From Saprospiraceae bacterium (GTDB lineage Bacteria; Bacteroidota; Bacteroidia; Chitinophagales; Saprospiraceae): a DNA stretch of 64,000 bases. The stretch spans positions 3,206 to 67,205 of the forward strand of contig JALWRC010000038.1 of assembly GCA_027080725.1 (NCBI GenBank), written 5' to 3'. The translations under genes were made by a program, and so were the position numbers. The notes under the pieces were generated by a model. The model had not been told where the DNA came from, searched no databases, and saw only the letters and a program-made list of their open reading frames with translations. Shown here one piece after another: positions 1-64,000 of the stretch; position 1 is the first letter of the stretch; the number at the start of each line of letters is the position of its first letter.

Positions 1-149
1 GCCCTGTAATTTGCTGCCACTGATGTAGCAGAACGAACAATTTGGTCAGTGAACACCCATCCCACACGATTGTTGGGCAATAATTTAGTCAATTTAATCA
101 TATTCAATGCAAAAATCTTTGTCCTTTTTTGTAAAGTTTTACTATCCAT
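1..149 (-). CDS. Four-helix bundle protein (S23/IVS type), 3' end outside window
   Basis: The reading frame from the ATG at 149 to the window edge gives 49 residues beginning MDSKTLQKRTKIFALNMIKL and continuing with IVRSATSVAANYR. This is the N-terminal signature of the small four-helix bundle proteins first seen in 23S rRNA intervening sequences and common as stand-alone genes in Bacteroidota. Their function is not established. The gene is cut by the window edge. It is followed upstream by AT-rich simple repeats, so no promoter can be named. Confidence 0.75.
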   Translation of the reverse strand, partial: MDSKTLQKRTKIFALNMIKLTKLLPNNRVGWVFTDQIVRSATSVAANYR

Positions 150-159
150 TTTTATTGAT

Positions 160-360
160 TTTTTGATTTGGGATTTAATGATTTATGATTTATGATTTAA
201 TGATTTAGGATTTGGTATTTTTGATTTGGGATTTAGGATTTAGGATTTAGGATTTTTGATTTTTGATTTAGGATTAAGGATTTGGGATTTGGGATTTTCA
301 AATCTGAAATCAGAAATCTGAAATCTGAAATCTGAAATCTGAAATCAAAAATCTAAAATC
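160..360. repeat. AT-rich imperfect tandem repeats (gatttagg / aaatctga units)
   Basis: About 200 bases of short degenerate units of the type GATTTAGGATTT, followed by the complementary type AAATCTGAAATC. The two halves can pair into a long hairpin. The block separates the partial four-helix-bundle gene from the broken methyltransferase. Such tracts are frequent between genes in Bacteroidota genomes. No coding content is seen. Confidence 0.8.
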
Positions 361-361
361 C

Positions 362-1138
362 CTAAATCGTTTTAAATTCAATTCCGGCATCTTTCATTTG
401 CAGAGAAGTATTGGTTTTTAGTTGGTCGTTATCCTTAAACAAACGGTCGAGTGCAATCACTTTTTGCGGTCTTTCCTTTATTACGGCATCTGCAATTTCT
501 TGTGTTGCTTTTTCGAGCATCAAAATCATTTCATTATCGTTTACGCAATAATAGTTTTCTTTGTGTTCCAATTTGCTGTTTAGGTCTTTACCGCTTTTTA
601 GCAAAAGTTCATACACCACATTTTCTGTTGTGGCATTTTCGGAAACCGGGTCGATAAATAATTCCATTTGTTTTTCCAAAGCTTCGGCATCCTTACCTTG
701 TATTTGTTGCCATTGCTTAAAATTACTTTTGGATAGTTTAAGGACTTTAAAGCCTAAGTCTTGATATTTCAGTTTTTCTATCTCAGCTTTAAGGTTGCTT
801 ATTTTTTCGTTTCTACCGTCAATATTCAATTGGCTTTCCAGCTCTTTTATCTCTTTTTCTTTGGCTTGTATTTTTTTGTTGATTTGTTCTTGTATTTTAT
901 TTGCAGCCCTACGAATACGTTCTTTGGCAATGTCGGCTATGGTTTTGTAGCCAGCTTTGTAGGCATCACTTTTACCTGCCTATTTATGCACATATCTTTC
1001 TTTGGTAAAATTTATGTCTTCTCCAAGGGTAGGTTTTAGTTTTTCCCAATCCACTTTACCTTCGGTAAATGCTTCGGGTAATATTTCCTTTAGCTGTTGC
1101 AGTTTTACTTCCTGCGGTGTCAGACTTTTTCCTTCCAT
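362..1138 (-). pseudogene. Broken type III restriction-modification methyltransferase (Mod) remnant
   Basis: From the ATG at 1138 the frame reads MEGKSLTPQEVKLQQLKEIL and on to ERYVHK, the usual N-terminus of type III Mod adenine methyltransferases. It then meets a TAG at 980-982. In the same frame past the stop come AGYKTIADIAKERIRRAANK, a coiled-coil stretch and the C-terminal part ending DAGIEFKTI at 362. The catalytic core (AdoMet-binding and DPPY motifs, several hundred residues) is absent, so N- and C-terminal ends are joined by an internal deletion as well as a nonsense codon. The surviving C-terminal frame (362-829) is open for 155 residues but should have no methyltransferase activity. 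No restriction subunit is visible. Confidence 0.75.
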
Positions 1139-1282
1139 ATTTTTTTTATACTTTATTTCAAATAATTATCAATTCACAAATGTACTTTTGTATGTTGTTT
1201 TTCTGACGAGTTTTGGCTAAAATAATAGCTCTTCCCGACAAATCGGGATGTGCCGTTTGCGCGTAGTTTTGCTATTTGTCAT

Positions 1283-1398
1283 CTGAATAGAGGCGCTCAA
1301 ACAGGAGTTATTCCGTGGTATAGCGACTGTTTGAGCAACGAATTGTCAGAGACAAAGAGCGAGGTTATAGGTCTTTTACTTTGTTCATGTAGCACGAA
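1283..1398 (+). repeat. Hairpin-forming dispersed repeat, copy A
   Basis: The first 67 bases match 41374-41440 with roughly a dozen differences. Similarity resumes at the end (TTTACTTTGTTCATGTAGCAC against TTTATTTTGTTCCTGTAGCAC at 41488-41508). Outer stem CTCAAACAG (1296-1304) pairs perfectly with CTGTTTGAG (1327-1335). Inner stem GTTATTCC (1307-1314) pairs with GGTATAGC (1317-1324) apart from one mismatch and one wobble. Part of the element (TCAAATAGGAGTT) also occurs at 7834-7846 beside a REP palindrome. Confidence 0.65.
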
Positions 1399-1571
1399 TA
1401 CGCCATTGTCGTATTTGGGGATAAATATACGGTGCTTCGGGAGATTTTGGAGGGCCTACAGGGTGGAAAGTGCATTCGACCTCTTCTGTGGTCTTTGTGT
1501 GGAGTTGTTTTGGGGTGATCTTGTGGGCTTCTGAGACTCTTGAGTTCACTCCGCAAAGTGAAGCGCAATAA

Positions 1572-1632
1572 AATGGTTAAAACCATTACAATAATGGATG
1601 TGAGCCCGAAATCCCACGGTTAAAACCGTGGG
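1572..1632 (-). repeat. REP-like double palindrome, copy 1
   Basis: Two palindromes lie 25 bases apart: AATGGTTAAAACCATT (1572-1587) and CCCACGGTTAAAACCGTGGG (1613-1632). The same pair in opposite orientation occurs at 48594-48655, and single or decayed copies lie at 7861-7880 and 15811-15831. The arrangement resembles REP/BIME elements mobilised by RAYT transposases, and a RAYT gene lies at 36288-36995. Confidence 0.7.
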
Positions 1633-1886
1633 CTATCCTGTTTGAGCTGCTTGATTCTTCAGGAAATAGCTACAGTTAATACTGCACAAACTGGGTTCCT
1701 GGAGCACAAGCCGAGCGGGAGGGCCGCTACGCACGGATGACGGCCTAAGCATCACAGGTTGTTAGAGGAGGGCTAAGGTAACCACCAAATGAGGTAACCT
1801 CACTCTATTCGATTGTTTTCAGGTATTATTCAATACTTTCAAATAATTTTCCAATGACCGGTTTTATCGCTACCTATTTGTTTTAT

Positions 1887-2552
1887 CTAACTGCTTTCTT
1901 TCAATCTTTTCAATCTTCGTTTTGCTGTACTTAAACTTATATCTAATTTTTCGCAAATTTCAGCTGCTGTAATATTATTATTCTGTTTTATTAAAACAAG
2001 TATAGCGTCATTTACAGTGTCATTTTTTGGTTTTACAGTGTCAATATTCGTATTTACAGTGTCAGAGTTCAAATTTACAGTATCACCAAATAGAATGTGA
2101 ATTTCTCTATTTCTTAGCGAATATTGTTTATCAAGTAACAAATTTGATAGAAAGTATATTAGGAATTTATCTGTTTTATGGATTCCCTGAGATAAATCTT
2201 CGTAGTTTGCTCGCACAAGTGCATTACGAAAGTACCAGGAATGATTTTCAAATAAGTCAATATTCACCCTTTTAAATCCAAGTTTACGAAGATATTTGAT
2301 TAAAAAGCTTGCTGTAGTTCGAGTATTTCCTTCTCCAAAAATGTGAATTTGCCATAAATGGCTAATAAAATGAGTAATGTGTTCTACAATTTCTTGCTCA
2401 TTTAATCCCTTGTAGGTGAATTTTATTTCTTGCTCAAAATCATATTCCAATGTAGCTTTTAAACTTTTTGAGACAGTATCCAAACTAATTATTGAATTTA
2501 CGCGGATTCGGATATTCCTGAAATCAAAAGAATGTATGGCATCACTAACTCC
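1887..2552 (-). pseudogene. N-terminally truncated Fic family protein with C-terminal winged helix
   Basis: The frame contains the Fic core: an all-alpha region, the signature HIFGEGNTRTTA (canonical HPFxxGNxR with Pro to Ile) and the following helix. A C-terminal helix-turn-helix follows (ITAAEICEKLDISLSTAKRR). The unusual linker holds four tandem DTVN-type units. Homologous sequence (VSDAIHSFDFRNIRIRVNS) continues upstream of any plausible start but is stopped by an in-frame TGA at 2553-2555. The usual N-terminal third is therefore missing. Fic proteins AMPylate target proteins using ATP. The only start within the remaining frame is the TTG at 2483. Probably a decayed gene; activity is doubtful. 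Confidence 0.65.
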
Positions 2553-2833
2553 TCAACAGTTCAAAGGCCATAAGCGTATCTGGTGGTGTGCACCTCTCAT
2601 CTGTTTGCTTTTCTGTTGGATTTGTTGGTCAGATGCCTGCTATCGGCAGACGGGGAGGCCCGGATGATAAAGACCATCATTATTCCCGCCCTGTCGGGAC
2701 AGGATTTGTGAGTTTAGTGATTCTTTTAGTCATACCGGTTTCGTAAATTTAAAAGTTTTCTGAGCAGCATATTGAGCTGTATGCTATTCTCCTTCCACCT
2801 CGATGCGAATAATAGCATTTGTCCGGTGCTCGG

Positions 2834-3553
2834 TCACCGTCGGCCCAACCATCCCACCAATTCCGCTGCATTGACTTTCCATCTACCGGAGGTACGGATG
2901 AGGGGAAGATCAACCCGGGAAGGGTTGCCCGGCCCGGGGTTTTGCTGGATGATTTGGATATGGTCCGAATAGACCCCAGACACGATAGCTATGTGACCAA
3001 ACCGGGTATAATTGGGGCCGACAAACACGACAATATCCCCTTTGCGGGGTTTTGTTCCGGCGCCATTGTGAAATTGATATAAACCCCTGGCAGAATTATA
3101 CGCACCATCTTTCAACCGGGAATCAAAATAATCAGCGGCATTGCCGCCGGCGTTGGGCATTTTGTGATGGTAGTGCTCGTAATAATATCGTTTGACAAAT
3201 TCGACACATTGGTACTTGAGACCGAGGTTATATCCGTCCGGGGCGAGATTTCGTCCGGAGACATGGCGGACGCGGCCGTTGTAATACACCGGCACTCCAT
3301 CCAGGTTATCTACGACGGTTCCGACATCGGAGGAGGTCGTCGAATTTCGCCTCCCTTTCCGCCGCCGTCTTCTATGTTTTCTTCCACCAGATGATTTGCC
3401 GGCAGGAGAAATGGAACTCGTCTCCTCTGTACTCCACCATTTCATACCGGATAATAACCCCTTAATGCTAGATGTTCCTCCTGCTAAAAACAATCCCAAG
3501 GCTCCTACTAATAACACCGTAATCACTCCGGCTACTATCTTCTCCTTCTGCAT
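2834..3553 (-). CDS. CHAP-domain protein, membrane-anchored putative peptidoglycan hydrolase
   Basis: A 239-residue protein with one N-terminal membrane helix (about residues 8-26) and a strongly basic linker (RKHRRRRRKGRR, near residue 58). The C-terminal CHAP domain (about 90-239) carries the expected Cys in KYQCVEFVKRYY and His in FGHIAIVSGV, followed by QQN. CHAP domains are NlpC/P60-like amidases or endopeptidases that cut peptidoglycan cross-links or stems. It is the last gene of the lemA-TPM-TPM-CHAP run, 36 bases after the preceding gene. A copy of the dispersed 13-mer (3436-3448) lies inside the coding region. The substrate is inferred from the family. Confidence 0.75.
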   Translation of the reverse strand: MQKEKIVAGVITVLLVGALGLFLAGGTSSIKGLLSGMKWWSTEETSSISPAGKSSGGRKHRRRRRKGRRNSTTSSDVGTVVDNLDGVPVYYNGRVRHVSGRNLAPDGYNLGLKYQCVEFVKRYYYEHYHHKMPNAGGNAADYFDSRLKDGAYNSARGLYQFHNGAGTKPRKGDIVVFVGPNYTRFGHIAIVSGVYSDHIQIIQQNPGPGNPSRVDLPLIRTSGRWKVNAAELVGWLGRR

Positions 3554-3589
3554 ATATCTTTACCAACAATTACATTCTACAAATTTCCG

Positions 3590-4396
3590 CTACCAACTTC
3601 CGCCTGCTCCGCCACCGGAAAAGCCACCACCGCCGAAGCCTCCGAAGCCGCCGCCACCAAAACCACCGCCGCCGGAAAAACCACCGCCGCCGAAGCTGCC
3701 CCCTCCGATAATCCATCGTCCTCCACGCCCGGAACGATATGTCCCGCCACGGTAGTATCCACCGCCATCATCGTCGCCGCAATTGCCCGTCTTCTTGCAA
3801 CGCCAAACAAGATACGATACGATGGCAATCACTGCAATCAAGAACAAAAACAGGAATACAAAAGCCTCCATAGGGAAGGGCTCTCCCCCGGTATTCATCG
3901 AGAACTCGCCGCTTAAAAGGCCCATTATCATCGTGGTCGCTCTTGATAATCCTTGGTAAAAACGGCCTCTCCGGAACTTGGGGACCAAGACATTCTCAAT
4001 AATGCGTTTGACGATAGCATCGGGCAATGCACCTTCGACATTGCTGCCCGTCTGAATAAAAATCTTATGATCCTCTACGGCGACATAGATTAACACTCCG
4101 TTGTCCTTCCCGCGCTGTCCAATACCCCATTTCTCTGCTATTCGATACGAGTATTCGAAGGGGTTCTCCCCTTCCAGTGATTTGTCCAATACCACAGCGA
4201 TTTGGGTCGAGGTAGAATCGTTGTAGGCTTCCAATTTTCGCTCCAATGCCTGAAATTCCGCCCGGGAGAGGACACCGGCATAATCCACTACCAAGCGATT
4301 GGGCTTAGGTGGCACTTGTTTGGCGTAAGAGGATAACGGCGCCATCGAGCCAAGTAGTATTATGACGAAAAGGTATCTAAGCATAGGATATTTCAT
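3590..4396 (-). CDS. TPM domain protein, secreted/membrane, glycine-rich tail
   Basis: 268 residues: signal peptide (1-25), a TPM domain (about 34-160, with RLVVDYAGVLS and DNGVLIYVAVEDHKIFIQTG), a membrane helix (about 175-197) and a glycine-rich tail (about 207-268, GGGGF-type runs). TPM proteins include YgcG, Psb32 and Rv2345. Their roles are poorly defined and linked to membrane or photosystem repair, with phosphatase activity claimed for plant members. The start overlaps the end of the upstream TPM gene by 20 bases, indicating translational coupling. It is the longer, exported partner of the two TPM genes. Confidence 0.85.
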   Translation of the reverse strand: MKYPMLRYLFVIILLGSMAPLSSYAKQVPPKPNRLVVDYAGVLSRAEFQALERKLEAYNDSTSTQIAVVLDKSLEGENPFEYSYRIAEKWGIGQRGKDNGVLIYVAVEDHKIFIQTGSNVEGALPDAIVKRIIENVLVPKFRRGRFYQGLSRATTMIMGLLSGEFSMNTGGEPFPMEAFVFLFLFLIAVIAIVSYLVWRCKKTGNCGDDDGGGYYRGGTYRSGRGGRWIIGGGSFGGGGFSGGGGFGGGGFGGFGGGGFSGGGAGGSW

Positions 4397-4814
4397 CTGT
4401 CAATTCATTCGTGTCGTCATCTTCAACGGGAAAGTACTCTGCCAATTTTTCTCCTATGAGTTGGATAGCCCGGCAGAGTCCTTCTGCCCATTGGGCCTCC
4501 TTGAAATACTTCTCGAGTACTAAGGCAACATCATCCCAAAAACAATCGGGGACCACCGCATCAATCCCCTCATCTCCCATGATGGCAAACTCCTTCATCT
4601 CCGGTGCTACAAAAATCAATACCCCATTGCGATGCTTGGTATGGCGCATATTGAGTTTCCAAAAAAACTCCTCCGCCTTGGCGAGTACAATTCCCTTCTT
4701 CATCCGCTGAAAGTGCACCCGTATCTCTCCGGATGTCAATGACTCCGCATGTCGGATACACTGTACGACTCTACGGTCATCTTCATCGGTAAGCAGCTTA
4801 TGAGGATAAAACAT
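4377..4814 (-). CDS. TPM domain protein, short cytosolic form
   Basis: 145 residues, essentially one TPM domain (LTDEDDRRVVQCIRHAESLTSGEIRVHFQ, RHRNGVLIFVAPEMKEFAIMGDEGID). It lacks the signal peptide and tail of its downstream neighbour. The start lies 1 base after the lemA stop and the end overlaps the next TPM gene by 20 bases, so the three genes are almost certainly one transcript. LemA followed by two TPM proteins is a recurring Bacteroidota arrangement. Function unknown. Confidence 0.85.
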   Translation of the reverse strand: MFYPHKLLTDEDDRRVVQCIRHAESLTSGEIRVHFQRMKKGIVLAKAEEFFWKLNMRHTKHRNGVLIFVAPEMKEFAIMGDEGIDAVVPDCFWDDVALVLEKYFKEAQWAEGLCRAIQLIGEKLAEYFPVEDDDTNELTDEISYA

Positions 4815-4815
4815 G

Positions 4816-5406
4816 TTAAAAGTTTACTTTGGGCGCTTCTTCACTGCCCTTGGCACTTTGAAAATACGCTTTCGAACCAAATCCGAATATGCCCGCAAAA
4901 ATATTTTCCGGGAAGGTCTTCACCGTAGTGTTATACCCTTTGACGGCGGTATTAAACTTATCCCTTGCGATTTTGATACGATTTTCTGTCCCTTCGAGTT
5001 GAGCTTGAAGCTCCAGGAAGTTTTTATTGGCTTTGAGCTCGGGATAGCGCTCCACACTGACGAGCAGTCGTCCCAATGATTGGCTCAACCCGGATTGGGC
5101 AGCTTGAAACTCTTTGAGCTTTTCAGGTGTGATATTGGAGGGATCCACTGTCACACTTGTGGCTTTGGCGCGGGCTGCAATGACCGCGGTCAATGTGGAT
5201 TTTTCAAAATCCGCCGCTCCTTTGACGGTCTCTACCAGGTTGGGAATGAGGTCCGCCCTTCGCTGATAAGCGCTCTGCACTTTGGACCAGGCTTCTTGTA
5301 CATTCTGATCTTCTTTGACAAAGGTGTTGTACGCACCACAGCCCTGAAACAGACCGAGGAGGATAAACAATGCCAGGACGATAACAATAATTCTATTTGC
5401 ATTCAT
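4816..5406 (-). CDS. lemA: LemA family protein
   Basis: 196 residues: an N-terminal hydrophobic segment (5-20) ending LFQGCGAYN, which could be a lipobox or a membrane anchor with the bulk outside. The family coiled-coil bundle follows (NVQEAWSKVQSAYQRRADLIPNLVETVKG, then YPELKANKNFLELQAQLEGTENRI). LemA proteins are widespread helical membrane proteins of uncertain function; the name comes from a Listeria protein processed for antigen presentation. It is the first gene of the TPM/CHAP cassette, with a 173-base gap upstream where the promoter must lie. Confidence 0.9.
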   Translation of the reverse strand: MNANRIIVIVLALFILLGLFQGCGAYNTFVKEDQNVQEAWSKVQSAYQRRADLIPNLVETVKGAADFEKSTLTAVIAARAKATSVTVDPSNITPEKLKEFQAAQSGLSQSLGRLLVSVERYPELKANKNFLELQAQLEGTENRIKIARDKFNTAVKGYNTTVKTFPENIFAGIFGFGSKAYFQSAKGSEEAPKVNF

Positions 5407-5579
5407 ATAAGTAAGTGGTTTTGATGATTTACAAAAGATACCGTAAGGTATAAACTTATAAACAAATACAAAGCATTTTGTTTAGATGTACCAAAAAAAG
5501 CATAGCATCAAAATGCACAAACAAACCTCAAAACCAGCCGATCATAGCGTGTTTTTAACGCCCACGGAGAGCAATGACA

Positions 5580-7433
5580 TTATGGGCAAGTCACCTGAGT
5601 AGTGATGATATTGCCCGTGTTATCGACCGTCAGCTTCCAGCACTGCCCATCCGGCGATTTCATAATAACACCTGTATTGAGGGTCTCGAGATAAATGTCA
5701 CCGGATTTGATTTGCAACTTTGCCTTGGGGTCATCTTGACCGATTCCCACATTGCCCGTGCCGGTAGGAGAAAAAACGGCCCGGGTACCGTACACCATGT
5801 CCGCAGTCCCATTTTCATGTGCGCCCATATCCGGAGCCGTACCTAGAAAGGTTCCGGTAAAATTGGGAATTTCATCACCTGCATCATAGCCCGGGCTGGA
5901 GGTACTCAGCTTGAAATTGCCGGTTTTGGTCCCAAAATCAAAACTAGGAGCACCGGATTCATAGACGGGGGTGCCACTTAACCCATGAACCTCCTGCCCG
6001 GTGGGGTACGGTTTGTTGGTCAAATCATAATCATAGGAGTAATCCGTGTTACCGGTGCGGATGGATATGGCATTGGTCGTGGTGTCTCGTACATGGATGA
6101 TATTGTTCAATGTTTCGCAGTGCTTGACATATCTGTTGTCATTGTCCGAGGTGCCGACCCCACCCATTCCCTCACCACCGGGCTGTAGGACGGTATTGTG
6201 AAATAGATACATATGTCCGGTCATCCAGTCTATCGAAGAGGCGTAGCCCATTTTGATGAATGCTGCATATTCTCCATACTGACTTCCGGGTGGGCTGTAC
6301 GAGCGACCGAAAACATTGCGCCACACATAAAGAGGACCGATCGAAGTAGGAGCATTGCCTATTCCCAAATATACCTCTTCGATATAATTGTTCCAGATCC
6401 GGACATTGATGTTGCCCCCTTCGGATTCGATTCCATCGTCCCAACAATTGGCCAGGGAATTGCCATATATGTCGGAATCCGCACCGGGAAACCCCGCATA
6501 GCTCGCATTGCTCCACATCCCCATAATGTCATTGAAATAGTGCGCCGAATCACTCCATATCTCATTGTACCGGAATACGTTATTCCCGATGTAGCAATTG
6601 CCCAGCGAAATGCCTTGCGGTCCGGACGGATGGTAACTGCCATTGTGCAATTCCGCCCAACTGTTGGTGTCCCAACGCGGATCGTGTATCTTATTTCGTT
6701 GGAAGACGCAGCTCACAGCATCATTGTACCCTCCATGGATGGCCGATTGATAATTTTTTCCAAACCCGTTTTCATCCTCTTCGCCCCAACCGCTGATGTC
6801 GCAATCTTCAATAACGATATGCTCACAATTTTCAAAAAAGATACCATAGCGAGCAGCGTTCTTCAACGTGTACCCACGAATAATCACATACTCCTTATTC
6901 TTGATGTCAATACACGAGAACGATCCATCCTGAATATCAATCGTATCACCGGTGCCATCAATCAACAGATAGCCCTGGGCCGTCCCTGAGCTTGGTACGA
7001 CGTACTTGGTCGTCAAGTTGCCGGGTTTAATGGTTTGGGAAATGGGAAATGTCTCGGACCAGGTCGTTGCCTGGATAATCGTATCCGTGGCCGTCCCTTC
7101 GAGGGTGAGGTGAATATCATACTCCGTGTCAGGCTTAAGATTGACCAGACTTCCCCGGTAATCCGCCTTGTCATACCGCTTTCCGGTGACCGGATTATTC
7201 CCACAACCGGCGATCGGATTATACTTCATATCCAAGCCCTGTCGCCATTGGGTTTCACCTGCTTTTCGGTACTCCAACAGTACTTTTTTGGTCGAGTCTC
7301 CCCCACTCGGCGTCCAATACACGCTGATACAATGGAAGGTGGACTTGGTAAACGCAGCCTCCTGTCCAAAGGCCATGTTGCTTACAAAAACCACCATAAA
7401 AATCATACTTATAAGGCTCCAAAAACGTTTCAT
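5580..7433 (-). CDS. Secreted right-handed beta-helix protein with FN3-like N-terminus
   Basis: I take the ATG at 7433 as start because it has an AGAGGA ribosome site just upstream and opens directly into a signal peptide (MKRFWSLISMIFMVVFVSNM, cleavage near AFGQ). The frame is open further upstream, but that part lies over a dispersed 13-mer. The 617-residue product has a fibronectin-III-like domain (about 30-130, ending LVNLKPDTEYDIHL) and a parallel beta-helix (about 180-480, such as YVIIRGYTLKNAARYGIFFE). The tail contains GNVGIGQDDPKAKLQI, a motif seen in trimeric fibre-like proteins. No T9SS sorting tail is present. Beta-helix folds often bind or cleave polysaccharides; no catalytic residues can be assigned. 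Confidence 0.8.
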   Translation of the reverse strand: MKRFWSLISMIFMVVFVSNMAFGQEAAFTKSTFHCISVYWTPSGGDSTKKVLLEYRKAGETQWRQGLDMKYNPIAGCGNNPVTGKRYDKADYRGSLVNLKPDTEYDIHLTLEGTATDTIIQATTWSETFPISQTIKPGNLTTKYVVPSSGTAQGYLLIDGTGDTIDIQDGSFSCIDIKNKEYVIIRGYTLKNAARYGIFFENCEHIVIEDCDISGWGEEDENGFGKNYQSAIHGGYNDAVSCVFQRNKIHDPRWDTNSWAELHNGSYHPSGPQGISLGNCYIGNNVFRYNEIWSDSAHYFNDIMGMWSNASYAGFPGADSDIYGNSLANCWDDGIESEGGNINVRIWNNYIEEVYLGIGNAPTSIGPLYVWRNVFGRSYSPPGSQYGEYAAFIKMGYASSIDWMTGHMYLFHNTVLQPGGEGMGGVGTSDNDNRYVKHCETLNNIIHVRDTTTNAISIRTGNTDYSYDYDLTNKPYPTGQEVHGLSGTPVYESGAPSFDFGTKTGNFKLSTSSPGYDAGDEIPNFTGTFLGTAPDMGAHENGTADMVYGTRAVFSPTGTGNVGIGQDDPKAKLQIKSGDIYLETLNTGVIMKSPDGQCWKLTVDNTGNIITTQVTCP

Positions 7434-7976
7434 ATTCCTCTTTTTTTTAAGGTATGAAATGGTACCATACCCGGTGACCACTATACCCTCTTGCGCTAAT
7501 AATACGCTTTGCCCCTACCATTGCATTCTCCTTGCAAATATAGGAAAAGCTGTGGAAGATATTCCCCCTTTGCCCGCTCGAATTCACAACTCTATCCCCT
7601 AACCATAAGAGTGCTAAACAAATAACATCACAATACGAAGTTGAAAATACAAACTTTGGCAAACTTGTGACAACATATTGTGGCGTATCTTCCATTGGCG
7701 TTTCAAATCGCGGATGTGATATCCCAAGAATTGAAATTATTTCTTTAATCACCTGAAATAAAGATAAGGTACCTCGAAACAAAGTTCGTACAGCATTAAT
7801 CGCAGATATTTTTCTATGAATGTAGAGCACCAGTCAAATAGGAGTTCAGCCCTTAACATAGCCCACGGTATTTGCGTGGGATGGATGTTACAGACGAATC
7901 TGCAGTGGATTTATGCATTTATATCTTGTACACATAAGAGGCAAGGCTCTATGGGAGTAACTTTCAGCTTGGAGCA
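7434..7976. other. Intergenic stretch with a 13-mer copy and a REP-like element
   Basis: Contains the dispersed 13-mer at 7451-7463, here extended to the near-palindrome GGTATGAAATGGTACCATACC, and a REP-like copy at 7834-7945. An open frame on the minus strand (7447-7830) has no recognisable family and overlaps these elements. Confidence 0.5.
7834..7945 (+). repeat. REP-like element, copy 2
   Basis: Shares TTAACATAGCCCACGGT, a degenerate GTGGGAT arm, GATGTTACAG and TTTATATCTTGTACACATA with the copy at 48585-48672. The palindrome (7862-7880) has decayed on one side and the second palindrome (AATGGTTTTAACCATT in the other copy) is not preserved. Confidence 0.65.
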
Positions 7977-8999
7977 CTATTGTTCAATAGATCGTTTTTT
8001 CTCCCATTGCCAAGCGGTATTCATAATGTTTAGGATATCCCTTTGGGGCGTCCAGCCGAGGATTTTTTTGGCTTTAGTGGCATCTGCATAGATGGCGACT
8101 ACATCTCCCGGCCGACGAGGCCCGAGCTGATAGTTGAGTTTTTGTCCGGAAGCGCGTTCGAATGCCTGAATGGCCTCGAGGACCGTCACTCCGTTTTCCA
8201 CCCCGAGATTAAATACGTCGTAGCCGGGAGGGGGGAGGTGTTGGCGGGCATACTCCAATGCCTGTGTGTGTGCTCGTGCCAGGTCCATCACATGGATATA
8301 ATCCCGCACACAGGTGCCATCTCTTGTTGGGTAATCCGAACCGAATACGGTCATCTTCTCTCGTTTTCCGATGGCGGTCTCTGTGATGACCGGGACGAGA
8401 TTGAGAGCTGCATTTCTGGGGTCTTCACCGATATATCCGCTTTCGTGGGCACCGGCGGGATTGAAATAGCGCAGGAGCACGGCTCCTATTCGGGTAGCCT
8501 GGAGGGAATGGATGATCATGTCTTCCCCCATCTGTTTGGTCAACCCGTAAGGTGAAGTGGCCGGGGCCATTGGGGTGTTTTCGTCGACCGGCAATTGCTC
8601 CGGGTTGCCATAGACAGTACAAGAAGAGGAGTAGACGAGATGGGGGATGTGGTATTTCTTGCACATCCGGAGGACGTTGAGCAAGCTGTTGAGGTTGTTG
8701 TCAAAATACTTCAAGGGCTCTTGCACACTCTCTCCGACGGCTTTGTAAGCAGCAAAATGAATGACAGCATCGATCTGTCCTTCTTGTCGAATGATGAGTT
8801 CAAGCGCGTCCCGGTCGCAGAGATCTACCTCATAGTTGATTGGCTCTTTGCCGGAGATTTTACGGATGTTTTCAAGAACGTGCGGGGAGGAATTTGAAAA
8901 ATTATCAGTAGAAAAAACCTCATAACCCGATTCCAGTAAATCGACGAAGGTGTGGCTGCCGATATATCCCGTGCCGCCCGTTAACCATACTTTGGCCAT
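7977..8999 (-). CDS. galE: UDP-glucose 4-epimerase
   Basis: 340 residues, the normal GalE length. Rossmann NAD site GGTGYIGSH (8-16), Ser125 in VYSSSCTVYG and the catalytic YxxxK pair Y151/K155 (SPYGLTKQ). The substrate half follows, including RYFNPAGAHESG and NLVPVI. It interconverts UDP-glucose and UDP-galactose in the cytoplasm, feeding exopolysaccharide or LPS sugars. It lies 4 bases after a small lipoprotein gene on the same strand, so the two may be co-transcribed. The undecaprenyl sugar transferase at 11958-13379 is a plausible downstream user of the sugars. Confidence 0.96.
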   Translation of the reverse strand: MAKVWLTGGTGYIGSHTFVDLLESGYEVFSTDNFSNSSPHVLENIRKISGKEPINYEVDLCDRDALELIIRQEGQIDAVIHFAAYKAVGESVQEPLKYFDNNLNSLLNVLRMCKKYHIPHLVYSSSCTVYGNPEQLPVDENTPMAPATSPYGLTKQMGEDMIIHSLQATRIGAVLLRYFNPAGAHESGYIGEDPRNAALNLVPVITETAIGKREKMTVFGSDYPTRDGTCVRDYIHVMDLARAHTQALEYARQHLPPPGYDVFNLGVENGVTVLEAIQAFERASGQKLNYQLGPRRPGDVVAIYADATKAKKILGWTPQRDILNIMNTAWQWEKKRSIEQ

Positions 9000-9003
9000 A
9001 GCA

Positions 9004-9366
9004 TCACTTTTGTTTGGTTAGAACGACGGTCTCCAGTCTCCCCGCCCGGTTCATCCCGATGATGAGGGAATCAGCAGTGAGCTTGGCGATTTTGACGTAT
9101 TTGCGGGCCTGGCCGTCTTCGGTCGTGTAGAGGCGCTCCCCTTGGACAGAGAAGGTGCCTCTTTCGAGTTGGGAGCCGTAATCCACGGTATAATGTCCGT
9201 CCCTTTCAAAAAGAAAGTCCATTTTGCCGCGGATGGGAGCGCCGGTCTTGTCGATGATCCATTTCTTTGTCTCCCAATGACCATAAATAGCTTCCGGAGT
9301 GCTCTCTATTGCATTACAGGACAGCCCGGCAAGTGTAATGAAAAGTATACTTAAATATTTTACCAT
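9004..9366 (-). CDS. Small lipocalin-like lipoprotein
   Basis: 120 residues with a lipoprotein signal (MVKYLSILFITLAGLSC, Cys17). A compact beta-rich domain follows, with GHWETKKWIIDKTGAPI, FLFERDGHYTVDYG and GTFSVQGERLY, the pattern of the short lipocalin-like or META-like lipoproteins of Bacteroidota. No enzyme motif. Four bases separate it from galE, but no functional link is evident. Confidence 0.7.
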   Translation of the reverse strand: MVKYLSILFITLAGLSCNAIESTPEAIYGHWETKKWIIDKTGAPIRGKMDFLFERDGHYTVDYGSQLERGTFSVQGERLYTTEDGQARKYVKIAKLTADSLIIGMNRAGRLETVVLTKQK

Positions 9367-9834
9367 GATATTGCTTTTAAAGTGTTATATTTCCCGAAGA
9401 AGGGGTTCAAACCTGCATTGGATGGCGAATATACGTCTTTTTTGTCTTTTGGTGGAGTGAGTTGGTGTGACGATGAGTTAGCATATCGCGCAATAAATGT
9501 ATCGATCTCATTGTACGAGGGAATCTGACTATTTTTATAGTATCGCTAATCGAGCGATGATTCTTGCCGGCAAAGTCACAAAGTCACAAGAGCCCTCTTT
9601 TTTGGAAGTTGGGGAATGGTAATAGGCGCTTGCTCTAGATGGCTTACTCCAATGCGAACGGTATATTTATGGCTTACAGCACTTTCTGTATCAAGTATGC
9701 GTGTACTCTCCTTAGAATAGCAATTGAAGGAAAACAGATAAGAATTTCTTTGTGTTTGTGAAAAAAAATTTCATAAAATAATATGAAAACAGAAAAATTG
9801 TCGTATATTTGCTCTGAACATTAATGACACCACT
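9367..9834. other. Divergent intergenic region
   Basis: 468 bases between two divergently transcribed lipoprotein genes. No RNA gene or repeat from the families in this window was recognised. A Bacteroidota -7 type hexamer, TATATTTG, lies at 9804-9811, 24 bases before the start at 9835. No good -33 TTG is at the right distance, so a promoter there is only possible. Confidence 0.4.
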
Positions 9835-10380
9835 ATGAAAAATCTATTTCATCGATGCTTGCTATTCGCCTTTATTGCCGTGTTTGTGGCTGGGTTTACC
9901 TCTTGTAGAAAGCGTGAGGAAATCAGAGTCGAAGGGATGGCTCCAATTTATGTAGATCCTTTAGATAAAAGTTTGATTTACCGGGAAGACCCCAGGGAAT
10001 TTGAAAACTTGGGCATCATTGTCAAGGTGGGCAAATACCTTTTTATCAATGAGCGCCTTAAAGGGATACATGTTTTGGATAATTCTGACCCAAAGAACCC
10101 TGTCAGGAAGCATTTCTGGCGCATTCCGGGCAACACGAGATTTACCATTGACGGAGATGTCTTGTATGCAGATAATTCGGTACATCTACTCACCATAGAC
10201 ATTTCGGATTATAGCCGGATTAGAGTTGTTCATATCAATGAAGATATTTACGAACCAGATGAGATTTTCCGTCCGGAATTAGGATACAGAGGGCCGTTTG
10301 AATGCGTCGATTTGACCAAGGGTGCATTCGTGGGATGGGAAAAGAGAGAACTGGTCAACCCTAAATGCGAGGCATTATAA
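9835..10380 (+). CDS. LVIVD-repeat lipoprotein (short)
   Basis: 181 residues with a lipoprotein signal (MKNLFHRCLLFAFIAVFVAGFTSC). Beta-propeller-type LVIVD units follow (GIHVLDNSDPKNPV, LLTIDISDYSRIRVV). LVIVD repeats are found in bacterial and archaeal surface proteins of unknown function. It is first of three same-strand genes (next at 10432, then 11199) that look like an operon encoding two surface lipoproteins and an outer-membrane protein. It is shorter than usual for a full propeller. Confidence 0.75.
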   Translation: MKNLFHRCLLFAFIAVFVAGFTSCRKREEIRVEGMAPIYVDPLDKSLIYREDPREFENLGIIVKVGKYLFINERLKGIHVLDNSDPKNPVRKHFWRIPGNTRFTIDGDVLYADNSVHLLTIDISDYSRIRVVHINEDIYEPDEIFRPELGYRGPFECVDLTKGAFVGWEKRELVNPKCEAL

Positions 10381-10431
10381 TTATAATTATCTTTATAAAA
10401 TTCACCCTGTTCACTGTATAAACTTACTACT

Positions 10432-11202
10432 ATGAAAAAATTAATGAGTTTTATTATTCTGTGTGTTGTTCTTCTCTCCTGTGGAGATGGATTTACAGGA
10501 TCAAGAAGCAACAATAACAACAATGTTACACTTCAAAGTTCCTATGCCACTCTTCTGACCGTCGGAGACTTTTTGTACGCTATTAACACCAACGAAATTG
10601 TCACTTTTGATGTAAAAGACCCAAAGAATCCCAGGGAAATTGATAAACAAACGGTTGGGTTCAGGATTGAAAATATCTTTCATCAATCGGGAGTGCTCTT
10701 TATCGGCTCCCCTCAGGCCTTGCATATTTATAAGATTGATGATAATGGAATCCCACGGGAGCAGAGTCAAACCAATTATTTTGATGACAGGGACGTCACC
10801 CCCTGCGAACCCGTTATAGTCCAAGGCAACATTGCGTTTGTCACGCTTTCGACAAGCATATCAGGCCGGTGCGGTAGAAGATCCAGGGTTAATGAACTGC
10901 GCATCTACGACGTTTCCGACATCTCTAAACCCGTATTGTTAAGCCAGACCCGCCTTGAACAGCCAAAGGGATTGGGTATTGATGGCAATTATCTGTTTGT
11001 CTGTGAGGAACAAAACGGGGTAGCGGTATTGGATGTTTCCGATCGAAGTAAACCGGTCATCATTGACCGGTTGGAAAAGTTTCCGTCTTACGATGTCATT
11101 GCAGATGAGGGACTGTTGATGGTCGTTTGCCCGAAGGAGATCCGGCAATATGATTATACGGATATTCATGATATCATCTACTTGTCAAGCATTGATATAT
11201 GA
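10432..11202 (+). CDS. LVIVD-repeat lipoprotein
   Basis: 256 residues with a lipobox (MKKLMSFIILCVVLLSC, Cys17) and then an Asn-rich linker. Several LVIVD-type blades follow (IVTFDVKDPKNPREID, LRIYDVSDISKPVLL, GVAVLDVSDRSKPVIID, IRQYDYTDIHDI). It resembles the gene 51 bases upstream and is probably a diverged tandem duplicate with more repeats. Its TGA overlaps the ATG of the next gene (ATGA at 11199-11202), so translation is coupled to the outer-membrane protein. Confidence 0.78.
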   Translation: MKKLMSFIILCVVLLSCGDGFTGSRSNNNNNVTLQSSYATLLTVGDFLYAINTNEIVTFDVKDPKNPREIDKQTVGFRIENIFHQSGVLFIGSPQALHIYKIDDNGIPREQSQTNYFDDRDVTPCEPVIVQGNIAFVTLSTSISGRCGRRSRVNELRIYDVSDISKPVLLSQTRLEQPKGLGIDGNYLFVCEEQNGVAVLDVSDRSKPVIIDRLEKFPSYDVIADEGLLMVVCPKEIRQYDYTDIHDIIYLSSIDI

Positions 11203-11876
11203 GATATATGAGAGCACTTATACTGGTACTTTTGTTGACCCAAGGATTCCTTTCGGTGTCGGCTCAAATGGATACCATACCTCCTGCTCCGTTGTTTCGG
11301 TATGAAAAATTGCGTGTCGGGTTTTCTCCTTCCGCCTTTTTGAATACCTATCCGGGATTACAGCTGAGTATAGACAAAGGGGTGCGAAGTGTACCACAGT
11401 TTAACTTCACATTGGAAGTGGCCTCCATTTTTCGTTTTAACACCTTCGGAGAAAGAAGGATGCGGGGTTACCGGATTAAACCCGGATTGGAGTGGCTATT
11501 GGCCAGAGTAGAACCTGTCGGAGTTTCTTTGGGATTCTATTGGGATTTGCGTCAAACCATATGGAAAAGGGTTGAATACGTCTCGCATTGGGATGAACAA
11601 TATCGAGAATATGCGGATATTTCCCGGACGACGGTATTGAGTGGGGGCCTATTCGGATTGAATTTGGTCGTGCATCCTACTCCAAGATTGATGATTGAAG
11701 GGGGATTTGCTCTGGGATTAGGGTTTTACACCGTTACCGATGAGCCAAAGGAAGGTTATCGTAGTCAAAGGACAGGAAACATCTTTTTAAGCTTAGACGA
11801 TGGGAATTATTCGTTTCCATTGATGTCTTTCAATTTGAATTTTTCATATATCCTAAAAACCTACTCTAAACATTAA
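11199..11876 (+). CDS. Putative outer-membrane beta-barrel protein
   Basis: 225 residues with a signal peptide (MRYMRALILVLLLTQGFLSVSAQ). Alternating amphipathic strands follow (VGFSPSAFLNTYPGLQLSID, VEPVGVSLGFYWDLRQ, RLMIEGGFALGLGFYTV) and the protein ends in an aromatic-rich strand (FNLNFSYIL). This pattern fits a small outer-membrane barrel. It overlaps the preceding lipoprotein gene by 4 bases, so the two LVIVD lipoproteins and this protein probably act together at the cell surface. Its function is not recognised. Confidence 0.65.
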   Translation: MRYMRALILVLLLTQGFLSVSAQMDTIPPAPLFRYEKLRVGFSPSAFLNTYPGLQLSIDKGVRSVPQFNFTLEVASIFRFNTFGERRMRGYRIKPGLEWLLARVEPVGVSLGFYWDLRQTIWKRVEYVSHWDEQYREYADISRTTVLSGGLFGLNLVVHPTPRLMIEGGFALGLGFYTVTDEPKEGYRSQRTGNIFLSLDDGNYSFPLMSFNLNFSYILKTYSKH

Positions 11877-11957
11877 TGTCTTGGGAATAAAATTTCTTAG
11901 AACTTGATGGAATAAAGTCGTGCACTTCACTCACACGCTTAGTAGAAGGCATCTTCC

Positions 11958-13379
11958 TTACTTTCCCTTGCCCTGCAAAAGAACAAGGACGGTATAGAAC
12001 ATAATCTTGAAGTCCAAGCCAAGAGACATATTCTCGATATATAGAATGTCGTACTTCAATCGCTGTATCATCTCGTCTACGTTGGATGCATAACCGTACT
12101 GAACCTGCCCCCAAGAGGTGATTCCCGGGCGCACTTTCAGCAATTTCAAATAATGTGGTGCACGCTGTACGATTTGGTCGATATAATATTGGCGCTCCGG
12201 TCGAGGGCCTACCAGTGACATGTCTCCTATGAGAACATTGTAAAATTGAGGAAGCTCGTCCAGCCTCCATTTGCGCATCACCTTCCCCCAAGGGGTCGTT
12301 CGATCATCATCGCCTTGCGATAGCATAGGGCCATCTTTCTCTGCATCTGTACGCATAGAGCGAAATTTGAACATGGTGTACGGCTTTTGATGCAGTCCTA
12401 TGCGTTGCTGTTTGTAAATGATGGGCCCTTTGGAAGACAGCCGAACCCTCAATGCAATGTACAGGTAAAGAGGGGATAATAATAGGAGTACCACTGCACT
12501 GACTGTGACATCAATGAAACGCTTGACGATGCGCTGCCACTTGGGCATCAACTCCCGTTTGATTTCGATAAGGACAGCACCGTAAAGATGGGTCATCTTA
12601 ACCGATCCCAATAATATGTCGTACATGTCCGGAATGATTTTGACCATTAAACCTTCCAGACTGAAAAGCGTGTTGAGGATGCGATTGAGCAACTGGTGCT
12701 CCGAGGTCTCAATTGCAATCACTACTTCTTCGATATCATTGTTCAGGATGACCTCCTTTAGTTCTTTGATGGTGCCAAGCTTCGGCACTTTGCCATGAAG
12801 GACTTGATTTCCCTTGCCATTGACGGACACAAAACCCACAAACTCATACCCCAAACTATAGGGCTTGCTGTTTACTTCTTGAAATAAGGATAACGCGCGC
12901 TCGTTACTCCCGATAATGAGCGTCTTAAAACGCACTTGTCCCCTCTTTAGCCTTCGGCTGGCGCGGGTGAGCAATATCATTCGAGCGGTGACCGTAAGCA
13001 AAAAATGCGCAGCGAAAAGGACAGCTACCGAGACGTAGTAAGTCCGGTAGTTATGGACAATGTCATCGAGAATAAGAGCAAAAAAGATGACAACTACCCC
13101 GATAATAGAGGTAAAAAGAGTCTTTGTAAAGATGGTGAGCCGGGATAGTCGATAAATATCTTTGTAGTGGTCAAACACCGCATAAATAAGCACCCACGCG
13201 AGCGGAATCAGTAATATACCAAGTAAAAAGTTTTTGTCCAAAAATACCTGTTGGCTTAAAGCCACCCCTTCCACCTCTTTTCGGTAAAGAAAAAATATGC
13301 TCCAGGCGAGCATAGCCATAACAAAGTCCATAAGAACCATGATACGCACTCCCCGCCACCTTGTCGATACCTTTCCCAT
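11958..13379 (-). CDS. Exopolysaccharide polyprenyl glycosylphosphotransferase
   Basis: 473 residues. Four N-terminal membrane helices (about 14-32, 51-69, 83-103, 115-135) are followed by a Rossmann-like domain (TLIIGSNERALSLFQEV). A re-entrant helix (near 290-310) leads into the bacterial sugar transferase domain with KFRSMRTDAEKDGP, RTTPWGKVMRKWRLDELPQF and the hallmark GDMSLVGPRPER. WcaJ-type enzymes move a sugar-1-phosphate onto undecaprenyl phosphate, starting capsule or exopolysaccharide synthesis at the inner membrane. It follows a lipoprotein gene by 9 bases. No other glycosyltransferases are nearby, so it is a detached initiator; glucose or galactose specificity cannot be told. Confidence 0.92.
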   Translation of the reverse strand: MGKVSTRWRGVRIMVLMDFVMAMLAWSIFFLYRKEVEGVALSQQVFLDKNFLLGILLIPLAWVLIYAVFDHYKDIYRLSRLTIFTKTLFTSIIGVVVIFFALILDDIVHNYRTYYVSVAVLFAAHFLLTVTARMILLTRASRRLKRGQVRFKTLIIGSNERALSLFQEVNSKPYSLGYEFVGFVSVNGKGNQVLHGKVPKLGTIKELKEVILNNDIEEVVIAIETSEHQLLNRILNTLFSLEGLMVKIIPDMYDILLGSVKMTHLYGAVLIEIKRELMPKWQRIVKRFIDVTVSAVVLLLLSPLYLYIALRVRLSSKGPIIYKQQRIGLHQKPYTMFKFRSMRTDAEKDGPMLSQGDDDRTTPWGKVMRKWRLDELPQFYNVLIGDMSLVGPRPERQYYIDQIVQRAPHYLKLLKVRPGITSWGQVQYGYASNVDEMIQRLKYDILYIENMSLGLDFKIMFYTVLVLLQGKGK

Positions 13380-13388
13380 TATTATCTG

Positions 13389-14285
13389 CTAATACGTTAC
13401 TATCTTCAAATTGTCCACAAATATATCTGCCTGTTTAAACACAGCAGTATCCAAGGAGGCAAAAAACAAGACTCTGAAATACTTATTAGCTCCGGGCTTT
13501 AACACCGTCGTGAAGTCGAAGTAAAACTTACGCCAGGCTCCGATTGAGTCGGGAAGAATAAAGGCATTAAGTGTTTTGAAATACTGACTTCCATCTTTTA
13601 TCTGAAACCCCAAAGCCATTTGTGCATCTGCACTCTTAACATCTACCTCCATATAGACCTTTTTATTAGTAAATGCGTCAGAGGGAATCCATTTGCCATT
13701 AACGAGAGCCGCTTTAAAGCGAACAGAATCCGCGACAAGGGTAATCCGTCCCGTTTGACCGCCATACAATCTGTTCGTAGACGGGACCGTCGCCCATTTT
13801 TGGATGGCTTGCTTGTTGGTATCCAGCGAGACCCAGTTGACAGACGATTCGAAATCTTCAATCAGAGGAAATTTCGCCCTACTCGTGTAGGAAAATCTTA
13901 AGACTATTGTATCCACCTGCCCCGGTGTAAAATCGTGCTGCAAGAAAATGGGCTCATAGGGCTCATAAATGATGCTTTCGTTTTTTACCCCATTCACTCT
14001 GATACCGGGGAATAGATCCACTTTCTTCGGTCCATTGGCAATGACGGGAATTCTCCCGCCGACGGGATAAATGCCATGCTCCCCTACAGAGTCAATGATC
14101 ACCCAGACATCCTTTATGAGATGCGTAGGCGCCCCTTGCCCTCTGATTGTTCGCATATGTGCCTCTTTTATATATAAATATCCGGGGACAGGCTCTTCCG
14201 GGTCAAACTCGCATCCGGCCAACAAGAGTAGTGCGAATAAGTAAGCAATACTGGTAGAACAATAGAATGTATAATTTCTCCACAT
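13389..14285 (-). CDS. Lipoprotein of unknown function upstream of the sugar transferase
   Basis: 298 residues with a lipobox (FALLLLAGC, Cys near 25) followed by acidic and proline-rich sequence. A beta-rich C-terminal half (from about residue 140: EDFESSVNWVSLDTNKQAIQKW, FKTLNAFILPDSIGAWRKFYFDF) resembles carbohydrate-binding-module-like jelly rolls. I do not recognise a named family. Only 9 bases separate it from the sugar transferase gene, suggesting a role in exopolysaccharide export or attachment. Confidence 0.7.
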   Translation of the reverse strand: MWRNYTFYCSTSIAYLFALLLLAGCEFDPEEPVPGYLYIKEAHMRTIRGQGAPTHLIKDVWVIIDSVGEHGIYPVGGRIPVIANGPKKVDLFPGIRVNGVKNESIIYEPYEPIFLQHDFTPGQVDTIVLRFSYTSRAKFPLIEDFESSVNWVSLDTNKQAIQKWATVPSTNRLYGGQTGRITLVADSVRFKAALVNGKWIPSDAFTNKKVYMEVDVKSADAQMALGFQIKDGSQYFKTLNAFILPDSIGAWRKFYFDFTTVLKPGANKYFRVLFFASLDTAVFKQADIFVDNLKIVTY

Positions 14286-14443
14286 GGTGGTTTACTTATA
14301 AAACCAATATCCTAAATCGGCTTTTGATGAAGATATGGACAGTTGGCAGGTCAAAAAGCAGCAAATTTTTGGGCTGCCAGTTTTGGTTGTTATATCCTGT
14401 TAACTGATATTTTATAGCTTTATTAGACATCACAATAATCCGG

Positions 14444-14746
14444 TCAATCAGAATATCCCATTAAGAGTAAAAATGCTACAACCATCAATAGAATCATTCC
14501 TACTGTGAATAATAGCGCATTTCTGATGTATCCTGCAGTCCGGACTATTTCTCTCTCGTCTGCTTTATGAAAGGCGATGACATCCTTATGTAAACGACGT
14601 TTGTTGAAGATTTGTGACATCCCCAAACCAATATTTTTCTTTGAAAGGGCGCGAATGCCCCGCATCACTTTATATCTAAAGTAGAATTGGCCGATAAAAA
14701 GGAGCACTGCTCCTGCGAGAATAATATATGTCAAACGCTCATTCAT
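14444..14746 (-). CDS. Small protein with two membrane helices
   Basis: 100 residues. Membrane helix about 7-25 (YIILAGAVLLFIGQFYF), a basic cytoplasmic loop (KKNIGLGMSQIFNKRRLHKD), a KADERE segment, and a second helix about 76-97 (NALLFTVGMILLMVVAFLLL). No family recognised. It stands between the lipoprotein/sugar-transferase pair and the peroxiredoxin gene, on the same strand as both. Confidence 0.6.
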   Translation of the reverse strand: MNERLTYIILAGAVLLFIGQFYFRYKVMRGIRALSKKNIGLGMSQIFNKRRLHKDVIAFHKADEREIVRTAGYIRNALLFTVGMILLMVVAFLLLMGYSD

Positions 14747-14755
14747 ACGGATAAA

Positions 14756-14833
14756 ACCGGATAACCCTTACCACAGATGTCGAGTGCAAATCCGGCATCG
14801 AAATCATTTTCTTGTTGGGGAGGGTTATCCGGT
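14756..14833. other. 13-bp perfect inverted repeat beside ahpC
   Basis: ACCGGATAACCCT (14756-14768) and AGGGTTATCCGGT (14821-14833) are exact inverted repeats with a 52-base loop. They lie between the end of the peroxiredoxin gene (14844) and the start of the small membrane protein (14746). There is no T-run, so an ordinary terminator is unlikely. An operator, an RNA structure or element ends are possible. Confidence 0.5.
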
Positions 14834-14843
14834 AAAATCATTA

Positions 14844-15473
14844 TTAGTGTTTGCCCAGATAGTCAGCGATGCCTTCGTGTGTGGGTTTTAGGCTGTCTTT
14901 GCCGGGAGCCCAATCCGCAGGACACACCTCACCATGCTCTTCGACAAATTGCAATGCGTCCAATGTGCGCAATGCCTCGTCTACGCTGCGCCCCAATGGA
15001 AGATCATTGACTAACTGATGTCGGACCACTCCTTCCAGGTCGATAAGGAAGAGCCCTCTATACGCGATCAATTCTCCGATGGCTTCCAGCTCACCTTCTT
15101 CATTATAATCCCAGTCTCCGGCCAAAACATCGTAATTGGCCGCGATGGTCTTATTGGTATCAGCGACTACCGGATAGGTGATGCCTTTGATGCCTCCTTT
15201 GTTTTTGTCCATTTGCAGCCAAGCCCAGTGGGACTGCTCGGTGTCGGTTGAACATGCAATGACTTGCGTATTCCTTTTTTCAAATTCCTCCAACCTCGCT
15301 TGAAAAGCAAATAGCTCGGTGGGACAAACAAAAGTAAAATCCTTCGGATAGAAGAAAAGCACCACATACTTCTTGCCGATGTAATCTTCCAGTCTAAAAT
15401 TGTCTACAATGTCAACTCCATTGAGCACAGCTTGTGCTTTGAATAGCGGAGCTTTTTTGCCAGTAAGTACCAT
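14844..15473 (-). CDS. 2-Cys peroxiredoxin (AhpC/TSA family)
   Basis: 209 residues. The peroxidatic Cys50 lies in FYPKDFTFVCPTE and the resolving Cys184 in GEVCPADWAPG, as in typical 2-Cys AhpC/Prx1 enzymes that reduce hydrogen peroxide and alkyl hydroperoxides in the cytoplasm. ACSTDTEQSHWAW and GLFLIDLEG are also typical of the family. No AhpF or thioredoxin reductase is adjacent, so the reductant is probably a thioredoxin encoded elsewhere. Confidence 0.95.
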   Translation of the reverse strand: MVLTGKKAPLFKAQAVLNGVDIVDNFRLEDYIGKKYVVLFFYPKDFTFVCPTELFAFQARLEEFEKRNTQVIACSTDTEQSHWAWLQMDKNKGGIKGITYPVVADTNKTIAANYDVLAGDWDYNEEGELEAIGELIAYRGLFLIDLEGVVRHQLVNDLPLGRSVDEALRTLDALQFVEEHGEVCPADWAPGKDSLKPTHEGIADYLGKH

Positions 15474-15997
15474 AATGTATAATTGTTTTAAGGGTTATAA
15501 ACTAATGGGCAGCAAAGATAGTACAAAATGCTCGATATAGATGGACAACTATGGATTTGGTAGTTCTCCCGTTTATAAAAACCTTTGACAATGGCAAGGG
15601 GTAGCCCCATTTGGTAGGACAAAGAGGGCGGAAGCACGGTATTCCCTTGTATTCTTTGGTATGAAATGGTCGGTAGCTATCGGCACAAGGAAAGTTTTCC
15701 ATATTGTAACCTGTAGGGGATTGACAGAAAAACAGGGGTAGAGTCCGGAAAAGAATTCCACCGCGATAAACGAAGCTGTTTTCGTTACATCAAGGTGGTT
15801 AGGGTGGATAGCCCACGATTTGAACCGTGGGAGTTAGAACTCAAATCAATCTTGGTAGTGGTTTTACTGTTTTTTTCATGCCTCAATTTTAGGAATGGAC
15901 TTGAGAGGCCATGGGAAAGAGTAAGCTTGGATAAGCCTTACTCTTGGAGCCCTCAACTAATTGAGCAAAAAGTAAAAAACAAGAGTATAGAAGGTTA
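15474..15997. other. Intergenic stretch with dispersed repeats
   Basis: Holds a copy of the dispersed 13-mer (15658-15670) and a REP-like palindrome (15811-15831). A TATCTTTG box on the minus strand (15513-15520) would suit the peroxiredoxin gene, but no -33 TTG at 19-21 bases is present. Confidence 0.45.
15811..15831 (+). repeat. REP-like palindrome, copy 3
   Basis: GCCCACGATTTGAACCGTGGG, an imperfect version of the GCCCACGGTTTTAACCGTGGG palindrome found at 48594 and 1613, preceded by the same ATA. No second palindrome follows. Confidence 0.65.
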
Positions 15998-16711
15998 TTA
16001 TATCCGTAGGTCTTCCACCTCTACCCCCGGATACTTCGTCTTATCAAAAGTAAAGAGGGTTTTCTTTAAGGAAGGGTTGGGGATTACTTTGTCGATGGAG
16101 AGAATGTATCTACTGCCATCCTTCGAAAAGCTTTTGAGTTCTTTGAGCGTTAACCTTGCCTTATCGACCAGCAACTTGACCTTAAAGAATTCGCTATCGA
16201 CATCTTTGGGTTTCATCTCTACCACCGTGAGCAATTGTTTGCCCTTATTGACGGTGCCGGCGATGCGCTGCATGGCACTTTGATCGAGTAATTGTTTGAG
16301 CATTGCATGAGGGGAATTGAAGTTCATCCCGTTGTCTGTGCTTCCTTCGTCAGCATAGGTCAAGACCACTCTATTATCTTCCGGGGTGTAAGTCCATATG
16401 GTTTTGCCATCGGAAATGACAGTCTGGTCCTTGGATTCCAATCGAAACATATTTTCTTTTTGGTAGATGGTCATATCCTGTTCTACGGCAGATTGTTCCG
16501 GCAGTTCGATAGTAAGATGAACATGAGATTCGATCGAAGAAATACCTTCGTATTTTGAAATCAGTTGGTTAATCAATGGTGTTGCATCGGATTGGGCGGT
16601 GCCGGAAAAAGAAAGAGCCGGTACACACAAAGTCAAAACAGCTAACAGTGAGCGGAATCGCATGATTCGGCCGGATGAAAATAGGGCGGATGTGAGGAGT
16701 ATTTTAATCAT
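15998..16711 (-). CDS. LolA-like outer membrane lipoprotein carrier family protein
   Basis: About 220-237 residues. The start is uncertain: an ATG at 16711 gives MIKILLTSALF, while the ATG at 16663 opens directly into a clean signal peptide (MRFRSLLAVLTLCVPALSFSGTAQ). Body features of the LolA fold are ESHVHLTIELPEQSAVEQDMTIYQKENMFRLE, DGKTIWTYTPEDNRVVL and ILSIDKVIPNPSLKKTLFTFD. LolA shuttles lipoproteins across the periplasm, but Bacteroidota have several paralogues of less clear role. It lies upstream of nothing obviously linked. Confidence 0.75.
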   Translation of the reverse strand: MIKILLTSALFSSGRIMRFRSLLAVLTLCVPALSFSGTAQSDATPLINQLISKYEGISSIESHVHLTIELPEQSAVEQDMTIYQKENMFRLESKDQTVISDGKTIWTYTPEDNRVVLTYADEGSTDNGMNFNSPHAMLKQLLDQSAMQRIAGTVNKGKQLLTVVEMKPKDVDSEFFKVKLLVDKARLTLKELKSFSKDGSRYILSIDKVIPNPSLKKTLFTFDKTKYPGVEVEDLRI

Positions 16712-16883
16712 ATTATACGATTTCAAAGTGGGATAATATACGTTATGCCGGGCTGCTATATGCTATAGAGTTTTAAGCCGGTATTGTACCATTTCATACC
16801 TAATAACGCTATAAGTGACAAAAAGTGTGTTAAAGCGACGTTAAACCTGTCCTTCAAATCTGTAATAACAAGTGAAGGAAGAA

Positions 16884-17198
16884 TTACTCATCCGTTGGTT
16901 TAGTGGGGTCCGTAAAATAAAAACCTTCAGTATCTCCCATCACGCGCCAATCCACCTTCATCCCAAGAACGAAGATGGCTTCTCCCGGGGTCAGTAGTAT
17001 AGATATGTCTCCGATTTGTTTCCTAATATCCTCCTCGCGTACAGTATCAAACCCAATGCTGTACTGGACAGGTCCGCGCCCTCCCCCTTTTTTTACACCG
17101 ATTCTCAATGCATAGTCTTCCGGTACCTCGCATTGAGCACGCAGTTCTTTGATTTTTTGAATGGCTTTGTCTGTCAATATTAGTTCTTGCATAGTCAA
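16884..17198 (-). CDS. HesB/IscA-like (A-type carrier fold) protein lacking the cluster cysteines
   Basis: 104 residues with the A-type carrier layout: ILTDKAIQKIKEL, LRIGVKKGGGRG, a hydrophobic core and GFYFTDPTKPTDE at the end. Canonical IscA/ErpA/SufA proteins have a Cys in GGGCSG and a C-terminal CGC. Here the first is GGGRGP and the tail has no Cys; the only Cys in the protein is in the helix RAQCEVPED. Classical Fe-S cluster binding is therefore not expected. It starts 2 bases after the glyA stop on the same strand, so the two are co-transcribed. Its job is unknown; a structural or one-carbon-related role is conceivable. Confidence 0.75.
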   Translation of the reverse strand: MTMQELILTDKAIQKIKELRAQCEVPEDYALRIGVKKGGGRGPVQYSIGFDTVREEDIRKQIGDISILLTPGEAIFVLGMKVDWRVMGDTEGFYFTDPTKPTDE

Positions 17199-17200
17199 AA

Positions 17201-18493
17201 TTATAAAGTGGTTGGGGTAAGGGGTGTTTTATCATATAGCGGGAAAGACTCCGTAAGCCGATGTACTTCATCCCGAATATTGGCGAGGTGTCTATCATTG
17301 TCCGCATGAGTGATAATCTCATTTATCCATTGTGCTACAAGAATACTCTCCTTCTCTTTAAACCCACGTGTGGTAACTGCAGCAGTACCGATGCGAATAC
17401 CGGAAGTCACAAAAGGGCTGGTGGTATCAAATGGAACCATATTTTTATTGGTAGTGATATCCGCTTTTGCCAATGCGGCTTCAGCCTCTTTGCCCGTTAT
17501 GTTTTTGTTTCTCAGGTCGAGGAGTAGTAAGTGATTATCCGTACCTCCGGAGACAATATTGTAACCGAGGTCTTTCAATGTGCTCGCCATGGCTTGAGCA
17601 TTCTTGATGACTTGCTGTCCATAAGCTTTGAATTCAGGGGTCATGGCTTCTGCAAAGGCAATGGCCTTGGCCGCGATCACATGCTCCAACGGGCCACCCT
17701 GCATCCCGGGGAATACGCCGCTATTCAGAATGGATGACATTTTGATAGGGTTGCCTTTTTTGGTCGTGCGTCCCCAGGGATTCTCAAAATCCTTGCCCAT
17801 CATGATAATACCACCCCGCGGACCTCTTAGCGTCTTATGTGTCGTCGATGTGACAATGTGCACATGATGAAGGGGATTTTTTAGCCATCCGCCGGCAATA
17901 AGCCCTGCGGGATGAGCGATATCGGCCATGAGCAGGGCCCCAACTTCATCGGCAATTTGACGAAAGCCCTCGTAATCCCATTCCCGTGAGTACGCGGAAG
18001 CACCGCATATAATGAGCTGCGGTTTATGCGTTAATGCTTTTTGCCGGACCTCTTCCATATCGATACAACCCGTATCCGGGTGCACCCCATAAGAAGCGAT
18101 TTGATAAGTCTTTCCGGAGTAGTTGACAGGCGAACCGTGTGTGAGATGTCCTCCATGAGAGAGGTCAAATCCCAATATCTTATCACCCGGTTTGAGCGTA
18201 GCCAAGTATACCGCAGCATTGGCTTGCGAGCCCGAATGCGGCTGCACATTGGCGTATTCTGCACCGAAAAGTGCCTTGAGTCTATCGATGGCGAGCTGCT
18301 CGACTTTATCCACTACTTCACATCCACCGTAATACCTCTTTCGAGGGTATCCTTCGGCATATTTATTGGTGAGGCAGGAGCCCATGGCACGCATGACATT
18401 GGAGCTGGTAAAATTCTCAGAAGCGATTAGCTCTATACCGGATTGCTGCCTGAGAAGTTCATCTTGGATGAGATTAAAAATGACATCTTCCAT
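17201..18493 (-). CDS. glyA: Serine hydroxymethyltransferase
   Basis: 430 residues, normal length. PLP-binding Lys220 in [15 protein letters not shown], the folate-site sequence [11 protein letters not shown] near the N-terminus, [14 protein letters not shown] and GSQANAAVY. It converts serine and tetrahydrofolate into glycine and 5,10-methylene-tetrahydrofolate in the cytoplasm. It is followed at 2 bases by the cysteine-less A-type carrier homologue. There is a clear gap upstream, with the terminator of the next gene at 18572-18598. Confidence 0.98.
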
Positions 18494-18571
18494 GTGGTAG
18501 ATTGATTAGTAAAGTTATAGTTAGTGGATGCAAATTCATTTGCACAATTGAATCAAGGCCCAAAAATAAAA

Positions 18572-18598
18572 AAACCCCGCAGTATACGTGCGGGGTTT
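18572..18598 (-). terminator. Rho-independent terminator of the 23-residue repeat protein gene
   Basis: AAACCCCGCA (18572-18581) pairs with TGCGGGGTTT (18589-18598) around a 7-base loop. On the minus strand the hairpin is followed by a T-rich run (GGGGTTTTTTTATTTTT). It lies about 25 bases after the stop codon at 18624. Confidence 0.9.
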
Positions 18599-18623
18599 CA
18601 ATGATTTATTGCGAAGGTGTCAT

Positions 18624-20141
18624 CTATTTGATACCTAAAGCTTTCAATGTTTCATAATCAAGGCTACCTACAGGAAGTTTGTTGTCTTTTTGAAACTTAA
18701 CCAAAGCGTTTTTGGTGTCTCTTCCGAATACACCGTCTACTCCGGCAGCTCCAATATCATACCCTCTGTCTTTTAGCGCTTGCTGAACTCTGTTGATCAA
18801 GTCATTGGTCATATCACTCTTACAAACGACTTCTCTCCACTCTGTAAATCCTCCCGGTTTAACCATCTGTCTTTTTGTGATGGTCACAAATTCAGCAGGA
18901 ACTTCTTGAGTAGTGGTGGTGGCAGGGGAAGCCAATTTCTGGAAAGAGCGAGTCACATACTTAGCAGCGACCGCATTTTCTGTCGTTTGAGCATCTTTGA
19001 CGAGTTTCTTGTACTTTCTGGTAGTGTACTTGGCAGGAATTTCTTTTACGATGGTAGAAGCATCCGCCTTAAGCTTTGTGTAAGTTCTGGTCTCGTATTT
19101 GGCCGGAACTTCGATGGTTTCGGTAGTCGCCGGCTTCACGAGTTTTTGGAAAGAACGAGTAACATACTTAGCAGGAATCTTCGTCTCGGTTGTTGTAGCA
19201 GGAGATACAAGCTTTTGGTAAGAGCGGGTCTCGTACTTAGCCGGAATATCAACCACCTCTACCGTAGCGGGTTTAGCGACTTTCTTGTAAGTGCGGGTTT
19301 CATACTTGGCCGGAACATCTACTGTTCGGATACAGTCTTCTCCAACAGCTGTCCAACCTTCACCACATGCCTTAAGAGTCTTTTTAGTGATGGTTTTATA
19401 AACTGCGGGTACTTCTACCAAACACCATACGTTACAATCTTTGGGATTGTCAGACACACAATTTTCCGGGCGGTATTGCTTTACCCACTTCTGAGCGGCG
19501 GGTTTGATAAGCATTTGCTCCGTAGTGGTCTCATATCCGGCAGGACGTCTTTCGATTTTGGTTCCTGCAGCTTTAGCGAGAACTTGCTCCGTCACTGTCT
19601 CAAACTGGGCTGGGATAACTTTGTATCGCTTGCTCGCTTCAACCGCTAATACTTGCTCCGTTACTGTCTCCCATTTTGCAGGAACTTTCTTGAGCACGGT
19701 ATAACCCTCTTTGTCGAGGACTTGCTCGGTTACCGTTTCAAATTGTGCAGGAATTACCTTCAAGATAGTATAAGCGGGCTTTACCAATACTTGCTCGGTT
19801 ACTTTTTCAAAGCTGGCTGGAACGATACTGAGATCCTTTCCGGCTTCCTTAGCCAAAACTTGCTCTGTTACCGTTTCGAATTGCGCAGAACTGGCAGAGA
19901 TGGTTTTGTAAGCTTCTTTCGCCAAAACTTGCTCTGTAACAGTCTCCCACTTGGCAGGAACCACAGATACGCGTTGTGACGCCGCACGTGTTTGAATTTG
20001 TTCGGTTACCGTCTCCCATTGTTCAGGGATTAGACATTTGGCATAGCATTTACCCACTTCCGTGTTGGAGGTAGGCTGTGCATAACCTACGTAAGCGAGC
20101 ATCATGAAAGCTAAAGTCCATAAAAAGTTCATCTTTCTCAT
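18624..20141 (-). CDS. Secreted 23-residue repeat protein with C-terminal peptidoglycan-binding domain
   Basis: 505 residues. Signal peptide (MRKMNFLWTLAFMMLAYVGYAQ), then eight 23-residue repeats (39-222) of the form PAxFETVTEQVLAKEA. A Cys-rich spacer follows (223-244). Eight repeats of a second subtype (245-437) have the form PAKYETRTYKKLVKPA, the first expanded to 32 residues and containing two Cys. The C-terminal domain (about 438-505) is a PG_binding_1 fold: INRVQQALKDRGYDIGAAGVDGVFGRDT, NALVKFQKDN. It is predicted to be periplasmic or surface and to contact the cell wall. Function unknown. It has its own terminator (18572) and a 66-base gap to the HD gene upstream. Confidence 0.85.
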   Translation of the reverse strand: MRKMNFLWTLAFMMLAYVGYAQPTSNTEVGKCYAKCLIPEQWETVTEQIQTRAASQRVSVVPAKWETVTEQVLAKEAYKTISASSAQFETVTEQVLAKEAGKDLSIVPASFEKVTEQVLVKPAYTILKVIPAQFETVTEQVLDKEGYTVLKKVPAKWETVTEQVLAVEASKRYKVIPAQFETVTEQVLAKAAGTKIERRPAGYETTTEQMLIKPAAQKWVKQYRPENCVSDNPKDCNVWCLVEVPAVYKTITKKTLKACGEGWTAVGEDCIRTVDVPAKYETRTYKKVAKPATVEVVDIPAKYETRSYQKLVSPATTTETKIPAKYVTRSFQKLVKPATTETIEVPAKYETRTYTKLKADASTIVKEIPAKYTTRKYKKLVKDAQTTENAVAAKYVTRSFQKLASPATTTTQEVPAEFVTITKRQMVKPGGFTEWREVVCKSDMTNDLINRVQQALKDRGYDIGAAGVDGVFGRDTKNALVKFQKDNKLPVGSLDYETLKALGIK

Positions 20142-20207
20142 GTTAAAATATTTTAATTTAAAGTTGTATGATTAGTTAAAATAATAATCTAAATCTTTCG
20201 AATTGTT

Positions 20208-21434
20208 TTACAAGCGCAAAAGTAACCTTTTTTTTGGATAGCAAATGAATTTTTTTTCAATTATTTTTTGCCGCATTTCAAATTCGCTAACTTCTGCAAA
20301 ACGCTTTAAATCTCCTTTCTTGGACAAAATTATGATTTCGTCTTTGACATTGGATTGGTAAATTTGGTTCCTTTCGATTCCTTGCCATATTAGATCTTTC
20401 AAAACCATACTATTAGTAAAACCAGCCTTATTGAACTTTTGTAAAACATCCTCCTTGGTATCCTGCGGGTTAAACTCCAGTCTAAATAATTGACGGTTGT
20501 TCAGCCCGAATGCCAATAGTCTAAGCAACTCATCTTCCGCTTCGGTGGCTTGTTTTATTTCAAACTCAATATCAATGTCATCTAATAAAGCATAACAAGA
20601 TAGTATTTTGTATTGTTTCTCAAACTCTGATTCTTTTGCATTTACTTTTTCATTTATGAAATAGTTGAGCGCAGGGTGATGGATGGAATACTGGCCGGTG
20701 ATTACAAGTTGTTTGAGCCGCTCCCAAAAATGTTGGAGCATGAGTTCGGCGGCGAGGGAAGTTTTATGAAGATACACTTGCCAATACATCAACCGTCTGG
20801 CGACTAAAAATTTTTCGATGGAGTAAATGCCTTTTTCTTCGATGACCAATTGATTATCGACTACATTTAGCATTTTTATGATTCTGTCGTGTCCGATGAC
20901 TCCTTCGGCTACACCGGTGTAAAAGCTGTCCCGCTTGAGGTAGTCCATCCTGTCCAAATCCACTTGACCCGAGATGAGTTGATACAGAAAAGTCTTCGGG
21001 TACCGGTTGGTAAAAATAGATATTGCCAGGTCCATACTCCCCGGCCAAATCGTGTTAAATGCCTTCATAAACATCAGCGATATCTGCTCGTGGTGAATCG
21101 GGACTATCCGACTCTCCAAAGCGTGGGAAAAGGGACCGTGGCCGATATCATGTAGCAATATCGCCAAGTAAAAGCCCTCTTCTTCCTCCGGCGCAATCTC
21201 CACCCCTTTCTGTTTTAATCCACTTATCGCCTGCATGGCCAAATGCAATGCCCCCAACAAATGATGAAAGCGGGTGTGCAAAGCGCCGGGATAAACCATA
21301 TGGGTCATGCCGGTCTGCTTGATTCTTCGCAACCGCTGAAACCAGGGATGATCGATGACGTCCAGTAGTATTCCCTTGGGAATCGTTATGAAGCCATAGA
21401 TGGGGTCGTTAAATATTTTGTAATTCGTTTTCAA
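20208..21434 (-). CDS. HD domain phosphohydrolase (SAMHD1/dGTPase-like)
   Basis: 408 residues. The metal site of the HD superfamily is complete: His57 in HTRFHHLLGALHLA, His95-Asp96 in ILLHDIGHGPFSH, and a distal Asp in DLDRMDYLKRDSF. The sequence and length match the YdhJ/SAMHD1-like family common in Bacteroidota. Members hydrolyse dNTPs or related phosphate esters; the actual substrate is unknown. The gene is divergent from porX, with about 90 bases between the starts. Confidence 0.88.
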   Translation of the reverse strand: MKTNYKIFNDPIYGFITIPKGILLDVIDHPWFQRLRRIKQTGMTHMVYPGALHTRFHHLLGALHLAMQAISGLKQKGVEIAPEEEEGFYLAILLHDIGHGPFSHALESRIVPIHHEQISLMFMKAFNTIWPGSMDLAISIFTNRYPKTFLYQLISGQVDLDRMDYLKRDSFYTGVAEGVIGHDRIIKMLNVVDNQLVIEEKGIYSIEKFLVARRLMYWQVYLHKTSLAAELMLQHFWERLKQLVITGQYSIHHPALNYFINEKVNAKESEFEKQYKILSCYALLDDIDIEFEIKQATEAEDELLRLLAFGLNNRQLFRLEFNPQDTKEDVLQKFNKAGFTNSMVLKDLIWQGIERNQIYQSNVKDEIIILSKKGDLKRFAEVSEFEMRQKIIEKKFICYPKKRLLLRL

Positions 21435-21522
21435 ATCTGAAATAATAAAATATGCTCTTGCGTTTGAGTACTAATCTTATTACAATTCTTTACTTTCCAC
21501 TAAACAAATTTCACACCAACTT

Positions 21523-23091
21523 ATGAATAATATAAAAATCCTATGGGCAGATGACGAGATTGATATGCTTAAGCCGCAACTCTTCTTTTTACAAAAGAAG
21601 GGCTACGAGGTGGTTACCGTTACCAATGGATATGATGCCTTGGAGGAAATCAACACAGATGATACCATAGATATAGTATTTCTGGATGAATCTATGCCGG
21701 GATTGAGTGGATTGGAAACCCTCGAGAAGATTAAGACCATTCGCCCGCATTTGCATATCGTCATGATTACCAAAAATGAAGCGGAAAACCTGATGGAAGA
21801 GGCCATCGGCTCCCGCATCGATGATTACCTGATTAAACCGGTAAACCCCAATCAGATTCTTCTTACGCTCAAAAAGACCATTGAGAACAAGAGAATCGTA
21901 GGCAATAAAACCGTGCAGGATTATCAACAGAGCTTCACTGCCATATCTATGGACATCAACTCCGGACCGGATTACAAAGGCTGGGTGGATATATACAAGC
22001 GTCTGGTCAGTTGGGAATTAAAAATGGAGTCTTCCTTTACGGAGGATATGCAGGCCATCTTATCTATGCAAAAGTCAGAGGCAAATAGCGAATTTAGTCG
22101 CTATGTCGAGCGCAATTATCTCTCCTGGATGAAGGACGACGTTCCCGAAGATGGTCCGGATACCCTCTCTCACAATCTGATGAGAAATAAAGTGTTTACT
22201 AAGATGAATCACGATATCCCTACCGTGGTGCTGTTATTGGATAATCTGCGATACGACCAGTGGAAGGCGCTCGAACCCATCTTCAGAGAGGTGTTCAAGG
22301 TGAAGGAGGAGAACTTTTTTAGCAGTATATTGCCCACTTCCACCCAATACAGTCGTAATGCCATCTTTGCAGGGATGACACCCGCTGAAATCGCCCGGCA
22401 TTATCCGGAGTATTGGAAGCATGACTTCGAAGAGGGAGGAAAGAATAACTTCGAGGACAAATTGCTGGATATACAAATTAAGCGCACGTTCCGAAAGCCT
22501 ATTTCCCATAAATACGTCAAGATAACTAACCTTCAAAAAGCCAAAGAACTGGAGATGAATATCCTGAATTATCTCGAGTTTGATATGACCGTTATCGTGT
22601 ACAATTTCATAGATATGCTTTCGCACGCCCGGACAGAAATGGAAGTCATTAAGGAGCTGGCCGGAGACGAAAAGGCATTCAGGTCCTTGACGCGCTCATG
22701 GTTTCTGCATTCTCCACTTTGGTCTGCTTTGAAGAAGGTCGCACAGAGAAAAATTCAGCTTTTTGTGCTCACCGACCATGGCACCATACGGGTTACCAAG
22801 CCATCCAAGGTCGTGGGGGATAAGAACACCACTACTAATTTGCGATACAAGATGGGACGGAATCTGAATTTCGAAAAGAAAGATGTGTTTGCCATCGACG
22901 ACCCGATCAAGGGCGGGCTTCCCGCACCTCATATGAGTGCCAAATACATTTTTGCAAAAGAAGATAAGTATTTCCTCTACCCCAATAACTACAATTACTA
23001 CAACAACTACTTCAAAAACACTTTTCAACACGGAGGAATATCCTTGGAAGAAATGCTCTGTCCGGTGGTCGAGTTGGAAAGTAAGGGGTAG
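21523..23091 (+). CDS. porX: PorX-type response regulator with PglZ domain
   Basis: 522 residues. N-terminal receiver domain (1-120) with the acidic pair Asp10/Asp11, phospho-acceptor Asp55 (IVFLDESMPG), Thr83 and Lys105. It is followed by a helical linker and a PglZ/alkaline-phosphatase-superfamily domain (about 220-515, with DNLRYDQW, PTSTQYSRNAIFAGM and VLTDHGTIR). This architecture is PorX, which with the histidine kinase PorY and sigma factor SigP controls T9SS genes. In Porphyromonas the PglZ part is a phosphodiesterase acting on cyclic oligonucleotides. It lies alone. The T9SS sorting tails at 51463-52872 and 52921-58413 show that the system is in use. Confidence 0.93.
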   Translation: MNNIKILWADDEIDMLKPQLFFLQKKGYEVVTVTNGYDALEEINTDDTIDIVFLDESMPGLSGLETLEKIKTIRPHLHIVMITKNEAENLMEEAIGSRIDDYLIKPVNPNQILLTLKKTIENKRIVGNKTVQDYQQSFTAISMDINSGPDYKGWVDIYKRLVSWELKMESSFTEDMQAILSMQKSEANSEFSRYVERNYLSWMKDDVPEDGPDTLSHNLMRNKVFTKMNHDIPTVVLLLDNLRYDQWKALEPIFREVFKVKEENFFSSILPTSTQYSRNAIFAGMTPAEIARHYPEYWKHDFEEGGKNNFEDKLLDIQIKRTFRKPISHKYVKITNLQKAKELEMNILNYLEFDMTVIVYNFIDMLSHARTEMEVIKELAGDEKAFRSLTRSWFLHSPLWSALKKVAQRKIQLFVLTDHGTIRVTKPSKVVGDKNTTTNLRYKMGRNLNFEKKDVFAIDDPIKGGLPAPHMSAKYIFAKEDKYFLYPNNYNYYNNYFKNTFQHGGISLEEMLCPVVELESKG

Positions 23092-23166
23092 TGCGCTTCC
23101 GTTCATTGATACGATGACCCTCCTTTTGTAGTTTGTAGTTGTATGAAGCATTAAACACCCTGTTAT

Positions 23167-23401
23167 GTGTGTATTACAAACTGCACTTTTTTGATTTGAG
23201 AAACTGAAATAATCCCGTAGGGATGCCATCTTTGTAGCCCTGTACGAGCGATAGCGAAGTGCAGGGTTTATAAAATCAGCTAACACCGTTTTGGCGATAT
23301 TTTTGCCCAGTCGAGTAGGCTAAATGCTTGAGAAGTGTGGTATGCAAAAATGGTGACAAAACGATGCATTTGTTCATTTTTGTGCACTTTGTAATACACA
23401 C
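23167..23401. repeat. 235-bp segment bounded by 20-bp inverted repeats (MITE-like)
   Basis: GTGTGTATTACAAACTGCAC (23167-23186) faces GTGCACTTTGTAATACACAC (23382-23401), 19 of 20 positions complementary. The same ends bound 47759-48275, and single copies occur at 48773-48792 and 58736-58755. No open frame inside. Confidence 0.6.
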
Positions 23402-23446
23402 CCCTGTTATTCGGGTGCGATGGAGCCATTTTGCACCTTGCATTCA

Positions 23447-23518
23447 ACCATTTCATACCTCCCCCAAACGAAGGTGAACGGTAATGCATTTGTCTTGTTG
23501 TATTGGGTATGAAATGGT
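23447..23518. repeat. Inverted pair of the dispersed 13-mer GGTATGAAATGGT
   Basis: ACCATTTCATACC (23447-23459) and GGTATGAAATGGT (23506-23518) form a perfect 13-bp inverted pair. The 13-mer occurs exactly 12 times in the window. Plus strand: 7451, 15658, 23506, 25720, 39299, 47641 and 58413. Minus strand, by left end: 3436, 16788, 23447, 27483 and 59137. Near-copies with one change lie at 29183, 39350, 46842 and 46980. Bases on either side differ between copies. The copies at 3436 and 27483 lie inside genes; the one at 47641 touches the start codon of the DUF4442 gene and the one at 58413 overlaps a stop codon. Confidence 0.85.
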
Positions 23519-23600
23519 GAGCCTCCTACGAAAAGATGATGACCATGGCTTATCCAACCGTCGATTCCGGGCTTTTGGAAGCCGAAAGGCGCAACGAAAT

Positions 23601-25631
23601 ATGAGTAAATTCAAGATAAAATCCGACTTTAAACCCACCGGGGATCAGCCGCAAGCCATCCGCTCCTTAGTGGAGGGGGTGGAGGCCGGTGAGAAGTCGC
23701 AGGTATTGCTGGGGGTGACGGGCTCCGGTAAGACCTTCACCATCGCCAATGTCATCGAACAACTCCAACGTCCGACGATTATTATCACGCACAATAAGAC
23801 CTTGACGGCACAGTTGTATGGGGAATTTAAGGACTTCTTCCCCGATAACGCGGTGGAGTACTTTGTCTCGTATTACGATTATTATCAGCCGGAAGCCTAT
23901 CTCGTCGCTTCGGATACCTTTATCGAAAAAGACCTGCAGATCAACGAAGAGGTCGATCGGTTGCGCCTTCGTACGACCTCCGCGCTCTTGTCCGGGAGGA
24001 GGGATGTCATCGTGGTGGCCTCCGTCTCCTGTATATACGGTATGGGCAATCCGGAGGACTACAGCCAAAGCGTCGTGCGGATCACCAAGGGGCAAACGCG
24101 GGATATGAATACCTTGCTCTACGATTTGGTCAATGGGTTGTACCACCGGACGGAAGGCAAATTGGACAATGCGGGCTTCCGGGTCCGGGGAGATGTGGTG
24201 GAGATCAATCCTCCTTATCTGGAGAACGGGTACCGCATTCGATTTTTTGGGGACGAGGTGGAGAAGGTCGAATTGATCGATACGGAGACGGGATTTCGCA
24301 TCGAAAGAGTAGACCAGGCGACGATTTTTCCCGCCAATATATACGTGGCTCCCCGTGACCAGACCGACAGGATTGTCAAGGAAATCGAGGAGGAAATGCA
24401 TGCACAGGAGGCCTTCTTTATCAAGCAACACAAATACGAGGAAGCGCGAAGAATCGTTGAGCGCACGATGCTGGATCTGGAGATGATCCGGGAACTCGGT
24501 TACTGCAGCGGTATCGAGAACTATTCGCGCTTTTTTGACCGCCGGGTACCCGGAACGCGCCCCTTTTGCCTGTTGGACTACTTCCCGGATGATTATCTCA
24601 TGGTCATCGATGAGAGCCATGTGACGATTCCCCAAATTCGTGGAATGTGGGGTGGAGACCGGGCCCGAAAGCTCAATCTCGTGAATTTCGGCTTCCGTCT
24701 GCCTTCTGCCATGGATAACCGGCCTCTCAACTTCGATGAGTTTGAAGCCCTGACCAACCAAATGATATACGTCAGTGCAACTCCGGGAGAGTACGAACTC
24801 AATCAAACCGGCGGTGTCATCGTAGAGCAAATCGTACGACCTACCGGTCTTTTGGACCCCAAAATAGAGGTGCGGCCCACATTGCATCAAATCGATGATT
24901 TGCTGGAAGAGATGAATAGAAGAATCGAAGTGTCGGAGCGTATACTCGTCACCACCCTCACCAAGCGAATGGCAGAGGAACTCGCCAAATATCTGGACAA
25001 ACTCAACGTAAAATGCAAATACCTCCACAGTGAAGTGCATACGCTGGAGCGCGTGGAGATTATCCGGGATTTGCGCCTGGGCGAGTTTGATGTCCTGGTA
25101 GGAGTCAACCTGCTCCGCGAAGGGCTGGACCTGCCGGAAGTGTCGCTGGTGGCGATATTGGACGCCGACAAAGAGGGATTCCTGCGCAATGAGAAATCAT
25201 TGACCCAAACTGCCGGTCGTGCCGCGCGAAACTCCAACGGGATGGTTATCTTCTACGCGGATAAGGTAACGGATTCCATGCAACGCACCATAGATGAGAC
25301 GGAGCGCCGCCGTGCTATTCAGATGGCCTACAACGAGCAGCACGGTATTACTCCCAAGACCCTTTACAAAACCCGCGAGCAGATATTGAGCAAGCAGTCG
25401 ATACTCGATATTCGCGCCAAAACACCTAAGGCCTACATCCCGAAAGAGGAACCGGATGTCGCCGCTGACCCCATCGTACAATACATGTCACGGGACCAGC
25501 TCGACAAGCTTATCTCCGAGACGGAACGCAAGATGAAGGCAGCCGCAAAGGATTTGGACTTCATTACGGCAGCACAGTACCGCGACGAACTGTTTGCCCT
25601 CAAAAAACAGCGCAAGGGGGCTGTGCGTTGA
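23601..25631 (+). CDS. uvrB: UvrABC system protein B
   Basis: 676 residues from the ATG at 23601 (MSKFKIKSDFKPTGDQPQAI). The frame is open further upstream but runs through a dispersed 13-mer, so the later start is preferred. Walker A GVTGSGKT (38-45), the beta-hairpin region YYDYYQPEAY, DESH motif, helicase motifs through TAGRAARNSNG, and the C-terminal UVR domain (ISETERKMKAAAKDLDFITA). UvrB is the damage-verification helicase subunit of nucleotide excision repair. Its neighbours downstream (SRAP protein, second DnaE) make this a DNA-damage cluster. Confidence 0.98.
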   Translation: MSKFKIKSDFKPTGDQPQAIRSLVEGVEAGEKSQVLLGVTGSGKTFTIANVIEQLQRPTIIITHNKTLTAQLYGEFKDFFPDNAVEYFVSYYDYYQPEAYLVASDTFIEKDLQINEEVDRLRLRTTSALLSGRRDVIVVASVSCIYGMGNPEDYSQSVVRITKGQTRDMNTLLYDLVNGLYHRTEGKLDNAGFRVRGDVVEINPPYLENGYRIRFFGDEVEKVELIDTETGFRIERVDQATIFPANIYVAPRDQTDRIVKEIEEEMHAQEAFFIKQHKYEEARRIVERTMLDLEMIRELGYCSGIENYSRFFDRRVPGTRPFCLLDYFPDDYLMVIDESHVTIPQIRGMWGGDRARKLNLVNFGFRLPSAMDNRPLNFDEFEALTNQMIYVSATPGEYELNQTGGVIVEQIVRPTGLLDPKIEVRPTLHQIDDLLEEMNRRIEVSERILVTTLTKRMAEELAKYLDKLNVKCKYLHSEVHTLERVEIIRDLRLGEFDVLVGVNLLREGLDLPEVSLVAILDADKEGFLRNEKSLTQTAGRAARNSNGMVIFYADKVTDSMQRTIDETERRRAIQMAYNEQHGITPKTLYKTREQILSKQSILDIRAKTPKAYIPKEEPDVAADPIVQYMSRDQLDKLISETERKMKAAAKDLDFITAAQYRDELFALKKQRKGAVR

Positions 25632-25772
25632 TGCCTTAATATGGAGTCACAGTCCTGCGTGCATTTATATTGTTTATAGTGCACTAATGCGATCCCGTCC
25701 GTCGTCTTTTGTGTCTTTTGGTATGAAATGGTGGATTTTTGAGGCGTTCGATTAGAAAAAGTCATATAAATA

Positions 25773-25802
25773 TTGGAATATATCCAAATAGTAGTATATT
25801 TG
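25773..25802 (+). promoter_or_regulatory. Bacteroidota-type promoter before the SRAP gene
   Basis: TTG (25773-25775), exactly 19 bases, then TATATTTG (25795-25802), matching the Bacteroidota -33/-7 consensus TTG-N19-TAnnTTTG. The SRAP start codon is 83 bases further on. A 13-mer copy (25720-25732) lies just upstream. Confidence 0.7.
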
Positions 25803-25884
25803 CCGAATGAAAAGGAGAAAATGGAGGAGATGGGCCATTTTGCCTTCTCCGAAGTTCTTTTCGAGTCAGTTCAAATTTTAGCAT

Positions 25885-26697
25885 ATGTGTGGAAGATACG
25901 TCATTAAAAGCCGATTGGAAATTGTGGAGAAGCGCTTTGAAGCCAAGGCCAAGCATCCGGAATGGTACCAACGCAGCCCCAATGTTGCGATAGGAGAACG
26001 CGCCCCTGTAATTCTCAATACGGCACCAAAGGAAATCCGTTTTTTACACTTCGGCCTGACTCCCTTTTGGGCCAGGAAGCGCATGTATATCATCAATGCG
26101 CGCAGTGAAGGAAATAACAACAAGTCGGATGACCCGCATTATACCGGAGGGATGGGCATCCTTCAGAAGCCGGCATTTCGCAAACCGATACGCTCGCAGC
26201 GGTGCCTGGTGATTGCGGATGCTTTTTTGGAGGGCCCCAGGGACAAACGACTTTCGGAGCCTTATGTGTTCTATCCGACAGAGCGCAAGGGACCTTTTGC
26301 GATGGCGGGGATATGGGATGTTTGGACGGATCCGGTCAGTGGAGAGGAGTACGGCTCTTTTGCCATTATCACCACGGTCGCCAATCGTCTTATCGCAGCC
26401 ATGCGTCACCACCGCTCACCGGTGGTGCTTCCACCCGGTGCAGAGGCCTTGTGGTTGGATGATTCGGTGCCGCTGAAGGATATCACGGCGCTGTTGCATC
26501 CCTTCGATTCCTCTGCATTCAACGGATATCCGGTTTCTCCGGAATTGAAGTCCCCCCGTGCCAAGGATTTTGAACTCTTGCGCCCTATCGGTCCATCGTT
26601 GAGGACGGAGGAGGATTACATCTTATATCAGGATATTGTGCTCGAAGGGATGGGTGCCACGACGGGGCGCAAGCGCAAATTGGACCGGGAGGAGTAA
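25885..26697 (+). CDS. SOS response-associated peptidase (SRAP/YedK/HMCES family)
   Basis: 270 residues beginning MCGRYVIKS, so Cys2 becomes N-terminal after Met removal, as needed to form the thiazolidine crosslink with abasic sites in single-stranded DNA. Other family residues: Asn71 and Glu75 (NARSEG), Glu in DAFLEGPRD, and His in MRHHRSPVVLPP. It shields abasic sites at replication forks. It lies between uvrB and the second DnaE, consistent with damage-tolerance duty. It has its own promoter at 25773-25802. Confidence 0.93.
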   Translation: MCGRYVIKSRLEIVEKRFEAKAKHPEWYQRSPNVAIGERAPVILNTAPKEIRFLHFGLTPFWARKRMYIINARSEGNNNKSDDPHYTGGMGILQKPAFRKPIRSQRCLVIADAFLEGPRDKRLSEPYVFYPTERKGPFAMAGIWDVWTDPVSGEEYGSFAIITTVANRLIAAMRHHRSPVVLPPGAEALWLDDSVPLKDITALLHPFDSSAFNGYPVSPELKSPRAKDFELLRPIGPSLRTEEDYILYQDIVLEGMGATTGRKRKLDREE

Positions 26698-26832
26698 GTC
26701 ATCCCGGGGGGAGAGGTTGGTCCGTTTTATTTTTTTATACCCCTACCGGCTATCCGAGGTTGTTGTCGCTTGGCAGGATGAGGGAGACCACAGCGGTGTG
26801 GTTGTCTAATATAATGTAGAAGGGAAGATCAA

Positions 26833-29800
26833 TTGTTGCTCAATAATCATACATATTACAGTTTGCGATACGGGTGTTTTTCGGAAGAAGAGCTCCTGCA
26901 GATGGCGGTGGAACACGGATACCGCACCCTCGCCCTCACGGATGTAAACAACACTTCGGCATGTCTCAATTTTTTGCGGATGGCTCCCCGGTACGGGATA
27001 CACCCTGTCGTTGGGGTTGCCTTTCACCGGGGATTGTCCGGGAAGCCCTTGTATGTGGGCCTCGCCCGGACCAACGAAGGATTTTATCATCTCAATGCCT
27101 TTTTGTCGCAGTATTTGCAAGGAGAGATCGAGTTGCCGGACCGGGCCCCTCCGCTGCCGGACGTGCACTTTGTGTATCCGCTCGAGCGGTTTTATCCGGA
27201 GCCGGCAGCGGATTTGGAGCGTTTGTTGGAGGATTTATCCTTGACAGAAAATGAGTGGGTAGGGGTGCGGGTAGAGGAGCTAGACCATAAACTGTCCCTG
27301 TTCCGGCGTATACCCGTCGACAGAGCCGTCATCTGGCACCCGGTCACCTTCCGCAATAAGACAGACTTCAATGTGCACCGGATATTGCGTGCTATTGATG
27401 CCAATGTGCTACTGAGTCAGGAGAACAAAGGGCATATCGCCCGTCCGCAAGAGCAAATGGTGCACCGAGAGGCCTTGTGTCAACCATTTCATACCCATCC
27501 CCAACTCATCGCCAACACCCGGTCACTGCTCGAAAGCTGCCGGGTGGCCTTTGAGTTTGACAATTCGGAGAAGACGCAAAACCAGCGCAGTTATACGGGG
27601 TCCGTTAAGGAGGATGAAGCGCTTCTGCTGCAGCTCGCCCTGGACGGGTTGCAGACGCGTTATGGAGAGGATGTGACGCAGGAGATTATCGATCGCGTGC
27701 ACAAGGAGCTGGCACTCGTTCGCCACAAGAATTTCGTTTCGTACTTCCTTATCAACTGGGACATTGTCGAGTATGCCCGGCGCAAGGGGTATTTTTATAT
27801 TGGCAGGGGAAGTGGGGCCAACAGTATCATCGCTTACCTGCTGGGCATTACCGACGTGGATCCCATCGCCTTGGATTTGTATTTTGAGCGATTTATCAAT
27901 TTACACCGGCAGAGCCCACCCGATTTTGACCTGGATTTTTCGTGGAAGGACCGGCAAGATGTTACGCGCTACATCTTTGAACGCTTCCCCAATGTGGCCT
28001 TGTTGGCGACGTACAACACCTTCCGGTACCGGGGGGCAGTCAGGGAAGTAGCCAAAGTGTTCGGACTGCCCCGCGATGAGATAGACCGCCTTGCGCGCGG
28101 GCAGGTGCGGGGATTTAGTAATGATAAGCACGCCCAATTGGTTTTGCGCTATGCCGCGTTGCTACAGGGGAAGCCCAACCATTTGGGGATTCACTCGAGT
28201 GGCATTCTGATATCGGAGCGACCATTTCACTGGTTTTCTGCCACGTTTGTACCTCCCAAGGGATTTCCCACCGTCCAATACGATATGGTAATCGCGGAGG
28301 ATGTAGGGCACCACAAATTTGATATCCTCGGCCAACGGGGGTTGCCCAAAATTAAAGATGCCCTCCGGATTATCCGCGAGAATAATCCCGGGCAGGAGGC
28401 CATAGATATCCGGGATATTCCGCGATTTATCCGGGATGAAGGCGTGCGAAGTCTATTGAGTAAGGGCGATTGCATGGGTTGTTTTTATATCGAATCTCCG
28501 GCAATGCGCATGCTGTTGCGCAAGCTGGGTACGGATGATTATCCCGGTCTGGTGGCCGCGAGCTCGATTATACGCCCGGGTGTGGCGCGCAGTGGGATGA
28601 TGGATGAGTATATCCTGCGGTCCAAGTATCCGGACCGGGCGGCAAAGCGGGCACATCCCAGGTTGTTGGAACTCTTGCCCGAGACCTACGGAGTAATGGT
28701 GTATCAAGAGGATGTCATCCGGGTGGCGCATCATTTTGCGGGGTTGACCCTTGGGGAAGCCGATGTTTTGCGCCGGGCGATGAGCGGAAAGTTTCGCTCG
28801 CGCACCGTTTTTGATGACGTCCGCCGCAAGTTCTTCTCCAACTGCGCGGAGCGCGGATACACACTGAAGGACACGCAGGAGATTTGGCGGCAGATCGAGA
28901 GTTTTGCGGGATATGCGTTTGCCAAGGGGCATTCGGCCTCCTACGCCGTGGAGAGTTACCAATGCCTGTATTTAAAGGCGCACTGGCCGTTGGAGTATAT
29001 GGTGGCCGTAATCAATAATGGCGGAGGCTTTTACAGCGCAGAGACATATGTGCGAGAGGCCCGGAGGTGGGGCGGGCGGATTCATTTGCCGTGTGTGCAG
29101 CGCGGAGCGGTGGAGACGACGATCGAGGGCCGGGATATTTATCTCGGACTCGGGATGATTCAGGGGCTGCGGGAGGAGTTCTTGTATGAAATGGTCGAAG
29201 AGCGAAGAAATCGAGGACCCTACAAGCATCTGGAGGACTTCATGCGCCGGACGAATATCGGCATCGAGTCCCTCGCCGTGCTCATACGCATCGGGGCACT
29301 TCGATTTACGGGTTTATCCAAGCCGGCATTGCTGTGGCAGGCGCATTTTTTTGTGAGAGCCTTCGACGGTGCATGTTCGCTGCCCTTGCTCTTCGAGCCT
29401 GAAGTACGGACGTTTGCGTTGCCCGGCTTCGATGCTTCCACCGTAGAGGACGCCTACGATCAGATGGAGCTGCTGGGCTTCCCATTGTGCAATCCATTCG
29501 AACTGCTGCCGGAGCGCACCGGAGAGGGGGTGTCGGCCGCTAATTTGCCGGTATTTTTGCGGCGGGAGGTAATTATTTACGGATATTTGGTTACGTACAA
29601 AGTGACGCGCACCTCCAAGGGGGAGCGGATGTTTTTCGGCACCTTTAGAGATGAGCACGGGGAACTGTTTGACACGGTGCATTTCCCCGATGTGGCGCGG
29701 AGATATCCCTTTCGGGGGCGGGGGATATATCGCATGAGTGGTAAGGTGACGGTCTCATTTGATTTTTACAGCATCGAGGTGCACACCCTTTCGAGGGTAC

Positions 29801-29874
29801 ATTTTATGCAGGATCCGCGGACTGAAGGGCAGACGCAAACGCCGGTTCCTGCCGGGAGACAGAGCGAGCGTTGA
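26833..29874 (+). CDS. DNA polymerase III alpha subunit homologue (DnaE2-like, error-prone type)
   Basis: 1013 residues, shorter than replicative DnaE (about 1150-1200) and lacking the long C-terminal clamp/tau-binding extension. N-terminal PHP-like domain begins NNHTYYSLRYGCFSEEELLQ. The palm catalytic motif PDFDLDFSW has Asp366 and Asp368. GRGSGANSIIAYLLG and AFAKGHSASYAVESYQCLYLKAHWPLEYM are typical of C-family polymerases, and an OB fold follows near 900-980. The start is TTG: the only upstream ATG reads into TAG. DnaE2 polymerases do mutagenic translesion synthesis, normally with ImuA/ImuB, which are absent here. A 13-mer copy at 27483 lies inside the gene. Confidence 0.9.
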   Translation: MLLNNHTYYSLRYGCFSEEELLQMAVEHGYRTLALTDVNNTSACLNFLRMAPRYGIHPVVGVAFHRGLSGKPLYVGLARTNEGFYHLNAFLSQYLQGEIELPDRAPPLPDVHFVYPLERFYPEPAADLERLLEDLSLTENEWVGVRVEELDHKLSLFRRIPVDRAVIWHPVTFRNKTDFNVHRILRAIDANVLLSQENKGHIARPQEQMVHREALCQPFHTHPQLIANTRSLLESCRVAFEFDNSEKTQNQRSYTGSVKEDEALLLQLALDGLQTRYGEDVTQEIIDRVHKELALVRHKNFVSYFLINWDIVEYARRKGYFYIGRGSGANSIIAYLLGITDVDPIALDLYFERFINLHRQSPPDFDLDFSWKDRQDVTRYIFERFPNVALLATYNTFRYRGAVREVAKVFGLPRDEIDRLARGQVRGFSNDKHAQLVLRYAALLQGKPNHLGIHSSGILISERPFHWFSATFVPPKGFPTVQYDMVIAEDVGHHKFDILGQRGLPKIKDALRIIRENNPGQEAIDIRDIPRFIRDEGVRSLLSKGDCMGCFYIESPAMRMLLRKLGTDDYPGLVAASSIIRPGVARSGMMDEYILRSKYPDRAAKRAHPRLLELLPETYGVMVYQEDVIRVAHHFAGLTLGEADVLRRAMSGKFRSRTVFDDVRRKFFSNCAERGYTLKDTQEIWRQIESFAGYAFAKGHSASYAVESYQCLYLKAHWPLEYMVAVINNGGGFYSAETYVREARRWGGRIHLPCVQRGAVETTIEGRDIYLGLGMIQGLREEFLYEMVEERRNRGPYKHLEDFMRRTNIGIESLAVLIRIGALRFTGLSKPALLWQAHFFVRAFDGACSLPLLFEPEVRTFALPGFDASTVEDAYDQMELLGFPLCNPFELLPERTGEGVSAANLPVFLRREVIIYGYLVTYKVTRTSKGERMFFGTFRDEHGELFDTVHFPDVARRYPFRGRGIYRMSGKVTVSFDFYSIEVHTLSRVHFMQDPRTEGQTQTPVPAGRQSER

Positions 29875-30033
29875 GGCGGAGGATACCGGAGATGAGTGCT
29901 CCGGAGATGAAATAACTACAGTGTACTATTTCATGCCTGCAAGAAAACTCTTCAAAATTAGAAATGTATCTAATAATCCTGATTTGTTTACTAAGGTTTT
30001 TATTGATTTGTCTCATCTTTGTCCCTGTCAATA

Positions 30034-31143
30034 ATGCAGTTATTAAATAATTTAAAGATGAAGAACCCAACACCATCAAAATCAGAAACGAAGGAGGTAA
30101 AGTTTAGAGTAGGTAGAACGGTGACGCAACTTGTCTTATTCTGCGGAGTAAGCCTCTTTCTACTGTGCTGCAACAACCCCAAAAGGGATGCAGGCACCCG
30201 TAATGAAACCTCCATCGTTATGGGAAAAGCAAAGATTGCATTTCCTGAGGAGATTACGATAAGGGGCATTGCCCAGAATCCCGAAGGAATAGAATACGAC
30301 AATAATGATCAAACGTTCCTTTTGAGTTCACTGAATGCAGGTCCAATCATAAAAGTACATCTCGATGGGACGTATGAGCCATTTACTACCGGAGAACCCT
30401 TTCCTATGTCTACTGCCGGACTACACGTTGACCGGAAACACAACAGATTGCTCGTAGCTGCCTTCAGTCTTCCGGAACTGATAGACAATGACCCGAAGAC
30501 GAAGGGCGCAGCTCATTTGAGGATATATGATTTAAAGACCGGCAGGATGCAAAAGGATGTTGACTTAGCTACTTTATTGCCCGGCGCCAATGCTTATTTT
30601 GCCAATGATGTGGCAGTCGATGGAGCCGGCAATGTGTATGTTTCGGATTGGTATGCCCGGGTCGTATACAAGGTGGATACATCCGGCAAGCCCGGTGTTT
30701 TCTGGAAGAATGAAACAGGTATTTCCAGTGGGGCTAATGGCTTGGATGTACATCCGGACGGATATTTGTTGGTCTCTTTGGTGCGTGTTAACGACCAAGG
30801 GCTTTACACAGATTATGGCCTGGTCAACATCCCGTTAAGCGACCCAAGTTCAGCTAAGCTGGTGGACTTCCCAAACGGTGGTTACGCCGGTTTTGATGGC
30901 ATGGTGCTCAATGCCAAAGGGAATGTAGTAGGAGTCACCAACAACGGTAAATCCCCCGGTGGCAACACCTTAGTCGAATTGTCGAGTAAAGACAACTGGA
31001 AGTCTGCTCAAGTAATCCATTCGAAAGCCATCACCCCGAGTACGACCGTGGCAACGACTCCGGAAGGCAAGTACTACATTATCAACCAGGATTTCACCAA
31101 AGACGAGGCCACAACCTGGACGATTCAACAAATCGAATGGTAG
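30034..31143 (+). CDS. SMP-30/gluconolactonase-like beta-propeller protein, probable lipoprotein
   Basis: About 369 residues from the ATG at 30034; a second ATG at 30058 is equally possible. A hydrophobic segment QLVLFCGVSLFLLCCNN looks like a lipoprotein signal preceded by an unusually long basic N-terminus. A six-bladed propeller follows: NPEGIEYDNNDQTFLLSS, AGLHVDRKHNRLLVAAF, FANDVAVDGAGNVYVSDWY, GANGLDVHPDGYLLVSL. The family hydrolyses lactones or esters or binds sugars; no specific substrate can be named. It is the last gene before the CRISPR array, and there is no link to it. Confidence 0.75.
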   Translation: MQLLNNLKMKNPTPSKSETKEVKFRVGRTVTQLVLFCGVSLFLLCCNNPKRDAGTRNETSIVMGKAKIAFPEEITIRGIAQNPEGIEYDNNDQTFLLSSLNAGPIIKVHLDGTYEPFTTGEPFPMSTAGLHVDRKHNRLLVAAFSLPELIDNDPKTKGAAHLRIYDLKTGRMQKDVDLATLLPGANAYFANDVAVDGAGNVYVSDWYARVVYKVDTSGKPGVFWKNETGISSGANGLDVHPDGYLLVSLVRVNDQGLYTDYGLVNIPLSDPSSAKLVDFPNGGYAGFDGMVLNAKGNVVGVTNNGKSPGGNTLVELSSKDNWKSAQVIHSKAITPSTTVATTPEGKYYIINQDFTKDEATTWTIQQIEW

Positions 31144-31250
31144 ATCGAGGGGTTGCTATCGGAAAAGTATTTTCCCGGAGCATTAGATAATGCTACGAAA
31201 TTGAATAAAAAAACTGTTTGCTGTCTGCTTCGAATTTTGTTGCAATAAAT

Positions 31251-31281
31251 GGGGGGGGTGACAATAGAGGTGCGATAAAGG
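31251..31281 (-). repeat. Degenerate terminal CRISPR repeat
   Basis: At the position expected for one more repeat (37 bases before the first intact one), GGTGCGATAAAG (31269-31280) matches the repeat end GGTGCGATTAAAAG apart from two missing bases. The rest has decayed. A decayed repeat marks the old, leader-distal end of the array. Confidence 0.6.
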
Positions 31282-31318
31282 TGTGATGGCCGCAGGCATC
31301 CCGATCCCTCCCCGCTTC

Positions 31319-33959
31319 GTTTCAATTCCTGAAATGGTGCGATTAAAAGAGCAATAATGCAAGGGGTAAATGCGGCGGTACTTGGTTTCAATTCCTGAAA
31401 TGGTGCGATTAAAAGTGATCATGTGCGAGATTTTCGGCGTCATATAGGTGTGTTTCAATTCCTGAAATGGTGCGATTAAAAGAAAGCAATTCAGGGTGCG
31501 TCTATATAGGGTACCAAGCGTTTCAATTCCTGAAATGGTGCGATTAAAAGTGGGGGCGCCCCTTATGCGTATGTGGTGAAGGCTTGTTTCAATTCCTGAA
31601 ATGGTGCGATTAAAAGACGATTTAATATATCCTACTCATTTTCTGTCACTTAGTTTCAATTCCTGAAATGGTGCGATTAAAAGAGGTTCGAGAGAGAACA
31701 GGGAAGTTTACTGAAATTTGGTTTCAATTCCTGAAATGGTGCGATTAAAAGAGAGCTCGCCAGGAACGCCTCGGCAAACTATAAGAGTTTCAATTCCTGA
31801 AATGGTGCGATTAAAAGTTCTTGACACTCGAGAAATACAAGATCGCAGCCACGTTTCAATTCCTGAAATGGTGCGATTAAAAGTTCTATGTTATACTGAG
31901 GGGCAGTTTGATGGAACTTAGTTTCAATTCCTGAAATGGTGCGATTAAAAGGAAATAGAGTTTACACCGGGCTATCCATCAAAATTGTTTCAATTCCTGA
32001 AATGGTGCGATTAAAAGTTGCCCCCAGGGCTTCAACCTGCATTTTTGGTCTAGTTTCAATTCCTGAAATGGTGCGATTAAAAGAGCTCTTTCGGGGTCGC
32101 TGTTGAGCGATTCCATTGTTGTTTCAATTCCTGAAATGGTGCGATTAAAAGCAAAAAAAAGACAACCCTCAAATCTTATGTAGAGACGTTTCAATTCCTG
32201 AAATGGTGCGATTAAAAGCACGGACAGTGTCCAGCGTCCTCGGCTTGAAGTCGAGTTTCAATTCCTGAAATGGTGCGATTAAAAGTTCACTTCATCGAAT
32301 TGTACTATTTTGTTGTGCCCTGTTTCAATTCCTGAAATGGTGCGATTAAAAGGTCCAGTAGCCTACCTTACTGAGGTAGCTTACAGCGTTTCAATTCCTG
32401 AAATGGTGCGATTAAAAGGAAGTCCCGGACACAATGCAAGAGGGTGCGAAATAGTTTCAATTCCTGAAATGGTGCGATTAAAAGTGTTTGTGAAACGCAA
32501 GACCCAATACAACCACCTTTGTTTCAATTCCTGAAATGGTGCGATTAAAAGCAACATGGCTACCGGATGCGGAGATAAAAAAATGCTTGTTTCAATTCCT
32601 GAAATGGTGCGATTAAAAGTTCGTTTCATTTATTCCTACGTGTCCCGATTGGTCAAGTTTCAATTCCTGAAATGGTGCGATTAAAAGATTGAAAGCGCGA
32701 GGCACATATCGAGATGACCGGCATGTTTCAATTCCTGAAATGGTGCGATTAAAAGATGATTTGGCGCAAGAATATTGCACCGGATTGGCAAAGTTTCAAT
32801 TCCTGAAATGGTGCGATTAAAAGAGCCGTATTAAGAATCCACTCAAGAGAGTCTTATTCGTTTCAATTCCTGAAATGGTGCGATTAAAAGGCGGAATTTA
32901 AGACGGGGTACATTACCTTCCATTAGTTTCAATTCCTGAAATGGTGCGATTAAAAGAACCAAGGACAACTTCGATTTTATTCAAACTTTCTGTTTCAATT
33001 CCTGAAATGGTGCGATTAAAAGAAAAACTACTACGCTTCTACTATCCTATCAAATGTGTTTCAATTCCTGAAATGGTGCGATTAAAAGCAAGGAAAAACA
33101 AAAGATGCTTCGAAGGGCGAGAAATGTTTCAATTCCTGAAATGGTGCGATTAAAAGAGTTATGAAATGTTATTTAATCGACGATCGAAACAAGTTTCAAT
33201 TCCTGAAATGGTGCGATTAAAAGAAACATGCATTGTTGTATCACCTTTTTTAATATCTGTTTCAATTCCTGAAATGGTGCGATTAAAAGTCGATCCCTTC
33301 AAGCGGTTTGCCTTCGGCCATTTTTGTTTCAATTCCTGAAATGGTGCGATTAAAAGCGGGCTGCGATTACTGCTCGATCTTCCTGAGTATGTTGTTTCAA
33401 TTCCTGAAATGGTGCGATTAAAAGTTCAAAGCCTGTTTCATCTTGCCACTCCAAACCAAAGTTTCAATTCCTGAAATGGTGCGATTAAAAGCCCTGTGTC
33501 ATCATCCGTTTGCGTGTGCCCTCCTATGTTTCAATTCCTGAAATGGTGCGATTAAAAGTTCTTTTTGTATTTCTCGACTATGTGTCCATAAAAAAGTTTC
33601 AATTCCTGAAATGGTGCGATTAAAAGCCCCATCGCCCGATTAATCTCATACTCCGTAAAAAGTTTCAATTCCTGAAATGGTGCGATTAAAAGGACCGAGA
33701 GGATTGTATGAAAAATGGTGGAAGGATGTTTCAATTCCTGAAATGGTGCGATTAAAAGGTCGATCAAGGCTGGAAGTGGCGTGACGGTAACGAAGTTTCA
33801 ATTCCTGAAATGGTGCGATTAAAAGATGCATGATAACAGGTATCTGTATCATTGCCGGACATGTTTCAATTCCTGAAATGGTGCGATTAAAAGATGGCAC
33901 TTCTGTGGTTAATTTAGGGAATAACACAGTTTCAATTCCTGAAATGGTGCGATTAAAAG
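31319..33959 (-). CRISPR. CRISPR array, 40 identical 31-bp repeats, 39 spacers
   Basis: The repeat in plus orientation runs GTTTCAATTCCTGAAATGGT followed by GCGATTAAAAG. All 40 copies appear identical (starts 31319, 31385, 31452 ... 33929; period 66-68) and the spacers are 35-37 bases. Read on the minus strand the repeat ends ATTGAAAC, the usual 5' handle of type I-B/III-like crRNAs. The cas genes and AT-rich leader lie on the right, so the array is transcribed right to left and the newest spacers are at the 33.9-kb end. An internal TTTCA/TGAAA pair gives only a weak hairpin. Perfect repeat identity suggests recent activity. Confidence 0.98.
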
Positions 33960-34166
33960 ACGTGGCAAAAATAGCAAACAATTACTGAAACTCAAGCATT
34001 TATTACTCATAATCTTCTTATAACTAACAGTAAAAATCGTCGACCTCCATTAATAGGTTTTTACCGCCCAATCGACGACATAGTAAGCAGCTTACTATCA
34101 ATCACTTCCGCGATTTTAGATTTTCCAATTATGTCAAAGAACTTTTTAGACCTATCCATCGACAAC
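33960..34166 (-). promoter_or_regulatory. CRISPR leader
   Basis: About 200 AT-rich bases between cas2 and the first (newest) repeat, the normal place for the leader that holds the array promoter and integration anchor. Contains the inverted repeat TCGTCGA (34037-34043) / TCGACGA (34072-34078). Assigned from position and composition. Confidence 0.65.
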
Positions 34167-34451
34167 TCACAAGAAATTGTCCAACGAATTTTTTTCTACT
34201 CCTACAATGGTCTTATACATCCACTTTTCATCTCGTGAAGTGAAGATTATCAAACTGTCATAATCCTCATCCATAATTTTTTTGGCCTCTAATATCAGTT
34301 CTTTCAACTTCACTTCCGTGATATTGCCCTCAAAAACTGAATTTTGAATCCAATTTAGGTACCTTCTACATAATTTCAATAACTTTCCGGTCCTTTTTGA
34401 CTCTACGTCGTATATTAATATGCAATACATGGTTAGCTTATCTAAAATCAT
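34167..34451 (-). CDS. cas2: CRISPR-associated protein Cas2
   Basis: 94 residues from the ATG at 34451, or 87 from the internal Met that gives the usual MYCILIYDVESKRTGKLLKLC start. The Asp of YDV is the conserved family residue, followed by RRYLNWIQNSVFEGN, typical of Cas2. With Cas1 it forms the spacer-integration complex as a structural dimer. The upstream ATG has a GGTGGTAGG-like ribosome site within the end of cas1, so I keep it. It is the last gene before the leader. Confidence 0.95.
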   Translation of the reverse strand: MILDKLTMYCILIYDVESKRTGKLLKLCRRYLNWIQNSVFEGNITEVKLKELILEAKKIMDEDYDSLIIFTSRDEKWMYKTIVGVEKNSLDNFL

Positions 34452-34459
34452 TCAACAAC

Positions 34460-35467
34460 CTACCACCACATCTTAAATGGTAAGTATTCTTTTTCCATTT
34501 TCAAAAGGTATTTTGCCAGTTTATAAATTTCCAATCGTACAAGTCGCTTATAGCTTACCTTCCTTTTCAGCGATCTGTGCATAATCGTCTCTTGTAGGCG
34601 TTCTTCAAATGCACGGATAAATTTCTTTCTCCCACTTTCCTTTAAAAAACACCCATTTAGCCCTTTCTCAAAATCCGCTTTTGTGATCATTCCTTTATTC
34701 AGCAGCTTAAAGATAACCCTATCTACCAAAACGGGCTTAAATATTTCTGCCAAATCCAATGACAAAGAACAGCGACGTGTGCCCGGTTCATGCAGAAAAC
34801 TGATGGTCGGGTTCAGTTGGGTGTGGTATATCTGGTCGAGACACAAAGTATAACACATCATATTGCCAAACGAAATCAAGGCATTTATCTCATTCGACGG
34901 GGGTTGTTTTTCCCTATTGCCCATCTCCCACCCGGGCATTATCGACTCAAAACAACTATAGTACACCATCCTGACATTCCCCTCCAAGCCCATTACCTCC
35001 GATACGGTTTTGACTTCATTCATTGACTTCAAATACTCTTCAATCGATGTAATCCTTTCCCCCATCTCACGCCCCCGGGTATTATAATACTTCAAGTTTT
35101 TTAACATATTATATCCGGCTCCCTTCAAAAGCTGCCTGGCAATATAAAGCCTATTGTTTTTAGAAAGGTACGCTTGGGTTTGCATCACTTGCATCTTGCC
35201 TGCCAAAAGGTATTCCTTAGGCTGAAATGACCCCGTGTAATGTTCGTAATAATCAAAAAAATGCACCGGAATGCGACGCTTGCCCAAAAAGTTGTACAAG
35301 GCACTGTTGGCATCCACACTGCCGAAAATATAAAGTGCCTCCACTCCTTCAATGGGTAAATACTTAGGCTTCGACGGCTGCCCCATTGCATCCACGGCTA
35401 CAAATTTTAGAGTGTTGTCTTTGCGGCTCATCCGCCCCGGATTGAAGAGATAGTAGGTCTTTTTCAT
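34460..35467 (-). CDS. cas1: CRISPR-associated endonuclease Cas1 (type I-B-like)
   Basis: 335 residues. N-terminal beta domain starting KKTYYLFNPGRMSRKDNTL. The metal-binding catalytic triad is intact: Glu162 (GLEGNVRMVYY), His226 (FLHEPGTRR) and Asp238/Glu241 (SLDLAEIFKP). The N-terminal wording resembles Cas1 of type I-B/HMARI systems. It integrates new spacers at the leader end with Cas2. It lies 8 bases before cas2 and 53 bases after cas4, so cas4-cas1-cas2 is one operon running toward the array. Confidence 0.97.
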   Translation of the reverse strand: MKKTYYLFNPGRMSRKDNTLKFVAVDAMGQPSKPKYLPIEGVEALYIFGSVDANSALYNFLGKRRIPVHFFDYYEHYTGSFQPKEYLLAGKMQVMQTQAYLSKNNRLYIARQLLKGAGYNMLKNLKYYNTRGREMGERITSIEEYLKSMNEVKTVSEVMGLEGNVRMVYYSCFESIMPGWEMGNREKQPPSNEINALISFGNMMCYTLCLDQIYHTQLNPTISFLHEPGTRRCSLSLDLAEIFKPVLVDRVIFKLLNKGMITKADFEKGLNGCFLKESGRKKFIRAFEERLQETIMHRSLKRKVSYKRLVRLEIYKLAKYLLKMEKEYLPFKMWW

Positions 35468-35520
35468 TTTTTGACAGGATTAATAGGTTGGCATTTCATC
35501 ATTTGACTGGAATTATTTTT

Positions 35521-36066
35521 TCAGTCACCATGCCGCAATTCATTTACAAAACAAAATTCAAAATAGGAGCATCGCTTACAAATGTTCTTTTTTACCAAAA
35601 CCGGACAGACTTCTCTATTGGTAATCTCTTCTACCTGATTCTCCCAAAGAGGAATAGCCTTCCTGTCCTCATCCGATAACCATACTTCTTCCGTAATTCG
35701 TAACTTGGGATATTCAAGGATTCCATAGTTAACCAATATTCCATTTCGTTCCAGCACAAAGAGGTAGTATTTCAATTGAGCTATATGGGCATTCTCCTTT
35801 TTATTCGATTTTTTGACCTCGCGTACCACCCCGTTTCTTGCATCGTAATGGTCGATTTTTATATTTTCGATGGCCAGCTCCTGCCACTTCTGCGCCCGCT
35901 GCGAATAGCTGTGTTCGTCTATCAATTTTCCCTCTGCCACCAGTGCACTCGCCTGTTCCATAGTGATACCATTGGCAAAGAGCCATAGTTTGCGGTGGCA
36001 GAGATGCAGGTAGGCGATTTGTGTTCCGGTAACTGGCATTACTCCATTAAATTTTGTGTTTTTCAA
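35521..36066 (-). CDS. cas4: CRISPR-associated exonuclease Cas4
   Basis: 181 residues. RecB-like nuclease motifs: acidic residue in IKIDHYD (Asp72) and the E-x-K pair Glu83/Lys85 in VVREVKKS, then QLKYYLFVL. Cys23 (LHLCHRKLW) and Cys163, Cys166 and Cys172 (NICKRCSYFEFC) bind the 4Fe-4S cluster. Cas4 trims prespacers and helps select PAMs. It is the first gene of the adaptation operon. Upstream, where type I-B effector genes (cas6, cas8b, cas7, cas5, cas3) normally stand, there is a REP-like element and a RAYT gene instead. Confidence 0.95.
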   Translation of the reverse strand: MKNTKFNGVMPVTGTQIAYLHLCHRKLWLFANGITMEQASALVAEGKLIDEHSYSQRAQKWQELAIENIKIDHYDARNGVVREVKKSNKKENAHIAQLKYYLFVLERNGILVNYGILEYPKLRITEEVWLSDEDRKAIPLWENQVEEITNREVCPVLVKKNICKRCSYFEFCFVNELRHGD

Positions 36067-36117
36067 AATACCTTAGGCTAGTTGTCACACCTGATTATTA
36101 CTTTTCTTATAAATTTT

Positions 36118-36216
36118 ATTAGGGCGAGCCCCTCCTATCGTCGGGTCGGGTCATCCATGGGTTCCGCCCTTCGGGCACTCCCTTTGGTCGTCCATTCCTA
36201 CCCCTCTCGCAAATTA
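36118..36216. repeat. GC-rich REP-like element next to the RAYT gene
   Basis: A GC-rich block in otherwise AT-rich surroundings, with GGGCGAGCCCCTCC, GTCGGGTCGGG and the small hairpin CCGCCCTTCGGGC. It stands between cas4 and the RAYT, where REP substrates commonly sit. It is different in sequence from the CCCACGG palindromes elsewhere in the window. Confidence 0.5.
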
Positions 36217-36287
36217 CATCTCAATATCCAAGCCCGTGAAAATTAACCGTTCTTCCTTCCGACAAATGCTTTCCAACGCGACTCCTA

Positions 36288-36995
36288 CTATTCCAGTTCT
36301 CCAGCCAACTTATCCTTATTGGGGCTGTATACATGAAAATGAACAAACTCCTCCATAGAAGAAAATCGGTCTTTAACCACACCGCATCTCACCCAACTCT
36401 CTTGGGCAAAATATTCTTTCCAAGAACTATGCGTCCAATCCTCGACATCATCCGCAAAACCATGTAATACAGGATTGAGGTGTATATATCTCAATACATT
36501 GAAGAAATACGATTCGCTATCGATGATTTTTCTTTTAAAGCGGGGATTAAACAAGCTGCCATACCGGCGGTATCGTTTATTAATGGCCTTAGTATATCCG
36601 TTGAAGAGGTTGGAGAACTGCTGGCTAAGGAAGGCGGAGATAACATCGTCTAAACCTCGAATGTTTATACCGCTATTAATTAAAAATTCGCGAATATCTC
36701 CAATATCGCTATTTTTAAGAAATTTATCGTCTAAACCTTCGGGGTTTAAGACGTCGATCTTCAACTTCCCCCTCTTCAACATCAACGCCACCAGCAATTC
36801 GCGATCTTTAAACCTCACCAGCGTATGAAAATGGTTTGACATCAAACAATAAGCGTAAGTATCCGCAATCGGCTGGACATACCTTTTCCATTTCCGTAAA
36901 AAGTAATAATAATTCTCCTCCTCCCGGAATAAATCATCACCCCCATTGGCGTGATTATAGATGTGGTAGCTGGTGTCAGGCTGTAACAAAAGCAT
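36288..36995 (-). CDS. REP-associated tyrosine transposase (RAYT, Y1 family)
   Basis: 235 residues. N-terminal YHIYNHANGGDDLF, the HUH metal motif His55-Phe-His57 (YCLMSNHFHTLV), a probable catalytic Tyr134 (QQFSNLFNGYTKAINK), and the C-terminal RYGSLFNPRFKRKIIDSESYFFNVLRYIHLNPV box. RAYTs nick and move single-stranded REP hairpins. Two hairpin-like sequences lie inside the gene: 36728-36753 (residues 81-90, EGLDD) and 36647-36671 (residues 109-117, RGLDD). Both share CGTCTAAACC. The gene is isolated, with no direct partner, and REP-like DNA flanks it at 36118. Confidence 0.9.
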   Translation of the reverse strand: MLLLQPDTSYHIYNHANGGDDLFREEENYYYFLRKWKRYVQPIADTYAYCLMSNHFHTLVRFKDRELLVALMLKRGKLKIDVLNPEGLDDKFLKNSDIGDIREFLINSGINIRGLDDVISAFLSQQFSNLFNGYTKAINKRYRRYGSLFNPRFKRKIIDSESYFFNVLRYIHLNPVLHGFADDVEDWTHSSWKEYFAQESWVRCGVVKDRFSSMEEFVHFHVYSPNKDKLAGELE

Positions 36996-37124
36996 TTGGA
37001 AAGAATCTACATTGGTAATAATTAGTATAATATCATCAAGAACCGTTACTCCTTAGCAAAACTCCTATTTGCATCAAAGAGGGTTTTCATATTTTTCATC
37101 AAACCGGCATTATAAAATTTAGGC

Positions 37125-37670
37125 TCATCTTGTCATAAACTCCCGACAATCACAATACGTCATTTCAAACGGGCAGGTAGCCGGGTCGTATTCACAAAAC
37201 TCAATACCAATATGTCCGTCATCAAGCACCATACAGCCTTCCAGCATTCGTTCCAGCAGTAGCGGATAAAGAATCCTTGCCGGAGTTTTGTTAGGGAAAG
37301 AGGCAGAAAAATTAAATGACTCCCACAACCGCAAAAGTGCAAATGTCAGTCCTTCCACCTGTTCATCTGACAACCTATCCAAGGGCGGAAATTGCTCCGG
37401 CTCTAAGCCGAACGCCGAAAACATCGACCCCTCATGTTCGCATTCCAACCATCGTTCCATCTCTGCTATAGTAAGGTCAAAGTCAAGGTCAGATTCTGCT
37501 TCCGATACCTCCGCTTCAACATCCTCCCCCGCTTCCTCCTCCCACCCCTCCGATGGCATCAAAAACGGACTCGGCATCCCTGCCTGAAAATAATGTGGCG
37601 GACATGCTCGCCAGCGTTGTAGCATAATCTGCTCTAAGTCATATAACAATTGTTGAATGTATTTTTCCAT
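37125..37670 (-). CDS. Acidic protein of unknown function
   Basis: 181 residues from the ATG at 37670 (MEKYIQQLLYDLEQIMLQRW); the frame is open 17 codons further to 37721. A strongly acidic stretch (EGWEEEAGEDVEAEVSEAESDLDFD) is followed by a helical region (LSDEQVEGLTFALLRLWESF) and a Cys-rich end (YDPATCPFEMTYCDCREF). I do not recognise the family. The upstream neighbour is a pRiA4b ORF-3 protein on the same strand, 107 bases away from the outer start, so they may be paired. Confidence 0.65.
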   Translation of the reverse strand: MEKYIQQLLYDLEQIMLQRWRACPPHYFQAGMPSPFLMPSEGWEEEAGEDVEAEVSEAESDLDFDLTIAEMERWLECEHEGSMFSAFGLEPEQFPPLDRLSDEQVEGLTFALLRLWESFNFSASFPNKTPARILYPLLLERMLEGCMVLDDGHIGIEFCEYDPATCPFEMTYCDCREFMTR

Positions 37671-37827
37671 GGCTTGTGTGTTTTTATGCGGCTCTTGTTT
37701 TTGGTATTCCGGTGTGATCATTCACGATTGATTACTATTAGCCAGCACATCGTTCACAAACTCAATAACGCTCCCATAAGCTGTATCAAAATCAATGCGT
37801 CTTCCTTTTGGTAGGTGATGTCCCAAG

Positions 37828-38409
37828 CTACTTTCCCAATCTCTTCTTTGCCGCTTTCAAATCAAATACAGAAGGGTCGTAATTTTTATAGCCACACTCC
37901 TTCAACCAGGGCTCCCATCTCTCTCCGTGTAACTTAGAGGGGGAACCGGTCACCAGACATTCTTTCAGGTCTTCAAATCCGAAAATGCCGCCGCAGTCCT
38001 CGGGTGGACAAGCGCCTTGACCATCCAGTATCTCCGGTTTGTTTCCATTTTCACGAATGAAATCCTCTACAGTGATGGTGTGTTCCCAACTGTCGCCATA
38101 GTCATATAGATAAACCATAGCTTTCTTTTTTCCATGCATTAGTTGCCAATTGTAGAGATTCATCAAAATGGGACCTATCTCTACTTGATCCGCAAAAATG
38201 GGCCCATCCTCCTCGTACCGGCTCGTAATTCTCAACAGGTCCCCGTGTGCATTTTCAGAAAAGCTGTACAAGTGTGCATTCCTCCAACCCATCGATGCTT
38301 GTATGACCTGATGCAATTGTTCAAAATTGAACTGCAAAGGCACCTTGATGCGTCTCCAGACTTCGGGATTCCTGGTGCCTTGAAGAGAGATTTTTAGTTG
38401 TAACAACAT
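37828..38409 (-). CDS. Plasmid pRiA4b ORF-3-like family protein
   Basis: 193 residues covering the whole family: LKISLQGTRNPEVWRRIKVPLQFNFEQLHQVIQ, MGWRNAHLYSF, VYLYDYGDSWEHTITVE and GQGACPPEDCGGIFGFED. The family is named from an Agrobacterium rhizogenes plasmid gene and is often found near transposons; its function is unknown. Here it belongs to the accessory region with the RAYT and CRISPR genes. Confidence 0.92.
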   Translation of the reverse strand: MLLQLKISLQGTRNPEVWRRIKVPLQFNFEQLHQVIQASMGWRNAHLYSFSENAHGDLLRITSRYEEDGPIFADQVEIGPILMNLYNWQLMHGKKKAMVYLYDYGDSWEHTITVEDFIRENGNKPEILDGQGACPPEDCGGIFGFEDLKECLVTGSPSKLHGERWEPWLKECGYKNYDPSVFDLKAAKKRLGK

Positions 38410-38450
38410 AGTAAAAACAATTTGAATGACCTATTGCAGTGCGACATAGA

Positions 38451-39140
38451 TTAAGTCGTCGCCAGCCTCGGAGTGCCGTGTGGCTGTGGTGACAAGTTGG
38501 AAGAATGCTTATGGATACTCCTCAGAGGAATCGCTCGAAAGCGATACCCCGCGGCGGTCAATCTCTCTAACACTTCCGGAAGGGCAACTTTGAGGTTGTC
38601 CCATGCCTTCAGGCTGTCGTGAAAGACCACGATGGAGCCCGGGCTGACGTTGCCACAGACATTGTTGATGCATTTTTGAGGGCTGTTGCTCGTATCGAAG
38701 TCACCACTCAATACATCCCACATGATTATGTTGTAATGACGCAATAAGAATTGGACTTGACCGGGCTTCAGTTTGCCATATGGAGGACGGAAAAGACTCG
38801 ATTTGATGACTTGGCCGGCTTTGCGGACATTGTGCAAATACGGCACATCCTCACTCGTCCAACCGGATAAGTGATTGTAGGTGTGATTGCCGACATGATG
38901 GCCCGCATCGAGAATGCTGCGGTAGATCTCAGGATACTTCTTGACGTTTTCCCCGACAGCAAAGAAGGTCGCTTTGGCATCAAAGCGGTCGAGTTGCTCC
39001 AATACCCACGGAGTGACCTCCGGGATAGGACCATCGTCAAAAGTCAGAAAAACACTTGGCTCTTCTGTCGGTATACGCCAAACAAAACCCGGGAACAGGT
39101 TTTGGATGATTTTGGGTGTGTGGATAAAATACATTTTCAA
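38451..39140 (-). CDS. Polysaccharide deacetylase (NodB homology) family protein
   Basis: 229 residues. Motif 1 TFDDGP (Asp35, Asp36), motif 2 H-x3-H (His86, His90 in NHTYNH), motif 3 RPPYGK and the later IMWDVLSGDFD and SIVVFHDS. These carbohydrate esterase family 4 enzymes remove N- or O-acetyl groups from peptidoglycan, chitin-like or exopolysaccharide chains. No clear signal peptide, though the N-terminus is hydrophobic. It could serve the exopolysaccharide made through the sugar transferase at 11958, but that is inference. Confidence 0.92.
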   Translation of the reverse strand: MKMYFIHTPKIIQNLFPGFVWRIPTEEPSVFLTFDDGPIPEVTPWVLEQLDRFDAKATFFAVGENVKKYPEIYRSILDAGHHVGNHTYNHLSGWTSEDVPYLHNVRKAGQVIKSSLFRPPYGKLKPGQVQFLLRHYNIIMWDVLSGDFDTSNSPQKCINNVCGNVSPGSIVVFHDSLKAWDNLKVALPEVLERLTAAGYRFRAIPLRSIHKHSSNLSPQPHGTPRLATT

Positions 39141-39754
39141 TAAGTTTGGATATGTTATGGGTTGCGAAGTCGCCGGTTTTCAGGTTGACACACCTGGCTC
39201 TCCTTTCGTCTTAGACGCCGGAAAGCCTCGAAAGGTTGGCTTTTATCCGTATAAAAGAATTACTCTAAAATTATTTTGAGCGGAGAAATTTCTTTTCAGG
39301 TATGAAATGGTGGGCTTACAGATCGGGGGTGTATATCTGCATGCAAGGTACGATTTCATACCATATAAAGAACTTCTCTCCACTACCAAAAGAGTATCTC
39401 CTTACAGTAAAAGTACTTCTCAGGCGATGTGTGCGCTTACTGGCGACTTCTATCAATATGGATATACACGGCATTAAACCGAGCATACCTCAATGGTTTT
39501 CCGGTGGCACCTGGGAGAGGGCAGCGAGTGTTATTTCATGGGATAACAGTGCAAATGTAACTGTTTCCGCTGTTAAATATTGTTTTATAAACAATCGTTA
39601 ACATTGTAATAACAAAGCCCTTACCTTTGCGGTGCTTTGGGTCGAACATGGGACTCCAAAAGAGGCGAAGACATCGGATGCCTCCCTCCTTTTGAATATA
39701 GGCTCAAAGGTACAATAAATTTTATGTATTATGAAATAATTTAATGTATAAATT
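39141..39754. other. Intergenic stretch before gltX
   Basis: Holds GGTATGAAATGGT at 39299-39311 facing a one-mismatch inverted copy at 39350-39362. A TACCTTTG box (39622-39629) could be a -7 element for gltX, but its TTG is only 15 bases upstream, shorter than usual. No gene seen. Confidence 0.45.
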
Positions 39755-41290
39755 ATGAAAAATATTCGCGTTCGCTTTGCCCCCAGTCCGACAGGGCCGT
39801 TGCATATAGGCGGGGTGCGTACGGCGCTGTACAATTATCTCCTCGCCAAAAAGCACCAAGGGGCGTTTGTCCTTCGCATCGAAGACACCGACAGGACCCG
39901 TTACGTCGAGGGCGCAGAGGAGTATATCAAGCGTGCCCTCGAGTGGTTTGGCATGTCTCCGGACGAAGGCGTCGATCAGGGCGGAGCCTATGGTCCATAT
40001 AGGCAGTCGGACAGGAAGGAGATTTACCTAAAGTACGTGGATGACTTGGTGGCAGCCGGGCGGGCATATATCGCGTTTGACACTCCGGAGGAAATTCAGG
40101 CCATGCGTGAACGCGAGCAAAACAAGGGGGTCCATTCGCCCAAGTATGATGCATCGACCCGGATGACCATGCGCAACAGTTTGACGCTTTCTGCCGGAGA
40201 AGTGACCGGGCTCCAACAACAGGGAACTCCATATGTCGTTCGATTATTGGTGGAACCGGGAAGGACCGTAGAGATCGAAGACCTCGTACGCGGCTCGGTA
40301 CGCTTTGACACTACGGAGCTCGACGACAAGGTCCTCCTCAAAGGCGACGGCATGCCGACGTACCACCTCGCCAACATCGTGGATGACCATCTTATGGAAA
40401 TCACCCATGTCATCCGGGGGGAGGAGTGGCTGTCGAGTACGGCACATCATGTATTGTTGTATGAGGCATTTGGATGGAAGGATTCGATGCCTTCCTTTGC
40501 GCATTTGCCTTTGATATTGAAGCCAAGCGGCAAGGGGAAGTTGAGTAAGCGCGATGGAGCCAAATTTGGCTTTCCGGTATTCCCGTTGGCTTGGGATGCA
40601 GGAGAAGGGGAGGAGGCGTATCTCGGCTTTAAGGAAGCGGGATTTTTGCCGGATGCGGTGATCAACTTTCTCGCATTTCTGGGGTGGAACCCCGGGGGAG
40701 AGCGGGAGATATTTACCCTTTCGGAGCTCGTTGAGGTGTTTGACCCTGCCCATATTGTCAAGAGCGGCGCGAGATTTGATTACGAAAAAGCCCTGTGGTT
40801 CAATCAGCAGCACATCATGCGATTACCGGATGACGCCTTGTTGGAATGGTTGCGCCCGGGCATGAGTGCTTATTATACCGATTGGAGCGAAGAGCAATTA
40901 AAACGGGTGATTCCTCTGATGAAGGAACGCATCAAGACCCGCAATGAGTTCTACGAGAACACGCGTTTTTTCTTCTCCGAAGATTGGCCTTACGAGGAGA
41001 AGATGATTCGCAAAAAATGGAAGGAGGATAGTCCGGCACACCTTCAGAATCTTCTGGCCGGATTGAAGCAAATAGATCCGTTTGAGGCAGCCGCTTGTGA
41101 GGCGACCGTCAAGACATTTATATCTGAAAACGGGCTCTCTTTCGGAGCGATAATGCCTTTGTTGCGCATCGGCTTGACAGGTACCTTGAAGGGGCCCGAT
41201 CTCTTTCAAACGATGGAGATATTGGGACGAGAGCGTACCATCGCGCGATTGGAGCGGGCGCTCGAAGCTTTCCCAAGGATAAAGGGGTAA
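39755..41290 (+). CDS. gltX: Glutamate-tRNA ligase
   Basis: 511 residues, normal length. HIGH-type motif in FAPSPTGPLHIGGVRTALYN (9-28) and KMSKS-type motif KGKLSKRDGAK (near 260), both class I synthetase signatures. It charges tRNA-Glu; whether it also charges tRNA-Gln depends on whether glutaminyl-tRNA synthetase or GatCAB occurs elsewhere. Monocistronic, with a 1.08-kb repeat-rich gap after it. Confidence 0.98.
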   Translation: MKNIRVRFAPSPTGPLHIGGVRTALYNYLLAKKHQGAFVLRIEDTDRTRYVEGAEEYIKRALEWFGMSPDEGVDQGGAYGPYRQSDRKEIYLKYVDDLVAAGRAYIAFDTPEEIQAMREREQNKGVHSPKYDASTRMTMRNSLTLSAGEVTGLQQQGTPYVVRLLVEPGRTVEIEDLVRGSVRFDTTELDDKVLLKGDGMPTYHLANIVDDHLMEITHVIRGEEWLSSTAHHVLLYEAFGWKDSMPSFAHLPLILKPSGKGKLSKRDGAKFGFPVFPLAWDAGEGEEAYLGFKEAGFLPDAVINFLAFLGWNPGGEREIFTLSELVEVFDPAHIVKSGARFDYEKALWFNQQHIMRLPDDALLEWLRPGMSAYYTDWSEEQLKRVIPLMKERIKTRNEFYENTRFFFSEDWPYEEKMIRKKWKEDSPAHLQNLLAGLKQIDPFEAAACEATVKTFISENGLSFGAIMPLLRIGLTGTLKGPDLFQTMEILGRERTIARLERALEAFPRIKG

Positions 41291-41373
41291 GGGGTAGTTT
41301 TGTTATGGCCATTTTAGGGTTACAATTGCTCCTGGAATAGATGTAATTCAATAATTCTCTTAGCTATTTTTCT

Positions 41374-41510
41374 CTGAATCGAGGCACTCAAATAGGAGCT
41401 ATACCGTAGTATAGTGACTGTTTGAGCAACGAAGAGTCAGGGGAAGATAGAAGACGCAATACATTGCGTCTGTACACTCTATACCGGATTTATTTTGTTC
41501 CTGTAGCACT
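41374..41510 (+). repeat. Hairpin-forming dispersed repeat, copy B
   Basis: Matches copy A at 1283. Outer stem CTCAAATAG (41387-41395) with CTGTTTGAG (41418-41426) keeps pairing through one G-U wobble. Inner stem GCTATACC (41398-41405) with AGTATAGT (41408-41415) also pairs, with different base pairs than in copy A. The palindrome AGACGCAATACATTGCGTCT (41451-41470) is extra in this copy. Confidence 0.65.
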
Positions 41511-41790
41511 ATGTTAAAGGGATAAAAGATTACTAATTGCTTTGATTCACCTGCGTCCTTGATACGCATCATATGATATGACCCGAACCCCAAAGTGTGA
41601 ATTGCACTATACCGGTATTCCCCGGAAACATTCTCCTTTGCGTGATTTGGGAATTTCGAATATGGAGAACACCAAACGCGGTTCTCAGAACGGCGTATAG
41701 CAATGGTTAATTGTTAATGGTTAATGGCTAATGGTTTACCCTACGGATTGAATTTATTTCAAGCGTCAATTAAAGAAGTAAATAATTCTA

Positions 41791-41830
41791 CATGCGCCTA
41801 TATTACACATAGCGCAGAGCCAAATCTCAA
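41791..41830 (+). repeat. Dispersed repeat with ATAGCGC stem, copy A
   Basis: CATGCGCCTATATTACACAT followed by AGCGCAGAGCCAAAT matches 48419-48455. GCGCCTAT pairs imperfectly with ATAGCGC in both copies. A further loose similarity continues downstream (GGTGTTGG...ATTCC against GGTGTTGTACATTCC). Confidence 0.55.
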
Positions 41831-42227
41831 ATCTCCAATCGTTTACCCCGTGGAATAACATATTCAACGGGGTGTTCGGTGTTGGATATTCCCATCCCCC
41901 CTCTCGAAGAGTGTTTGATCGCACCACGGGGCAAAACTTCCGTAGTCTTTCCTTATTCCTCATGATGAGCATAGGTTTCTTTGCACCTTAGCGTCTTAGC
42001 TAGAAAAAAGCATCGGCTGATAGGTGCGACATAAAGCTGCATCGATTGCATGTTTCCATTTTTCATATGACACCACAATAGCTCCTTTCAGCACACTTTG
42101 TAAATCACACCAATCATTAGCCGTAGCAAAAAATTATGTACATTTGCACCAATTTTCCGAAAGGGGCGGTAGTAGAGTGTGAGGAAATATTTCAAAAACC
42201 ACCCCACAAAGACGAATAATTCGGAAG

Positions 42228-42338
42228 ATGCTTAAACAACAAATAACGACGCGGAAGGAGATTTCTTTTATGAGATTTGTGCTAAGGCAAAAGGAATTAG
42301 CTACAAAAGAACAAGAGAAAAATGTTATTAAAGCATAG
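42228..42338 (+). CDS. Possible short protein upstream of yidC
   Basis: A 36-codon frame, MLKQQITTRKEISFMRFVLR and then a basic-acidic helix ending NVIKA. The internal ATG at 42270 has a good GGAAGGAG ribosome site 9-14 bases before it. No homologue recognised. It could be a leader peptide or chance; the region is the 5' leader of yidC if the TACATTTG box at 42139 is the promoter. Confidence 0.25.
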   Translation: MLKQQITTRKEISFMRFVLRQKELATKEQEKNVIKA

Positions 42339-42374
42339 AATCTTCATCCGAACAATTGACAAATCATACAGTAC

Positions 42375-44246
42375 ATGGACCGGAATAATCTGATAGGGTT
42401 TATACTCATATTTGCCATTACATTAGGATACTTTTATTTCAATAGCCCCTCCAAGGACAAATTGGCCAAAGAATCGGACGTAGTGGAAGATTCGACTATG
42501 TCTACAGCCGCGCCCACCCCAACCGCCCCTCTCACACCGGCAAAAAAATCAGTGGTCGAGGAGACCTTACCGCAAGACAGTGCTGCACGTGCCGGGTTTT
42601 TACAATCGAAATATGGTGTTTTTGCCGGTGCCGGGCAAGGTTCCGAGCAATTTGTGGAGCTGGAAAACGAAGAGGTCATCGTCAAGCTGTCCACCAAAGG
42701 AGGACGTATCGTCAGTGTCTTTTTGAAAAAATACAAAAAACTGTTGGATGACTCTGCCCACAATCATATCCAATACCCGTTATACCTTTTGAATAACCCA
42801 AACAACAAGTGGCAATATTTCATACCCTATAAAGGCGCCCCATCCGGATTTATTAACACCGGAGAACTCTACTTCACTCCGAGCAAGAGCGGTAACACCG
42901 TCACCATGACCGCTACCGGCCAAAACGGTATCCAATTCGTGCAGACCTACAAGTTGGGAGAGCATTTCGATATGGACTACAATGTCTCCCTGAAAGGGGC
43001 AGATCAAATTCTCCCTCCGGGGGAGCAAAATATTCAATTCCATTGGGAAAATTATGTCGAAAGAGTAGAGCAAAACACTAAAGTAGAAAAACGATACTCC
43101 ACCCTCTATTACAAGACAAAAGACGGGAAATCCGACTACCTCAAGCCCAACGATGAAGAGGAACTAAAAGAGCCCATCGACTGGGTAAGTAGCACCAACC
43201 AGTTTTTCAACACCTCTTTATTGTCCGATTTGAGCCATCCCTTTTCCGGTGGTCTCTTGCAAACCGAAACACCGGAAGACGATCCGGTCGTCCTCACCAT
43301 TCATCGAATGACTTTGAAAATGCCTGTGGGGCCAAATGGCTTAAACAGCAGTATGAAAATATTTTCAGGTCCCAATGTCTTCGAAACCCTTAGAGCTTAT
43401 GACCGCTCATTGGAAGATATCGTCCCATTTGGTTGGGGAATATTCGGGACCGTCAATCGATGGTTGATTCGTCCGTTGTTCAACTTTATCGCTTCCTGGA
43501 TCGGGAGCTTCGGATTGGCGATTTTGATATTGACCTTGATGGTAAAGCTGGCCCTTTCGCCGCTCAATTACAAGATGATTCACTCGCAGTCCAAAATGTC
43601 TGCCTTAAAACCCGTCATCGCCAAGCTCAAGGACAAGTACAAGGACGACTCCCAAACCCTGCAGATGGAGACGATGAAAATCTACCGGGAATACGGCGTC
43701 AATCCACTCGGAGGATGTATGCCCATGTTGCTCCAATTACCCATTTGGATTGCGCTCTATCGATTTTTCCCGGCATCAATTGATTTCCGTCAACAACCCT
43801 TCTTGTGGGCACATGATTTGTCCTCCTACGATGCCTTGTTTTATCTACCGACCAACATCCCCTTCATTGGTGACCATATCAGTTTGTTTACGGTCCTGTG
43901 GGTCGTCACCACTTTGATTTACACGTATTACAACTCAAAGGTGATGGATATGTCCTCCATGGGCAACCCCTCCATGAAATACATGCAGTACATCATGCCG
44001 GTGATGTTCCTTGGATTCTTCAATAATTATGCTTCCGGTCTGACAGCCTATCTCTTCATCAGTAACTTATTTAACATTGGGCAAACTCTTTTCATAAAAA
44101 ATGTGCTCATCGATCACGACAAAATCAAACAGGAATTAAAGAGAAACAAGGAAAAGCCTAAGAAGAAAACAGGTTTTGCAGCTAAATTTGAACAGGCGAT
44201 GAAGGAACAACAACGCGCAGCCGAACAACGGAAAAAGAAGAAATAA
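42375..44246 (+). CDS. yidC: Membrane protein insertase YidC
   Basis: 623 residues. N-terminal helix (LIGFILIFAITLGYFYF), the large periplasmic beta-sandwich domain of Gram-negative YidC (about 70-360), then the conserved Oxa1-type five-helix core from about 365 (IASWIGSFGLAILILTLMVKLALSPLNYKMIHSQSKM, YGVNPLGGCMPMLLQLPIWIALYRFF). A lysine-rich C-terminal tail follows (KEKPKKKTGFAAKFEQAMKE). It inserts and folds inner-membrane proteins, alone or with Sec. A hairpin lies about 54 bases after the stop. Confidence 0.98.
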   Translation: MDRNNLIGFILIFAITLGYFYFNSPSKDKLAKESDVVEDSTMSTAAPTPTAPLTPAKKSVVEETLPQDSAARAGFLQSKYGVFAGAGQGSEQFVELENEEVIVKLSTKGGRIVSVFLKKYKKLLDDSAHNHIQYPLYLLNNPNNKWQYFIPYKGAPSGFINTGELYFTPSKSGNTVTMTATGQNGIQFVQTYKLGEHFDMDYNVSLKGADQILPPGEQNIQFHWENYVERVEQNTKVEKRYSTLYYKTKDGKSDYLKPNDEEELKEPIDWVSSTNQFFNTSLLSDLSHPFSGGLLQTETPEDDPVVLTIHRMTLKMPVGPNGLNSSMKIFSGPNVFETLRAYDRSLEDIVPFGWGIFGTVNRWLIRPLFNFIASWIGSFGLAILILTLMVKLALSPLNYKMIHSQSKMSALKPVIAKLKDKYKDDSQTLQMETMKIYREYGVNPLGGCMPMLLQLPIWIALYRFFPASIDFRQQPFLWAHDLSSYDALFYLPTNIPFIGDHISLFTVLWVVTTLIYTYYNSKVMDMSSMGNPSMKYMQYIMPVMFLGFFNNYASGLTAYLFISNLFNIGQTLFIKNVLIDHDKIKQELKRNKEKPKKKTGFAAKFEQAMKEQQRAAEQRKKKK

Positions 44247-44299
44247 GCCATCCTGCAATCGAGGTCCATCAATCTAAAATCCTCTCGCTAAAAAACGAA

Positions 44300-44327
44300 A
44301 GCGAAATAACCGGGCAGTTATTTCGCT
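44300..44327 (+). terminator. Hairpin after yidC, probable terminator
   Basis: AGCGAAATAAC (44300-44310) pairs perfectly with GTTATTTCGCT (44317-44327) around CGGGCA. No long T-run follows, so it may act as an mRNA 3'-end structure. Confidence 0.55.
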
Positions 44328-44397
44328 TCGCAATTGTTGGGACAAAACAAAACCTAAAACATAGTACATGTTATATTTACGTAGCAATTCAGGCGCT

Positions 44398-44447
44398 GTG
44401 CGCTTAGGTTATAACAACAAGTAGAGGTATTTATAACCTAAGCGCAC
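44398..44447. other. 17-bp perfect inverted repeat
   Basis: GTGCGCTTAGGTTATAA (44398-44414) and TTATAACCTAAGCGCAC (44431-44447) with a 16-base loop. No family copy found elsewhere in the window. Confidence 0.6.
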
Positions 44448-44500
44448 TTTGCCTTTAAAGCATGTCTGAAGTATCTTTTACTATTGGGCGATAAAAACGC

Positions 44501-44605
44501 CATAAGGAACGGTAAAGATTAGATATGACAACCTCCTTCAGTAAGAAGAACCAAACTCATGATGAGCACCGAAAGAGTAGCCCCCCGTCTTTACTGTTCC
44601 TTATG
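44501..44605. other. 17-bp inverted repeat with 71-base loop
   Basis: CATAAGGAACGGTAAAG (44501-44517) and CTTTACTGTTCCTTATG (44589-44605), one mismatch. The loop contains an AGGAGG-like complement and a C-run but no gene. Confidence 0.55.
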
Positions 44606-44931
44606 TGATGCCGGATATCTGTAAACATACATCCGACTACGTTATCCCATTTCAATATTCCATTAAGCTATGCTAAATTTAATGTGTGAATATTGTTTAG
44701 ATTCTACTTTTAGAACCTAATGCAAAGATGGGGCGGTTCTTCCGGTTAAAAATCCTAACATTCCCTGATTTTTAAAATTAAGGGTAAACCCTTAGTTTTT
44801 TGAAATGGCACATTGAAATCAATAGTCTGCTTTGGGAGCAAATGGAAGTAAATGGTAGTATCCCCACTTGAATTTTGGTGGATCTGCTGCCATTCAAAGT
44901 GAGCGGTTACACTGCGGCATCAATCCTAATC

Positions 44932-47025
<2,094 letters not shown>

Positions 47026-47136
47026 TCAACTCCCCTCGTCGTTCTATTCCAACGGTCACCGGACAATATTGGTTCGAAAGCAGATTCAAATGCTTCACTA
47101 TTTGTCAACGCCTTCCACCTTCAAAACACCAACAAA

Positions 47137-47640
47137 TCATCTACGCTTAAAGGACCACTGTATCTTGCATTCAGCGACGACCTCTCCAAGGCTATCCATC
47201 CCGGTGGAGGTCACTTCGATGCCTACCGGAGTACCGGTTTTGAGGGTTTCGTCGATAGTCCGTATAATCTGCTTCCCTTCGGTGCAGGTAAAAAGCACGG
47301 TGCCTTTGGCCTTTTTTACGAAGTTGGTAGACATTCCGGTGACCAGCATAGAGACCTCTCCTCGTCCCGCCACAGACTGTAAGCAAAGCATGCCTGTCGG
47401 CAGCTCCGCCGCCCCCAGTAAAGCCCCGAAGTAAATCGAACCAAACGGGTTCTTCGTCCGGTAGGACTCCCGGATGGATACGGTACACACCTCTGCCTCC
47501 AATGCTTCCACCCGTACGCCCCACCAGGCTAAACTGGGGAGACGCCACAGGTAAAAGAAGCGCAATTTCCAGGGGGACAACACCTTCCTTCTAAAGGAGA
47601 GTACCTCGGGTGTGACCGGGTCAAATGGCTGAAAGGGCAT
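47137..47640 (-). CDS. DUF4442 hotdog-fold protein (thioesterase-like)
   Basis: 167 residues. The family core RTKNPFGSIYFGALLGAAELPTGMLCL is followed by a beta-rich half (KAKGTVLFTCTEGKQIIRTI, GIEVTSTGMDSLGEVVAECKIQW). DUF4442 proteins resemble acyl-CoA thioesterases, but activity is unproven. A 13-mer copy (47641-47653) abuts the start codon directly, occupying the place of the ribosome site. It lies upstream of and on the same strand as the dienoyl-CoA-reductase-like gene. Confidence 0.88.
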   Translation of the reverse strand: MPFQPFDPVTPEVLSFRRKVLSPWKLRFFYLWRLPSLAWWGVRVEALEAEVCTVSIRESYRTKNPFGSIYFGALLGAAELPTGMLCLQSVAGRGEVSMLVTGMSTNFVKKAKGTVLFTCTEGKQIIRTIDETLKTGTPVGIEVTSTGMDSLGEVVAECKIQWSFKRR

Positions 47641-47758
47641 GGTATGAAATGGTTGATGATGGGTTGTACACGATCATTGGGTGATATATCAACCCTCAGC
47701 TGATTCGCGCCCCTAAAGATAAAACATTTTGTTGAAATCGAAGGGATGTGCTTTGCTT

Positions 47759-48275
47759 GTGTGTATTACAAAATGCACTTTTTTTGAAGAATTATGAGAA
47801 AGACACAGGAGCAATACATCACTTCAGGAGTGAAAATTGCCTTAGGTACCTGATTGCACCACAAGACCATTGACCAGTAAATATTTATGGTTTAGATAAG
47901 TCTTTTGGTAGCTCTTTAGCAGATGTCTATTCTTCAATCAAGGTTAAGAGAGGCTTTTCTATACATGGTAGATGTATTATATGGCCTATTCCGGCGAAAT
48001 TCCAAGCGGGAACCGGCGCTAACCCGGGATAGTGTTATTATATCTTCTATGGTCTAAGTACCATTAAGGCACAGTTTTCACTTCGAAGCATAGTTGCCGT
48101 GTTCCCTACAACAGAAGGTATGGCCGCCCCACTATGTGTAGCTCTTAATTTCGCCTAGACCTTTTTGTTACTTTTTGGGGCAATGCCAAAAAGTAAGGCT
48201 ATTCTATTAATGGATTCTGTTATGAATACAAATGCTTTTTAATGAAAGCTCATTAGTGCATTTTGTAATACACAC
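47759..48275. repeat. 517-bp segment bounded by perfect 20-bp inverted repeats
   Basis: GTGTGTATTACAAAATGCAC (47759-47778) and GTGCATTTTGTAATACACAC (48256-48275) are exact complements. Interior without open frames. The same ends, with small changes, bound 23167-23401, but apart from the first six or seven bases after each end the interiors look different. Confidence 0.6.
48168..48196. other. 11-bp hairpin inside the IR-bounded segment
   Basis: TTACTTTTTGG (48168-48178) / CCAAAAAGTAA (48186-48196), a type of hairpin common in Bacteroidota intergenic DNA. It may be a bidirectional terminator. Confidence 0.5.
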
Positions 48276-48417
48276 CTATACTTCGGTGTGTACGACAAAC
48301 TGCGTTGCCTAAATGAGTTCCAAATTTATTTGAAACAACACACATCACATGCAGAAGGGAGGGAATGAACACCGAACACCCATTAACGAACGCCGGTTTT
48401 AGAAGTGATAGACTATG

Positions 48418-48460
48418 CATGCGCCTATACTATATATAGCGCGAAGCCAAATTATAAATC
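48418..48460 (+). repeat. Dispersed repeat with TATAGCGC stem, copy B
   Basis: GCGCCTATACTATATATAGCGC lies in the same context as 41793-41814 (copy A). Here the stem CTATA/TATAG is longer than in copy A. Confidence 0.55.
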
Positions 48461-48584
48461 CCAGCCGGTGTTGTACATTCCAAGGGAAGATGTTCCCTTG
48501 ACCCCTGAGCTTTAGTTTGGTATCAACTAACGGAAAAAGGAAACAAAGAAATCGGTTTTAGCCTTACAAAAAGGGAGTTAAGCC

Positions 48585-48672
48585 GTTAACATAGCCCACG
48601 GTTTTAACCGTGGGATTGATGTTTCAGACTATTTTTTGAAATGGTTTTAACCATTTATATCTTGTACACATA
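48585..48672 (+). repeat. REP-like double palindrome, copy 4 (best preserved)
   Basis: GCCCACGGTTTTAACCGTGGG (48594-48614) and AATGGTTTTAACCATT (48640-48655), flanked by TTAACATA on the left and TATATCTTGTACACAT on the right. The opposite orientation pair is at 1572-1632 and partial copies are at 7834 and 15811. Confidence 0.75.
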
Positions 48673-48895
48673 TTGTTCCTGACGCCCGAGTGTATTAATC
48701 CCTTCGTGGCCATCAAATAAAAGCATTCGTGCATTGGTGGCAATTAACTTTGGAAGAGGAGTGTTGAATGGATGCACTTTGTAATACACACCCACAAGAC
48801 TACCATTCCACTTTTTTTCGTTCTTTTGCGTATGAATTTGGACTCAACAATGTCCTACTCACAGTGTAAACCCATTATCTTCAAATGATTTTCGT

Positions 48896-49516
48896 ATGAG
48901 CCATTGGTACAAACCGGTTTTTGCCGCCGTTTACGATCCGATTATGGCCCGGATAGAAGCCGGTGGGTTGTCGGATTGGAGGCGAGCATTTTTATCCGGA
49001 TTATCGGGACAAGTATTGGAGATAGGCTCCGGAACCGGCGTCAATTTTCCCTTTTATCCCGAAGGAGTGCAACTCATCGCTTCAGACCCTTCCGGCCCCA
49101 TGATCCACCGTGCACGCCGAAAAGCACCAAAAGATAAGAACATCCGATTCATACAAGCCGGAATAGGGGATCGCGCATTGGACGAGTCCATCCGGGAAGG
49201 GAGTTTGGACGCCATTGTCAGCACATTGGTGCTTTGTAGTGTACCGGAACCAAATGCGGCAATTGACCGGTTTTGGAAATGGCTCAAACCCGGAGGTAAA
49301 GTCATCCTGATCGAACACATCCATGCCACCAAACCGGTCAATCAACGTCTGCAACAATGGGTCAACCCGGTATGGAGAGCAGTGGCCGACGGCTGTAATC
49401 TTACACGGTCGACCGACGCATATTTCAAGGAGTCCCCATTTACTTGCATCGAAGAGCACTATGATATTCTGGCAGTGCGATGGTATAGGGCAATTTACCA
49501 AAAAGGCCCTGCTTGA
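48896..49516 (+). CDS. Class I SAM-dependent methyltransferase
   Basis: 206 residues. SAM-binding motif I in GQVLEIGSGTGVNFPFYP (near 38-55), an acidic end of beta2 (LIASDPSGPMIHRAR), DAIVSTLVLCSV and the post-motif LKPGGKVILIEH. The overall layout resembles the METTL7/UbiE-like group, but the methyl acceptor cannot be told. Monocistronic. Confidence 0.9.
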   Translation: MSHWYKPVFAAVYDPIMARIEAGGLSDWRRAFLSGLSGQVLEIGSGTGVNFPFYPEGVQLIASDPSGPMIHRARRKAPKDKNIRFIQAGIGDRALDESIREGSLDAIVSTLVLCSVPEPNAAIDRFWKWLKPGGKVILIEHIHATKPVNQRLQQWVNPVWRAVADGCNLTRSTDAYFKESPFTCIEEHYDILAVRWYRAIYQKGPA

Positions 49517-49844
49517 TTTGTATAAAGCAGAAAGTTCCGTTTCTCATAAGCTTACAGGAAAACAGAGGGCGAAATACAGTTTTCTGTTCATTTGCCTTCC
49601 GTAATACGCAAAATGTAGTACATTTGACTATTGAGAGTATTTCGAAAAAGTTACTATCTTTGGAAGCACTAAGTTGTTTTGTCACCGGCAATAGCATCGT
49701 CAAAAATCTTTAACGCATCAATAACAGAAAGTTGGCTCAGAGTAAAAATGCTTTCATTCATAATTTTGACAGAACAAATGACGTCTTTAGCAGCATTGCT
49801 TTTTGGGGAGTAATCTCACTATTTCATTTGCAAATTATAATTTC
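49517..49844. other. Intergenic stretch before the M28 peptidase
   Basis: Contains two -7-like boxes, TACATTTG (49619-49626) and TATCTTTG (49655-49662). The second has a TTG 21 bases upstream (49631-49633), slightly longer than the 19-20 consensus. Nothing else recognised. Confidence 0.4.
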
Positions 49845-51110
49845 ATGAAAAAATTGGTATTTTTCCTTTTCCTGTCTCTATTGGTTGCTTCTTGCGCACT
49901 CTTCAAAAAGCAAAGAGTGATAGATAAAGCGACGTCAGACATGGCCGAACTCGAACAAATCATAACCTACTTGGCCTCCGATAGTCTCAAAGGTCGACTC
50001 ATCGCTTCTCCGGGTGCGAGAAAAGCCGGCGATTTCATAACAAAAAAGATGAAAGGGTATGGATTAAAACCCCTTGGAAAAGAGAAAAGCTACATTCAGA
50101 AATTCCCTTACAAAAGAATAGAGGCGCACATGGCACATCGCTCCAAAGTGCAAATGGATACCCTTGACACCTATGGGGAAAATATCATCGGATATCATGA
50201 CAACGAAGCAAAATACACCGTAGTCATCATGGCGCATTTTGACCACCTCGGTCAAGGGCAAGTGGGTTTTGGAGTGATGAATCCCAGCCCCGGAGAGACT
50301 TTCAATGGAGCCGACAACAATGCGAGTGGAGTGGCCGCCATGCTTTTGCTCAGCAAGCATGTGGACAGCTTACCAAAGGGGTACAACTATCTCTTCGTCG
50401 CCTTTTCGGGAAGTGAAGTCGGGTTTAAGGGAGCGACTTATTTTGTCCGGCATCCTCCCATTCCTTTGGAGCAAATCGCCTTTGGGATTAATTTGGATGC
50501 CGTAGGGCGAATGGAGGGCAATCAACTCACCGTTTACGGGACGGGGACTTCACCGATATGGGATAACATCATCACGGAAGACAATGCGTTTGACTTGCTG
50601 CTGGACCGGCAAAAAACAGGGATAAGCCGTTCGGATCAGACCTTATTCTTCATCGTCAATCTCCCGGCGCTTCATCTGTCGACCGGCAAAAACTACGACA
50701 CCAACAAACCGACAGATGATGTCGAATTGATTAATTATGAAGGAATAGAAAAAGTAATCGACTATACCAAGTATATCCTTAAAGCCGCTGTTCCTTTCCA
50801 AAAACCGGCATTTACCGCGACCAATGAATACAAACGCAAATACGCCGACAAATTTAAAGTGACGCTCGGCATTATGCCGGATTACTATTTTCCGACCCTT
50901 GGAATTCGCATCGAAGTGGTGATTCCCGATAGAGCAGCAGATAAGGCCGGACTCAAAGATGGCGATATCATTATAAAAATGGGAGATGTGGAGGTCACGA
51001 GCATTTACAGATATGTCGATGCGTTATCCAAATACCGAAAAGGGGATCAAGCGACCATCGTATTCAAGCGGGATGGCAAGGTGATGCAGACTACCGCCAC
51101 GTTTGAGTAA
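49845..51110 (+). CDS. M28 family zinc peptidase lipoprotein with PDZ domain
   Basis: 421 residues from the ATG at 49845 (MKKLVFFLFLSLLVASC, lipobox Cys17); upstream in-frame codons precede the signal peptide and are rejected. M28 zinc-site residues appear in VIMAHFDHLGQG, GADNNASGVA and FSGSEVGFKGA. The C-terminal PDZ domain runs about 335-421 (IEVVIPDRAADKAGLKDGDIIIKMGDVEV). M28 enzymes are aminopeptidases; this one would act on peptides in the periplasm or at the surface. The catalytic Glu is expected in the SGSEVG segment. Confidence 0.92.
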   Translation: MKKLVFFLFLSLLVASCALFKKQRVIDKATSDMAELEQIITYLASDSLKGRLIASPGARKAGDFITKKMKGYGLKPLGKEKSYIQKFPYKRIEAHMAHRSKVQMDTLDTYGENIIGYHDNEAKYTVVIMAHFDHLGQGQVGFGVMNPSPGETFNGADNNASGVAAMLLLSKHVDSLPKGYNYLFVAFSGSEVGFKGATYFVRHPPIPLEQIAFGINLDAVGRMEGNQLTVYGTGTSPIWDNIITEDNAFDLLLDRQKTGISRSDQTLFFIVNLPALHLSTGKNYDTNKPTDDVELINYEGIEKVIDYTKYILKAAVPFQKPAFTATNEYKRKYADKFKVTLGIMPDYYFPTLGIRIEVVIPDRAADKAGLKDGDIIIKMGDVEVTSIYRYVDALSKYRKGDQATIVFKRDGKVMQTTATFE

Positions 51111-51462
51111 GAGCAAAATATCGCCAAAAGATCCATTTCTAAAGTTGAAGTGTTTTCCTCCAGACACCACTTACTTTTCCATATAACAATACCGGATTCC
51201 GTACCAAAACCAGATGGCGTAATGGCCTAAAATTATATCCCCAAAAGTGGGATTTCGCCATTCGTTGTACCTACCACAAAGCCTCGCTGCCTAAAACTGC
51301 AATATTATATTTTGTTATTGCATTAAATGCAGTATATTATTATTAATTACTGAGACAAAGGCCCTCAAACTAAGCAATCTTTACCGATATTTACTTCAAA
51401 TTTACTACTTTGGCTTACCATTTCAATCGAAGCGTTAGAATTATAATAGGATATTTTTATAT
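51111..51462. other. Intergenic stretch before the diheme peroxidase gene
   Basis: No gene or family repeat recognised. The right half is AT-rich, with TGCATTAAATGCA as a small palindrome near 51320-51332. Confidence 0.4.
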
Positions 51463-52872
51463 ATGAAACGGATGAAAATCTACAGAGGGTATATTGCAGC
51501 AATTGCATTCGGGGGGGTATTCATCATCACGCTGACATCCGGCGGGATATTAGACCTAAGACATTTGTTGCGTTATGCCGAAGAGCCCATTCCGGCATAT
51601 GTTACTCATACCAACATCCCTACTCACAATCCCATCACGAATCGCGGGGCCACATTGGGCAGAGTATTGTTTTATGACAAGAACATGTCCTTCAACAACA
51701 CCTCTTCCTGTGCTAAGTGTCACAAACAGGCAGAAGACTTTGGAGATGTGGAAATCATCAGTACCGGGGCGCTAGGTCCGCCCAAGCGTCATACGATGCG
51801 AATAGGATTTGCCGGCATGTCCTCGGAGGTCCGGGCCTTTTGGAATGAAAGAGCAGTTTCCTTGGAGGAGCAAGCCACAATCCCGATTCACGACGGCAAT
51901 GAGCATGGCTTTAGTGGGATGTTCGGACTTCCGACATTTGATTCTTTGTTGCGCAAAATGGAGGGAATAGACTATTATCCCATACTTTTCAATTTCGTAT
52001 ATGGAGATTCCGCCATAACCGAAGAGCGCATGCAATTGGCCATTGCCCAATTCGTTCGAAGCATTTATGCTTTTGACACTAAGTATGATACCGGCCGTTT
52101 GACTGTCAACAGTGAATTGGATGACTTCCCTAATTTCACTGCGGAAGAAAATCTAGGGAAACGATTGTTCAACACATTGCCTAAGGACGGAGGTGCCGGT
52201 TGTTTTCAATGTCATGTTCCTCCGGAATTTGGCATGGACCCCAATTCTTTAAACAATGGGAACATTGGGATTATACACGGTCCGGAAAAGACCGATACGG
52301 GAGTGACCAAGGCTCCTTCTTTGCGCAATTTAATCACCCCTACAGGCAAAGAACTCGGGCCCTTTATGCACGATGGCAAATTTAAACGCCTCTCACAGGT
52401 GCTCGATCATTATATCAGCCTGGACAAAAAAGCTCCAACCCCCAACATGGACCCGCGTCTCATTGGCCCGGAAAATAACATCGAGCTGGATGACACTCAA
52501 AAACAAGCGATCATTGCATTTTTAAAGACCCTTGTATCCAACCGGGTATTTACGGATGAAAAATGGGCATCTCCATTTGTGAACGACTCCCTGGAAGTTA
52601 TTCCTCTGATGAATGGAGTTGCTAATGTCAGAAACCAACATTACGCTCTTGACATTACGCCGAACCCAGCCGGGGATTACATTTCTTTAGGCCTTGAAAA
52701 GACCTATTACCAACTGCGAATTTTCAATTCCAATGGGGCCATCGTCCTGCAAAAAACAATTAGTGGCGGAGACAGAATAGAGGTACATGCTCTTCCCGAT
52801 GGGTACTATTTCATACAAGCCGATCAATTAGGTGGGCAAAAACATTATTCCGGAAAAATCATAAAATTATAA
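51463..52872 (+). CDS. Diheme cytochrome c peroxidase (MauG-like) with T9SS type A tail
   Basis: 469 residues. N-terminal hydrophobic signal (YIAAIAFGGVFIITLTSG), two c-type heme motifs CAKCH (Cys83, Cys86, His87) and CFQCH (Cys247, Cys250, His251), and typical peroxidase sequence GRVLFYDKNMSFNNTSSC and GPFMHDGKFKRLSQVLDHY. Residues about 395-469 form a T9SS type A sorting domain (ITPNPAGDYISLGL, NSNGAIVLQKTISGGDRIEV, LPDGYYFIQA). Peroxidase or MauG-type oxidation is known for the fold. The sorting tail implies export to the cell surface, not periplasmic retention. It stands 48 bases before the giant protein. Confidence 0.92.
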   Translation: MKRMKIYRGYIAAIAFGGVFIITLTSGGILDLRHLLRYAEEPIPAYVTHTNIPTHNPITNRGATLGRVLFYDKNMSFNNTSSCAKCHKQAEDFGDVEIISTGALGPPKRHTMRIGFAGMSSEVRAFWNERAVSLEEQATIPIHDGNEHGFSGMFGLPTFDSLLRKMEGIDYYPILFNFVYGDSAITEERMQLAIAQFVRSIYAFDTKYDTGRLTVNSELDDFPNFTAEENLGKRLFNTLPKDGGAGCFQCHVPPEFGMDPNSLNNGNIGIIHGPEKTDTGVTKAPSLRNLITPTGKELGPFMHDGKFKRLSQVLDHYISLDKKAPTPNMDPRLIGPENNIELDDTQKQAIIAFLKTLVSNRVFTDEKWASPFVNDSLEVIPLMNGVANVRNQHYALDITPNPAGDYISLGLEKTYYQLRIFNSNGAIVLQKTISGGDRIEVHALPDGYYFIQADQLGGQKHYSGKIIKL

Positions 52873-52920
52873 TAGCACAACACTCGCCTCCTATTTATAA
52901 TACTTCTAAACCAACAAATT

Positions 52921-55900
52921 ATGAAAATTACTTTTACATTTCTCTTTTCATTACTCACTTTTATCAGCATCTACGGGCAAGGAGGATGCAACCCGCCCGG
53001 AGCAGACAACTGTGAGTCCTCCAATGTACTTTGTACGCTGGATGAGTTGGACGGCTATTCTTGCTCTAATCCGGATGCAGACAACCCTACAGGGTCGAAT
53101 CCCTTATGTTTTGGAGTGGGTAAACCGCACAATACAGTATGGTGGGCATTTATCGGTGGAGGCAATACCATAACCCTGAGTTTTAACTACGACTCTGCGG
53201 ACTGCAAAAATTACAACGACTCCAATACATGTGTCGTAGGTATACAAGCGGGTGTATTGGGTGAATGTGGAGACGCCCCGGTGGCCTGCAATGCCTCCTG
53301 TTGTGTTGAGGTATTCGAATTGAGGTTTTTTGCCGAATTTTGCAAAGTGTATTATGTCTGGGTTGACGGCTGCAATGCTGACGTTTGTAATTACACCATG
53401 GGAGTGTCACCAAAAGGCCATGGAGCGTACATTCCCGAGCCTTTGCCGGACTTTTACGTGGTGGGAAAGCCTTGTAAATGTGGAGTCATAGATGTCTGTG
53501 TCGAACCCCTGGCCAACAATTGCGAGGTTGCCCTGAGATGGACCATAGATGGTGTTCCGGCACCCGACTGGGATGACCAATTGTGCGTTACCGGCTTCGA
53601 TGTGCCGACGGATCCGGTCGAGTTTTGTGTCACCTGGATCATGGGGAACCCCAGCAATCCAAATGGAATCTGCGATGAGAAAACCAAATGCTTTACCATC
53701 ACACCGGAGCCCTCTAAAGAGGTCACCTTACCTCCGGAATGGGTTTGTTATGAAGACCACCAAAACAATTATCAATGGAGGCACTTGGGCTACGATACCA
53801 TTATCGAGTCATCCTGTGTCGATCCCCCGTGTCGGTTATCCATTCCGGATGGGGATGGTTGTTGTATCGACTATTATAAGGAAATCAATCTCCTCCCCGA
53901 AAGAGAGGTGGGAGAAAAATGGGTTTTCGTTTGTGATAAAACGCCCTTTGTCGCAGAAAACGGTAAAGCATACAGAAAACCTGCCTGCGACGTAGAGGTC
54001 AAATGGAAAGAACCTTGGGGTGACAATGGCACCCTTTGCGATACTTCATATCGACTCTTTTTTGACAGCTACGACCCAAAGGTCAAGACCGGCCACTCTT
54101 GTGGTAAATGCCAGGGATATTATGACGTCACGGCCGAATTTGATTGGACCCCGACCTGCATAAGGGGGTCTTATGAGGAGACGCCTTTCTGGATAGACCC
54201 AAATGGAGACACCATTTGGGAGCAAGATTTTGAAGTACATCTGCAAGACGGAGATCCTCCGGGTAGATACGAATTTGTCATAAAGGTTGACTATACCGAC
54301 CCCGACGATCCGGACCAGGATAAAACCTGTTATTACGAATCCGGGAAGTTTGAAATTATACTTCCCGTCTCAGTTCCGGCACCGGTACTTGCCGGAGACA
54401 GCCCCCTTTGTTTTGGGACAGAAGGCGACTACCACATCACCAACGACATCAATGGAGCGTGCCAATATAATTGGTATGTCAAAGAGGGCAATGGCGTCAT
54501 CCTTACAAAGAATATCGAAACGGCAAAAGACGTGCGTGTGCTTTGGAATCACAGTCCCGGCAATACGGGTATTATCTGCGTAAATGCATTGGTCAACTGT
54601 GGCACAAGTAAGGATTCCTGTTTCGTCGTCGAGCTCCTCGATGCGCCGGATCCCGATGCCGGGCCCGACACCGTCCTCTGTGGATTGACCTATACGATGC
54701 AAGGGAATATCGACGTTCCCGGTGGTATGTGGACACTTCTGGACAACCCCGGCAATGCTACTTTCGACGCCGGTGATATCCATACCGAAGTTTCAGTAGA
54801 TGCTTATGGAGAATATGTCTTCGAATGGTCCGAGCACCTGTCTACTTGTGACGGCTCGGATAGCATCCGCATTCTCTTCAGACCGGACCCAAAAAATGGT
54901 CCGGTAGATACGATTTGTGCGGGAGATGCAGAAAGCTACCGAGTACAGTTTGAGATTTTAGATGGCGAAGAGCCCTATGAAATCGTAAGCGGCAATGGCA
55001 CCATCTCCGGCAATATCTTCCTCTCCGATAGCATGACGGAAAACGTCAACCATCAGATTGTCATCAAGGACAAATACGGGTGTACGTTTATGTACGAGAT
55101 CAACTACGACTGTGCTTGCCACAATCAACTTGGCATCATCTCAAAGGATACGATAAAAGAATGTGGTGCAACACAAGTGTCCATACAATATGATCACAGT
55201 GGTGAAATGCTGGGCCCCAAAGATGTTATTGACTATGTCCTCTTTGATGACCCCAATGATTACTACGGATCTTCTTATGCACACAACTCAACCGGGACGT
55301 TTGTCTTTAATCCCAATACGATGATATTCGGTAAAGTCTATTATCTCGGCGTTGTACTGGGCAAAGGGAAAGCGGACGGAACAGTTGACGAATTGGGCGG
55401 ATGCTTACAAAAAGCACTTCAGCCCGTCATCTGGTATGAAATCCCGACCCCAGAAGCCGGACCCGAAGAAAGTCTCTGTGGACTTGAAATAGACCTCACC
55501 GGGACACCAAGTGTAAATGGCTCTTCCATCCATTGGATCAATACTCCAGGTGTAATTATGGAGCACCGGGATTCTACTTCTACCCACATTATGGCTACCG
55601 ATTATGGTCGATATGTATTTTACTTCATGGAGACAAATGCCATATGTGACGGCCTGGACTCTGTGGTAGTTCATTTTAATGAAAGCCCCGAAATCATCAA
55701 CTTGCGGAAGATATGTCTCGACCGGGACCCGGAGTTCAAATGGTATTATGAAGTCTGTATCACAAAGGGAAAACCCGTTTACACCAAGATCAAAGGAAAC
55801 GGAACCCTTGACAATTCTACTTGGTGCTTCAAATCAAATAATCTACAAAGCAGCACGACAGACACCTTAGTGGTGCAAGACATCAATGGTTGTGAAGCGA

Positions 55901-58413
55901 TGATTCCGGTCTCGTTCAACTGCGACTGCGGTAATACCGCCGCCGGGACAATGGATCCTGCCGAACAATTTACCTGCGTGGACAATTGCATCACCGTGAT
56001 GGCCAATAATGACCACATGACGCAAGCAGATGATTGTGTCAAAATGATCCTACATTCAGACAATGGGTTCATTAACCCCTCTGATCCAGTATTAGTCATC
56101 CAAGATTATAACGTCAACGGCAATACTTTCTGCTTTGATGCCACAACCATGATGCCCAATAAGGTGTACTATGTCAGTTACGTCGTCGGAGAATGCACTG
56201 CAACCGGCGAACTTAACCTCAATGACTTCTGCTTGCGCCTGGTATCAAAACCCGTGCGCTTTGTACCCTATCCCATGCCGGATGCAGGTCCCGACAAGGA
56301 CATTTGCTTCCTGACGACTACTCTGGAAGCACAATCCTCCTTGGGAACGGGAATGTGGACGGTTCTATCCAAACCATCCGGCACAGCCAATGTCGTCATT
56401 GCCGATCCCACTTCTTCGGGAAGTCCGATTTCAGTCGATGAATATGGAAAGTATGTTCTGGTATGGACAGAAAACAACGAAGGATGTAGTGCTACAGACA
56501 CGGTAGAATTTGTATTCCATGATTATCCGTTATGGAGAAACGTCACCTTCGAATGCGACAGCGTAGCGGAACATTACAAAATGCGTTTTGAGGTCTATGG
56601 TGGAGATAATGCCTCTTATGCGCTTAATGGCACTGTAAGTGGGTTCAAATCCCTGGGAGGAGGTCGCTACGAAACCCCTTGGATAAATCAGGGCAATCCC
56701 GTAAGCGTTTCTGCAACCGACGCCTACGCTTGTCAACCTGCTGTCATTGATACTTCTTACCAATGTGATTGCATTACCTCTCCGGGAGAGATAACCGCAG
56801 ACAACATCATGTGCTCAGACGAAACAACCACCGCTTCTTATGCATTGGGCACTTTAGACCCCAATGATGGTATTATGTTTGTCCTGCACGATGGCGATGC
56901 GACTACCATCGGCAATAGGATAGCCGTCAATACAACAGGGGTTTTCTCCTTCAATTCCACTACAATGTCGCTTAATAAAACCTACTTCATTACCGCCGTT
57001 GTAGGAAACAAAAAACCGGATGGAACGGTCAATGAGACCGACCGCTGTGCCGCTAACACCACCGGCATTCCGGTCACATGGTACGATGATCCGGAAGCAT
57101 TGATCAGCCCCGATGCCAATACTTTAACATGCCTTGTCGAGGTCATAGGTCTGGATGGATCTGTTTCCAAAAACCGGGCGGGAACCGGCAGCTTACAATA
57201 CCAATGGTCTACCAGTGATGGTGCATTTGAATCCGGAGCAGACCTCAATGCGGCCAAGGTAAATATCGTAGCCCCCGGTACGTACAAACTGAAGATTGTG
57301 AACAGTCTTACAGGCTGTGAGGTAGAAACCTCCGTGGTCATCGATGAGGACAAATTGCCGCCTCTTGCCAAAGCTGATGCTTTGGGCTGCGACGCCGGGG
57401 GGATGAGGATCGATGCTTCGGGCAGCAGCCGGGGCAATAACTTTGTACTCGAATGGAGTGGCGCCGGCCTCCAACCCAATGAAATTAATAAAACCGACCC
57501 GGTCGTCAACCGGTCCGGATGGTACACGGTCAAGGTCACCAATACCAAGACGGGTTGTGTTAATTATGATAGTGTCGAGGTTATTCTATTGGAGAACTTT
57601 GAAGGCATTGACAAAAATATCACCTGTTATGGCGAACATGACGGGCAATTGTTCATACAAGGCATCAAAGGAGGGAATAAACCCATCCGCTACAGTGTCA
57701 ATGGCGAGGCACCCAAGCCCTACAACGGTCCGGTTCATCTCACTCAACTCGGTCCGGGAACCTACACTTTAAAGGTGATAGACAGCAAGGGATGCGAACT
57801 CACACAAACGGTTGAAATCATAGAGCCGGATCCCATCGATATCTTTGCCAAGGAGTCCTTCTTCAAAGAGTGGGGAGATGACCTGGCCATAGACACCTCC
57901 CTCATCGAAGAAATCGTCGGGGTGAACCCGAACGTTGCTTCCATCGAATGGTACGATGAAACTGGAAAAAAGGTGACCAACACTGTATTGAAAAATCTAA
58001 CGAAGAGCAAATACACCTTCAAGGTGGTCCTAAGGGACACCAATGGCTGTATCGCCGAAGATTATATCGATGTCTTCGTGAAGGTTACGCGAAAGGTGTA
58101 CATCCCTAACATCATCAATCCGCAGTCCGCCCTAAACGACAACAATAAACTGTATGTCTTCGGAAGACCCGGTCTGGTGGATAAAGTGAATATCTTCCGG
58201 GTTTATGACCGTTGGGGGGAACTCGTATGGCAGAATAATGGCCCCATCGGATTCGATGATCAGGGACGATCACTTGTCGGATGGGATGCCACCTTTAAAG
58301 CGCAACCGGTCAAACCGGGCGTCTATGTGTATTACGCTGAAGTCGCCTTCAAAGACCTCGGAGAAGGGGTGGTGACCAAAAAGCTTTCCGGTGATGTCAC
58401 CGTTATTCGATAG
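52921..58413 (+). CDS. 1830-residue secreted protein with T9SS type B (gliding-associated, CHU_C) tail
   Basis: Signal peptide (MKITFTFLFSLLTFISIYGQ), an N-terminal Cys-rich half (1-570) and then three alternating pairs of modules. Module 1 (near 576, 843 and 1118) starts PDAGPD/PEAGPE and ends in EYVFEW-like. Module 2 (near 730, 1000 and 1282) has CDC, a FxxxTMxxxKxYYxxxVVG core and a W- or F-P ending. A SprB-like repeat lies about 1560-1635 (NITCYGEHDGQLFI, GTYTLKVIDSKGCE), and a C-terminal gliding motility-associated domain about 1723-1830 (VYIPNIINPQS, FRVYDRWGELVWQN, VYVYYAEV). It is exported by T9SS and is probably an adhesin or filament component. Many Cys suggest disulphides. It is preceded by the T9SS peroxidase. 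Confidence 0.92.
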   Translation: MKITFTFLFSLLTFISIYGQGGCNPPGADNCESSNVLCTLDELDGYSCSNPDADNPTGSNPLCFGVGKPHNTVWWAFIGGGNTITLSFNYDSADCKNYNDSNTCVVGIQAGVLGECGDAPVACNASCCVEVFELRFFAEFCKVYYVWVDGCNADVCNYTMGVSPKGHGAYIPEPLPDFYVVGKPCKCGVIDVCVEPLANNCEVALRWTIDGVPAPDWDDQLCVTGFDVPTDPVEFCVTWIMGNPSNPNGICDEKTKCFTITPEPSKEVTLPPEWVCYEDHQNNYQWRHLGYDTIIESSCVDPPCRLSIPDGDGCCIDYYKEINLLPEREVGEKWVFVCDKTPFVAENGKAYRKPACDVEVKWKEPWGDNGTLCDTSYRLFFDSYDPKVKTGHSCGKCQGYYDVTAEFDWTPTCIRGSYEETPFWIDPNGDTIWEQDFEVHLQDGDPPGRYEFVIKVDYTDPDDPDQDKTCYYESGKFEIILPVSVPAPVLAGDSPLCFGTEGDYHITNDINGACQYNWYVKEGNGVILTKNIETAKDVRVLWNHSPGNTGIICVNALVNCGTSKDSCFVVELLDAPDPDAGPDTVLCGLTYTMQGNIDVPGGMWTLLDNPGNATFDAGDIHTEVSVDAYGEYVFEWSEHLSTCDGSDSIRILFRPDPKNGPVDTICAGDAESYRVQFEILDGEEPYEIVSGNGTISGNIFLSDSMTENVNHQIVIKDKYGCTFMYEINYDCACHNQLGIISKDTIKECGATQVSIQYDHSGEMLGPKDVIDYVLFDDPNDYYGSSYAHNSTGTFVFNPNTMIFGKVYYLGVVLGKGKADGTVDELGGCLQKALQPVIWYEIPTPEAGPEESLCGLEIDLTGTPSVNGSSIHWINTPGVIMEHRDSTSTHIMATDYGRYVFYFMETNAICDGLDSVVVHFNESPEIINLRKICLDRDPEFKWYYEVCITKGKPVYTKIKGNGTLDNSTWCFKSNNLQSSTTDTLVVQDINGCEAMIPVSFNCDCGNTAAGTMDPAEQFTCVDNCITVMANNDHMTQADDCVKMILHSDNGFINPSDPVLVIQDYNVNGNTFCFDATTMMPNKVYYVSYVVGECTATGELNLNDFCLRLVSKPVRFVPYPMPDAGPDKDICFLTTTLEAQSSLGTGMWTVLSKPSGTANVVIADPTSSGSPISVDEYGKYVLVWTENNEGCSATDTVEFVFHDYPLWRNVTFECDSVAEHYKMRFEVYGGDNASYALNGTVSGFKSLGGGRYETPWINQGNPVSVSATDAYACQPAVIDTSYQCDCITSPGEITADNIMCSDETTTASYALGTLDPNDGIMFVLHDGDATTIGNRIAVNTTGVFSFNSTTMSLNKTYFITAVVGNKKPDGTVNETDRCAANTTGIPVTWYDDPEALISPDANTLTCLVEVIGLDGSVSKNRAGTGSLQYQWSTSDGAFESGADLNAAKVNIVAPGTYKLKIVNSLTGCEVETSVVIDEDKLPPLAKADALGCDAGGMRIDASGSSRGNNFVLEWSGAGLQPNEINKTDPVVNRSGWYTVKVTNTKTGCVNYDSVEVILLENFEGIDKNITCYGEHDGQLFIQGIKGGNKPIRYSVNGEAPKPYNGPVHLTQLGPGTYTLKVIDSKGCELTQTVEIIEPDPIDIFAKESFFKEWGDDLAIDTSLIEEIVGVNPNVASIEWYDETGKKVTNTVLKNLTKSKYTFKVVLRDTNGCIAEDYIDVFVKVTRKVYIPNIINPQSALNDNNKLYVFGRPGLVDKVNIFRVYDRWGELVWQNNGPIGFDDQGRSLVGWDATFKAQPVKPGVYVYYAEVAFKDLGEGVVTKKLSGDVTVIR

Positions 58414-59207
58414 GTATGAAATGGTAGGTTATTAACCTTCATGTGATAATATCAAGAGGCTAAAAAAGTACATTTCGTGCTTTTTTAGCCTCTTGATAAA
58501 TTCCATAAGTGGCATTTTACAGGATGATATTACATTTGATTTCAGGGTTCATCCAGTAAATGTTTCAGAGCACGTACCCTGGGGGCAACACACTTGCTCC
58601 AAATCTTTATGCCTTTGCGAAAGAAATGTATCGGCAGATTAGTTGGAATAAGCAGGATCGAGTACCTTCCTCCACATAATAACGGGATTACACATTTGCA
58701 TCATATATGCACTTCGTACTCCACACTCCACCATTGTGTGTATTACAAAATGTACGGTTTTACAACCTCACCCCCTATCCCCTCTCCTTCATATTCAATC
58801 TGTATATCGTGTGAATATTTTATGATGAAGGAGAGGGGGGTGCTTATGTTTCTCTAACTGTAGGAAATTTCATTAGGGTAGTATTCAGCTAGATAAAGAG
58901 TGTATTCCTACCGCCACGGCGGCACAGGCTATTCTCCTTTGGCTATGCATTTACTATATTACTTGATGTACTTCAAAGGAGAAGGGGTTAGGGGATGAGG
59001 TTGTTTAGACAGGATTCGGGATTAAGAGGGAGTAGTCTCTCTTCCAATACTGCTATGGTGGCACAGGCTATACGACTTAAAACCTGTGGCACCAAGGTGA
59101 ACAAAGCGTAATAGTGCACTTTGTACTCCACACTCTACCATTTCATACCCCTAACCAAAACAAATAATAACGTATCTTTGCGGCTTCGAAAAAAGTCAAT
59201 ACTCCAC
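58414..59207. other. Intergenic stretch before ileS
   Basis: Contains the 13-mer copy overlapping the stop codon (58413-58425), a terminator hairpin (58451-58497), a 20-mer end (58736-58755), a minus-oriented 13-mer (59137-59149) and a TATCTTTG box (59173-59180) that could be the -7 of ileS. No gene seen. Confidence 0.5.
58451..58497 (+). terminator. Strong hairpin after the giant protein gene
   Basis: ATCAAGAGGCTAAAAAAGTAC (58451-58471) pairs with GTGCTTTTTTAGCCTCTTGAT (58477-58497) except for one mismatch, loop of five. The A/T runs are inside the stem, so it could end transcripts from either side. Confidence 0.75.
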
Positions 59208-62200
59208 ATGATGTATAAAACACTCAAATCCCTGAATCTGCCGGAAATAGATCAAGCAATACTCCGGTTCTGGGAGCAAAATGCCGTCTTCGAAAAAAGC
59301 ATCGAAGACCGCCCCGAAGACAACACCTTCGTGTTTTACGAAGGCCCGCCTTCCGCCAACGGTATGCCGGGCATCCATCACGTGATGGCTCGTACGATTA
59401 AAGACCTGGTCTGCCGCTACCAAACCATGCAGGGCAAACGCGTCATGCGCAAGGGCGGCTGGGATACCCATGGGCTCCCTATCGAACTCAATGTCGAAAA
59501 GGAACTCGGCATCACAAAAGTGGATATTGGTCACAAGATCTCTATCGAAGAGTACAATCGACAATGCCGCAAAATGGTGATGCGTTACAAGGACAAATGG
59601 GACGACATCACCCGTAAAATGGGATATTGGGTGGATCTCGAAAACCCATATATCACCTTCGAAAATGAATACATCGAGTCGGTTTGGTGGATTCTCAAAC
59701 AGCTCTTCGACAAAGATATGCTCTACAAGGGCTATACCATCCAACCCTATTCTCCCGCTGCGGGGACGGGACTCAGCAGCCACGAACTCAACCAGCCGGG
59801 GTGTTACCGGGACGTCAAAGACACCACTGTTGTCGCCCAGTTTAAAGTCATCCGGAACGAAAAGTCCACATTCCTTTTCGAAGGCATAGACCGCGGAGAT
59901 GCGTACTTCATCGCGTGGACTACAACGCCCTGGACCTTGCCTTCCAACACCGCCCTCGCCGTAGGGAAAAACATCACCTACGTATTGGTCGCTACCTATA
60001 ATCCATATACGCTGGAGCGGGTCAACCTCATCCTTGCAGAAGACCTGCTGCATCAATGGTTTAGGCCGGAGCAAGGCCAACTCGAATGGGTGGATCAAGT
60101 GGATCCAAAGCACCCCATCCCCTACAAAATACTCCACTCTTTTAAAGGAAGCGATCTCGAAGGCATCCGGTACGAACAACTCATGCCCTATATGACTCCT
60201 GAAGTGGGGGATGCCTTCCGGGTCATTATCGGAGACTTTGTCACGACATCGGACGGTACCGGCATCGTCCATATCGCTCCCTCCTTTGGAGCTGATGACA
60301 AACGCGTGGCTGCCCAAAACGGAATCGGTGCCCTCACCCTGGTTGACAAAGAGGGAAAATTTGTTGACGCCGTAACCGATTATGCGGGACGCTATGTCAA
60401 AGACTACAAGGATGAAGGACCGGATTATGTCGATGTCAATATCGATATCGCCGTCCAACTCAAAAAGGAGAACAAAGCCTTCAGTGTCAAAAAATACGAG
60501 CACAACTACCCGCATTGCTGGCGTACGGACAAACCCATCCTTTATTACCCCCTCGACTCGTGGTTCGTTCGAACGACTGCCATGAAATCGCGATTGGTAG
60601 AGCTCAACAAAACGATCAATTGGAAGCCGGCACACACCGGAGAAAAGCGGTTTGGGCACTGGCTTGAAAATCTACAGGACTGGAACCTCTCCCGGTCGCG
60701 ATACTGGGGAATCCCTCTTCCGATTTGGCGTACCGAAGATGCCTCCGAAGCGATTTGTATCGGGTCGGTCGAAGAGCTCCGGACTGCGATTCAAAAAGCC
60801 AATCAAGTGTTGGGATTAGAGCAAGAGGTTCCGCAAGACCTGCACCGGCCTTATATCGACAATGTGACGCTGGTGTCCTCCGAAGGACAACCGATGAAGC
60901 GGGAATTGGACCTCATAGATGTGTGGTTTGACAGCGGTTCGATGCCCTATGCTCAATGGCATTACCCATTTGAGAACAAAGACCGGTTTGAACACAACTT
61001 TCCTGCAGATTTTATCGCCGAAGGGGTCGATCAGACCCGGGGATGGTTTTTTACCTTGCACGCCATTGCGGGAATGGTATTTGACTCTGTGGCGTTCAAA
61101 AATGTCATGGCCAATGGTCTTGTCTTGGACAAAAACGGACTCAAGATGTCCAAACGCCTCGGCAATGCGGTCGATCCATTTGATACATTGGAAAAATACG
61201 GTGCCGACGCCACCCGCTGGTATATGATCAGCAATGCTCCGCCCTGGGACAATCTCAAGTTTGACCTCAAGGGCGTGGACGAGGTGCGGCGAAAGTTCTT
61301 CGGAACCCTTTATAACACCTACGCTTTCTTTACACTTTATGCCAACATTGACGGATTTGACTATTCGGAAGCGGACCTTGCATTGGAGGAACGTCCCGAA
61401 CTCGACCGTTGGATACTGTCCAGCTTGCATTCGTTAATAAAAGACACGAATGCAGCTTTTGCGGATTACGAACCGACGCGTGCTGCGCGACTCATTCAAG
61501 AATTTGTGGATGAGCAAATGAGCAATTGGTATGTACGCCTAAGTCGAAGGCGCTTTTGGAAAGGGGATATGAGTCCGGATAAGCGATCCGCCTACCAGAC
61601 GCTCTATACCGTCCTCGTAGCCCTTTCGAAGATGATGGCGCCCGTCGCTCCCTTTTTCTCCGACTGGCTCTACCAAAATCTCAACAACGTCACAGGCAAA
61701 GAGAAAGAAATATCCGTCCATTTGGCACTCTATCCCAAAGCCAACGATGAGATGATCGACCGCGATCTCGAGCGCAGGATGAGCTATGCTCAGCGCATCT
61801 CCTCTCTGGTCCTCTCCCTCCGCAAGCGGGCTAAAATCCGGGTGCGTCAGCCCTTGCAGAAAATTCTGCTTCCCATATCCGCTCCCGGTTTCGAAAGAGA
61901 CGTGCGACTCGTGGAAGACATCATCAAAGCAGAGGTTAATATCAAGGAGATCGAGTTTATCTCCGGTGAAAACAATATCATCCACAAGGAGATCAAACCC
62001 AATTTTAAAACCCTTGGCCGGCGATTGGGCAAGCACATGAAGAGTACTTCTCAAATCATCGCCAACCTTTCGCAAGAGGCTATCGCAGACATCGAGCAAG
62101 GCCAACCGTTTGCATTGGAGATCGAGGGGGAGACGTTTGAGTTGTCCAAAGATGATTTTATTATCACCTCAGCAGATATCCCCGGGTGGTCGGTCGCTAC

Positions 62201-62504
62201 AGACCGCGAAATTACCGTCGCATTGGATGTGACCCTTACCGATACCCTTAAAGCAGAAGGCATGGCACGCGAACTCATCAACCGCATCCAAAACCTCCGC
62301 AAGACGAAGGATTTTGAGGTGACCGACAAGATTTCCGTACGCCTCCAGGCGGATGAGGCCATTCGTCCGGCAGTTGAGCAATTTGGGGATTATATCAAGG
62401 GCGAGGTGCTTGCCACCCAACTCGAGCTGGTAGAGACCATCCACGACGGAGATGTGATCGAGCTACCCGGTGATATCCAACTTGGGGTAGAGGTCAAACG
62501 TTAA
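59208..62504 (+). CDS. ileS: Isoleucine-tRNA ligase
   Basis: About 1098 residues. The frame is open from 59121 but only through repeat DNA, and the double ATG at 59208 (MMYKTLKSLNLPEIDQ) fits the family start. Class I signatures: PSANGMPGIHHVMART (HIGH-type) and LKMSKRLGN. Editing and anticodon-binding domains are present and the C-terminus is of the eukaryote-like long type (QPLQKILLP, KPNFKTLGRRLGKHM). Charges tRNA-Ile. It is followed by an inverted repeat at 62533. Confidence 0.97.
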   Translation: MMYKTLKSLNLPEIDQAILRFWEQNAVFEKSIEDRPEDNTFVFYEGPPSANGMPGIHHVMARTIKDLVCRYQTMQGKRVMRKGGWDTHGLPIELNVEKELGITKVDIGHKISIEEYNRQCRKMVMRYKDKWDDITRKMGYWVDLENPYITFENEYIESVWWILKQLFDKDMLYKGYTIQPYSPAAGTGLSSHELNQPGCYRDVKDTTVVAQFKVIRNEKSTFLFEGIDRGDAYFIAWTTTPWTLPSNTALAVGKNITYVLVATYNPYTLERVNLILAEDLLHQWFRPEQGQLEWVDQVDPKHPIPYKILHSFKGSDLEGIRYEQLMPYMTPEVGDAFRVIIGDFVTTSDGTGIVHIAPSFGADDKRVAAQNGIGALTLVDKEGKFVDAVTDYAGRYVKDYKDEGPDYVDVNIDIAVQLKKENKAFSVKKYEHNYPHCWRTDKPILYYPLDSWFVRTTAMKSRLVELNKTINWKPAHTGEKRFGHWLENLQDWNLSRSRYWGIPLPIWRTEDASEAICIGSVEELRTAIQKANQVLGLEQEVPQDLHRPYIDNVTLVSSEGQPMKRELDLIDVWFDSGSMPYAQWHYPFENKDRFEHNFPADFIAEGVDQTRGWFFTLHAIAGMVFDSVAFKNVMANGLVLDKNGLKMSKRLGNAVDPFDTLEKYGADATRWYMISNAPPWDNLKFDLKGVDEVRRKFFGTLYNTYAFFTLYANIDGFDYSEADLALEERPELDRWILSSLHSLIKDTNAAFADYEPTRAARLIQEFVDEQMSNWYVRLSRRRFWKGDMSPDKRSAYQTLYTVLVALSKMMAPVAPFFSDWLYQNLNNVTGKEKEISVHLALYPKANDEMIDRDLERRMSYAQRISSLVLSLRKRAKIRVRQPLQKILLPISAPGFERDVRLVEDIIKAEVNIKEIEFISGENNIIHKEIKPNFKTLGRRLGKHMKSTSQIIANLSQEAIADIEQGQPFALEIEGETFELSKDDFIITSADIPGWSVATDREITVALDVTLTDTLKAEGMARELINRIQNLRKTKDFEVTDKISVRLQADEAIRPAVEQFGDYIKGEVLATQLELVETIHDGDVIELPGDIQLGVEVKR

Positions 62505-62532
62505 TTGACTGCTTTGACAGAAACAATTCACC

Positions 62533-62559
62533 ACGTTCAAACGTATTTCATTTGAACGT
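62533..62559. other. 9-bp perfect inverted repeat after ileS
   Basis: ACGTTCAAA (62533-62541) / TTTGAACGT (62551-62559), between the ileS stop and the aminopeptidase start. It lacks a T-run; a terminator or operator for the next gene. Confidence 0.5.
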
Positions 62560-62575
62560 TATAAAACTATCGCAT

Positions 62576-64000
62576 ATGAACAAGATTCTATTGACTCTCC
62601 TTCTCCTTCCGATTACTTTCACCCTCTCTGCCCAAAAGGACATCAGCATGTACAAATCCTATGCTGACATCATTGAAGGGGAGCAGCGGGCCCACAGGGG
62701 CATGCTCCGGTTTCGAGGAAGTGGAGCCGGAGACAATATCGATATAGATTATATGCGAAGCTATTGGGAGGTCAATCCGGCGGTAAGGTATATTAGTGGT
62801 ACGATAGCCTACCATTTCAAGGCGCTCGAACTGCTCAATGAAATCACCCTTGATCTCAACCAAGGGATGGTCGTGGACTCTATCGTATATCACGGCACTA
62901 CCGTCACCTCCTCCCGGAGCAATAATCAGCTGCACATCTCTCTTCCGGGAGTTCTCCGGGTAGGGGATCGCGACAGCATTGCCATCACATATCACGGTGT
63001 TCCCGACGCCACCGGCTTCGGCTCCTTCATCCAAACAACCCATGGCAAAGACTCTATCCCCATCATCTGGACGCTTTCGGAGCCCTATGGCGCGTCCGAG
63101 TGGTGGCCCTGCAAAAACAGTTTGACCGACAAAATAGACTCCATGGATGTCTTCATCAACACCCATGTCCGGTGGACTGCTGCGTCCAATGGGGTGATGA
63201 TCTCCGATATCGGCAATCCGTCCGGGATGGATCATACCATGCACTGGAAGCATCGCTACCCTATCGCCCCCTATTTGGTCTCCCTCGCGGTGACCCGGTA
63301 CGAGGTCTTTTCAGACACATTGCAAAGCATTTCGGGTAAGATGCTACCGGTACAAAATTTTGCGTACCCCGAGCGATTGGCGGATGCGATGGATGGCACT
63401 TCCAAGGTCCCCGATATGATACGGTTTTACGAAGACACCATCGCCGCCTATCCCTTTGTCAGCGAAAAGTACGGTCATGCCCAGTTTGGTTGGGGGGGCG
63501 GCATGGAGCACCAGACGATGACGTCTGTCGGAGGATACAATTACGGCTTGTTGGCCCACGAATTGGCACATCAATGGTTTGGCGATGCGGTGACCTGCAA
63601 AAGCTGGCGAGACATCTGGCTCAACGAGAGTTTTGCCACCTACATGACGGCTTTGATGGAACGACATGCGTTTGGCGAGAAGGTATTTGACAATTGGCTT
63701 GTCAGCACCAATGCCCGGGTCACCAACGTACCGGACGGTTCTGTTTGGGTGAATGACACCACCGTGGTCGGGCGGATATTCAGCGGACGTTTATCCTATC
63801 GCAAGGGCGCCTACGTCTTACACATGTTGCGCTGGGTTTTAGGAGATGAGGCCTTCTTCAATGGTATTAAAAGCTACTACAAGGACAACATCGGCCAATA
63901 TGCGACAACGGACGACTTGCGCTCCCATCTGGAGATGGCCGGGGACACCAGCTTGCGAGGTTTTATGGATGATTGGTTCTACGGACAGGGATTTCCCTCG
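62576..64000 (+). CDS. M1 family aminopeptidase, 3' end outside window
   Basis: 475 codons with no stop before the window edge. Signal peptide MNKILLTLLLLPITFTLSAQ, beta-sandwich N-domain, the exopeptidase motif region GWGGGMEHQTM, and the zinc site HELAH (328-332) followed by Glu351 in NESFATY, which gives HEXXH-(18)-E. M1 peptidases remove N-terminal residues from peptides. The signal peptide places it in the periplasm or outside. A minus-strand frame across 62588-63253 is its shadow. Confidence 0.93.
   Translation, partial: MNKILLTLLLLPITFTLSAQKDISMYKSYADIIEGEQRAHRGMLRFRGSGAGDNIDIDYMRSYWEVNPAVRYISGTIAYHFKALELLNEITLDLNQGMVVDSIVYHGTTVTSSRSNNQLHISLPGVLRVGDRDSIAITYHGVPDATGFGSFIQTTHGKDSIPIIWTLSEPYGASEWWPCKNSLTDKIDSMDVFINTHVRWTAASNGVMISDIGNPSGMDHTMHWKHRYPIAPYLVSLAVTRYEVFSDTLQSISGKMLPVQNFAYPERLADAMDGTSKVPDMIRFYEDTIAAYPFVSEKYGHAQFGWGGGMEHQTMTSVGGYNYGLLAHELAHQWFGDAVTCKSWRDIWLNESFATYMTALMERHAFGEKVFDNWLVSTNARVTNVPDGSVWVNDTTVVGRIFSGRLSYRKGAYVLHMLRWVLGDEAFFNGIKSYYKDNIGQYATTDDLRSHLEMAGDTSLRGFMDDWFYGQGFPS

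Follow-up and report, generated by a model that had tools for sequence, protein, structure and literature searches.

What does a protein with the HesB/IscA fold do once every cysteine of its cluster site is gone, and what does its close coupling to glyA, the serine hydroxymethyltransferase gene, say about that role? Such a gene lies in the 64,000-nucleotide stretch of a Saprospiraceae genome analysed here (hereafter the window). The gene and its surroundings are listed in Table 1.

Table 1. Features around the HesB-like gene in the window.
Feature	Position	Strand	Evidence or remark
HesB/IscA-fold protein without cluster cysteines (HesB-like)	16884..17198	minus	104 aa from TTG 17198 or 102 aa from ATG 17192
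glyA (serine hydroxymethyltransferase), coupled to the HesB-like gene and immediately upstream of it	17201..18493	minus	PF00464 E 1.5e-165; NF000586 626 bits
LolA-like gene, downstream neighbour in each of the three genomes	15998..16726	minus	PF03548 E 1.8e-9; gene order
Peroxiredoxin (AhpC/TSA, 1-Cys Prx C-terminal domain), following gene of the conserved block	14844..15473	minus	PF00578; gene order
Terminator-like hairpin 3' of the peptidoglycan (PG)-binding repeat gene	18571..18599	minus	weak: the region has four sites of this kind, and shuffled sequence would give 3.2
HD-domain protein, on the upstream side of the conserved block	20208..21434	minus	domain match; gene order
Response regulator receiver and PglZ domain, outer member of the conserved block	21523..23091	plus	domain match; gene order

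The same gene was found in the same place in two further genomes, G185 from the same genus (JALSTN010000033.1) and G208 from a second Saprospiraceae genus (WFXH01000087.1). An earlier note on this DNA placed the start of the HesB-like gene 2 bases after the glyA stop. This is correct for the TTG codon, but the ATG at 17192, the codon with which the G208 start lines up, lies 8 nt from the stop. In G185 and G208 the annotated start falls inside the end of glyA, overlapping it by 8 and 7 nt respectively, and the coupling is tight in all three genomes (hereafter the trio). Because the third codon position is the most variable and the second the least in all three pairwise comparisons of the trio, the open reading frame reads as a translated gene. 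The order glyA–hesB–lolA is common to the trio and belongs to a larger conserved block that runs from the PglZ gene to a glycosyltransferase gene, with the order PglZ, HD, PG-binding, glyA, hesB-like, lolA and peroxiredoxin; G208 is the exception, with no PG-binding gene found in the HD–glyA interval. The hairpin ahead of glyA suggests that glyA may open its own transcription unit.

The relationship of the protein to HesB/IscA is real, although its scores fall under the curated cut-offs of both families in hmmscan (43.2 bits against a cut-off of 58.8 for TIGR00049, and 23.0 against 26.3 for PF01521). An AlphaFold2 model with a mean pLDDT of 88.8 adopts the IscA fold, its input of 40 rows being biased towards the carrier fold by 37 cysteine-bearing carriers. 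The model matched IscA (1r94; Z 14.3, with an rmsd of 1.7 across 96 residues), DsrR (2k4z; Z 13.4), SufA (Z 11.5) and chain B of 9a4q (Z 8.8, with an rmsd of 2.7 across 87 residues), the YneR chain in an integrative model that includes pyruvate dehydrogenase E1. Weaker matches were to Lactobacillus proteins with a putative role in Fe-S biosynthesis (2qgo, Z 7.5; 2p2e, Z 6.8), and matches past rank 10 were weak (Z 3.4 or less) and to other proteins. The three cluster cysteines of the GGxCSG and CxCG motifs are all missing: GGGCSG has become GGGRGP, the chain ends in FTDPTKPTDE ahead of the C-terminal CxCG, and the sole cysteine, C23, lies outside the cluster positions. Both structural statements of the earlier note, that the fold signature is intact and that no cluster cysteine remains, are borne out by the model and by these positions.

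The cluster site is also missing in both homologues. The G185 protein has no cysteine at all, and the G208 protein has one near the first site, offset by one position, and no CxC. A mutation confined to one genome, with cysteines in the relatives, had been named as the finding that would undo the earlier note; such a mutation, like an assembly error, is ruled out by a trait common to all three glyA-linked copies in two genera. Conservation of the linkage and of the cysteine loss across Saprospiria, which the earlier note had proposed to check, did not emerge: the trio profile sets 3 of 398 Saprospiraceae genomes apart from the rest, and all other complete homologues collected (64 rows) bear the cluster cysteines. 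Both motifs are present in 64 of the 69 A-type rows collected, and the remaining five are the trio, L031, which was cut by trimming, and L107, which was cut by the end of its locus. A profile of the trio scored 175.6–178 bits for its own members and 97.3 bits for the next homologue in the 398 Saprospiraceae genomes, 377 of which gave some match at E<=0.001. At E<=1e-27, it matched 2 of 396 genomes of the order, the window's genome and G208, G185 evidently being outside that sample. When the GTDB collection (84,980 species as the tool describes it) was scanned by pattern, a method limited to close relatives, the alignment as query returned only two named records and the single protein no relative. 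Since no HesB-like gene follows glyA in any of the eight glyA loci of other genera in which the 3' end is visible (L088–L094 and L096), the coupling is a derived state. In G296, of the same genus as G208, no HesB-like gene was seen, but glyA is cut there by the contig end, which makes this genome uninformative on the linkage.

Normal carriers are nearly universal in the order, with 145 of 149 genomes matching TIGR00049 over its cut-off; the window's genome matches below it, and three have no match. In the window's genome, which is listed as 100% complete, no other A-type homologue was found with PF01521 at E<=1 or with TIGR00049 at E<=10. A single genome without a carrier proves little, as G294 and G399 have no match while their genus-mates G099 and G234 have two each. 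However, the two genera are represented by four genomes (completeness 94–100%), and all four lack a carrier over the cut-off; a carrier missing merely from the assembly is therefore unlikely. The carrier search covered a panel of 14 genomes, 11 of which had been chosen for having no match to the trio profile, and its 0 of 14 is thus not a rate. Elsewhere in the family, all five genomes of the genus g149 (G216, G301, G356, G395 and G423) lack an A-type match and G195 has only two chance-level matches (E 0.24 and 0.4); these six Saprospiraceae genomes, with completeness of 92–98%, have no credible A-type carrier homologue. A-type carriers are missing from many Bacteroidetes/Chlorobi according to the accessible part of a survey (PMC2682760), which also describes them as required in aerobic Escherichia coli for maturing [4Fe-4S] enzymes such as IspG/IspH.

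The remaining Fe-S machinery of the window's genome is largely encoded on one contig, C21, which carries SufB, SufC, SufD, SufS, SufE and a SufT-like protein, with lipoyl synthase nearby; SufC and SufS were named from general Pfam domains and operon position. Two Nfu genes lie elsewhere, one of them beside Mrp/ApbC. IscU was not found in the window's genome or, more broadly, in 14 of 20 genomes tested. Loss of the carrier does not follow simply from loss of the ISC system, as four of these 14 genomes (G017, G057, G086 and G204) keep two A-type matches.

To place the protein among the carriers, we used a 68-row tree, in which L031 is cut by trimming and from which the fragment L107 (3–359) was excluded. 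The trio groups together (100/98) on the paralogue 1 side, and paralogue 2 forms a separate clade (100/100). The exact place of the trio is unsure, as the bootstrap had not settled, the trio branches are very long and paralogue 1 is not one clade. In changes per column, the stem of the trio measures 5.1 and its tips 2.0–3.3, whereas the median for end branches is 0.24. Identity to the window's protein is 32–39% for 27 paralogue 1 rows from Saprospiraceae, 25% for one paralogue 1 row from another family and 18–26% for nine paralogue 2 rows. Paralogue 2 has glyA close by in four further genomes of the order, but an origin from it is not favoured, as paralogue 2 occupies one side of a 100/100 branch. 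In those four genomes, each from another family of the order, a cysteine-bearing paralogue 2 stands tail-to-tail with glyA (L003 1501–1821, L024 651–962, L026 1501–1815 and L028 1350–1664, the last with a gap of about 1 kb), an arrangement that differs from that of the window's gene in both orientation and paralogue.

Within the trio, the HesB-like protein has changed fast while keeping its frame. Between the window's genome and G185 it is 37% identical, against 83% for GlyA, and is the lowest of nine block genes. Between the window's genome and G208 it is 41% identical, and three other block genes are lower (27–40%); GlyA differs by 33–34% across the two genera. Length (102–104 aa), open frame and codon-position pattern are kept at 37–46% identity, and some residues occur only in the trio, being absent from the aligned paralogue 1 rows: K81 in GMK[IV][DE]W, and E91 and D97–K100 in EGFxFxDPTK, the latter being its DPTK. 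For the pair within the genus, dN is 0.64 and dS about 1.7, a rough estimate with dS near saturation. Together with the codon-position pattern, these values suggest that the gene is translated and somewhat constrained. The protein tree pairs G185 with G208 (97/48), and the GlyA tree pairs G185 with the window's genome (99/97). In the GlyA tree, the trio and G296 form one clade (98/95) and g149 with G195 another (99/97), the relation between the two clades not being resolved.

Among A-type relatives, DsrR and the degenerate domain of NfuA are already known to lack the cysteines and to serve other roles. DsrR of Allochromatium vinosum is, like the window's protein, a stand-alone IscA fold without cluster cysteines; the trio profile matches it at E 0.00046, and it has no cysteine at the first site. 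In the accessible portion of the literature, DsrR is reported to have a role in the regulation of sulfur oxidation and to bind neither iron nor an Fe-S cluster, and it is counted in the dsr sulfur-oxidation gene set, found mostly in Pseudomonadota. The window's protein differs from it in its neighbours, glyA and lolA, and in its ancestry from a Saprospiraceae carrier. PdhI/YneR of Bacillus subtilis, which we take to be an A-type relative without the cysteines, is likewise small and of the same fold, but shares 14% identity with the window's protein and has pyruvate dehydrogenase E1 as its partner. It inhibits this enzyme by binding it and partly covering its active site, as the accessible text of PMC10090944 describes. 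NfuA also carries an A-type domain without the conserved cysteines, which promotes contact with apo-proteins (accessible text of PMC10301553); there the domain is fused to a cluster-binding Nfu domain, whereas the window's protein is single-domain and Nfu is encoded elsewhere. The canonical carriers IscA, SufA and ErpA share the fold, and the window's protein is 32–39% identical to their Saprospiraceae paralogue 1, but it has lost all three cluster cysteines and scores below the family cut-offs. Identity to the putative Lactobacillus Fe-S biosynthesis proteins is 17% (2qgo) and 11% (2p2e).

We tentatively favour, with a confidence somewhat short of even, a carrier descendant that no longer holds a cluster and has become a protein-binding module, with GlyA as the first candidate partner. 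Its ancestor would be the Saprospiraceae A-type carrier paralogue 1. The descendant would have given up holding a [2Fe-2S] or [4Fe-4S] cluster while retaining the HesB fold, and it would now bind proteins, most likely as a regulator or stabiliser of an enzyme, perhaps in the first instance its co-translated neighbour GlyA. We infer the lack of cluster binding, the protein-binding function and the partner from several lines of evidence. A changed function is likely on the sequence evidence, because the loss of the cluster site is confirmed and is common to all three glyA-linked homologues rather than a single-genome mutation; two copies have no cysteine near the first site, that of G208 is shifted, and none has CxC. 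The model resembles DsrR and YneR as well as IscA. Protein binding is the reported mode of action of both PdhI and the NfuA domain, and by analogy it is also the simplest reading for the window's protein. GlyA comes first among candidates on two grounds: its gene is tightly coupled to the HesB-like one throughout the trio, and glyA is followed by no such gene in the eight loci of other genera. This linkage counts as a single piece of evidence, because the arrangement arose once, inside a larger conserved block. The changed function proposed in the earlier note thus appears likely, whereas its tie to one-carbon metabolism is limited to one gene-order event. Against the preferred reading, GlyA functions in other Saprospiraceae without this protein, the protein and GlyA trees disagree inside the trio, and 37 of the 40 model rows are cysteine-bearing carriers. 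A regulator acting on a conserved enzyme would also be expected to change more slowly than 37% identity within a genus in which GlyA keeps 83%.

Three other explanations need to be weighed against this protein-binding descendant. The protein might be a free-standing counterpart of the degenerate NfuA domain, bringing Nfu-bound clusters to client proteins. The contact with apo-proteins promoted by that domain in the accessible text of PMC10301553 offers a precedent, and the window's genome has two Nfu proteins (one beside Mrp), SufBCDSE, a SufT-like protein and a client in lipoyl synthase, with no A-type carrier over the cut-off. We nevertheless regard this role as rather unlikely, as the protein is not fused to Nfu, such a module is dispensable in g149 (five of five genomes) and G195, which have no credible A-type homologue, and the coupling to glyA is left unexplained. 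The NfuA models, moreover, gave no match for the window's protein at E<=1 or for its G185 and G208 homologues at E<=0.01, while two normal carriers scanned matched the N-terminal part of one of them weakly (E 2e-4 and 3e-4).

The very long branches, the 37% identity within the genus and the existence of another Saprospiraceae clade with no credible A-type homologue would suit a decaying relic of a lost carrier, with little or no function. Such decay fits less well with a frame, length and coupled start kept in all three lineages while GlyA diverged by 33–34% across genera, with the excess of dS over dN between the window's genome and G185, rough as it is, or with the derived residues that the trio shares, and we consider it unlikely. 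Continued service as an Fe-S carrier, with iron or a cluster bound through Asp, Glu or ligands from a partner, is improbable in our judgement. In its favour, no other A-type homologue was found in the genome, the fold is kept and some acidic residues are invariant across the trio (E27, D28, D51, D57, E91 and D97). However, D51 and D57 are invariant in cysteine-bearing carriers too and are therefore not new ligands, the trio shares no invariant His or Cys, and DsrR is reported, in the part of the literature accessible, to bind neither iron nor a cluster.

The protein-binding reading can be carried further to a specific control of GlyA: the last A-type carrier of the two genera may have lost its site, left Fe-S assembly and come to control serine hydroxymethyltransferase in the manner of PdhI/YneR. 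We hold this extension, drawn by analogy, to be doubtful; if true, it would give a HesB-fold regulator of one-carbon metabolism of an origin so recent that its carrier ancestor is still traceable. With Suf, Nfu and lipoyl synthase in place, this lineage appears to manage with a cysteine-less A-type descendant alone. Because close relatives keep the carrier, the conversion of a cofactor carrier into something else can be traced here; the case raises directly the question of which roles the HesB fold can take other than holding a cluster, and GlyA is a named candidate partner. Our search of listings of the accessible literature on HesB and glyA, cysteine-less HesB proteins and Saprospiraceae carriers returned no description of the gene. 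It likewise brought up no cysteine-less protein that combines being the sole A-type homologue found in a genome with translational coupling to glyA.

Other members of the block show features of their own. The LolA-like gene is also fast, with 50% identity within the genus against 83–89% for GlyA, PglZ, peroxiredoxin and glycosyltransferase. The PG-binding repeat gene (18624–20141, minus strand) encodes a 505-aa protein made up mostly of short repeats, WETVTEQV-like and then YETRTYxKL-like, with a C-terminal peptidoglycan-binding domain, and is 88% identical to the copy of the genus-mate. The PglZ protein (21523–23091), which joins a response regulator receiver and PglZ in one chain, is 86% and 71% identical to its counterparts in the two relatives.
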